From an uncultured Patescibacteria group bacterium (GTDB lineage Bacteria; Patescibacteriota; JACMRA01), in assembly GCA_938041505.1 (NCBI GenBank), contig CALITC010000015.1:1-36734 (forward strand): DNA of 36,734 nucleotides, in the 5' to 3' direction. Below are positions 1 to 36,734 of the stretch, in pieces (the stretch's first letter is position 1; every line of letters begins with the position of its first letter). The translations under genes and the position numbers were made by a program. Under the pieces are notes generated by a model. The model was not told the DNA's origin and did no database searches. It saw nothing but the letters and a program-made list of their open reading frames with translations.

Positions 1-138
1 TTCATATGTAAAATATTTATATAGTTGTGATAATAATTATAGCAAATAAAGTATTATTTATCAAGTAATGCTTGTACTGTTTTTTGCCTTGTGTATAACA
101 TGAAATATCGTAAGGGGATTGTGGTTTGTTGTCGAGGG

Positions 139-1857
139 TTAAACGTAAATTTGGCTTTCTTGATAAAATTCGAGTACTTTATCCAAATTCCGCACAATAT
201 ACTCAAGCGGAATCATATTTTGCTTAACGGTACCGCTCGACAACTCTTGATAGTCAGCACCCAAAAAAATCTGAACATCTTCCATTCCATTCTGCAACAA
301 ATCTTCATAATATACCTTCATCAAAGATCCAGGCAATACCTGCGAAATATACTTCTCCTCCCATTCATTCATCTTCTCCATGTATGTTTTGAAATGCACC
401 AAATTGATCTCCACCGTATCAAAAACTCGCGATTCATTCCGCTGCGTTTGCCAATAGTTATTATTCGAAGCCAGTACAAACGAAATATATGTTGCTACTA
501 CATCTCGCCGTTTAAGATACAATACCTTGGTATTTCCGTTATCTAGGAGCCAAGGCCATAGACTATACTTCTCGTAATCATCCAGTTGAAAAAGATGTAA
601 TTTGAAACCAGACCTTGGCTGCTGCATAAGCCGGCTAACAAAACCAATAGGATCAGATTCTCGGAGCTTAAGATCACTACCAACAGATGCAATATCAGTT
701 CCAATCGCGCCATAACGAGGCTTATTTATTGCTAACAGCTCCCCATAACAGGTAAGTTTTGAGTGAGAATTAAGCAGGCTTTGTAACCAAGTTGACCCAG
801 TACGCGGCTGCGAGACCACCAAAAAATTTGGAGCAGTCGACACCTCTCTATTTTTCACAATCCCAGCTCCAAGCTCCTGCCGAAGTAGTCGTACCCATTT
901 TATTTGATGTCGCAATACTATACTTTGCAGGTAAAATAGTTCACTAATCTTAATCGCCTCCTCCACCCTCCCTAAAAGCAGTAGAGATTTGGCCTGCAAA
1001 AAGTACACATACGCTCGATACCGCTCACGATCATACGGCAAGCCTGTCTTTGCAAAATCTGGCTCATCATATCCTTCAAGCACTTCTAGAACCTCTTCGT
1101 ACTTATCGTTCACAAAGAAGTAGTCTGCAAGCACCAATGGATTAACCTGAACATCACTCTGATAAGCCTCTACCAGCTGGCTCATGGTTTCTTTGTTTTG
1201 ATCCACCATCGCCACCGCACTGAGTTGGTTAAGAACATAATACCTAACCTCAGTGTTTAGGTTGATTTTCAAGATATGATGACCTATTTCACTCGCTTTA
1301 TTCAATTGCCGCACGGTAATCCAGTCGTTCAAAATACAAACCTGAGAGTAGATATGCAAAGAATCAAGATCGTAAGACTTTAATTGCTCGCTTCGCAAAT
1401 TAACCCCAATGTTGTTATACACCTCAAGTTCAGAATACTCTACAATGGAATTGTCTTTAGGTTGCAGAAGCTGGTAGCCATCAAAAAGTAAGTGCTCAGT
1501 ATCCACAATCCACACTCGCTTAGACCAAATCCGCGGCTCGGAATTGAATCCATATCTGTTGACGTAATTTACCGCCAAAACAGGCACCTTAGAGTTTAAA
1601 AATTCTGGTATAGCACCAATCAAATCCTGACTTAATTGATCTCCAAGTCTAACCACCATCACACTATCGTAAGCTTTTGATTTTTGCTTTATACAGCTCT
1701 CAATATCAGCTACAGCCATATAATCCACCCCCAAAACAAGCTCCTCAACTGGAGAAAGTGTCTGTAATTGCTGAAGAGTTGCGGACCGATAAGCTGGAGC
1801 CTCAATATCAACTATCAAAAAAGTGATTAATGATTTCATTCCAGCACACCATATCAT
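139..1857 (-). CDS. Sulfotransferase-domain protein with long N-terminal region
   Basis: The C-terminal third (about residues 343-570) looks like a PAPS-dependent sulfotransferase. It has the 5'-phosphosulfate loop QPRTGSTW near residue 350, followed by a conserved CYGEL, and a 3'-phosphate-binding type segment YLKRRDVVATYIS. The family transfers sulfate to carbohydrates or other acceptors, so a surface glycan is a reasonable but unproven substrate. Residues 1-140 resemble a degenerate GT-A/GT2 fold (hydrophobic strand ITFLIVDIE, no clear DXD), and about 170-330 is helical and TPR-like. No signal peptide or membrane segment is seen. An alternative ATG at 1839 (MKSLITFLIV) would drop six residues and is equally credible; neither start has a clear Shine-Dalgarno. 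A promoter lies at 1883-1911. The stop is TAA. The sulfotransferase call is firm; the N-terminal assignment is tentative. Confidence 0.8.
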   Translation of the reverse strand: MIWCAGMKSLITFLIVDIEAPAYRSATLQQLQTLSPVEELVLGVDYMAVADIESCIKQKSKAYDSVMVVRLGDQLSQDLIGAIPEFLNSKVPVLAVNYVNRYGFNSEPRIWSKRVWIVDTEHLLFDGYQLLQPKDNSIVEYSELEVYNNIGVNLRSEQLKSYDLDSLHIYSQVCILNDWITVRQLNKASEIGHHILKINLNTEVRYYVLNQLSAVAMVDQNKETMSQLVEAYQSDVQVNPLVLADYFFVNDKYEEVLEVLEGYDEPDFAKTGLPYDRERYRAYVYFLQAKSLLLLGRVEEAIKISELFYLQSIVLRHQIKWVRLLRQELGAGIVKNREVSTAPNFLVVSQPRTGSTWLQSLLNSHSKLTCYGELLAINKPRYGAIGTDIASVGSDLKLRESDPIGFVSRLMQQPRSGFKLHLFQLDDYEKYSLWPWLLDNGNTKVLYLKRRDVVATYISFVLASNNNYWQTQRNESRVFDTVEINLVHFKTYMEKMNEWEEKYISQVLPGSLMKVYYEDLLQNGMEDVQIFLGADYQELSSGTVKQNMIPLEYIVRNLDKVLEFYQESQIYV

Positions 1858-1882
1858 TAATCGTGTATAACCGCAACCATCA

Positions 1883-1911
1883 TGTATAAATTACAAAAAA
1901 TTGGTTGACAA
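1883..1911 (-). promoter_or_regulatory. Promoter of the sulfotransferase gene
   Basis: Read on the minus strand: TTGTCA (1911-1906), a 17-nt spacer, then TATACA (1888-1883). This gives a leader of about 20 nt to the ATG at 1857. Its -35 box overlaps the -35 box of an opposing promoter. Confidence 0.5.
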
Positions 1912-1933
1912 TCATTCAAATAGATTTAACTAT
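1905..1933 (+). promoter_or_regulatory. Promoter facing the 31-residue ORF and gatA
   Basis: TTGACA at 1905-1910, then 16-17 nt, then TAACTA/AACTAT (1927-1933). The bases TTGACAA serve as the -35 here and, read on the other strand (TTGTCAA), as the -35 of the sulfotransferase promoter, so the two promoters are back to back and probably mutually exclusive. Confidence 0.4.
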
Positions 1934-1972
1934 TCTAACACAAACCAAAAGCAAATTTCAGAGCAAAACAGT

Positions 1973-2068
1973 ATGTTAAGTTCTCCTCGGTTTCAGTACA
2001 GTTCAGTTACACTTTTATTTGCACTTACACTAGCCACCTGGGTAGTAGGAGTGCATCTTCATACATAA
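1973..2068 (+). CDS. Possible 31-residue single-span membrane peptide
   Basis: ATG to TAA gives a 31-residue peptide with a short polar start (MLSSPRFQYSS), a hydrophobic helix (VTLLFALTLATWVVGV) and the tail HLHT. It is preceded by a TTGACA promoter about 40 nt upstream, and no other gene occupies this stretch. No Shine-Dalgarno is evident. The composition fits a one-span membrane microprotein, but an ORF of this length can occur by chance. I do not recognise a family. Confidence 0.35.
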   Translation: MLSSPRFQYSSVTLLFALTLATWVVGVHLHT

Positions 2069-2158
2069 AAAAACTTATTGAATTTTTAAACACAACAACA
2101 AATTTTTTTTATTCCTAGATATAATTATAATTCTGGGAATTTTGTCCTTATGACATAG

Positions 2159-2188
2159 TTGACAAAGTATGAATTTAGAGACAATTAT
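2159..2188 (+). promoter_or_regulatory. Probable gatA promoter
   Basis: TTGACA at 2159-2164, with only a weak -10 (AATTAT, 2183-2188, spacer 18). The distance from this -35 to the ATG at 2199 is 40 nt, the same as for gatC (4209 to 4249). A start at 2169 would fall inside the promoter, so this site favours the downstream ATG. Confidence 0.35.
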
Positions 2189-2198
2189 TATCATCAAT

Positions 2199-3626
2199 AT
2201 GAGCATAGAAATCTCAAACCAACCGGACATCAAAGAAATTCAAAATCTCTACAAAACTCATACTGTGAAGGAAATTATCGAGTTTTTTTTGAATAAAATA
2301 GACAAAGACGATACAAAAATCCAAGGAGCCGTCAGATTAAATACTGAACTCGCCTTACAGATTGCCGAAGAGCTCGATAAAAAATTATCTAATTCAACTA
2401 TCGACCAACTTATACAGAAGCAACCATTGTTCGGAGTACCTTTTGCGCTCAAAGACAACATCTTAGTTGAAGGTCAACCACTCACCGCCCAGTCGAAAAT
2501 TCTAGATGGTTACACCGCAAGTTACAGCTCAGATGTGTACAAACTTCTCGAGGAAGCCGGTGCGGTTCTGGTTGCTCAAACCAATATGGATGAGTTCGCT
2601 TTTGGCTCTTCTACAGAATTCTCAGGCTTTGGCCAAATCACCAAAAACCCGCACGATTTGGAACGAGTGCCAGGAGGAACTTCCGGAGGTTCAGCAGCAA
2701 TGATTGCCGCCGGGATGTTACCATTTGCTATCGGCACTGACACGGGAGGCTCCATTCGCCAACCAGCCAGCTTCACGGGAACTATTGGTATAAGGCCTAC
2801 TTATGGAACAATCTCTAGATATGGCATAGTCGCCTCCACTTCTTCATTCGATCAAGCCGGACCAATTGCCAACTCTCTTGCTGACAACCAACTAGTATTA
2901 AACATACTGCAACAAACTAGTGACAAAGATCAAACATCAATTAACAAACCAATAGCGGAAGATAAAAAAAAGATTAAAATCGGCATTCCTCAAGAGTTTT
3001 TTGGAGACGGTTTGGACCCACAAGTAAAAGAAATTTTTGACACTGTGATCGCAAATAACAAAGAGAATTTTGAATTCGTTGAAGTTAATTTATCAATGTC
3101 AAAATACTCTCTTGCAGTGTATTATATTTTGCAGACTGTAGAAGCCGCCGCTAATCTAGAGAGATTTGACACAGTGCGTTATGGCAACACATCGGATCAT
3201 CCAAATCAAGAGTTATTCTTTGACGGAAGGTCTCTATTCGGAGAGGAAGCGAAACGTCGAATCATGCTTGGAACCTATACCTCAAGTGCTGGTTATTACG
3301 ACGCATACTACAACAAGGCTTGCCAAGTAAGGGAAAAGATCCGCTTAGACCTCCAAGAAGTTCTGGAGCAAGTAGACGCCTTAATAATGCCAGCTTCTCC
3401 CTTCCCAGCATTCAAGATCGGCGAAAATGCGAGCAACCCCATGAGTATGTACCTAGCAGACATCATGACAGTAACACACCCAATTACCAGAGTCCCAGCC
3501 TTAGTGATACCTGGAGGCACTGTTATAGAGCGTGAAAAAAAACTACCTGTTGGAATTCAACTAGTCGGTGCAGAAGGAGAAGAAAATACTTTATACAGGA
3601 TTGCTAACACGATATCTAATAGATAA
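2199..3626 (+). CDS. gatA: Aspartyl/glutamyl-tRNA amidotransferase subunit A
   Basis: GatA is the amidase subunit of GatCAB. It releases ammonia from glutamine to convert Glu-tRNA(Gln) and Asp-tRNA(Asn) to the amide forms in the cytoplasm. The amidase signature is clear: FALKDN with the catalytic Lys (K85), PGGTSGGSAA, and GTDTGGSIRQPA with the nucleophilic Ser (S185). The cis-Ser 24 residues before the nucleophile, normally the first Ser of GGSSGGS, is Thr here (T161). Length from ATG 2199 (MSIEISNQ) is 475 residues, normal for the family. An upstream in-frame ATG at 2169 would add ten hydrophobic residues and would sit inside the probable promoter, so I prefer 2199. gatC lies 0.6 kb downstream across an unknown gene; gatB is not in the window. 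The stop is TAA. Confidence 0.93.
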   Translation: MSIEISNQPDIKEIQNLYKTHTVKEIIEFFLNKIDKDDTKIQGAVRLNTELALQIAEELDKKLSNSTIDQLIQKQPLFGVPFALKDNILVEGQPLTAQSKILDGYTASYSSDVYKLLEEAGAVLVAQTNMDEFAFGSSTEFSGFGQITKNPHDLERVPGGTSGGSAAMIAAGMLPFAIGTDTGGSIRQPASFTGTIGIRPTYGTISRYGIVASTSSFDQAGPIANSLADNQLVLNILQQTSDKDQTSINKPIAEDKKKIKIGIPQEFFGDGLDPQVKEIFDTVIANNKENFEFVEVNLSMSKYSLAVYYILQTVEAAANLERFDTVRYGNTSDHPNQELFFDGRSLFGEEAKRRIMLGTYTSSAGYYDAYYNKACQVREKIRLDLQEVLEQVDALIMPASPFPAFKIGENASNPMSMYLADIMTVTHPITRVPALVIPGGTVIEREKKLPVGIQLVGAEGEENTLYRIANTISNR

Positions 3627-3628
3627 TG

Positions 3629-3657
3629 TTGACAAAGTGTATATAATGTAATAACAT
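3629..3657 (+). promoter_or_regulatory. Promoter of the unknown gene at 3686
   Basis: TTGACA (3629-3634), a 17-nt spacer, and TAACAT (3652-3657), 28 nt before the ATG. A TATAAT at 3642-3647 is too close to this -35 and lacks its own. The site indicates that the gene is transcribed separately from gatA. Confidence 0.5.
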
Positions 3658-3685
3658 CACTCATATTGATATAGAGGTATAAAAC

Positions 3686-4144
3686 ATGGATCCAATAATT
3701 ACCACAGGATTGGGGAAGAGAGAACTCAAACCACTAGTATATGCTTTTGGTTACAATATAATTCTTCAAAGTCTTCCACCGTGGAATCTTCTTAAAAAAC
3801 ACTGTACGGATAAAAGCGCACTCACGGAATTACGAAAGAATGCAGGCAGTTTTTTTGAAGAACAAACAGAGCTCTATGAAACCAAAACTCTACAAGGAGT
3901 AAAAGATTCATTACTCGTTATAGCCGAATATTTAAGCTCCGAACAAGGTCTATATGGATTTTACAAAAATATAGACAACCAGGATAACGAGCTTAGCGAT
4001 GGAATCCTTGAAGAAAATGAAAAATTCAAAGAGTCAATTAAACAATTCTCTTTGGATAAAGGAATTTATGAAGACTGTAATTATGTAATTGAAGTTTTAA
4101 ATAAATATTTCTTTGAATTAAACATATACCGTAACAATTACTAA
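3686..4144 (+). CDS. Hypothetical protein, 152 residues, between gatA and gatC
   Basis: I do not recognise a family. The product is soluble and charged, with no signal peptide or convincing membrane span. It is predicted mostly alpha-helical, with a Glu/Lys-rich middle (EENEKFKESIKQF) and a C-terminal aromatic/Asn-rich end (YFFELNIYRNNY). It has its own promoter at 3629-3657 and a hairpin terminator at 4176-4201, so it seems an independent unit inserted between two GatCAB subunit genes. The ATG at 3686 is the natural start and the stop is TAA. Nothing in the sequence ties it to tRNA amidation other than its position. Confidence 0.7.
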   Translation: MDPIITTGLGKRELKPLVYAFGYNIILQSLPPWNLLKKHCTDKSALTELRKNAGSFFEEQTELYETKTLQGVKDSLLVIAEYLSSEQGLYGFYKNIDNQDNELSDGILEENEKFKESIKQFSLDKGIYEDCNYVIEVLNKYFFELNIYRNNY

Positions 4145-4175
4145 ATTAATGTCACATCCATGACACCTATTAATA

Positions 4176-4201
4176 AGCTGTGTTTTCGCACTGCTTTTTT
4201 T
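4176..4201 (+). terminator. Rho-independent terminator after the 3686 gene
   Basis: A hairpin AGCTGTG / CACTGCT (one T-T mismatch, 6-nt loop) is followed by seven T. It lies just before the gatC promoter. Confidence 0.6.
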
Positions 4202-4208
4202 ATATATT

Positions 4209-4237
4209 TTGACATTTTTCGACCTTGAGAGTAATAT
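4209..4237 (+). promoter_or_regulatory. gatC promoter with very short leader
   Basis: TTGACA (4209-4214), a 17-nt spacer, and TAATAT (4232-4237). The ATG follows the -10 by 11 nt, so the expected transcript start lies about 5 nt before the start codon, leaving no room for a Shine-Dalgarno. Confidence 0.65.
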
Positions 4238-4248
4238 AAACTCAATAT

Positions 4249-4572
4249 ATGACCAAGAAATTAGACAAAGATACCGTTCGTAAAATCGCCCATCTTGCCA
4301 GGTTAAGCCAAAACCCTTCAGATGAATTTTTAGAAAAATACAGCACCGAATTGGGAGCTATTCTAGAATACGTGGATAAGCTCCAAGAAGTCGATACTAC
4401 TGGTATCAAACCAACCGATGGCATCCGAACTATCCAGGTCAACCAATTGCGCGAAGACACACCTCCTTCTGATCAAGAAGAGTATAACCGTATTAGAGAG
4501 AATATTATTGCCAACTTCCCTACAAAACAAGGAGTACTCTTAGAATTACCAGGAATTTTTGAGAATTCATAA
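4249..4572 (+). CDS. gatC: Aspartyl/glutamyl-tRNA amidotransferase subunit C
   Basis: GatC is the small subunit that wraps around and stabilises GatA-GatB in the GatCAB amidotransferase. The 107-residue length and pattern fit the family: a first helix with VRKIAHLARL, then the helix YSTELGAILEYVDKLQEVDT, then the loop LREDTPP. The C-terminal segment (LLELPGIFENS) corresponds to the usual 'ffvVPkile' end. It has its own strong promoter with an almost leaderless arrangement, and the membrane glycosyltransferase gene follows after 38 nt, probably on the same transcript because no separate promoter is convincing there. The stop is TAA. Confidence 0.92.
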   Translation: MTKKLDKDTVRKIAHLARLSQNPSDEFLEKYSTELGAILEYVDKLQEVDTTGIKPTDGIRTIQVNQLREDTPPSDQEEYNRIRENIIANFPTKQGVLLELPGIFENS

Positions 4573-4610
4573 AATCAGCCGCTGCGTAGATCAAAATTAA
4601 TATACAATAT

Positions 4611-6353
4611 ATGCAATCGATAACTGAAGATCGCAAAAACCCACGTTATAGATTCCTAGAAGGAAGCATTGGATACGCATCTATAAGTATATTAATATTC
4701 GTCTTTGTCATTACTATCATCAACCCAAGCGCTACATCAGTATTGTTAATTATCTGCAGTTTATTATGGCTACTTAAATACACATTGAATGTAATGTACA
4801 CGATCTATAGCTATCAACGTCTGAGAAGGTGGGAAAAACTTGACTGGGTTGAATTCATCAACGATGTCCAGCATCAACCCAAAAAAGCATTCCAGACACT
4901 TGATAAGTTCCAACATCAACACAAATCCAAATTAAACTGGGTATCAGAGATTGAAGGGTATAAACAAGGACTAATAGAAGCTCAAGACACTAAATACTCA
5001 AAACCATTAGATATATACCAATTCGCAACCTTTTCCATCTACAACGAACCGCCTGAAGTCCTGGCAAAATCGCTGGAGTACATCTTTAACTCGGGCTACC
5101 CTCTTGATAAAATATGTGTTTTTGTTTCCCAAGAGCAACGAGCAGGAGAAGTAATCAACAACACAACCAAAGATTATGTTGAGAAACTCGATTGGACAAC
5201 AACTCATGATTTCTTAGAAGAAGACCTGGAGATTGTCTATGCTAAACATAAATCCTTACAATATTCTAATTCAGAAGCCAAGAAAACCAAACTAAGCAAA
5301 ACCAAACTCAATATATTTTTTACACAACACCCTGACGGACTCGTCGGAGAAATCAAAGGGAAAGCGAGTAATGAGGACTGGGGTACTAGACAAGCAAGCC
5401 TCTGGAGCAAAGCACGTGACATAGACCCTGAGATGACCATGGCAACAAGCCTCGATGCAGATTCACACATTGGTAAATACTTCTTCCACAATCTCGTCTT
5501 CCGATACATTACCACCAAAGATAAGTTGCGATCCGGATACCAACCTGTGCATGTTTATTCCAACAATTTCTTCCAGGTTCATGTCATTCCAAGACTTATC
5601 GCAACCCAAACTGGAATATCGAATCTAACCAACCTCACTCTAGAAGGTGAAAATCCTTTCTTTGCCATCTACGCCTTACCCCTTACTACGCTTCAAGAAG
5701 TAGATTTTTGGATTCGCGATGTTATCGCCGAAGATGCTATGCTTTTCAACAAATGCTTGATACATTTTGATGCTAATTTTACAGTCTACTCTTTCTACGG
5801 AATATTCGAAGGAGACGCCCTCGAAGGAGAGACATTTATTCAATCGCTCGTCGGACAATACAAACAGTTACAGCGTTGGGCCTGGGGTGGAGTCGAAGAT
5901 TTTCCCTACATATACAAAAATTTCTTCTGGACCGAGAGAGGTCAAAAAATAGACCTTCGCAAACGCCTTCGCTGGGTCTACCTCAAATTCTCCAACCACC
6001 TCTTTTGGTCGTCAGCACCACTATTATTCTCAGTTGGTATGATTCTGCCATCACTGCTGGGTGGTCGAGCGTTTAGACAGAATCCAGCCTCACAAAACCT
6101 TAGCTTGTTTTCGACTTATTTCTCTTGGGCTTCATTTATTTTTATCTTCACATTCGCGTATATAACACTCTTCTATTTTGCCCGCAAAGCAACCAAAGGC
6201 AAGCGATTAACATTCTGGCAATCACTCGCCGCCATTTCTCAATTTTTAATCTCGCCAATTATTTTTGGATTAATTGGGATACCGGCGCTTGATGCACAAA
6301 TCAAAGGAATACGCAGTAAATATCTAGGTTATTGGGTAACACCAAAAAAATAA
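4611..6353 (+). CDS. Membrane-bound family 2 glycosyltransferase
   Basis: The 580-residue protein has two N-terminal membrane spans (about 20-65), a cytoplasmic GT-A domain and further spans near the C-terminus (about 460-570). The catalytic pattern of processive-type GT2 enzymes is present: ATFSIYNEPPEV for nucleotide-sugar binding, SLDADS (D282/D284), AEDAM (E374-D375) and QLQRW (Q421-W423). Such enzymes move sugars from nucleotide donors onto a growing or lipid-linked polysaccharide at the inner membrane face; sugar and acceptor cannot be told from sequence. The segment between the second span and the catalytic core (about 75-135) is long and charged. It follows gatC closely and precedes pilB, which has its own promoter. 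Start at ATG 4611; stop TAA. Confidence 0.85.
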   Translation: MQSITEDRKNPRYRFLEGSIGYASISILIFVFVITIINPSATSVLLIICSLLWLLKYTLNVMYTIYSYQRLRRWEKLDWVEFINDVQHQPKKAFQTLDKFQHQHKSKLNWVSEIEGYKQGLIEAQDTKYSKPLDIYQFATFSIYNEPPEVLAKSLEYIFNSGYPLDKICVFVSQEQRAGEVINNTTKDYVEKLDWTTTHDFLEEDLEIVYAKHKSLQYSNSEAKKTKLSKTKLNIFFTQHPDGLVGEIKGKASNEDWGTRQASLWSKARDIDPEMTMATSLDADSHIGKYFFHNLVFRYITTKDKLRSGYQPVHVYSNNFFQVHVIPRLIATQTGISNLTNLTLEGENPFFAIYALPLTTLQEVDFWIRDVIAEDAMLFNKCLIHFDANFTVYSFYGIFEGDALEGETFIQSLVGQYKQLQRWAWGGVEDFPYIYKNFFWTERGQKIDLRKRLRWVYLKFSNHLFWSSAPLLFSVGMILPSLLGGRAFRQNPASQNLSLFSTYFSWASFIFIFTFAYITLFYFARKATKGKRLTFWQSLAAISQFLISPIIFGLIGIPALDAQIKGIRSKYLGYWVTPKK

Positions 6354-6370
6354 TACTTTTGGATAATATT

Positions 6371-6399
6371 TTGACCTTTTACGGCTTGCAAGCTATAAT
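6371..6399 (+). promoter_or_regulatory. pilB promoter
   Basis: TTGACC (6371-6376), exactly 17 nt, and a perfect TATAAT (6394-6399). The expected transcript start is about 14 nt before the ATG at 6420. This is one of the best sigma-70-type matches in the window. Confidence 0.7.
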
Positions 6400-6419
6400 T
6401 ACTAGAATACAACCCACCT

Positions 6420-8129
6420 ATGGCCACTGAACTCAAACCAAAAAATAATTTTTTAGACGATCCTAAGAAAATCAACCTGAGCACAATTAACCAGGAAAGA
6501 CTTCAAAGAATGAATCGTGTAAGGGAAGACCTAGATCACCAATTCGAAGAAAAAACCACTCAGGAAGCAGCAAATAGTGCTCACATGCCTTATGTAAACC
6601 TTATAGGGTTTGCCATTAACACCACCGATCTCAAACACATGGATGCCAATGATGTTGAGGCATATTCGATGGGTGTATTTGGAGTGAGGCACGATATGTA
6701 TTTTGTTGCCACCAGAAGCCTAGATCTCAATTATACCAATCCCGTTCTTGATGAAATAAGAGACAAAGGTAATACTATCAAGCTCTTCCACTGCTCTCCT
6801 CAAAGTCTCAAAAAGTTATACAAGACCTACCTGAATGTCCTACAAGAAGAGAGCGCAAGTGACGACATAGATATCGAACAAAGCGACAACCAAGAAGGTG
6901 TAGACTACGACCTTAAGTATATTCAAGGGCTCATTGAAAACGCTTCAACCTCAGAGATAATTGAAATCATGCTAACAGCCGCACTCAAGAATAACGCCTC
7001 TGACATCCACCTTGAACCTGAAAAAGATATCTACAATTTGAGATTGCGTTTAGACGGTGTGCTTCATACTTTCGCTAAGCTACCAAAAGAAATGCAACAC
7101 ACAATTGAGAGTCGCCTCAAGATAGTTACCAAACTCAAAATCAACGTCAGTAACGTACCTCAAGATGGTAGATTCTCATTCTTTTTTGATGATAAAGAAA
7201 TTGATGTCCGTGTCTCAATGCTTCCAACTAATTACGGATACTCTATTGTAATGCGTTTACTCGGAACAGGAAATGTAAGCTTGGTATTAGAAGATCTTGG
7301 ATTCACTGGCCTAGCTAAAGAGAGAGTAGAAAAAGCTATCAGCAAACCTCAGGGTATGATCCTTAACACAGGACCAACTGGAAGCGGTAAAACTACAACC
7401 CTCTATGCGTTCTTGAACCAACTCAACAACAGCGAAACCAAGATAATTACTTTAGAAGACCCTATCGAATACAGACTTCCAGGAATCTCACAAACCCAAA
7501 TCGAGAAGTCTGCTGGGTACACTTTCTCCTCTGGTTTACGCTCAATTTTAAGACAAGATCCGGACGTAGTCATGGTTGGAGAAATCCGCGACAACGAGAC
7601 TTCCGAAATCGCAGTTCAAGCGGCTTTGACTGGTCACTTATTGCTCTCCACCCTCCACACCAATGACGCAGCTGGAGCCATCACAAGGCTTATGGAGCTT
7701 GGAATCCATGGTTATATGATATCTGACGCCCTTTCTGCAGTAATCGGACAACGCTTATTAAGAAGAATTTGCACCCACTGTAAGCAAGAGCACACCCTAA
7801 AACCGGAGAGACTAGCTGAGGTCGAAGAGGAATTAAACAAAATACCTGAAGGTGCTAAAGTGAACATTCCTAATGAACTAATATTTTATACCTCTCCAGG
7901 ATGTGAGAAATGTAACGGTGTTGGGTACAAAGGTAGAATCGGAGCTTACGAAGTGCTCAATGTCACAGAAGGATTGAAGCACTTGCTCTCTCAACCCCAC
8001 GTATCCGTACAGGACGTACGCAAAGTTGCAGCCGAAGAAGGTATGATCACCATGTTCCAAGACGGTATTCTTAAGGCTTTGAACGGTATCACAGATATCA
8101 AAGAAATCTACGAAAATATATCAATTTAA
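6420..8129 (+). CDS. pilB: Type IV pilus assembly / type II secretion ATPase (PilB/GspE)
   Basis: A hexameric cytoplasmic ATPase that drives pilin polymerisation from the inner membrane. Visible motifs, in order: Walker A GPTGSGKTT (from residue 318), Asp box TLEDPIEY, Walker B with DPDVVMVGEIRD (about 380-391), His box TGHLLLSTLHTNDA, and two CxxC pairs (CTHC about 450, CEKC about 495) of the zinc-binding C-terminal domain followed by GYKGRIGAYEVL. The first 180 residues are divergent and acidic where other PilB proteins carry the GspE N-terminal domain. The 569-residue length is normal. No pilC, pilT, pilM or pilin gene is adjacent, so PilB is orphaned here, although pili and PilB are common in Patescibacteria. 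Start ATG 6420 follows a strong promoter; stop TAA. Confidence 0.93.
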   Translation: MATELKPKNNFLDDPKKINLSTINQERLQRMNRVREDLDHQFEEKTTQEAANSAHMPYVNLIGFAINTTDLKHMDANDVEAYSMGVFGVRHDMYFVATRSLDLNYTNPVLDEIRDKGNTIKLFHCSPQSLKKLYKTYLNVLQEESASDDIDIEQSDNQEGVDYDLKYIQGLIENASTSEIIEIMLTAALKNNASDIHLEPEKDIYNLRLRLDGVLHTFAKLPKEMQHTIESRLKIVTKLKINVSNVPQDGRFSFFFDDKEIDVRVSMLPTNYGYSIVMRLLGTGNVSLVLEDLGFTGLAKERVEKAISKPQGMILNTGPTGSGKTTTLYAFLNQLNNSETKIITLEDPIEYRLPGISQTQIEKSAGYTFSSGLRSILRQDPDVVMVGEIRDNETSEIAVQAALTGHLLLSTLHTNDAAGAITRLMELGIHGYMISDALSAVIGQRLLRRICTHCKQEHTLKPERLAEVEEELNKIPEGAKVNIPNELIFYTSPGCEKCNGVGYKGRIGAYEVLNVTEGLKHLLSQPHVSVQDVRKVAAEEGMITMFQDGILKALNGITDIKEIYENISI

Positions 8130-8496
8130 TTAATTTTATGCAAAACATACAAAATTTTTCCGAAGAGTAGAATGCGTATTACTATTTTTATAAAATTACT
8201 CAAGGCGCGATATAATGGTTCAAAAAACAAGCTATTTTTACGAATGAACTGCAATATAGCTTCAACCATAGCGTTTTTTTTAAGAAAGCTAAACGGTGAA
8301 GTTACATATGGCATACCAGAAATGTCCGACCACTTTAGCGCTAATACAAAATCGATTTTCTTAAAAATATTTGTTTTCAGATAATCTCACAATGGAGTCT
8401 CGAGATTGGGGAAATTATTAGAAATGATAATTAGACTTGACATTACTAAAATATTCCGGCAACCTTAGAAGGTTATATAATTGAGCTGTAAAGGTT
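8130..8496. other. Gene-poor gap after pilB with possible small transcript
   Basis: This 367-base AT-rich gap has no convincing gene. A 70-codon ORF on the plus strand (8172-8384, TAA) has no recognisable motif and contains a TATAAT (8211-8216) that could start a short RNA. Downstream of it lies the inverted pair AAGCTAT / ATAGCTT (8229-8262), then eight T (8274-8281), as a weak terminator would. A TTGACA at 8437 and a TATAAT at 8476 precede the next gene but are 33 nt apart, so they do not form one promoter. Confidence 0.35.
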
Positions 8497-8850
8497 TTGA
8501 ATGAAATAAAAAAAGAGATATGGTTAACGTTCTTATTCGTTTCTATATTTTTCATATCGCATTCCGAAATTGTAAAAATACCAACTGCCATTGCTTCTTC
8601 CAAGGTCTTAGGATGCAAAGACACCACTGACCTCGAAGGTGCTTCACTCACGTTAGAGTGTAGCAACAACGGCGAGAAAAAGCTAGTATCAATTAAAAAC
8701 ACAAACCAGAAATTAAAAATTGAAGTATCCTTAGAGCATAGCTCTACCAAGGATGAAGATATCGTTGTTCTAAACTTAAATAATAATTTTGACTCCTTCT
8801 CTCTTGAGAACGAAGTCGAAGAAGTAGAAGTAAAAGTAATACATGAATAA
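8497..8850 (+). CDS. Small exported or membrane-anchored hypothetical protein
   Basis: A 117-residue product with basic N-terminus (NEIKKE), a hydrophobic stretch (IWLTFLFVSIFFISH) and then a polar domain. This is the shape of a signal peptide or single anchor followed by an extracytoplasmic domain. The domain has two Cys (GCKD and ECSN) that could form a disulfide, and it ends acidic with alternating Val/Glu (VEEVEVKV), suggesting beta strands. No family recognised. The start is TTG at 8497, because the frame holds no ATG/GTG and is closed upstream by TGA at 8482. A TATAAT sits at 8476. A terminator follows the TAA stop directly. The overlapping minus-strand ORF (Ser/Phe-rich) looks like a shadow. 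Confidence 0.6.
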   Translation: MNEIKKEIWLTFLFVSIFFISHSEIVKIPTAIASSKVLGCKDTTDLEGASLTLECSNNGEKKLVSIKNTNQKLKIEVSLEHSSTKDEDIVVLNLNNNFDSFSLENEVEEVEVKVIHE

Positions 8851-8858
8851 AACAAACA

Positions 8859-8890
8859 GGGTCGTACAATGTACTGACCCGCATTTTTTT
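8859..8890 (+). terminator. Rho-independent terminator after the 8497 gene
   Basis: GGGTC (8859-8863) pairs with GACCC (8876-8880); GTAC pairs are possible inside the loop. A T-run follows at about 8884-8890. Confidence 0.65.
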
Positions 8891-9000
8891 AACAAAAAAA
8901 ATAAGCCTATCAAGAAAATTCAATTGCATTAAGGATTATAAACCACTGGTTAGACTATGTGGAAATCGATATAAATTTTATAATCATAATTAAAACCATA

Positions 9001-9735
9001 CTAAGATATCAGATTTAAGCCCTCTATCACCAATCGCTTTAGCATATTCTCCTGGTTATATTTTTTTGCATTAAGAACTCGCTTAATAGCCTGGGCAATG
9101 CGAGGTTGAGGATTCTGTTCGTAGAACTTCTCGAGATAGATCTGCAGCTGCCAGAGCCACAACTCGAGCTCATTACGCTCAAGTTTATTGATATTTTCTA
9201 TACTTATGGATTGTTTGGCGATGAGATTTTTCACGGTTTCTGCAGGGTTAGGTAGTTTTGTTTTTACTTTCTGCGACAAAATCGGTGGAAGAAGCTTAAA
9301 AACTAACTCACTAGGTAAAGGTAGTACTTGTGACCTTGATTTGATAGTCGTAATTATTGTTGAAACATCGTGTACAAACAATACCAAATGAGCATTGTGT
9401 GGCGGCTCCTCAAGTAAGCGCAACATACCTTCTTGGAGCTGCTCTGAGTAGGAACTCAAATTCCCTAAAAATATCAACGTAGGCTGTTCGTAATTCTCAT
9501 ACAGCTCAAGCACTCGCAATCTAAACTCTTGCTTCTTCTCATAATTATTGACCATAACTTGTCGATTATGTAATAATGAATCCCATTCTTGCTCCAAAGA
9601 TTGATTATCAAAGCTAGTTGAAAAACCTTTTTGTAATTTACCTGCAAAGAAGTCGTGCGCGACAATTTTTTGCAAAAGAACTTCGTCAACATATGTATGC
9701 GTTACCAATAACAACGCTTGCGAAATAAAAGACAT
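9001..9735 (-). CDS. holB: DNA polymerase III delta'-like clamp-loader subunit
   Basis: The middle carries the clamp-loader signature QEGMLRLLEEPPHNAHLVLFV followed about 15 residues later by TTIKSRSQ. This corresponds to the SRC motif, whose arginine acts in trans on the neighbouring subunit's ATP. No Walker A is present, which fits delta' (HolB), a non-ATP-hydrolysing part of the loader. The 244 residues are short for the family (about 300-340): the N-terminal nucleotide-binding part is reduced, and the C-terminal collar domain is about 60-90 residues of helices. It follows fmt on the minus strand with a 3-nt gap, so the two are almost surely co-transcribed. Start ATG 9735; stop TAG. The delta' identity is well supported; the exact boundary of the collar is not. 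Confidence 0.75.
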   Translation of the reverse strand: MSFISQALLLVTHTYVDEVLLQKIVAHDFFAGKLQKGFSTSFDNQSLEQEWDSLLHNRQVMVNNYEKKQEFRLRVLELYENYEQPTLIFLGNLSSYSEQLQEGMLRLLEEPPHNAHLVLFVHDVSTIITTIKSRSQVLPLPSELVFKLLPPILSQKVKTKLPNPAETVKNLIAKQSISIENINKLERNELELWLWQLQIYLEKFYEQNPQPRIAQAIKRVLNAKKYNQENMLKRLVIEGLNLIS

Positions 9736-9738
9736 ATT

Positions 9739-10821
9739 TTAAAAATTAAAACCGGCAAAATTAATCCGTTTGCCATTCGGCAGAGTTACCTGAGAAACCT
9801 CAAGAACACCACTGGCGGCTTTCCAGAATACACGCCGATCTTTAGAGTCATTTTGCGTAAGAACGTAAAAATCTTTATATGTTTCGACTGAAGAAGCTCT
9901 ACTTAAGATATTTCTGAATTCTAAATCAGTATGAGCTCCATAAACCTCGTTTAAAGTCATTTTTGAATCAAAATACAAAGATAACACTTCGGTCTTTGGA
10001 AAGTCCTTATAAGCTCTATAGTGATTGTAGATTGTCTCTGAATCAGCAGAAGTGTCAACCGAGCGAGCATCTTTGGCAATCATTTTACAAAATGTAGCCT
10101 CGGAAAACTGCTGGCGCTTTGGAGAGTATTTTTCTACAAGAGATTCTCGATCTAGAATTTTTAGTGCAACTGCCAGTGCCCACTGCCGAACACCAAGATC
10201 AATAAACTTATTCATCATTGATATAAAGGTATCTTGCTTAGCAATCTGTACCGGACTTTGCAAGTATATATCCCCAGAATCCATTTTTTGTGCAACATCG
10301 ATCCAGCTCAATGCAGTGCTAGAATCATCGTTTAAAAGTGCAGCTTGAACTGGCGTAGGCCCTCGATATTCAGGCAATCTAGATGGGTGCCAGTTAATCA
10401 ACCCGTATTTATGCGATTCTATAAGATCCATCGGCAGTATCTGACCGTAAGCAGCTACGATCCCTAGGTGATACGACCCAAGATTATTATACTCCTCAAC
10501 AACAGACTTAATCGAAGCAGGTTGAAATAGCTGAATTTTGTTGTTTAGAGCATATTGTGCTATGCTATTACGTACAATCTTTTTGCGATTGAGTCTATCA
10601 GGCTGCGTGACAACCAAAGACAAGCGAATTGGGATATCAAGCTCAGGACTATCAAATTCAGACACACTTAGAACTTTACGATATTCGGAATCAACCGGCA
10701 ATTCATTAAATTGCTTCAAAGCCAACCCACCTAGACTCTTACCCTCTTCTGAATACACAGCTTCCAGAAGCGGCAATACAAAGTAAGCCGAACCATAAAA
10801 AACAATATTTAATGACTTCAT
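9739..10821 (-). CDS. fmt: Methionyl-tRNA formyltransferase
   Basis: Fmt formylates initiator Met-tRNA using 10-formyl-tetrahydrofolate. The catalytic region is clear: GLINWHPSRLPEYRGPTPVQAAL (Asn and His of the NxH motif, then the LPxxRGxxP substrate loop), and KMDSGDIY with the catalytic Asp. VVTQPDR and VAAYGQILP also match. The protein is 360 residues against about 315 for E. coli. Much of the excess is an extra segment of about 40 residues between the first strand (IVFYGSAYF) and VVTQPDR. The Gly after the motif His (HGSLLP in most) is Pro here. The C-terminal OB-like domain is divergent. The delta' gene follows after 3 nt. Start ATG 10821 (MKSLNIVFYG); stop TAA. Confidence 0.92.
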   Translation of the reverse strand: MKSLNIVFYGSAYFVLPLLEAVYSEEGKSLGGLALKQFNELPVDSEYRKVLSVSEFDSPELDIPIRLSLVVTQPDRLNRKKIVRNSIAQYALNNKIQLFQPASIKSVVEEYNNLGSYHLGIVAAYGQILPMDLIESHKYGLINWHPSRLPEYRGPTPVQAALLNDDSSTALSWIDVAQKMDSGDIYLQSPVQIAKQDTFISMMNKFIDLGVRQWALAVALKILDRESLVEKYSPKRQQFSEATFCKMIAKDARSVDTSADSETIYNHYRAYKDFPKTEVLSLYFDSKMTLNEVYGAHTDLEFRNILSRASSVETYKDFYVLTQNDSKDRRVFWKAASGVLEVSQVTLPNGKRINFAGFNF

Positions 10822-10845
10822 GCATCAAGTAATGGCTATCTTGAG

Positions 10846-10873
10846 AGAATAGTCAAACCATACCCTATATCAA
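10846..10873 (-). promoter_or_regulatory. Possible fmt-holB promoter
   Basis: On the minus strand: TTGATA (10873-10868), a 16-nt spacer, and TATTCT (10851-10846), placing the transcript start about 15-20 nt before the fmt ATG. Both boxes are imperfect. Confidence 0.35.
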
Positions 10874-11012
10874 ATCCACAATAAAACTAGCACAGTCAAT
10901 GACACAGTCTTACAAGTGTGGCTTATAAATAGGATAGGGAAAGTAAGCATACAAAAAGCGAAGTCTAAATTACGAAGTTAAAATTAACTACAAAACTTTA
11001 CAAGGTGAGTAA

Positions 11013-11282
11013 TTGGCTTTATGTTCATACAATATGCCTAATTTAAACCCATATCCATTATATCAAAAGTATTTCCGCAATCCTAAAACTAAGCTCATAG
11101 TTATCATAGCAACAATTTTATATATAGTATCACCAATTGATATTATCCCAGAATTTCTTACACCAGTGTTGGGGGTCGGTATTCTCGACGATGGAGTTGT
11201 AATTGTTATGTTTGTATTAGAGATCCTCAACTGGATAAGCAGCAAAGACAACAAGAATACCGAAACTCGTGAAAATAAATAG
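11013..11282 (+). CDS. DUF1232 (YkvA-like) small membrane protein
   Basis: The 89-residue product contains the DUF1232 pattern: ILYIVSPIDIIPEFL, a short loop, GILDDGVVIVMFVLEIL. It forms one or two membrane-associated helices separated by the conserved SPxDxIP and LDD motifs. The family is widespread and of unknown function. The start is unusual. TTG at 11013 has AAGGTGAG (11002-11009), a good Shine-Dalgarno match at suitable spacing, while the in-frame ATG at 11034 (MPNLNPYP) has no such site. I chose TTG, but 11034 remains possible. It is convergent with the MurF-like gene. The stop is TAG. Confidence 0.8.
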   Translation: MALCSYNMPNLNPYPLYQKYFRNPKTKLIVIIATILYIVSPIDIIPEFLTPVLGVGILDDGVVIVMFVLEILNWISSKDNKNTETRENK

Positions 11283-11298
11283 CCTAGTAATAGTATAG

Positions 11299-11316
11299 CA
11301 TATATTGCAATATATG
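11299..11316. repeat. Perfect 18-bp palindrome between convergent genes
   Basis: CATATATTGCAATATATG is its own reverse complement. It lies 17 nt after the DUF1232 stop and 14 nt before the end of the MurF-like gene. A second inverted pair, CCCTAC (11323-11328) / GTAGGG (11336-11341), overlaps the MurF-like stop. No T-run follows on either strand, so a standard terminator is not obvious; a protein-binding site is an alternative. Confidence 0.5.
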
Positions 11317-11329
11317 TTAATTCCCTACA

Positions 11330-12820
11330 CTAACGGTAGGGGAGCTTTAACCTATTCCAGACCTCCCCTTGCCTGCATAAATATGCCTTATCCGCCGGAT
11401 TTGCAAGTAAGTTTTCGACAACGATTTCACTAAAGATAGTGTTCTGCGATCCTTTGACCCAAAACCAGCCCCCTGCTCTAACTGTATCCTCAAAAAAATG
11501 CTGACTTATACTCCCTGCCCGCCTGTAGACTTTGAACAAATCAGAACCAAATCGAAGAAAACTTGCCTCCCCTTCTGTTTTTTTCACATGATCATCAAGT
11601 TTTAACCACTCTTCTCCAAGCAAATATATATCTTCAATATACTCTCCATACTCCGCTGATATCCTAGTTAAATCCTCTAAAATTTTTTTATGTTCAACTT
11701 GAGAAGATGGACCTAATTCACGCATCTCCCCAAGCACAAAGGTGTGTTTTGGAGCCATAGCATAAGGCTCAGGAAGCACCCCTTCTCTACTTTGGGCAAT
11801 ATATGTACTACAGACCTCTTCAAAAATCCCAAGAAAGCTAAGTAAACTAGCCGGATCAGAGTTATAGCTACTATCAATGACTGTTGAACCATAAATACCA
11901 TTAAACTTACCATATCGGCCATTAGGCAGCTCTATTTCATGCAGAGTATTCTGAAGTATATTCTCAGGGATATTATAATAAGCAGCTATTATATTTAGCA
12001 TAGTAACATTTTTTCCGAAAGTTAAAGGCAACAAGTATCTACTATTCACTTCAAAACCATCAACAGCTAGAGTAAAGTTTGCACCCCGTCGAGGAGTAAC
12101 CTCTTTCTTAATGGGGCTACACCCTTTTTCAGAATATAACAATTTGTTATCAATATCCCCTATATTTGTTGGGATAATATAACTCTTCGTTAATGATAGT
12201 AATTTAAGCTGCTCTAAAGTAATATTACGCAAAACACTGTCAAAAGCCTTGTTTTGAAGCTTAGAAGTCCACAGCTCCGGTAAAAATTCTTGAAAATTTC
12301 CAAAAGCAGACTGATCAAATTCTATATCAAAACCTAATGTGTGCTCGTAGGTAAAATTAGCCAACAAAACAATGTCTACGCCAGGAGAAAAAATCTCTAA
12401 GAATTGCTCCATTTCTCCTTGCCGATCAACACCAATTTCGTAAACTATAACTGATTCCTCCTCTAACTTTAGAGCTCCAAAAAACAAAAATATATACCCT
12501 CTGATCAAAAACCATACTTTTAGTAACTTTCCAAGCCTACCATCAAAATTTAATTCAAAATCTGCAAGCATCATGGTAACCCCTGTAATCGAATTAAGAC
12601 ACGCCTCTTTCTTTGCACCTGTAAAGACCTGCATTCCTGCCTTCTCAAACAATGACTTAATCATCATCGTAAGAGTGCTCTTCCCTGCTGTACCAGCTAC
12701 CAAAATAATCTTAAGATCTTTTGAATATTTATTAGTATAAACTTGCCGGTATTTTTGTAGCAGTTTTTTAGCAAGAGATATTGCTAATTTTGATGTCCAA
12801 GAAGATTGTGTAGAAGCCAT
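11330..12820 (-). CDS. murF: MurF-like Mur ligase
   Basis: Mur ligases join amino acids to UDP-MurNAc peptides using ATP; MurF adds D-Ala-D-Ala in the cytoplasm. Visible: P-loop VAGTAGKSTLT (about residues 41-51), the central YEIGVDRQGE (metal-binding Glu region), and the MurF-type C-terminal motifs NGRYGKFNG...VIDSSYNSDPASLL (as in MurF 'IDDaYNANPdSm'), FVLGEMRELG...H and WVKGSQNT (as in 'lvKGSR'). The usual N-terminal UDP-binding domain is replaced by a short helical stretch, and an inserted hydrophobic segment (KVWFLIRGYIFLFFGAL) sits before the central Glu. Both suggest a divergent enzyme, possibly with a different acceptor. It is monocistronic here. ATG 12820 follows a promoter with about 7 nt of leader. 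The stop is TAG. MurF family membership is firm; strict orthology is less so. Confidence 0.75.
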   Translation of the reverse strand: MASTQSSWTSKLAISLAKKLLQKYRQVYTNKYSKDLKIILVAGTAGKSTLTMMIKSLFEKAGMQVFTGAKKEACLNSITGVTMMLADFELNFDGRLGKLLKVWFLIRGYIFLFFGALKLEEESVIVYEIGVDRQGEMEQFLEIFSPGVDIVLLANFTYEHTLGFDIEFDQSAFGNFQEFLPELWTSKLQNKAFDSVLRNITLEQLKLLSLTKSYIIPTNIGDIDNKLLYSEKGCSPIKKEVTPRRGANFTLAVDGFEVNSRYLLPLTFGKNVTMLNIIAAYYNIPENILQNTLHEIELPNGRYGKFNGIYGSTVIDSSYNSDPASLLSFLGIFEEVCSTYIAQSREGVLPEPYAMAPKHTFVLGEMRELGPSSQVEHKKILEDLTRISAEYGEYIEDIYLLGEEWLKLDDHVKKTEGEASFLRFGSDLFKVYRRAGSISQHFFEDTVRAGGWFWVKGSQNTIFSEIVVENLLANPADKAYLCRQGEVWNRLKLPYR

Positions 12821-12833
12821 AACTAATTATTAG

Positions 12834-12862
12834 ACTGTAGTTTATCGTCATTATTTTGGCAA
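12834..12862 (-). promoter_or_regulatory. Promoter of the MurF-like gene
   Basis: On the minus strand: TTGCCA (12862-12857), a 17-nt spacer, and TACAGT (12839-12834). The expected transcript start is roughly 7 nt before the ATG at 12820, another very short leader. Confidence 0.5.
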
Positions 12863-12977
12863 TGGCTCGACTAACCCTCACCTACCTTACCACAACTAAA
12901 AATACAGAAGTGTTTATATTGTATTTTTACGATATAAATCAAAACAAAACTACTTTTATTGCACAAAACTAAATTAT

Positions 12978-12993
12978 TGTGTATACTTATAAT
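12978..12993 (+). promoter_or_regulatory. Shared promoter element, copy 1
   Basis: TGTGTATACTTATAA (12978-12992) followed by T forms TATAAT (12988-12993). There is no TTGACA-like box 17 nt upstream. The same 15 bases recur before the next gene at 13990-14004. Confidence 0.5.
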
Positions 12994-13131
12994 GTTACTT
13001 ATAAAAAAACAAATAAGTAGTATTTTAATAATGAATCGGCACTTCACGGAATATCCTGGAGTAACGGAAGTTTTTCCAAAAATTTTGCCCATTCATAATT
13101 GGAATTAAAATGCACACCAATAAATAAAAAT

Positions 13132-13878
13132 ATGACAAATAAAAAAATAAACTTTAAACGATACGTATTATTCGTTACAAGCTTAGCTAGCTTTGTAGCT
13201 GTGCCAGCTCTTGCTGCAGTATTAGTTCAAAACTTTATGACTTTTGAAATGGTTGTGGAAAATCCACCTATTCTTAAGCTTCAAGGTGCTGATGCTGACT
13301 ATGACGGCGATGCTGATGACGCTACAGGATTCTTGCAAGTAGATCTTGGAGAGACTATTTCCAACGAAGACTCTACTGTTGGAGCGGCAGGTACAGATAC
13401 CCTCCTCTCTAACGAGCAGATTACTTTCACTTGTTTCACTGGTGACCGTGTTTACTATACTGATGTTATTCAGTTACAGAACACAACTGCCGGAGAATCT
13501 TGGGATGTTAATCTTGTGATTGAGCCTACTCTAGCAGCTGGCAGCACACAGACATCTACAACAGGTCTTGCTGATGCTGATGAAAACGCTGACATTTGGA
13601 TGTTTGCATCTTCTGCAGACTCTACAACAGCAGTTACAAGTCGGCCAAACCCTAACGGTGGTGTTTTGGCAGATTGGTATGACAGCTCTGACACAGTTAA
13701 ACCACTTCACTTAGAAATTGTGAACGGCACTGCTTCAGTTCTTACTGCTCAAACTGGTAAATTCACCTTAGCAGCAGGAGAACAAAGTCAACTTGCTCTT
13801 GTAGCAGACTGTGATCCTAACATGGCTAATGGCGACACCCTAACGTTCAACGTTACTGTAGAAGCTACTCCTAACTAG
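13132..13878 (+). CDS. Exported surface protein, possibly fibre- or TasA-like
   Basis: From ATG 13132 the product begins with a classic signal peptide (MTNKKINFKRY, hydrophobic VLFVTSLASFVAVP, then ALA before AVLVQNF). The mature part of about 220 residues is acidic, Thr/Ala/Asp-rich and beta-like. It has an Asp-rich stretch (DADYDGDADD, possible calcium site), two Cys (TCFTG and DCDP), and a closing strand after AAGEQSQLALVADC. The layout (signal, strand-rich acidic domain, C-terminal DTLTFNVTVEA) recalls TasA/camelysin-type fibre proteins, but I would not assert homology. A TTG at 13099 would extend the frame and spoil the signal peptide. It is followed by a strong terminator, and its promoter element is repeated before the giant surface gene. 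The stop is TAG. Confidence 0.8.
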   Translation: MTNKKINFKRYVLFVTSLASFVAVPALAAVLVQNFMTFEMVVENPPILKLQGADADYDGDADDATGFLQVDLGETISNEDSTVGAAGTDTLLSNEQITFTCFTGDRVYYTDVIQLQNTTAGESWDVNLVIEPTLAAGSTQTSTTGLADADENADIWMFASSADSTTAVTSRPNPNGGVLADWYDSSDTVKPLHLEIVNGTASVLTAQTGKFTLAAGEQSQLALVADCDPNMANGDTLTFNVTVEATPN

Positions 13879-13899
13879 GACTATTCAACGATTAACGGA

Positions 13900-13931
13900 A
13901 TTAACGACCCATGATGGGTCGTTAATTTTTT
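13900..13931 (+). terminator. Strong Rho-independent terminator
   Basis: Near-perfect hairpin: ATTAACGACCCAT (13900-13912), one central G, and its reverse complement (13914-13926), followed by a T-run. It isolates the 13132 gene from the DUF2341 gene. Confidence 0.85.
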
Positions 13932-13989
13932 GAGTAGAGTTGGTTAATTAAAGTTATATTTTAAAGTTTCTAGACATCAACCAAAAAGA

Positions 13990-14005
13990 TGTGTATACTT
14001 ATAAC
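13990..14005 (+). promoter_or_regulatory. Shared promoter element, copy 2
   Basis: TGTGTATACTTATAA (13990-14004) is identical to the 12978 copy; the -10 reads TATAAC (14000-14005). Flanking GATGT and ACATC form 5-bp inverted arms in this copy only. The leader of about 32 nt before ATG 14044 is an A/C-rich tract with no Shine-Dalgarno. Confidence 0.5.
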
Positions 14006-14043
14006 ATCTCAAAACAAAGACACAAACACAAAAACACAAAAAA

Positions 14044-17000
14044 ATGTTCGAGAGGTTCAAAAATCAGATTTTATTTCTGTGGATATTTACTGCCTACTTT
14101 CCCTATTTGCAAGCATTAAATGGTCTAGCACCCAAGCTCAAAATTCCGAGAGTAATCTGGCGTAACAAAGTAATGGCTACTGTAGTGGCTCTAGTTGCGT
14201 TACTTGGCATTTCAAGTAACTCTGCCTTAATCAATATTGTTGAGGCACTATTTCATGTGCAAAACTTTGCCAAAGCAGAGGCTATTGTAGAACCAGGTAT
14301 TACTATTTATAAATACGAAACCGAAACCACCACCACCCTCACCGACAAAGCAGAATTCGAAACCGGATCAAGCACGACAAACCAGTTCGAGACAGGTTTT
14401 GACGATATTATAGCCTTTGATGACACAGATGATTATTTTACCCTTAACCATTACGGTGCGAATGAACCTAATACAGATCAAAACGGAGATTGGTGGGACG
14501 ACGATACTGACGATAGTACCAAATACAACTGGAAATATAGACAATGCTTTGATATCGACCATACAGCAGGAACAACAAACTTAGTCGAATACCAGCTTTA
14601 TCTCGACTTTGATACCGTCACAGAAATATCAGGAGGAAGAATGCAATCTGAAGGTCAAGACATTCGCTTTGTCGATACTTCAGGTAACTTAATTGATCAC
14701 TATATTGCAGATGAAATTAACACCAATACGACAAGAATTTGGATTCAACCGGACTTGATAACTGCAGGCACAACAAAAACTTACTGTATGTACTATGGTA
14801 ACCCCTCCGTAACAAGCACCTCAAACAGAGAGGCTGTCTTTACCTATTCGAATAAAGAAGACCTCTACGCCGTATTAGCCGAAAACGCAGACGGTGATAC
14901 AATCAATTTTGGTAGCTATGTAGATAATAACGATATAATTGTTGACTCTTACAATCAAAGCTATGATCAGTACGAAATCAACTCTGTATCAGGAACTGGA
15001 TCAGTCGCTGGAAATAGCGATATCAGAGCTAATGGACCAATACAAGCAACTATCCAAGGCAGTAATATAGATTCTGTAGTTCCAATTTCTAATGCTGGAT
15101 TAGAGTTTACCTATCGTATGGATAGAGGTGCCCATATTCTAGACTTTGTAGCTCCACGCTGCAGTGCAAATGTAGAAATATACAACACCACCAATCTTGG
15201 CGCAGTTGTAGCTGGAGGTTCCTTTACCATACCGACAGCAGGCTCTTACACTTGGAATGAAGCTGTTGAGGATGCAAATGCCTTTGCTAACGATGATGCT
15301 GTATATATTACTTCTACCAATGGATGCCCTATTTTGGTTAACCACCGCTCAACCGCTAATGCAGACACTTTCCCAATGTTTCCTTCATCAAGCGAAGATT
15401 GGTATGGAGTTGGTTCAAACACCCTTGAACTCTCTTCAAACACAACAACCACCCTTTCAATCTTTGATTCTGGCGCGAGCTCACCTACAAACGTAACTTT
15501 GAATGCCGCAAATGATTATCACACCACAGATACCGGAGCTGGATCTCAAGGTACTCAACCCTCACAAAGAATTGTAGTAACTTCGGGAGGAGGAATTGGA
15601 GCCAAATCTCTCGCTGATAGCGACGGTGGAGAGTCAGCTACATTCTTGCCTCGTTCTGAAATGGATACCAAGTATATCATTCCAGAAGCTGCAGAATACC
15701 TAGCAATTTCTACAATCGCCGGTGCCAATACAACCGTAGAGATATACAATAACGCCAGTGGCTGTGCATTTGGAGGGGGTGCTCCAGACCAAACTGCGTC
15801 TGCAAACTCAACTAATGACTACCCTGGTTTCGTAAGATTTACCGCTATCCCTGCTGGGGCGTGTGTAGTATCCAACCACCCTATCGCTCCTTACTATGAA
15901 AAAGAAAGTGGCGATGATGAAACCAGCCTCTGGAGCTGGAAACAAGGTAGGCAAAGAGTTCAAGTTGACCCAACTACAAGTATTGGAACTGTTGAAGCCG
16001 GAGCTTGGAATCTCGGAACCGGAGATACCTGGAACTCAAGACTGCCCGTCACAATCACCAACAACGTCGGAGCGGCCATTGCAGAATACCCTATTAGAGT
16101 GCCTCTTACTGGTCAAACCGACCTACTTACCAATGCTCAAGCAGATGGAGGGGATGTTCGTATAGCAGGTGCACAAGGTGACGGGACCGACAATCAAGAC
16201 TACTATTTAGAAGAATTCAACAACTCATTTGCCGGCGATGGAGACCTTTGGACACAAACAACAGTAGCGGGAAACTCCACTCAAACTCTTTATATCTATT
16301 ACAACTCAACTACAGCCCAAACTTCGAATGCAAATCAGGAATCTGTCTTCACATACACAAGCGCTCAACCACTTTACTACCCAGTAAGCACTAATACAGG
16401 TGGAACGTTCAATGTATATTCTTTGATTGACAACAACGACTTATTTTTCTTAGGAGTGTCGTATTCAGGGTTTGATACCGGTGAAAACTATACAGACCCA
16501 GGAGTGACTACCAACGCACAAGGAATTGTAAACCAAAACGAAATCTTCCAAGCTACAGGGCCAGTTAACGCTGGTTTTACCAACGATGCCACTGATGCTA
16601 TCCACCCTTTGAGCTGGTCTGGTACAAAATTCTTAACCGCCGATACTCGTTATGAGCAAGAGTTTAGTATTCTCGCTCCATACGCAAATAGCACAGTAAC
16701 TTTTGAAGAAAGCACCGGTACCGGCTGGGCTCCACTAGGGGCAGCGGTTTCGCTTACCCAAGGAGTTAGTCAGAATGTTGTGCGTAACACTCAAAATGGA
16801 ACAGGCACCACTCCTGCCAATGGTATTAGAATCACCTCTACAACTCCAATCATTGTACACACTCACGGTAATAACGGAGCGGCCTTAACCAACGATACAG
16901 TCTTGGTGTACCCAGTAGAAGACAGTTACGAAGAAAGTACTGATACATATGAGCTCTACGGTATATCCTCCAACGCTATGCTATTGACCACAGAAAACCC

Positions 17001-18387
17001 AACAACTACTGTCGAATTCTTTTATGCCGATGGCACATCTAGCGGATCGTTTAACGTTACTGATGCACAACAACACATCTATAGCGAGACTGGAAGTGCC
17101 CAAGGGACTGGAAGAGGTATCAAAATCGTAGCTGATGGCCCAATCAGCGCTCAATCTCAAGCCGATAGCGACGGAACCGAATCTGTAACTTTCCTACCAA
17201 AGAAAGAATTTGCTAAAGAATACCTCGTAATCACAGGTACACAATATATTGCTATTGTAAGCGACGATCCCGGCACAGTTTGTACGGTCTACGATGACCT
17301 AGGAGTCTTGGCGGAAACAAAAACACTCACTTCAAACGCAATCAATCACACCACCCTCGGTAATACCACAACCGGTGACTTATCAGCATTCCTAGCTGGT
17401 TATTACATGCAATGCACCAATCCGGTGTACGCCTATTACGAAAAAAATGGAGATGATACTAACACATCCATCACCGATGAAACAACAATGATTTCGTTCC
17501 CTCAAGCTCGAAAGAAAACAATTATAGAACCAATTATAACCGACATAGACGATACTCAAGTGCTTGAAGAAGGTCTGTACTACGAATCCGGATATGATTC
17601 TAACACCACAGCCTTAGACTTAGAAGCCTCAATAACTTTCACCATTGACGGAAACACCTTGAACAACCCAACTCATATTTCTTGGAACGATTTTGATTGG
17701 ACTTCTATTATCCCAACTCAAAGCGAAACCAATAATGTAGAAGCAGTAGAAGTTGAGGTTTTCTACGCGACAGATACCAACTGCGCTACAGCAACGTATA
17801 CTTCTGCGGGCATTCTAACTGGCAGCTCAGATACAATTCCTATTACCGCTTCAGACAACAGCTGTCTTCAAGTTGAGATAACACTCAGAACGGGCGACGA
17901 AGCATATGCCCCATTAATTGAAGATATTACATTCACCTATACAGACCCAATGGAAATCGGAGACATTACAACAACAAACAACATCAACATCGATGGAAAC
18001 ATTTCAGCAACAAGTATAAACAAAAGAATCTTAAAATTCGTCACACCTAATACCAATCTAAGCAACCTAGATCATGAATTAAGCTATGAATCCGGAACCA
18101 ATACCGCTGACTTTACCAACTTTGATCTTGACCTTGTAGAAACAGACACAAATACAGCGATAAATCAGTTCGACTATCCATCTCCAGGATTCCCAGTAAC
18201 ACCACCTGCTGTCTACTCTGGTAATTCAGCTGAATTCAATAGCTCAACAGATAATGCCTTATATCTTGACCAAGCAAGGGCTACCGGCTCTGCAAGCGTC
18301 TTCGAGATTGAAAGTCATATCTACGTTGAAGGCTCTAATGGCGTCGTTATTAATCGCCCTTACACCCTAACAATTAGCGGAACATAG
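14044..18387 (+). CDS. Giant DUF2341-containing surface protein with internal duplication
   Basis: The 1447-residue product has a cytoplasmic-type start of about 55 residues, one hydrophobic export segment (TVVALVALLGISSNSA) and then an entirely extracellular, Thr/Asn/Asp-rich, strand-rich body. Two DUF2341 domains are visible: about 162-261 (YNWKYRQCFDID ... CMYYGNPSV) and about 663-764 (WNSRLPVTITN ... LYIYYNST). Each is followed by a related module ending in a Ser-Asp motif: AKSLADSDGGESATFLP (about 519) and AQSQADSDGTESVTFLP (about 1035). Thus residues about 160-655 and 660-1150 are duplicated units of roughly 500 residues. The C-terminus (1150-1447) has further beta domains, no sorting motif and no final membrane anchor. 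DUF2341 proteins often occur in large exported or adhesin-like proteins; binding of host cells or glycans is inference. Start ATG 14044; stop TAG. Confidence 0.85.
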   Translation: MFERFKNQILFLWIFTAYFPYLQALNGLAPKLKIPRVIWRNKVMATVVALVALLGISSNSALINIVEALFHVQNFAKAEAIVEPGITIYKYETETTTTLTDKAEFETGSSTTNQFETGFDDIIAFDDTDDYFTLNHYGANEPNTDQNGDWWDDDTDDSTKYNWKYRQCFDIDHTAGTTNLVEYQLYLDFDTVTEISGGRMQSEGQDIRFVDTSGNLIDHYIADEINTNTTRIWIQPDLITAGTTKTYCMYYGNPSVTSTSNREAVFTYSNKEDLYAVLAENADGDTINFGSYVDNNDIIVDSYNQSYDQYEINSVSGTGSVAGNSDIRANGPIQATIQGSNIDSVVPISNAGLEFTYRMDRGAHILDFVAPRCSANVEIYNTTNLGAVVAGGSFTIPTAGSYTWNEAVEDANAFANDDAVYITSTNGCPILVNHRSTANADTFPMFPSSSEDWYGVGSNTLELSSNTTTTLSIFDSGASSPTNVTLNAANDYHTTDTGAGSQGTQPSQRIVVTSGGGIGAKSLADSDGGESATFLPRSEMDTKYIIPEAAEYLAISTIAGANTTVEIYNNASGCAFGGGAPDQTASANSTNDYPGFVRFTAIPAGACVVSNHPIAPYYEKESGDDETSLWSWKQGRQRVQVDPTTSIGTVEAGAWNLGTGDTWNSRLPVTITNNVGAAIAEYPIRVPLTGQTDLLTNAQADGGDVRIAGAQGDGTDNQDYYLEEFNNSFAGDGDLWTQTTVAGNSTQTLYIYYNSTTAQTSNANQESVFTYTSAQPLYYPVSTNTGGTFNVYSLIDNNDLFFLGVSYSGFDTGENYTDPGVTTNAQGIVNQNEIFQATGPVNAGFTNDATDAIHPLSWSGTKFLTADTRYEQEFSILAPYANSTVTFEESTGTGWAPLGAAVSLTQGVSQNVVRNTQNGTGTTPANGIRITSTTPIIVHTHGNNGAALTNDTVLVYPVEDSYEESTDTYELYGISSNAMLLTTENPTTTVEFFYADGTSSGSFNVTDAQQHIYSETGSAQGTGRGIKIVADGPISAQSQADSDGTESVTFLPKKEFAKEYLVITGTQYIAIVSDDPGTVCTVYDDLGVLAETKTLTSNAINHTTLGNTTTGDLSAFLAGYYMQCTNPVYAYYEKNGDDTNTSITDETTMISFPQARKKTIIEPIITDIDDTQVLEEGLYYESGYDSNTTALDLEASITFTIDGNTLNNPTHISWNDFDWTSIIPTQSETNNVEAVEVEVFYATDTNCATATYTSAGILTGSSDTIPITASDNSCLQVEITLRTGDEAYAPLIEDITFTYTDPMEIGDITTTNNINIDGNISATSINKRILKFVTPNTNLSNLDHELSYESGTNTADFTNFDLDLVETDTNTAINQFDYPSPGFPVTPPAVYSGNSAEFNSSTDNALYLDQARATGSASVFEIESHIYVEGSNGVVINRPYTLTISGT

Positions 18388-18459
18388 AAACTTCTAAATA
18401 ATTGACAACACCAATCATAAAGACCACACTTACAACCAACACAACATCAAAAATTAGCA

Positions 18460-18999
18460 ATGACCAAAAAAATATCAAGAACTACAAAAAAAGAATTCAT
18501 AGACTATCTATCGGAGACTCTTTTTAGTGTTTCAATTTATTTCATGCTGTATCGTATTTTGACGGTTTTTATCATTACTAATATCTATGGCTACCAATGG
18601 TCTATTCGGAGAGATTTTGGCAGTATACCTATCCTAGCATTTGAAATGAATCTAGATGAGTTTGCTAGAATGAATGCCAATTCCCAAATCATTACTGCCG
18701 TTCTAATACTGATCGGGTTCATACTAACTATGTTCAGAAAACCTAAGCAACATTTCAAAAAAGATCGTTATGCTTGGAAGTTGGCTCATGTGAGTGGCTG
18801 GTTCTTAGGGGTTTTGATGAGTATGATCATGTATTTCGTAGCGATCTACATCAATCCTGGATTACGTTTTGAGACCAAAGAATACACCGGTATTGCCATA
18901 GTGTTAATAAATATCATTGGCCTACTTTGTTATGTTATCTATACTCAATATCTAAGCGCAAGATATAGCAAAACAACCAAAGAAAAGCTCGCAGCTTAA
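18460..18999 (+). CDS. Four-span membrane protein of unknown function
   Basis: A 179-residue protein with basic ends and about four hydrophobic spans (about 22-42, 74-92, 107-131, 145-167). The loop between spans one and two is about 30 residues and carries RRDFGSIPILAFEMNLDEFARMN. No family recognised. It follows the giant surface gene by 72 nt with no terminator between, so the two may be co-transcribed; a TTGACA at 18402 has no good -10. Start ATG 18460 (MTKKISRTTKKEF). The final TAA overlaps the stop of the convergent trimodular gene by two bases. Confidence 0.75.
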   Translation: MTKKISRTTKKEFIDYLSETLFSVSIYFMLYRILTVFIITNIYGYQWSIRRDFGSIPILAFEMNLDEFARMNANSQIITAVLILIGFILTMFRKPKQHFKKDRYAWKLAHVSGWFLGVLMSMIMYFVAIYINPGLRFETKEYTGIAIVLINIIGLLCYVIYTQYLSARYSKTTKEKLAA

Positions 19000-21900
19000 A
19001 GATGTGCTTTTGAACTCAATCCTTTGCGTTGTAAATGATTCCAAGACTGATGCCCTCCTCTGATGGCTTTGAGTACAACCAGACATTGCGTAAACCAAAG
19101 AATAGCTCTATATACAATCATTTGATAAGGTAGGTACCACAATACTTGCCATTTATTTTTATTATTATCGACCAAGACTGCCATAACATTACTTATATAG
19201 TAAAGTGCCAATGATCCCATTACAAACATAAGCGACCTCGTAAAATCACCACCAATCAACATCTGGATATCTGCCCTACTTGAAAACAAACTTATCGTAA
19301 AATTAAACAAAAGGATAACAAGCATATATAGATAAGCAACCATCATCCCCAAAAAAACATAACTCAACAATGTTTCGGGTAAGACTACTATACCAAGATA
19401 TCCATACCGAGGATTAAAAACCATACTCTTGTGCTTCCATAAACACTGCAAAGTTCCGTATTGCCACCGAATACGCTGTTTTACAAAATCACGAATATTT
19501 GAAGGTGCTTCCGTAATTGCAATTGCATCTTTTTCATAAACAATCTTGCGCCCCAGCTTTCTAATGCGCAAGGTAAGGTCTGTATCTTCAGCCAAAGTTT
19601 GGTTGGAATAACCACCAACAGCTATCATATCTTCTTTGCGCCAAGCACCAAGGGCCCCCGGAACCACAGGTATGGCATTAGTAAGGCTAAAAATTTCTTT
19701 ATCAAACGATTGACCATATATATACTCGGCTCTCTGAGTCTGAGTCAAAAACGAGTCGTAGTTACCTACATGAATATTTCCAGAAACGCCACCAACTTTT
19801 TCATCGATAAAATTACGCATCAATTTTGATATAGTATTTTCGAGCATGATTGTATCTGCATCGATACATACCACAAAATCATATTTTGCCTGCAATAAAC
19901 CATAATTACTTGCACTTGACTTCCCACCATTTTCTTTGGCCAGAATCTGAACTTTAGGATTATTGGAGTACTTGCTGCTCAGTTTTTTGAGGGTGTTATC
20001 TTTCGACCCATCGTCAACAACAATCACCTCAAGCAGCGGATAATCAGACGCCAAGACTGACTTCACCGTATCCAAGATAGTTTTTTCTTCATTATAAGCT
20101 GGCACAATTACTGAAACCCCTGGTTGGTGATCGGTTATCTTACGTTTTTTTAGCAAGGCCAAACCAAATAAAAACAGAGTTAAGAAAAGCTTCACAAACA
20201 TAATCCAAGCAAAGACTGTTGCATAGCCCCAAAAAGCTTTGGATAAATATTTAGAATTCCAAGCTTTAATTCTATTACGTATATTCCACAACCTCCCTTG
20301 AGATTGAGTTTCAAACTCATGATGGTGATTGAGCTCAGTAAGAGGGGCAAAAGCTATTCCCCTATCCTGAATATCATCAATGATTGACGGCAGTGCTTGA
20401 ATTGTTTGAGACTTATCTCCCCCGCCATCATGGAAGAGTACCTGGCTATAATCTCCGCTATCAATCTTATCAAGGACGTTAGCTCGGATTTGTTCCACTC
20501 CTGGCTTAGTCCAATCCCGAGAGTCAACCTCAAACTCAGCAACCTGCAAACCAAGATCCTGCAATACCTCCAAATTCTTCAGATCATAATTCGTTGCATA
20601 CCCATCAGTATCATTGAAAGGTGTTCTAAAATAGACTGGCTCAACCCCAGAAACCTCTCTAATTGCATCTTGCGTTAGTTCAACTTCCTTGCGAAACGCA
20701 TCGGATCGCAAATAATACGTTCGAGGATGCAGGTACGTATGGTTGCCTGTTTCATGACCTTCATCAACTATTCGCTTAACTATATCCGGATGCTTGCGAA
20801 CGTTATCCCCTACAACATGAAAAGTTGCTGTTACATTTTTTTCCTTGAGAATGTCCAAGATTGCTGGAGTATATTCTGGGTGCGGGCCATCATCAAAAGA
20901 CAAATTTATATGTCCAATCTTCTTCCCAAATCTCACAACCCTAGCTTGTTGAGGCAACTCTACAACTGTAGTATTATACAGCGATTCGTTCTCAACTAGT
21001 TCAACTTTCAGAGGCTTAGGTTTTTGTAAAAGATGGTACATCTCTCCCTCACCTTGCCGTATAATTGAAGTAGTCAAAAATATCTCTTCAGGACCTTCAT
21101 TAAAAGAATAATTTTTCAAATTCCATGCTCGAGAGTCAACCTCGCTTAGACCAGCATAACCAAAATCTCCATTATAACCGCCTCTATCCAAAGCTCTCTG
21201 AATAGCAAGACTGTCCAACACTTGGTAATCTCCACAGTCTCCAATAACATCATAAGAACATTGGGCATTCTCCTCTAATTTTTCTTGATAATTGACCACA
21301 GGTATCAGAGTCGATCCTAATCGATACTCAAAATTAAAAATTGGGATTACCCCTTCAAAGTTATGATCTGGGTTATCCAGAAGATCGTCAATCGTTACCA
21401 GTTGGTAAGGTTTTGAATCTGTAACCACTTTTAAATCAATCTCAGAGTTATTTTGCAACATCCACCTAAAAGATAGATTTTTAGAAAGACCACCTTCATA
21501 AGCACTCTTCAAACTTAGAAGAGTATTCACATCAAAATCTTCGGTAAGCTTAAGTGCAATGCCAGAATAATTAAACCTCTCTAAGTACTTTTGCAATGTA
21601 GACATATATGCCTTTAAGCCTTCTTCATCACCAAGCAATGCTACAATTTCAGGGTTAACATTTTCCACATAAAGCTGCGGGACATCTACAATGTATTTCT
21701 GCTTAAATTCAAGTAAATTATCTTCTGAAGTAGTGACCCTACCTTCGAGTAGAACTTCCGAAAAATTATTAACATATTCTTTAAAATGAGCATAATCACC
21801 TGCACCAAGTTTCACAACAACAGGGTACTTGTCGTTCATAGAAGTTTCAGTACCTGCCTCCAATGAGAGATACGATTTCATTGAACGAAACGTTGACTCT

Positions 21901-22058
21901 ATGCCAAAGAAACCAAAAACAATTATAAAAATCAATCCAAAGCTAAGTAAAATTTTTGCGAAGCGCCATCGCCTGCCCGTCACATCGTTAAAAATTTGAG
22001 GTAACTTGGACTTACCTAATTCTAATGATTTTCGAACAACAATTTGACTATCTTTCAT
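18996..22058 (-). CDS. Trimodular GH18-like / NodB deacetylase / GT2 membrane protein
   Basis: In order: an N-terminal membrane span (about 36-56); an extracytoplasmic GH18-like region (about 65-340); a NodB polysaccharide deacetylase (about 380-580); a span (about 622-645); a cytoplasmic GT2 domain (about 655-870); and C-terminal spans (about 885-990). The NodB motifs look complete: SFDDGP (D389, D390), NHTYLHP (H440, H444), RTPFND, DSRDW and LFHDGG. GT2 motifs: VVDDGS, CIDADT (D733/D735), LAEDTD (E825-D826), QRIRW (862-866). The three-part order matches known bacterial proteins that synthesise and trim beta-linked N-acetylglucosamine-type polysaccharide; the exact polymer is inferred. The GH18 catalytic DxxDxDxE is not seen (GIALKLTED at the expected place), so that part may only bind glycan. 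Single-gene unit with a promoter at 22099-22128. Start ATG 22058; stop TAA. Confidence 0.88.
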   Translation of the reverse strand: MKDSQIVVRKSLELGKSKLPQIFNDVTGRRWRFAKILLSFGLIFIIVFGFFGIESTFRSMKSYLSLEAGTETSMNDKYPVVVKLGAGDYAHFKEYVNNFSEVLLEGRVTTSEDNLLEFKQKYIVDVPQLYVENVNPEIVALLGDEEGLKAYMSTLQKYLERFNYSGIALKLTEDFDVNTLLSLKSAYEGGLSKNLSFRWMLQNNSEIDLKVVTDSKPYQLVTIDDLLDNPDHNFEGVIPIFNFEYRLGSTLIPVVNYQEKLEENAQCSYDVIGDCGDYQVLDSLAIQRALDRGGYNGDFGYAGLSEVDSRAWNLKNYSFNEGPEEIFLTTSIIRQGEGEMYHLLQKPKPLKVELVENESLYNTTVVELPQQARVVRFGKKIGHINLSFDDGPHPEYTPAILDILKEKNVTATFHVVGDNVRKHPDIVKRIVDEGHETGNHTYLHPRTYYLRSDAFRKEVELTQDAIREVSGVEPVYFRTPFNDTDGYATNYDLKNLEVLQDLGLQVAEFEVDSRDWTKPGVEQIRANVLDKIDSGDYSQVLFHDGGGDKSQTIQALPSIIDDIQDRGIAFAPLTELNHHHEFETQSQGRLWNIRNRIKAWNSKYLSKAFWGYATVFAWIMFVKLFLTLFLFGLALLKKRKITDHQPGVSVIVPAYNEEKTILDTVKSVLASDYPLLEVIVVDDGSKDNTLKKLSSKYSNNPKVQILAKENGGKSSASNYGLLQAKYDFVVCIDADTIMLENTISKLMRNFIDEKVGGVSGNIHVGNYDSFLTQTQRAEYIYGQSFDKEIFSLTNAIPVVPGALGAWRKEDMIAVGGYSNQTLAEDTDLTLRIRKLGRKIVYEKDAIAITEAPSNIRDFVKQRIRWQYGTLQCLWKHKSMVFNPRYGYLGIVVLPETLLSYVFLGMMVAYLYMLVILLFNFTISLFSSRADIQMLIGGDFTRSLMFVMGSLALYYISNVMAVLVDNNKNKWQVLWYLPYQMIVYRAILWFTQCLVVLKAIRGGHQSWNHLQRKGLSSKAHL

Positions 22059-22098
22059 AATACTATATATACACTTAACTCTCTTAATATCTACTTTT

Positions 22099-22128
22099 AA
22101 TATGTGAAAGAAAAAAAATATTTGTCAA
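22099..22128 (-). promoter_or_regulatory. Promoter of the trimodular gene
   Basis: On the minus strand: TTGACA (22128-22123), an 18-nt A/T spacer, and CATATT (22104-22099), leaving a leader of about 35 nt to ATG 22058. Confidence 0.5.
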
Positions 22129-22192
22129 GTTTATCGTGAAAATACAAGTTTTTTAAAATTCAATAATTAACCTATTCTCATTAATTGGGTTC

Positions 22193-22221
22193 TTTACATT
22201 TTAAGAATCATTTTATACACT
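22193..22221 (+). promoter_or_regulatory. Promoter of the 22244 membrane protein gene
   Basis: TTTACA (22193-22198), 17 nt, TACACT (22216-22221), about 15 nt of leader before ATG 22244. It is divergent from the trimodular gene promoter 65 nt away. Confidence 0.5.
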
Positions 22222-22243
22222 ACTCTACATTAACCCCATAGGT

Positions 22244-23533
22244 ATGGAAAAAATTGGAGAATTATTACGGAACACATTTGCGATTTATGCATACATTACG
22301 GCAATTACCTTAATGGCTTTGAGTGGTTTTGGCCTGTCTGGGAAATACTTACTAATTTTTTTTAGTAGTTTGTTATTTATTTTTATATGGCATGCATTGT
22401 TCCAAGACAGCGAGCATGTAAAACTTCGCTATAGATCAATTTTTTTCTTTAACCTCAAAATAATTCTGGTTCTGCTAGGAATCATCGCTTGGGTCTCAAT
22501 TACCGATTATTATTTAGTTGAGCTATTCAAGATTTACGCTATAGATATTAGCGAAACAGCCTATTGGAAAATTATGTTTGGAGGCCTAATCCCTGTTATT
22601 CTAACTACCTTTAGTGTTTTATATTATATTGGATCTAATCACATATCCAATAGTATTAGAATACTTATTTTAAGCGCATTTTTTCTCAACTCAAATTTGA
22701 ACGACATTTTGTACTATAAGCTATTTTCAGAAGCTTTACCGAATAATTGGACGTGGGTTACTCAACCTAAGTTCTTGTTTTCGTCTTCTCTAACTAAGAA
22801 TGAAGTTATAACATGGATGATTATTAGTCTAACCTTTGGTATAATTGCAGCCTTATTCCCTTACGAAATACTAGTTTGGAATAAAGCTGAAGATAGTAAC
22901 GACTTTAAGAGAACAAATCGCCAAAGGTTGATTGAAATTATTATTCTAATTGTCTTCACACTCAGTAATATATTTTTTGCTGGTAAGGTCGTTACATTGA
23001 CCCAAGTGAATCTTAACAAAATTCGAAACGAGTACTCCAAACAACTGCAAAATACTTCCCAAAAAATCGAAGAACAGTTGAATAAATTATCCCTCAATAA
23101 CGAACCTCTCAACACCGAGGAACAAAGACTGACTATTGCTTTTGAGATAATCCAAATATTGCAGGACGGATATCGATCCACAGGAGAGTACCCTATCTCA
23201 ACTGGCAACTGCAACGAAACCTGGGATAGCTCAAACAACGGTTTACCATTCAATACAGTAGAAAAAATATTCAAAGACCCTGCAGAAATCAACAATGACA
23301 ATTGCTTTTTGGATCAAGAAAATTCTCGTATCTTATATTACTCAGATGGGCAACAATTCGCACTCCTCCTCAACGGTCAAAACATAAATAAAAATTCAAA
23401 CCTTTACGTGCCCGGCACAAACGATGTGAGTTGGTTCGACAGCGAAACTTACTTCAATGCCGACTGGGAATGGAATACAAAAATGCTTGTATACATGTTT
23501 AGCAAAGGCTCAGAAATAACCAATATTCAGTAA
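22244..23533 (+). CDS. Polytopic membrane protein with pilin-like C-terminal domain
   Basis: The first 250 residues hold about six or seven hydrophobic spans. A short coiled segment follows (about 262-292, KQLQNTSQKIEEQLNKL), then a soluble domain (about 295-429). That domain resembles the globular part of type IV pilins from low-GC Patescibacteria: a long helix ending in ILQDGYRSTGEYPIS, a Cys (GNC), WDSSNNG, a second Cys (DNCF), and strands ILYYSDGQQFALLL. The likeness is by eye and unproven, and a membrane-anchored pilin-like domain would be unusual. The egghead-like glycosyltransferase follows after 14 nt, so the two are surely co-transcribed and may act together at the membrane. Start ATG 22244; stop TAA. 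Confidence 0.75.
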   Translation: MEKIGELLRNTFAIYAYITAITLMALSGFGLSGKYLLIFFSSLLFIFIWHALFQDSEHVKLRYRSIFFFNLKIILVLLGIIAWVSITDYYLVELFKIYAIDISETAYWKIMFGGLIPVILTTFSVLYYIGSNHISNSIRILILSAFFLNSNLNDILYYKLFSEALPNNWTWVTQPKFLFSSSLTKNEVITWMIISLTFGIIAALFPYEILVWNKAEDSNDFKRTNRQRLIEIIILIVFTLSNIFFAGKVVTLTQVNLNKIRNEYSKQLQNTSQKIEEQLNKLSLNNEPLNTEEQRLTIAFEIIQILQDGYRSTGEYPISTGNCNETWDSSNNGLPFNTVEKIFKDPAEINNDNCFLDQENSRILYYSDGQQFALLLNGQNINKNSNLYVPGTNDVSWFDSETYFNADWEWNTKMLVYMFSKGSEITNIQ

Positions 23534-23547
23534 AATATAAACAGAAT

Positions 23548-24930
23548 ATGAGCCACAAAAAATCAATTTTAAAAGATGCATTTTTATTTAGTTTTGCAAT
23601 AATTTTACCTGTAGTAGTATATGTAATTATCACGTATTATTTTGTTAATCGAATCAACCTCTTCGATTCTTTTGTGGATGTTATTATGATGTTCTTTAAG
23701 CTATTTTGGTTCGGAGGAATTATCTTAGTACCTACATCATTCTTCGCGTTTATCAAATATCGGTCACCTTTTAGCGCCAACCAAAAAAATATAGAAATTC
23801 TTGAAAAAGAAGGGTGGGATCGAACCAAGCTCTTAAACATTGTATACGTATCCAAAGGAGTTAATATCAAATCGGTGCGAAGGTCAGTTCGTCAAACACT
23901 TGCAATTCTAAACAAAAATCTTGTCACTTATAATATTGAAATAGTTACTGACCTCCCTGTTGAAGACTATTTCGAGAACGAAATTTCTGATAATTCTCAT
24001 GTACAATTTATTCTGGTACCGGATAATTACACCACCCAGAACAACGCACTTTACAAAGCAAGAGCACTTCATTATGCGCTTGAAAAGCGCAACCTAACCA
24101 ATCCTCAAAGAGATGTATATCATTTGCACCTAGACGAAGAATCGCAGATCACTGTAGAGGCAATCGCCGGTATTCATAAGTTTATCAAAGACCCAAAAAG
24201 TCACGAAACCGTTGGCCAAGGAGAAATCAAATACAATGCCCATAACTATGGAAAAAATATTCTGATCACTGCAATCGACTCTATTCGCACCGGAGATGAC
24301 TTAGGACGATTTAGATTTCAACTCAAATATATTCACAAACCACTTTTTGGTTTGCATGGATCATTCTTACTTATTCCAGATGGTGTTGAAAAAGATTTTG
24401 GTTTTGATCTTGGGGGGCGCGGCTCGATAACAGAAGACGCATACTTCGCCCTCTTGGCCTCTGAGAGAGGAGTAAAGTTCGACTGGGTTGATGGCTTTAT
24501 TCGCGAGCAGTCTCCATTCACTCTAAGTGATATTCTCAAGCAACGTAAACGCTGGATATCAGGATTAGAAATGCTTGCAGAAGATCCCATAATCTCCCTC
24601 AAAACTAGGCTACCTCTTCGCATAAATTTAATTCTTTGGGAAATAACTTGGCTCTCAATACTTATTACCCTCATTAATATGGCAATTGGCGGCAGCTACT
24701 ATCCAGCGTGGCTTTCTTACACAGCAGGATTTTTAACAGGTGGCTATATCTCTCTTTATACAGTCGGCGCGTATCGCAATCTAATGGATCTTAATTTCTC
24801 AGCTATCAAAAAAGTCTATTACTTTTGTCTGATATTCTTATTGGTTCCCGTTGCAGCATTTGTCGAGGCAATAGCCGTCATCTACGCCCTACTTTTCCCA
24901 ATGACCACCTTCGAAATCGTCAAAAAATAG
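23548..24930 (+). CDS. Egghead-like family 2 glycosyltransferase
   Basis: A 460-residue membrane enzyme: two N-terminal spans (about 10-30, 42-66), a GT-A core, and spans at about 355-450. The core matches the pattern I recall for animal egghead (beta-1,4-mannosyltransferase) and its bacterial relatives: HLHLDEES (D196-E198), GQGEIKYNAHN, DSIRTGDDLGRFRFQ, HKPLFGLHGSF, FDLGGRGSITEDAYFA (E296-D297), EQSPFTLSDILKQRKRW (Q332-W336). Bacterial members are annotated simply as GT2, so a mannosyl donor is inference. It follows the pilin-tailed membrane protein by 14 nt. Start ATG 23548; stop TAG. Confidence 0.85.
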   Translation: MSHKKSILKDAFLFSFAIILPVVVYVIITYYFVNRINLFDSFVDVIMMFFKLFWFGGIILVPTSFFAFIKYRSPFSANQKNIEILEKEGWDRTKLLNIVYVSKGVNIKSVRRSVRQTLAILNKNLVTYNIEIVTDLPVEDYFENEISDNSHVQFILVPDNYTTQNNALYKARALHYALEKRNLTNPQRDVYHLHLDEESQITVEAIAGIHKFIKDPKSHETVGQGEIKYNAHNYGKNILITAIDSIRTGDDLGRFRFQLKYIHKPLFGLHGSFLLIPDGVEKDFGFDLGGRGSITEDAYFALLASERGVKFDWVDGFIREQSPFTLSDILKQRKRWISGLEMLAEDPIISLKTRLPLRINLILWEITWLSILITLINMAIGGSYYPAWLSYTAGFLTGGYISLYTVGAYRNLMDLNFSAIKKVYYFCLIFLLVPVAAFVEAIAVIYALLFPMTTFEIVKK

Positions 24931-24931
24931 C

Positions 24932-25042
24932 TTATCGAATAAATCCCTTAACTTCTTTTTCGATTGATTTTAATAAGCTATTAACTTCTTCCAAACTCTC
25001 AAGCGAAATTGCGAAATTAAAGTTGTATGTGTCATTATCCAT
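24932..25042 (-). CDS. Possible 36-residue small protein
   Basis: On the minus strand an ATG (25042) to TAA (24932) frame gives an acidic, amphipathic peptide: MDNDTYNFNFAISLESL, then EEVNSLLKSIEKEVKGFIR. It occupies most of the gap between the egghead-like gene and trmB. The balanced Glu/Lys helix looks more protein-like than most random AT-rich frames. No clear Shine-Dalgarno or promoter; upstream -10-like TATATT only. It is convergent with the GT2 gene (one base apart). No family recognised. Confidence 0.4.
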   Translation of the reverse strand: MDNDTYNFNFAISLESLEEVNSLLKSIEKEVKGFIR

Positions 25043-25103
25043 ACAATAAAAATATACAACAATTCTTATTGATTAAAAGTTCATTATTAGCTAAACAAAC
25101 AGT

Positions 25104-25727
25104 ATGCCTAGAAAGAAAATGATTCGGTATAGAGATCTTGCTAAGTTTGACAATGTACACGAAGGCTTAGAGTTTAAGTACAAAGATATATTTAATAACG
25201 ATAATCCAATCACTTTAGAGCTTGCGTGTGGCCGAGGTGAGTATACCAATGGTCTTGCTCAACAATTCCCAAATCAAAACTTTGTTGGTATCGACATTAA
25301 AGGCGAACGTATCTGGCAAGCGGCCACCCAATCACATGAATTAAATCTATCCAATACTGCTTTTATCAGAGGCAGTATAGACATGCTCGAGAATTTTTTT
25401 GAAAACAACTCAATCGACACCATCTGGATTATCCACCCAGACCCGCAACCCAAACGAGAACGCCAGCGCTTAACCCACCCCAAATACCTCCACAAGTATA
25501 ACAACCTTCTAGTACCTGGCGGACAACTCAATCTAAAAACAGACGATCAGAACTTCTTTGATTACAGCTTGGAAACAATCTCCAAGCTCTTCACCATCCT
25601 CAAACAAACCAAAGATCTCCACAATTCTAAACACCTAGAAGATCATCACGGAATAATCACCAACTTCGAACAAAAAGCCCTCTTAAAAAAGAAAAGTATC
25701 TGTTACTTATCAGCTTCCAATAATTAG
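25104..25727 (+). CDS. trmB: tRNA (guanine-N7-)-methyltransferase
   Basis: TrmB methylates G46 in the tRNA variable loop using S-adenosylmethionine. The SAM-binding motif LELACGRGEYTNGLAQQFP and FVGIDIKGERIWQA are clear. The family signature FPDPWPKxRHxKRRL appears as HPDPQPKRERQRL, with Trp replaced by Gln. LKTDDQNFFDY and TNFEQKAL match the C-terminal motifs. The 207-residue length is normal for a compact TrmB. Start ATG 25104 (MPRKKMIRYRDL); no strong promoter is seen. Its TAG stop overlaps the stop of the convergent DUF3137 gene. Confidence 0.93.
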   Translation: MPRKKMIRYRDLAKFDNVHEGLEFKYKDIFNNDNPITLELACGRGEYTNGLAQQFPNQNFVGIDIKGERIWQAATQSHELNLSNTAFIRGSIDMLENFFENNSIDTIWIIHPDPQPKRERQRLTHPKYLHKYNNLLVPGGQLNLKTDDQNFFDYSLETISKLFTILKQTKDLHNSKHLEDHHGIITNFEQKALLKKKSICYLSASNN

Positions 25728-26752
25728 CTTTTATACAAATGCTCGTGATTGATATTGAGATCATTAGCCAAATCCAGTAATTTTTGTATTACTTCCATAT
25801 ATTCTTCCAACTTACGATATTCAAACTCTTTTTCCAAATCCAGATCCATAAACCCTCCTGCAAAACTTGAACCAATAATGACATGCTTATCTCTGAACTC
25901 AACAAAATTTTTATCCCCATAAGATTCAAAATCGATAAGTTTAGACAGTACATTTGTCTTCCAGCAAACCCTGGCTTCTCTCTGATTAGAGGTAAAGGCA
26001 TGATATTTCTCATTGAATACCCTACTTTCAAGTTTTAACGGCTCGAGATCTTTTACCGAAGGTTTGTAGAGATCTTTATGGATAACAATCGACTCACCTT
26101 CAAAATCATGATCAACCTCCACATGCAACACTAACCAGCGACCATAGTTCCTTAATTTTGTCCTTTGAGTTCCACGACTCACATCTTTTTGCAAAGAGAA
26201 CTCACAGATGGCAACCTGTTTACCTTCGGACTCAAAAATCCAATCATCTTCGATAGTTCCGTAATATTTGAGACTAGACTTCTTAAAAGGCTTCAGAGTC
26301 AACTCAGAATTTGATTGAACTTTTAGAGAATGAGGATACTGCATTACCCGGCTCCAGTGAACCAGTCCACCAGGAACATTTCTTTTTGCAGAATCAAAAT
26401 ATGAATTGAAATAAATCGGCAACACAGTATTATGCAAATATGTCTCAGCAAATCTATGAGGTGTTGAAGATAATCTAGCATTCTGATCTCGATTGTTCAC
26501 CAAGAAGTAAACCAAATACCCCACACCAGCAAAAGGAATAACAACTATAGCAATGGAAGCTAAAACGGCAAACCACAATCTACTTAGTGGAAAAATCCCA
26601 ATCAGCTGAAAAAGAACAATCGGAAATATAAATAGCCCTAAAGCAATTGCAAAAATCTTTCTATTCAAAAATTTTAGAGCAATCAGAGACTTGCGATCCT
26701 CTTCACGAAGCTGATTAAGAGTTTTGAGTTCTAGTTCAAGACTGTCTGGCAT
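25724..26752 (-). CDS. DUF3137-family protein, paralogue 3
   Basis: Last of three tandem paralogues (342 residues). Two adjacent hydrophobic spans near the N-terminus (about 30-50, 58-85) precede a cytoplasmic-type domain of about 250 residues. Family features: DHDFEGES; LESRVFNEKYHAFTSNQREARVCWKTNV, which corresponds to the DUF3137 'LE..eFe..F.vys.dq.eAR' motif; VEFRDKHVIIG; and a closing LNINHEHLYKS. The function of DUF3137 is unknown. It is separated by 3 nt from the preceding paralogue, so it is translated from one message that begins with a TMEM175-type channel. Start ATG 26752; stop TAA overlaps the trmB stop. Confidence 0.82.
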   Translation of the reverse strand: MPDSLELELKTLNQLREEDRKSLIALKFLNRKIFAIALGLFIFPIVLFQLIGIFPLSRLWFAVLASIAIVVIPFAGVGYLVYFLVNNRDQNARLSSTPHRFAETYLHNTVLPIYFNSYFDSAKRNVPGGLVHWSRVMQYPHSLKVQSNSELTLKPFKKSSLKYYGTIEDDWIFESEGKQVAICEFSLQKDVSRGTQRTKLRNYGRWLVLHVEVDHDFEGESIVIHKDLYKPSVKDLEPLKLESRVFNEKYHAFTSNQREARVCWKTNVLSKLIDFESYGDKNFVEFRDKHVIIGSSFAGGFMDLDLEKEFEYRKLEEYMEVIQKLLDLANDLNINHEHLYKS

Positions 26753-26755
26753 AAT

Positions 26756-27760
26756 TTAGTTTTTCTTAGATTTAGTCTTATAAAGATATTCATGGTTGAT
26801 ATTAAGCTTTTCAGTAAGCTCCATCATTTTTATAACCAAATACTTTGAATCTTCGAACTGTGAGAGAAGAAGTTTTTTTCGTGTTTCATGCTCAAAAACA
26901 CCTGCATTATGTTCTACACCAATTGTCACATACCCTCGACTGAACTCCATGAAGAATTTCCCTTGGGGATTAAGATCGTTCAAAGCTTGCATTACATTAG
27001 TCTTCAAGCACACCCGAGCCTCACGCTGGTTATTCGAATATACAACAAACTTCATAGCAAACTCCCTACTTTCTAGATTCACTTTATCCAACCCACTTCG
27101 AGAAAACCAATATAGCTTGCGAGATAAGACAGTCTCACCTTCAAAATCATGATCCACTTTAGCTCGAACCACCAAAAATCTTGCGTAATCTGCATAATAG
27201 TGAATGTTTTTCGCTTCTCTTAAAATTTGAATAGAATACTCACCAAACTTATAATCAGCACCTTCATAAACTATGTCATATTGGTCTTCGACCTGAGCTA
27301 AATACTGAGGTTTAGTATTCCATAATTCAATAGTATAATCTTGGGCAGAATAAAAGTAACTATAAAACGAATCAAACAACTTATAATCAGGCTTACTCAA
27401 TACGCGACTACTCAATGTTAATTCATGTGGCTCAGAATGTTTTGCACTAGACACAAATCCTTGTAGATAAGTTGGTATAATTGAAGCATGAAGAAGCTGG
27501 TGAAGTTTCTGATCCCTATGAGAAAATTTCTTATGCTCAAAAAATCCTAACCCAGCCAAACCAAAAATAGTGACCACGAAGAACTGTGTAAAAAGGAGTA
27601 TATTATACACGATAGCCATCCAAACTACGACAATAAATATAATGACTATAGCGGCGAGCACTTTTGGTATTATTATATTCCAATACTCCACCCGCTCTCT
27701 TCTAAAGTCTAATAGTTCCTGGTTATATTCATCAACATAAAGTTCTAATTTTTGTTTCAT
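26756..27760 (-). CDS. DUF3137-family protein, paralogue 2
   Basis: Middle paralogue (334 residues) with the same plan: acidic N-terminus, a hydrophobic hairpin (about 28-75), then the DUF3137 domain. The domain has DHDFEGETV, LESREFAMKFVVYSNNQREARVCLKTNV, FMEFSRGYVTIG and the terminal LNINHEYLYKT. It is closer to paralogue 3 in the VYSNNQREARVC block than to paralogue 1. Gaps of 3 nt on each side mark a tight operon. No catalytic motif can be named. Start ATG 27760; stop TAA. Confidence 0.82.
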   Translation of the reverse strand: MKQKLELYVDEYNQELLDFRRERVEYWNIIIPKVLAAIVIIFIVVVWMAIVYNILLFTQFFVVTIFGLAGLGFFEHKKFSHRDQKLHQLLHASIIPTYLQGFVSSAKHSEPHELTLSSRVLSKPDYKLFDSFYSYFYSAQDYTIELWNTKPQYLAQVEDQYDIVYEGADYKFGEYSIQILREAKNIHYYADYARFLVVRAKVDHDFEGETVLSRKLYWFSRSGLDKVNLESREFAMKFVVYSNNQREARVCLKTNVMQALNDLNPQGKFFMEFSRGYVTIGVEHNAGVFEHETRKKLLLSQFEDSKYLVIKMMELTEKLNINHEYLYKTKSKKN

Positions 27761-27763
27761 ACG

Positions 27764-28765
27764 CTATTTGCTTAACTTTGATTTGTAGAGGTATTCATGG
27801 TTGATATTCAATAATTGAGTTAAGTCAATCATATGCTCAATAAGTTCCAAAGAATGATTAAGATTCTGCACAGAAATATTTCCTTCTCGATCTGCAAAAA
27901 ACAACTCTGGCTTAATAGGTATTCCTATCAACACTTGCTGATTACCAAACTCTATAAATGAGCCTTGATCCAATTCTGCAGTGTATTTTTTCCAGGCAGA
28001 AATCACATTCGTCTTGAAGCATACTCGGGCATCTGTTTGAGAGGTCGTATAGACTCTAAATTTATTCATAAAAGCGTCGTTTTCAAAGCGAACTTTCTCA
28101 AAATCTTTTGGAAGGAATCTTTCTGCCGCAAAATGATACTGTGAAGCAATTGTCACTCCATCAAAATGATGATCTACCGGACTTATAAGGACCGCTGTGG
28201 CTGATATATTATTTTTGAGCTCAAACAACGTATACATCTGGTTCTCGTAAGTAAATGTATAAAAATCTCCCACACTAACGTCATCAGAAAATTTCCCATA
28301 CCTCAAGCTCTCCTGGGCAAATTCGTTAGTTGAGGAATTAAACTTATCAATATTTACGCTCAGATGGGGGTCTTTACTATATCTATGGGATAAATATACA
28401 CTATTTTGCACGATATTTTTCGGGTTGGCGATTTGCACGACAGAGTATTTTTCTGACAACTTTCGTATGATAGTATCTACCTTAGCTTTGTCAGCCTTAT
28501 CATTAATCGATTTAGCCATATTACCATAATTTGTTACAGTTTTGATCCATCCCCATATTATGGCTAAAGGCAACCATATCACTAAAGCCACAGCAAGTGT
28601 GATCTCCATTAAAGTTTTGGCATCATACCCACTCTCGATATAAGTACTAACCACTGCGAGTAAAGACAACGACACAGGAAGTACAAAATAAAAGCTGAAT
28701 AATCCACCAAGTGCTATTTTTAGCTTCCTTATCCTCTTCTTGAATTCGTGCTTACCTTGAGACAT
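27764..28765 (-). CDS. DUF3137-family protein, paralogue 1
   Basis: First and most divergent of the three paralogues (333 residues). The basic N-terminus (KHEFKKRIRKLK) leads into a membrane hairpin (about 17-75), then the conserved domain: DHHFDGVT, FENDAFMNKFRVYTTSQTDARVCFKTNV, FIEFGNQQVLIG, and the terminal LNINHEYLYKS. The shared last motif in all three copies suggests a functional C-terminus. It lies 20 nt after the TMEM175-type gene. Start ATG 28765 (MSQGKHEF); stop TAG. Confidence 0.82.
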   Translation of the reverse strand: MSQGKHEFKKRIRKLKIALGGLFSFYFVLPVSLSLLAVVSTYIESGYDAKTLMEITLAVALVIWLPLAIIWGWIKTVTNYGNMAKSINDKADKAKVDTIIRKLSEKYSVVQIANPKNIVQNSVYLSHRYSKDPHLSVNIDKFNSSTNEFAQESLRYGKFSDDVSVGDFYTFTYENQMYTLFELKNNISATAVLISPVDHHFDGVTIASQYHFAAERFLPKDFEKVRFENDAFMNKFRVYTTSQTDARVCFKTNVISAWKKYTAELDQGSFIEFGNQQVLIGIPIKPELFFADREGNISVQNLNHSLELIEHMIDLTQLLNINHEYLYKSKLSK

Positions 28766-28785
28766 AGTTTGAAAGTTATTTATTG

Positions 28786-29424
28786 CTATGATTTTTTGAA
28801 TAATCTATCCTCTATCCAATTCAATCCTCCAGGAATCATATTGAAAATTATCGGGAAAGCAAAAAACAACAAACTAAGATTAATATTATAGAACGAAACA
28901 AAGATTGAAACCACACTAAAGACAGGAGGTAAGAATATGCGAATAGTACCGTGAATAACATCTTGTTTGAGAATATACTTAGTCTGCAGATCCTTTTGAG
29001 ATAAAATATACGCTCTCATAACATACAGGCTAAGCCCGATCAAAATAATATTAATCGAATACACAATAGTCGCCACGTTATACTCAAAATATAACCCCAA
29101 CAAATTTGCAGAAAACGGAACCAGACTAGCAAAACTCAAGAAAAGCATATTCAAATAAGCCAGCACTCGATCCATCTGCTTTACGTAATTATCAAAAATA
29201 AACTGATGCGCCATCCAGTAAGTAGCCAGCACAGCAAAACTAATAAAAAAACTAGAAATAAGTGGCCAGATACCATCAAGCGCAATCCATAAATCGTTGT
29301 TAGCAAACTCCCCTATCAAACGCGGCACTTGTACCTCAATGACAAGGAGTGTCATAATGATAGCAAACACACCGTCAGTGAGTGTCTCGAGTCTGTTTTT
29401 GCTTAGTTTTGTTTTTTTATACAT
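28786..29424 (-). CDS. TMEM175-family (DUF1211) potassium channel-like protein
   Basis: The first helix carries the family signature RLETLTDGVFAIIMTLLVIEVQVP, matching the 'R..aFsDgVfAIamTLLvLei.vP' helix that lines the pore of bacterial TMEM175 potassium channels. About six membrane spans fit the 212 residues, a normal size for bacterial single-repeat members. The WMAHQFIFDNY segment is also typical. It heads the operon with three DUF3137 paralogues, which suggests that those membrane-hairpin proteins work with, or respond to, ion flux or membrane state; that is inference. Promoter at 29448-29476 with a leader of about 17 nt. Start ATG 29424; stop TAG. Confidence 0.88.
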   Translation of the reverse strand: MYKKTKLSKNRLETLTDGVFAIIMTLLVIEVQVPRLIGEFANNDLWIALDGIWPLISSFFISFAVLATYWMAHQFIFDNYVKQMDRVLAYLNMLFLSFASLVPFSANLLGLYFEYNVATIVYSINIILIGLSLYVMRAYILSQKDLQTKYILKQDVIHGTIRIFLPPVFSVVSIFVSFYNINLSLLFFAFPIIFNMIPGGLNWIEDRLFKKS

Positions 29425-29447
29425 TTTTGTTAAGGTTTTATACTATA

Positions 29448-29476
29448 ATTATATCCCATATACAGCATATTGTAAA
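29448..29476 (-). promoter_or_regulatory. Promoter of the TMEM175-DUF3137 operon
   Basis: On the minus strand: TTTACA (29476-29471), 17 nt, and a perfect TATAAT (29453-29448). It lies in the gap divergent from the ABC-F gene. Confidence 0.65.
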
Positions 29477-29537
29477 GATTTTCCTAGTATCCACACACTC
29501 TTTGACTAAAAATATAATTTGGGGTTAGGTTCAAGCA

Positions 29538-31349
29538 ATGCGCCATATAGTGAATGCCAGCGAAATAACGATCAAACAAGGCAAAAAAACCCTCCTTAGC
29601 AAAGTCTCTTTTGCAATCCAAGACCAAGACAAAGTTGTTATTGTTGGGCGCAACGGTACCGGCAAAACAACCTTAATGACGATCCTAGCTCAAGAGAACG
29701 AAATCGATGAGGGGGATCTTATCTACGCAACAGGTCTCAAAATTGGCTATTTACCTCAAGAATTCAGCCTTCCACTAGATCAAAGCATCCACGAAGTTCT
29801 GCAAAACGAATACAAAAAATATCACTTGGGCGTCTGGTCAGAAAATCACGAAATTCAAGAATTAGAGAAGGTGTTTAAGCTCCCTCCTGAATCAACACTT
29901 ATCAAGCACTTATCCGGAGGTCAGCATCGACGCGTAGCCCTGCTCAAAGCTTTACTCCTAGAACCTGATCTACTACTTCTTGATGAGCCAACCAACCATT
30001 TAGATCTCGAAATGATCAAAGCGTTAGAAAAGATTATCCACAATTACCCAAAAGCCTGTGTTTTAATCTCCCATGATCGATATTTTGTCGACCAGACTGC
30101 CAACAAGATTCTAGAAATCGACAACCAACAAATCCACACTCATCGCGGAGGGTTCTCTGATTACCTATACTCAAGAGAAACCAGACTCAGCAACTTAGAA
30201 AAAGCCGAGGAAAAACGCCAGGAATTTCTCAAACGAGAACGAGAATGGGTCGTCTCAGGAGTCAAAGCCAGAGGCACCAAAAACAAAGGTCGAATGAAGC
30301 GCTACCAAGAAGTCAAAAAACAAGAAACGTTTCGTAGGAGAATTGATCCTAACCTTCTTATTCCAGAGCCACCTGTGCTCGGAAGCAAAGTCTTGAAGGG
30401 TATTAATCTACATATCGACATCGCAGGTCAGCATATTCTAAAAGATTTTAACTTTAAATTCGAAGAAGGATACAAAGTCGGACTTATCGGACCCAACGGT
30501 AGCGGCAAAACAACCTTCTTAAGAACTATTACCGGTGAGCTCCCCCCTACTCGAGGCAAGGTCGTCATCGGCGAAAGCACAATTATCAATTACCAAGACC
30601 AAAGTCGAAGTGATATCGATTTTACCAAGTCCATCATGCAAGAAGTTTGCGGAGGGGCTGACCGAATCGAATTCGGTTACGGAAGTGTCAATTCCTACGC
30701 CTACCTCAAGCGCTTCTTATTCTCATCCCAACAAATTAGAGAATCTGCTTTTAATCTCTCAGGTGGCGAGCGGGCCAGGGTATTACTGGCAAAATTATTC
30801 CGTATCTCTTCCAATTTCCTGATTCTCGACGAACCAACTAACGACTTAGATATCGAAACTTTGAACGTCTTGGAATCCTCGCTTAGAGATTTTCCAGGGT
30901 GCATGATTGTCGTTAGTCATGATCGATATTTTCTCAATAATATCTGCACCCATATTCTTAGCTTAGAGGGGGATGGCTCGTATATTCTCAGTACCGGAAA
31001 TTATGACGACTTCATTCAAAAATACAAATCCGAAGCAAATCCTCTTCAAGAAGAATCAACTGATGAGCCCGCCCCCAAAGAAGCCAAACCTAGGCCAGAA
31101 AAAATAAACGAATCCGAAAACAAACTTACCGACCAAGAACGAAGAAAACTCAAAAAAGAACTCAATCGCCTCACCGGGCAAATAGCCAAACTAGAATCCC
31201 AAATCCAAGACAAAGAAGCCAAGTTTGCCGACCCAGAGTTCTTCAAAAGGGAGAATCTCGACAACTTTATGTTCAGCCTCGGTCGCGACAAAAAACAACT
31301 CGAATTATGGGAGACAAGATTCTTAGAAATATCAGATATAATAGACTAA
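29538..31349 (+). CDS. ABC-F family ATPase (Uup/EttA-like)
   Basis: A soluble protein of 603 residues with two ABC domains and no membrane spans, as in ABC-F factors that bind the ribosomal E site and ease stalled or difficult translation. First domain: Walker A GRNGTGKTT (from 37), signature LSGGQ (from 125), Walker B LLLLDEPTNHLD. The interdomain P-site-tRNA-interaction linker is about residues 215-265 (KREREWVVSGVKARGTKNKGR). Second domain: GPNGSGKTT (from 318), LSGGERAR (about 407), FLILDEPTNDLD. A Pro/Glu-rich spacer leads to a C-terminal coiled coil (about 530-600) like the Uup C-terminal domain, which binds nucleic acid. Uup is the best guess within the group. A TATAAT at 29513 precedes it without a good -35. 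Start ATG 29538; stop TAA. Confidence 0.9.
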   Translation: MRHIVNASEITIKQGKKTLLSKVSFAIQDQDKVVIVGRNGTGKTTLMTILAQENEIDEGDLIYATGLKIGYLPQEFSLPLDQSIHEVLQNEYKKYHLGVWSENHEIQELEKVFKLPPESTLIKHLSGGQHRRVALLKALLLEPDLLLLDEPTNHLDLEMIKALEKIIHNYPKACVLISHDRYFVDQTANKILEIDNQQIHTHRGGFSDYLYSRETRLSNLEKAEEKRQEFLKREREWVVSGVKARGTKNKGRMKRYQEVKKQETFRRRIDPNLLIPEPPVLGSKVLKGINLHIDIAGQHILKDFNFKFEEGYKVGLIGPNGSGKTTFLRTITGELPPTRGKVVIGESTIINYQDQSRSDIDFTKSIMQEVCGGADRIEFGYGSVNSYAYLKRFLFSSQQIRESAFNLSGGERARVLLAKLFRISSNFLILDEPTNDLDIETLNVLESSLRDFPGCMIVVSHDRYFLNNICTHILSLEGDGSYILSTGNYDDFIQKYKSEANPLQEESTDEPAPKEAKPRPEKINESENKLTDQERRKLKKELNRLTGQIAKLESQIQDKEAKFADPEFFKRENLDNFMFSLGRDKKQLELWETRFLEISDIID

Positions 31350-31356
31350 AATAAGC

Positions 31357-31385
31357 TTGACATTAGCTAATTATTAAGCTATAAA
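31357..31385 (+). promoter_or_regulatory. Promoter of the exported GIY-YIG-like protein gene
   Basis: TTGACA (31357-31362), exactly 17 nt, TATAAA (31380-31385). The leader is about 40 nt to GTG 31431 and contains AGAGAGG (31414-31420), a possible Shine-Dalgarno. Confidence 0.65.
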
Positions 31386-31430
31386 TAAATAGCGTATATA
31401 ATTTATGTATTTTAGAGAGGACACTCAATC

Positions 31431-33029
31431 GTGAAAAAATTATTAATTAACAGCCTGTTCTTATCGGTACTTTGTTCTTTTGGTTTAGCTATGGAAACCA
31501 ATGCCAGAGAAATACAAGCCGGGTCTACTTTATCAAAAATAGTAGAGCTGCAAAGAAGTAACGTGGCAGAAGATTACGGCAAATTAGTATGCCTAATCGA
31601 TCAAAATGGAAACACAATTTCCACACGACAAACTGCACCAGAAACCGGAGCTTACACTTTTGCAAGTCCAGGCTCTAAGTGCGACACATTCAAGCACCAC
31701 CAAACCTTTCGTCGTTTCTACGTGCGAATCGGTGACAAAGCTAACCGTGTCTTGTTTCTACATAACGACGGCTTAAGTGCTTTACCATATGTAGAGGAAG
31801 GGTCTGAGATCTCATATGTACAACCAATCAGGTTTACCATGCGAGAATTAGTTGGAAAGGAGCAAAAAGAGCCAATCTTGATAATTGGGACTCAATACCC
31901 TGATAGCAAAATATATGCTGATGATGTCGTCAGCTATATGGTTCTTGCTCCAGAAGATCATCAAATCAGAGAAATTGAGCTTGTTGTCGCAAGTAACCGC
32001 AAGCAGCTAAGGTTTGCAAGTAACGCAATCAACAAGCTAAAAACAAGACAGTTCAAGGCACAAGATATTGTCGAAGGAAAACTAAGTTTTGGTGCCATTG
32101 TCAAAACCCCAGGGCGAGCAGATGGCATCTCAAATAGTGCCGTATTTACCTATTACGGTACAAAGAGACCAAAAACTCAACCTGAGCTGGTGAATCAAGC
32201 TGCCAGAGAGCAAGAAAACAAGCCTATCAAAATTGCAACAGTCAACAAGGAATTTGAGGACGCCGAAACAAGCGAAATGCATCGCTGCGCTGTCCTGGTA
32301 CAAAAATCCCTATTCCCTGAGCATGAGTTCGCTGGTGATGAACTTGCGGTGTTGTGTAAGAATGTTGATTTCAGAGTCAATCAGGTGTTTTTCTTACAAG
32401 ATTCAGCCTACAAAGTCACTGAAGTCTTACCGAACACTTTGCATAGGTTTAAGTTCTTAGGTACAATTGACGAACTCTCTGAAAAAATTGAGGAGGAGAA
32501 AAAGACTACCAGAAACCTTACAGTCAAAAAACCTCCCCTAACACCCCAACCTGAACGAGTAGTAAAAATTACTCCAACAGAACAAGCTGTCGAAAACGTC
32601 GATCCTGAACCAAAAGTTGTTGAAACGGCAAAAGTCATCAGCCCTACTCTGAGGGATGTTAAACTTAGTAGAGAAACTGCTTCTTGGCTTCGAAAAGGTG
32701 TCCCAGATTACTCGGTTTACTTCGGATATGACAACCGACATAAAGTTCGATATGTTGGTATTTCTAAAAACCCAAGCAAACTATTCAAGGACTTTGAAAA
32801 CGATCCTTACAAGTCGTTCTTAAAGTTCGGAGTTGCTGAAAAGGACTTAACCCTCAACCAAGCTCGCGCTCTTGAGCAATACTACCAGTTCAAACATGAG
32901 CAAAAAAATGGAGGTCGAGTCCTGACAAGCAACAAGCTAGGAGGGGTCTACAACACGATCGATTCTGACAACAGAGAGTTAATCTATCCCGAAGCACTTA
33001 ATTGGGCTAAGGGGTATGCCGAGCAATAA
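31431..33029 (+). CDS. Exported protein with GIY-YIG-like C-terminal domain
   Basis: Begins with GTG and a clear signal peptide (MKKLLINSLFLSVLCSFGLAMETNA). The body (about 30-335) contains two Cys-bearing segments (LVCLIDQNGN...KCDTF and RCAVLVQKS...VLCKNVDF) that look like related domains with possible disulfides. A Pro/Lys/Thr-rich linker covers about 345-405. The C-terminal 110 residues (about 420-530) match the plan of GIY-YIG-type domains found at the ends of bacterial toxins: YSVYFGY, RYVGISKNP, ARALEQYY with the conserved Glu near 482, NKLGGVYNT and a final YPEALNWAKGY. The Arg usually found after YVGIT..N is Lys/Leu here, so nuclease activity is uncertain. Known GIY-YIG enzymes cleave DNA. 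Own promoter and terminator; no immunity-type gene on the same strand. Stop TAA. Confidence 0.75.
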   Translation: MKKLLINSLFLSVLCSFGLAMETNAREIQAGSTLSKIVELQRSNVAEDYGKLVCLIDQNGNTISTRQTAPETGAYTFASPGSKCDTFKHHQTFRRFYVRIGDKANRVLFLHNDGLSALPYVEEGSEISYVQPIRFTMRELVGKEQKEPILIIGTQYPDSKIYADDVVSYMVLAPEDHQIREIELVVASNRKQLRFASNAINKLKTRQFKAQDIVEGKLSFGAIVKTPGRADGISNSAVFTYYGTKRPKTQPELVNQAAREQENKPIKIATVNKEFEDAETSEMHRCAVLVQKSLFPEHEFAGDELAVLCKNVDFRVNQVFFLQDSAYKVTEVLPNTLHRFKFLGTIDELSEKIEEEKKTTRNLTVKKPPLTPQPERVVKITPTEQAVENVDPEPKVVETAKVISPTLRDVKLSRETASWLRKGVPDYSVYFGYDNRHKVRYVGISKNPSKLFKDFENDPYKSFLKFGVAEKDLTLNQARALEQYYQFKHEQKNGGRVLTSNKLGGVYNTIDSDNRELIYPEALNWAKGYAEQ

Positions 33030-33057
33030 CTCTAAATGTTAGCTTAAACATATACCA

Positions 33058-33092
33058 GCGCCCGCAACCTTATTTGCGAGGGCGTTTTTTTT
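33058..33092 (+). terminator. Rho-independent terminator after the GIY-YIG-like gene
   Basis: CGCCCGCAA (33059-33067) pairs with TTGCGAGGGCG (33074-33084) with a two-base bulge, followed by eight T. It lies 12 nt before the end of the extended reading frame of the opposing gene. Confidence 0.8.
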
Positions 33093-33103
33093 GGTTGAAT
33101 TGA

Positions 33104-33299
33104 CTAGTCTCGATACTCTCCAGCGTAATAAGGATTATTGCTTCCAAAATACGGCATGGCTTGCTTGATACACTCTATCCTATCTACAAAACAATAGCTG
33201 TCTCCAAATATATTCTTCAACAATCTATAACGGACCGCAGAAATTATTTGGTTCGCGTCATCTCTTTGTAGCCTATCAAGAAGTTTGGTAATACTTTTT
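33104..33299 (-). pseudogene. Out-of-frame continuation of the 33743 gene
   Basis: In the +1 frame relative to the upstream gene an open stretch of about 60 codons reads SITKLLDRLQRDD, then ANQIISAVRYRLLKNIFG, and ends PYYAGEYRD-TAG at 33104. It has no start codon of its own (upstream TAA at the A-run). Its composition (Arg/Asp/Leu/Ile helix, then Tyr/Pro-rich tail) is protein-like and continuous with the upstream helix. It stops 12 nt from the opposing terminator, a natural place for a gene end. Confidence 0.6.
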
Positions 33300-33743
33300 T
33301 AGTGGAATACCTAAACCGTTTAGCAGAGCTTTGGCTGCTTTTGGCCTATTCCATATAATAACACTCACCACTTCACCAATATTTCGAATGATTTGTGTGT
33401 GCGATTCAAGTTCATTCTTGAAGTCTATGTCCAATTCTGAAATCAGCTCTCTTTTTTGAACCAATCTTTGTAATAATAATGCTTGAGCTTCGTCAGAAGA
33501 ATCTTGCTCTGCATAATACTCCTGAAGCTGCCTAAAGTATACGTAGAATTTGGTATCTGGATTTTCTAGTACCCACTTATAAAATAATAAATATATTTCT
33601 CGATTAATTATATCGTACAATCCAAGATCGACTTCTGTACAAACAAACTTCGTACTAAAATCAATGATTTGCGGATCTGCAAACTTATCTACCGATGTTT
33701 CTGGCAAAATATCAGGGCCGTAAAAAAGAATTTTCTCTACCAT
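33276..33743 (-). CDS. Hypothetical protein, apparently truncated by a frameshift
   Basis: A 155-residue soluble protein of unknown family. The N-terminal part is acidic (MVEKILFYGPDILPETSVDKF). The central helices are rich in aromatic and Gln/Glu residues (FYVYFRQLQEYYAEQ), and the C-terminal half is helical (TQIIRNIGEVVSVIIWNRPKAAKALLNGLGIPLKK). It begins at ATG 33743 with a good Shine-Dalgarno (AGGAGA, 8 nt upstream). The frame ends at TGA 33276, immediately followed by TAG. It is the only gene in the window to end in TGA. Just before, at 33295-33300, the coding strand has six A within CTA AAA AAG. With one A fewer the frame continues to TAG at 33104, giving about 212 residues. Programmed slippage, phase variation, real mutation and assembly error all remain possible. 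Confidence 0.65.
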   Translation of the reverse strand: MVEKILFYGPDILPETSVDKFADPQIIDFSTKFVCTEVDLGLYDIINREIYLLFYKWVLENPDTKFYVYFRQLQEYYAEQDSSDEAQALLLQRLVQKRELISELDIDFKNELESHTQIIRNIGEVVSVIIWNRPKAAKALLNGLGIPLKKYYQTS

Positions 33744-33808
33744 TTATCTTTTCTCCTATTGTCCGTAAAGCAAGTAAAGTAGAGATAATTTATTATGTCG
33801 ATCATCAA

Positions 33809-33837
33809 TTGACAAAACCATCTAGCTCACATATTTT
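33809..33837 (+). promoter_or_regulatory. Promoter of the 33873 membrane protein gene
   Basis: TTGACA (33809-33814), exactly 17 nt, TATTTT (33832-33837); leader about 30 nt to ATG 33873. Confidence 0.6.
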
Positions 33838-33872
33838 TAGATCAAATCAACCCGTCTTTTGAATACAGGCTT

Positions 33873-36179
33873 ATGCAGAATTTCTTTACTAAGATTGCTT
33901 CAACTTACCACGAACTAACCAAGTCTTTTATTGTTAAGCTAGCCTTAGTGGTAATCGCTTCGACAGCCCTATTAATCTCACTCCCCTTCGCCTTCGCTAT
34001 CGGTCTAAGTGTGATTATACTCTTTACTGTATTCAATTGGAATTCCAAATATTTATCAATTCTTTCGTTGATATTTTTATCCTCAATTCCGATTCTGTTA
34101 TATTTTGGGTATGAAGGTGTCGCAGAAGAATTCGCCGTCTACGTCTACTTTTTACTCATAATTGTCATCACCTTAGAGCTCAAATCATACTTGGTTGAAA
34201 ACATAATCAAAATCCAAGAAGGGCCTGCAGAAGAATTCTTTTTTACACGTTCTAGCACACCCCTCCTCACCAATAGCACAAGCGAGTCCATAGGCTTACT
34301 AACTGCAGATGAATCAGCAATAAGAGAACCCGAAACCAAAAGACAAAAACCTACTCCAAGACCACCTCTTTTTGCGCAACCGTCTAACTACAAAAGACGA
34401 ATTGTCACCTGGAATATTCTCACTGTTGGGTTATTTGCATGCTTGGCATGGTTGATATTTAATTTTGACGGACTTCCATACTTCAGAGATCTGCAAACAT
34501 TACCTTATTACTTCAAACTCAACGCTGGTAATCTAGATCTTGCATTCTTCGAGCGATCCTTCTTCAACCAGCTGCGAGATATTGGTGTGCCGGCTGTTAC
34601 ACTGTCTAATCTTTTCTATCAGTTAATTTTCTTTGGTGGGCTGACTCTGAGCTACTATTACATTCTCAAAATTCAATATATTTTCCAAGAGGATAAGTTG
34701 CGAGTCTACTCCACTTTCAATAAAGTATTTGCCATCTTTCTTAGTCTCAGCTACGTGTTCAATCCATTCATCCTTGAAAGGTTTTTGATGGGTCAATACA
34801 ACGTAATTCGCGGCCATATGTTATTCATCCCAGCCCTCTATTACCTTATAAGATACCTGCAAATTTTCCAACCCGACCATGACACTGACGACGAGCACTC
34901 TCTCAATTACTTCACGAGATTCTCTTGGGTGATCACCTTACTTGCACTGGTAAGTACGCATCATGTCTACTTTCTCTTGGGGCTCATCGTGATTTCACTT
35001 ATCTTTACGTTTGTATCCAAAGTTATCCTCCACCCTCACCACAAAGAAGAGTTCAAATACATACAAAAATTCCTCACCTTAGTCAGTGTCACTGTATTGG
35101 TAGCAGTTCCAGCATTCTTCATATTATTCAATAGATACAATATCAACCAAGGAGCTCAAAGGGCATCTTACGAAACATCTATTAAGCAAGATAAAGATTT
35201 TAAAACCGAGGTAATAAGAGCCTTTTCGCCAAGAACAACTGTTGATAATAACCTAGTAAGTCAAGTGCTTATGGGCGGTGCAAGCTGGATGACTCCAAGC
35301 TTCATTGAAATCGAAGATATTCGCGACGATCTAGGACCTTTTAGCTCATTAATAAGCTACTTCAACCCATTTCTAGCTTGGCTATCAATCGCGATAGCGA
35401 TCTTCTTGATCGGGCACCTTCTGCATATTTCTGACAAGAACTTCAAGCCAATATTATTCCCACTTATTGCCATCACACCCTTCAGTCTGATCTTAACATT
35501 TGGTTACTCAGGTGGACTGCAGTGGATTAACCAACTCTTCTACGCCTTACCTCTCTCGTACACCCTGCGCGAATCTGGCAAATTCTACTCTCTCTTCATT
35601 GGACTTCTCATGTTGATTTTTGCAATTTATTATTTTTACCAACGTAAATGGCTCAGATATTTCACGATGTTTGCAGTTGGCTTCTACACTTTGACGTCTC
35701 TACTGTTATTCTTACCGCTACAAGCCAATACCAATTATTACAACATCCCTGAGAAAATCAGTAGTGTCTTAAGTCAAGATTGTGTTGAGGGGGACAAGAT
35801 TATATTCTTCCCATTTGATACCTATGTTACCACATCTTACATCGATACTTTCTCAATATACCCTTACAAACACTTGACCAATTGTGATGTCATAACTCCT
35901 GACAAAGCGACAGTAAATGCCTCAGACGACTCTGACTTCACATTATACTCAAGTAATACTTCAGACCAAATTGACACCATCGTTGCAGAATACGTTTCGT
36001 CCGGTAATGCCGAAGCTGATTACAAAATATTCAAAGATCAGCTCTCTAGTTTGCAAGTCCGAACGATAGTAGTCGACCCAACCCATTACGACGACTTAAG
36101 TGTCTTAGATCAGTATCTAAATTCATACCTTGAGAATGAAAGTAAAGATAAGTCTATATCGATATACACACTACCCTAG
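33873..36179 (+). CDS. Large polytopic membrane protein, GT-C-like
   Basis: The 768-residue protein has about 12-14 membrane spans: four before residue 110, a cytoplasmic Pro/Lys-rich loop (about 115-170), then eight or more up to about 610. A soluble extracytoplasmic C-terminal domain of about 150 residues follows (from NTNYYNIPEKISS). The layout, NPFILERFLMGQY..RGHMLFIPALYYL, the THHVYFLLG helix, and LRESGKFYSLFIGLL (like the 'REP.KF' segment of uncharacterised GT-C-like proteins in Archaea and Patescibacteria) suggest a lipid-linked sugar transferase. No catalytic acidic motif in the first extracytoplasmic loop can be fixed with confidence. The closing DKSISIYTLP is also seen in such proteins. 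Own promoter; stop TAG. Confidence 0.7.
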   Translation: MQNFFTKIASTYHELTKSFIVKLALVVIASTALLISLPFAFAIGLSVIILFTVFNWNSKYLSILSLIFLSSIPILLYFGYEGVAEEFAVYVYFLLIIVITLELKSYLVENIIKIQEGPAEEFFFTRSSTPLLTNSTSESIGLLTADESAIREPETKRQKPTPRPPLFAQPSNYKRRIVTWNILTVGLFACLAWLIFNFDGLPYFRDLQTLPYYFKLNAGNLDLAFFERSFFNQLRDIGVPAVTLSNLFYQLIFFGGLTLSYYYILKIQYIFQEDKLRVYSTFNKVFAIFLSLSYVFNPFILERFLMGQYNVIRGHMLFIPALYYLIRYLQIFQPDHDTDDEHSLNYFTRFSWVITLLALVSTHHVYFLLGLIVISLIFTFVSKVILHPHHKEEFKYIQKFLTLVSVTVLVAVPAFFILFNRYNINQGAQRASYETSIKQDKDFKTEVIRAFSPRTTVDNNLVSQVLMGGASWMTPSFIEIEDIRDDLGPFSSLISYFNPFLAWLSIAIAIFLIGHLLHISDKNFKPILFPLIAITPFSLILTFGYSGGLQWINQLFYALPLSYTLRESGKFYSLFIGLLMLIFAIYYFYQRKWLRYFTMFAVGFYTLTSLLLFLPLQANTNYYNIPEKISSVLSQDCVEGDKIIFFPFDTYVTTSYIDTFSIYPYKHLTNCDVITPDKATVNASDDSDFTLYSSNTSDQIDTIVAEYVSSGNAEADYKIFKDQLSSLQVRTIVVDPTHYDDLSVLDQYLNSYLENESKDKSISIYTLP

Positions 36180-36212
36180 CATGGACATAACCCGCAAAAA
36201 TCGGCTTACTGT

Positions 36213-36241
36213 TTGACAACCAATAGGATGCATCCTAGTAT
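36213..36241 (+). promoter_or_regulatory. Promoter with embedded palindromic operator
   Basis: TTGACA (36213-36218), exactly 17 nt, TAGTAT (36236-36241). The perfect 14-bp palindrome TAGGATGCATCCTA (36224-36237) fills most of the spacer and covers the first two bases of the -10. This is the classic place for a repressor, or for an activator of the MerR type that acts on the spacer. Confidence 0.6.
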
Positions 36242-36271
36242 TGAAGGCAAATAAAAACACAAAACAAAAAA

Positions 36272-36592
36272 ATGGTAACTCCTTCAGTAGAAATTATTCA
36301 AGGTATATCGGACAGTGTCGCAACGATGGCAGCTTCTGGTTGCTACTGTGACTCCCTAGAAATGACAAAAGTATTTAAGAGATTTTGCTCAAACATACTG
36401 CTTATACTTAGCTTCTATCTAAGTACTGATAAAGCAGAAACTAAGCAGATTTACTTAGCCTTACTGCTTAAGCTGATAAAGGAGCGCAGTGAGAGCTTCG
36501 AAGGCAGCCCTCAAGCTTACGCGTTCCTCAAGTACATTAAAGACAGTGTTCAGATTGTAAAAAATACAAAAATTACAGTCACGTCTATTTAG
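36272..36592 (+). CDS. Hypothetical protein, 106 residues
   Basis: An all-helical-looking soluble protein with no recognised family. The N-terminus (MVTPSVEIIQGISDSVATMA) is followed by three Cys (SGCYCDS and RFCSN), a hydrophobic helix (ILLILSFYL), and a Lys/Glu-rich second half ending in NTKITVTSI. The hydrophobic stretch could be a core helix or a weak membrane span. It has an A/C-rich leader without Shine-Dalgarno, a promoter with an embedded palindrome, and its own terminator, so it is an independent, probably regulated gene. The Cys cluster could serve metal or redox sensing, but I see no defining motif. Start ATG 36272; stop TAG. Confidence 0.65.
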   Translation: MVTPSVEIIQGISDSVATMAASGCYCDSLEMTKVFKRFCSNILLILSFYLSTDKAETKQIYLALLLKLIKERSESFEGSPQAYAFLKYIKDSVQIVKNTKITVTSI

Positions 36593-36622
36593 AATCAAAT
36601 ACTTTTATTAAAGTTTAACTAG

Positions 36623-36653
36623 CTACTCTTTACCCATATCGAGTAGTATTTTT
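36623..36653 (+). terminator. Probable terminator after the 36272 gene
   Basis: CTACTC (36623-36628) pairs with GAGTAG (36641-36646), 12-nt loop, then TATTTTT. Confidence 0.6.
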
Positions 36654-36734
36654 CAACATTACATTCTATATATCTCTTACTTTTACTGACTTCACTTGAA
36701 AAAATTGATGTTCAAAAATAGAACCCTGCAAGCC

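Follow-up and report, generated by a model that had tools for sequence, protein, structure and literature searches.

In a 36,734-nucleotide stretch of DNA from an uncultured Patescibacteria bacterium (here called the window), a gene for a TMEM175-family membrane protein was found to be followed, in the same direction, by three tandem DUF3137 paralogues. The arrangement was seen in this one genome, and the DUF3137 products are predicted to carry a C-terminal domain with a fold like that of mycobacterial TtfA and, less firmly, that of CCDC47. By analogy with these two proteins, we tentatively propose that DUF3137 proteins are accessory or chaperone-like subunits for a multipass membrane partner. 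The recurring neighbours of DUF3137 genes are LemA and, in the three loci scanned, an M48 protease.

Gene organization and promoter

The genes of the unit, their promoter and the flanking genes are located in the window as follows:

25104..25727, + strand: trmB-type methyltransferase, convergent neighbour (PF02390, E 3.6e-34)
25724..26752, - strand: DUF3137 paralogue C, 342 aa (PF11335, E 6.9e-11)
26756..27760, - strand: DUF3137 paralogue B, 334 aa (PF11335, E 3.1e-15)
27764..28765, - strand: DUF3137 paralogue A, 333 aa, the most divergent of the three (PF11335, E 9.9e-8)
28786..29424, - strand: TMEM175-family membrane protein, 212 aa (PF06736, E 3.8e-23)
29448..29476, - strand: sigma-70-like promoter, TTTACA-17 nt-TATAAT, 23 nt upstream of the TMEM175 start codon
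29538..31349, + strand: ATPase with two ABC_tran stretches (Pfam), divergent neighbour outside the unit, which we take to be of the ABC-F type

Open reading frames and Pfam matches above the cut-offs bear out the original prediction of TMEM175 and three tandem DUF3137 genes as a co-directional unit, in a genome that is 68.8% complete. According to the ORF coordinates, the gaps in the order TMEM175-A-B-C are 20, 3 and 3 nt, and the A-B and B-C junctions are thus both exactly 3 nt long, as had been noted from the sequence. The end of paralogue C overlaps the end of the convergent trmB gene by 4 nt.

The promoter ahead of the unit has the perfect -10 element that had been pointed out (TATAAT) and agrees with the consensus at 11 of 12 positions. 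It ranks first among the 19 promoter-like sites of a 5-kb scan (mean 15.9 in shuffles of the same 5 kb). When the 113-nt intergenic stretch was dinucleotide-shuffled 1000 times, 7 of the shuffles contained as good a match. Further, weaker promoter-like sites lie within the unit, in a number close to that expected by chance, and a terminator scan returned one weak site, inside TMEM175 and below the shuffle mean. Judging from spacing and orientation, we infer that TMEM175 and the three DUF3137 genes are carried on a single transcript behind one strong promoter.

The TMEM175 protein and the DUF3137 paralogues

The TMEM175 protein scored 82.2 bits against a curated PF06736 cut-off of 25, and comparison with PDB sequences returned 6w8n (E 1.2e-15) and 5vre (E 1.2e-13). 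Paralogues A, B and C likewise exceeded the curated PF11335 cut-off of 26.1 bits, with 32.4, 56.7 and 42.6 bits, respectively. The motifs said to be kept by all three paralogues were located in each of them, as VDH(D/H)F(E/D)G, ARVCxKTNV and a closing LNINHExLYK. Identity among the paralogues is 27-37%, with the C-terminal blocks retained; BLASTP aligned B with C at 31% identity over 316 columns (E 2e-40) and A with B at 37% over the C-terminal 143 columns (E 8e-22). Phylogenetic trees of the whole length and of the C-terminal part, covering 12 of 23 DUF3137 matches after exclusion of the G090 fragment and of ten Tim44-fused, partial or sub-cut-off matches, placed the three paralogues in one clade with support of 100 and 99. 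It is therefore likely that A, B and C arose by triplication within the window lineage, which agrees with the triplication proposed at the outset.

The DUF3137 family extends over several bacterial phyla and was found in Patescibacteria, Thermus, Pontibacillus and Pseudoalteromonas. A profile scan (A4) recovered two Peribacteria loci, a direct search of genome contigs confirmed none of the window's DUF3137 type, and an NCBIfam search gave nothing but matches far below the cut-offs. A defence system was considered and dismissed, as PADLOC had no match for any of the four proteins. A phage origin was set aside as well: protein B was unmatched in phage records and in viral contigs, and the four proteins had a single weak match in PHROGs (E 0.044).

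Conservation of the TMEM175-DUF3137 pairing

DUF3137 matches were detected in 21 of the 379 sampled genomes of the phylum, a count that includes four matches below the curated cut-off (G178, G251, G268 and G327). Six of the 21 genomes also had a TMEM175 match, one of these below the cut-off. TMEM175 adjoins DUF3137 in the window genome only, that is, in one of the 21 DUF3137 genomes and one of the six with both families, where adjacency was judged from coordinates alone in G302, G327, G178, G251, G268 and G343; no second genome with this neighbourhood was found among the 379. Outside the window genome TMEM175 occupies 21 places; 18 of these were read, from ORF lists rather than by family scan, and their neighbours vary. 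A conserved neighbourhood was accordingly rejected, both for the other DUF3137 genomes and for the wider TMEM175 sample, and the functional pairing of channel and DUF3137 that had been proposed did not find the neighbourhood it called for. The co-occurrence expected with it appeared in part: the two families were nominally enriched in the same genomes (6 with both, 21 with DUF3137, 22 with TMEM175, n=379; Fisher p 6e-4, or 8e-4 with curated cut-offs), but the p-value rose to 0.056 (0.12 with cut-offs) when the window's own family was left out. A partnership between the channel and DUF3137 is thus weakly supported.

These results bear on two explanations of the unit. According to the first, the genes are neighbours by chance: a gene of the DUF3137 family came to lie between TMEM175 and trmB, was duplicated twice and uses the channel's promoter with no physical or functional tie to the channel, its products working elsewhere, for example with LemA. 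We regard this as almost evenly poised between true and false. The isolated adjacency and the variable flanks of TMEM175 fit it, as does the relative G004, in which TMEM175 directly adjoins the convergent trmB with ends overlapping by 4 nt and DUF3137 lies elsewhere; the window genome, moreover, has kept lemA on another contig. Against it, three tightly spaced genes have retained reading frame and motifs, and junctions of 3 nt point to selection for expressing at least the DUF3137 genes together; the two families also co-occur nominally, though less clearly outside the window's own family.

The second explanation, offered with the original prediction, takes the paralogues to be parts of a hetero-oligomer attached to the TMEM175 channel, gating or tuning the passage of ions. 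Co-directional, closely spaced genes behind one promoter and the retention of C-terminal blocks at such low identity are consistent with it, and the predicted fold described below occurs in partners of membrane machines. We nevertheless consider it improbable, given a neighbourhood that had no second example among 379 genomes and a bacterial TMEM175 that tetramerises by itself, with no auxiliary subunit mentioned in the parts of the literature consulted.

LemA and M48 protease neighbourhoods

Six of the 21 DUF3137 genomes encode LemA within 3.2 kb of DUF3137 and on its strand; in the other 15 the two do not adjoin. Five plasmid records matched and three were read; LemA lies directly upstream of DUF3137 on the Thermus brockianus and Pontibacillus plasmids and is not beside it at the Pseudoalteromonas plasmid locus. 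An M48 protease was present in all three LemA clusters that were family-scanned (G013, G289 and G356), and in G013 a fusion protein next to LemA joins a DUF3137-like to a Tim44-like domain, both domains scoring just below the cut-offs. LemA itself was present in all 24 genomes tested. LemA also occurs in genomes with no DUF3137 match (G001, G002 and G005), so DUF3137 is not obligatory. In the window genome the two are not adjacent, with lemA on contig C12 and DUF3137 on C15.

In view of such neighbourhoods, the DUF3137 set could be a component of LemA/M48-protease quality control of membrane proteins, acting in trans with the genome's lemA, TMEM175 being incidental. The six genomes, the two plasmids, the protease, the presence of LemA in every genome tested and the G013 fusion all speak for this, whereas the 15 genomes lacking a LemA neighbourhood and the three with LemA alone speak against it, and we rate it as rather unlikely. 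Of loose relevance is a report that an sppA mutant has raised lemA along with genes of membrane homeostasis (PMC13236525). DUF3137 is almost absent from the literature searched, in which two papers name it, and searches on LemA, HtpX and prokaryotic CCDC47 listed nothing about it.

Predicted fold of DUF3137 proteins

AlphaFold models were obtained for window protein B and for a Peribacteria relative; they were built on the same five aligned sequences and are thus not independent. Model B (mean pLDDT 58.5) has an N-terminal hydrophobic helix, a low-confidence stretch (residues 64-150, below 50) and then a C-terminal domain with a TtfA/CCDC47-like fold, while in the relative (mean pLDDT 73) the N-terminal hydrophobic region was modelled as a two-helix hairpin. 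In Foldseek searches of the PDB, mycobacterial TtfA (6t84) was the sole match with E < 0.001 for both models (1.3e-5 for model B, 3.1e-6 for the relative). Structural alignment with TtfA gave Z 11.6 over 166 residues for model B, starting at residue 94 within the low-confidence stretch, and Z 11.0 over 173 residues for the relative. The next matches were chains taken as CCDC47, with Z 9.1, 7.2 and 6.4 for model B and Z 8.3 and 8.2 for the relative, the latter alignments spanning 197 and 204 residues. Because the tool warns that Z 7 to 8 is common among unrelated folds, the link to CCDC47 is weaker than that to TtfA. Profiles A2 and A6, compared with PDB sequences up to E 1 and E 10, respectively, gave no sequence match to TtfA; none of the 11 A2 proteins matched the CCDC47 family PF07946 up to E 10, a search in which the HMMER filters drop most such weak matches.

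As described in the literature, TtfA (trehalose monomycolate transport factor A) is anchored in the membrane and partners a multipass transporter, with homologues reported among mycolate producers; CCDC47 belongs to the PAT complex of the ER multipass translocon, binds ribosomes and contacts Sec61. Both partner multipass membrane machines, and the similarity in fold therefore lends indirect support to the idea of an accessory membrane assembly; by the same token, DUF3137 probably serves multipass partners as an accessory domain anchored in the membrane. A shared fold alone does not establish the function of DUF3137.

Proposed role and implications

In the accessory-subunit model, the small membrane-protein transcription unit would encode one bacterial TMEM175 channel subunit and then three diverged DUF3137 proteins, the triplicated set sitting between TMEM175 and trmB under the TMEM175 promoter. 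The N-terminal hydrophobic region would anchor each DUF3137 protein in the membrane, and the C-terminal domain, probably cytosolic and with the predicted fold of TtfA and CCDC47, would attach to the cytosolic face of a multipass partner and contribute to its stability, assembly or regulation. In the window, TMEM175 might be the protein so served, a suggestion drawn from a single genome. Our tentative estimate covers the accessory role, while the alternatives above concern the partner, and their likelihoods are not shares of a single whole. A bolder reading, which we consider a long shot, joins two claims: that DUF3137, TtfA and CCDC47 form an unrecognised fold class of membrane-anchored cytosolic clamps helping multipass proteins to fold, assemble or work, and that the three window copies are dedicated TMEM175 subunits or assembly factors.

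If the fold is indeed that of TtfA and CCDC47, a role of the DUF3137 family in transport or in the biogenesis of membrane proteins becomes testable, and bacterial LemA/M48 genes become linked to a component of a eukaryotic translocon. As a single-genome arrangement, the operon carries less weight than the fold.

Comparison with known systems

The window TMEM175 belongs to the same family as the bacterial TMEM175 K+ channels (PDB 5vre, 6hd8; PF06736). In its helix 1 (RLETLTDGVFAIIMTLLV), LTD replaces the FSD motif of those channels; by alignment to 5vre, the Asp of this motif and the helix-1 threonine are retained. Compared with the other TMEM175 places of the sample, three downstream DUF3137 genes are found only in the window. 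The window DUF3137 proteins pass the cut-off of a family (PF11335) that is a recurrent neighbour of LemA, but LemA does not adjoin them; they stand as three tandem copies and have an LNINHExLYK end of their own, which is missing from all eight other proteins aligned. With TtfA (6t84) they have the C-terminal domain fold in common by prediction, at only 7-11% identity over the aligned residues, and their predicted fold may also resemble that of CCDC47, a protein known from eukaryotes, at Z 6.4-9.1, near the level that unrelated folds can reach.

Organization of the four-gene unit

The window genome (1.12 Mb, 26 contigs, 68.8% complete) belongs to a class represented in the collection by six genomes from six genera of a single family. 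The window carries a TMEM175-family gene (PF06736) followed by three DUF3137 (PF11335) paralogues, named A, B and C:

29424 to 25724, minus strand: TMEM175-family gene, then A, B and C in succession
27764-28765, minus strand: DUF3137 paralogue A
26756-27760, minus strand: DUF3137 paralogue B
25724-26752, minus strand: DUF3137 paralogue C

The intergenic gaps TMEM175-A, A-B and B-C are 20, 3 and 3 nt, and C shares a 4-nt overlap with the convergent gene trmB. A promoter upstream of TMEM175 (TTTACA-17-TATAAT) agrees with the consensus at 11 of 12 positions; when the 113-nt intergenic sequence was shuffled 1000 times, 7 of the shuffled versions contained a match as good as this. Weaker promoter-like sites were also present within the unit, with 19 sites in the 5 kb scanned versus 15.9 expected. 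No clear Shine-Dalgarno sequence was seen by eye in the 30 nt upstream of the four start codons. The GC content of the four genes is 35-36%, compared with 38.4% for the window. The original observation of a promoter-led unit with two 3-nt junctions holds up.

Elsewhere in the window, a 532-aa protein (31431-33029) had no significant Pfam match, and its C-terminal part may carry a GIY-YIG-like motif, judged by eye. A 1020-aa protein (18996-22058) combines a polysaccharide deacetylase and a family 2 glycosyltransferase domain, and one DUF2341 domain was the sole Pfam match (E up to 1e-4) of a 1447-aa protein (14044-18387).

Origin of the three paralogues

The identity of B to C is 31% across 316 alignment columns (E 2e-40); that of A to B is 37%, measured across 143 columns at the C-terminal end (E 8e-22). 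The three motifs originally noted as common to all paralogues were found in A, B and C alike, as VDH(D/H)F(E/D)G, ARVCxKTNV and LNINHExLYK. Trees of the whole length and of the C-terminal part were built from 12 of the 23 DUF3137 matches of the phylum sample. In both, A, B and C formed one clade (support 100/99), with the proteins of two genomes of the same family, G003 and G004, as weak sister (59/81 and 71/84); the other branches are long. A profile search with A, B and C recovered single-copy relatives with far lower scores in six other genomes of the 379 sampled, and only the window genome had more than one copy among the 21 genomes with DUF3137. Since the paralogues form one clade in both trees, the triplication is most likely lineage-specific. 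An assembly duplicate as their source was ruled out by their divergence.

In G004, TMEM175 is itself convergent with trmB through a 4-nt overlap, as C is in the window, and its DUF3137 gene lies on a different contig amid other genes. This arrangement points to a DUF3137 block that was either inserted between trmB and TMEM175 in the window lineage or lost in G004. As a caution, G356 has a TMEM175 closer to the window's (43%) than the TMEM175 of G004 is (36%). In G005, trmB was found on a 6.6-kb contig, and the genome had no TMEM175 or DUF3137 match.

Conservation of the pairing

DUF3137 was matched in 21 of the 379 genomes sampled from the phylum (17 above cut-off) and TMEM175 in 22 (19 above cut-off). 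Both families were present in six genomes (the window genome G000, together with G003, G004, G227, G286 and G356), counting G286 although its TMEM175 is below cut-off. Co-occurrence looked enriched over all 379 genomes (Fisher's test, p 6e-4; 8e-4 with curated cut-offs), but faded once the window's own family was removed (0.056 and 0.12, respectively); these p values are optimistic because the sampled genomes are related. A conserved neighbourhood was not borne out: the two families are adjacent only in the window genome, and on separate contigs in the other five. The link of the channel to DUF3137 is weak.

LemA, M48 protease and Tim44-like domains beside DUF3137

LemA was present in all 24 genomes tested. 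In 6 of 21 genomes (G154, G197, G013, G343, G356 and G289) its gene shares a strand with DUF3137 and is no more than 3.2 kb away, being directly upstream in G154 and G197; in the other 15 it was not found at such a distance and strand. M48 protease genes occurred in all three LemA-DUF3137 clusters scanned (G013, G289 and G356). In the window genome, lemA is on contig C12, apart from the DUF3137 genes. The lemA genes of the window genome (L071:7789-8634) and G004 (L072:5111-6031) lie away from DUF3137 beside the same neighbour, which we take from its sequence to be the ribosomal protein S15 gene.

In G013, one fusion protein has a Tim44-like domain (29.5 bits, cut-off 29.6) followed by a DUF3137-like domain (25.2 bits, cut-off 26.1), and its gene lies directly 3' of lemA. 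Such glycine-rich proteins were seen at L034:8235-9650 (G013), L049:6284-7531 (G227) and L050:6777-8093 (G286); the G286 protein is above both cut-offs, that of G227 above one and that of G013 just below both.

DUF3137 was matched in five plasmid records, of which three were examined. On the Thermus brockianus and Pontibacillus plasmids, the gene immediately before DUF3137 encodes LemA; on the Pseudoalteromonas plasmid, LemA was looked for beside DUF3137 and not found. The Thermus brockianus plasmid (L076, 4148-8218) carries LemA, DUF3137, a transposase and a second DUF3137 in succession; repeated copies thus also occur outside Patescibacteria.

Predicted fold and possible mode of action

B was modelled from a five-sequence alignment (mean pLDDT 58.5), with ten-residue blocks of 61-82 over residues 161 to 290 and 73-76 over 301 to 320, and values below 50 at residues 64-150. 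The model of a Peribacteria relative, L074 (mean pLDDT 73), showed a two-helix hairpin followed by a globular domain. The sole PDB match under E 0.001 for each model was the mycobacterial transport factor TtfA (6t84; E 1.3e-5 for B, 3.1e-6 for L074), and a second aligner gave Z 11.6 over 166 residues and 11.0 over 173, respectively. This aligner also matched 7tm3 chain 4 (Z 9.1 for B, 8.3 for L074) and, with B, 6w6l chain 7 (Z 6.4), both of which we take, from the complex, to be CCDC47. It further matched 9i78 chain 4 (Z 7.2 and 8.2), and the rows after these chains had Z 5.9 (B) and 6.7 (L074). Because, by the aligner's own note, models without a clear match typically reach Z 7 to 8 with their top hit, the predicted link to TtfA stands clearly above that level and the one to CCDC47 only just above it. 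The agreement of L074 is a partial confirmation only, as both models share the same sequences. Chain 4 of 9i78 was assigned to CCDC47 because its length and residue range agree with residues 76-447 of CCDC47, as stated in the structure paper. CCDC47 is described as a subunit of the PAT complex at the ribosome-Sec61 translocon.

The hydrophobic stretch of B spans residues 24-74. The 15 residues before it include 3 basic ones (net charge -2) and the 15 after it 4 (net +2). Read with the positive-inside rule, these charges would weakly fit an orientation with both ends facing the cytosol. DUF3137 may be pictured as a cytosolic domain, anchored in the membrane, which would hold a multipass partner or assist it. 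Across the family, such a partner would more likely lie within the LemA/M48 context; in the window genome, TMEM175 is a candidate through the shared promoter only.

DUF3137 is rarely named in the literature searched, with two papers mentioning it, and CCDC47 and TtfA were nowhere named together there. The fold lead for DUF3137 is the most useful result; the arrangement is new, and its component families are known.
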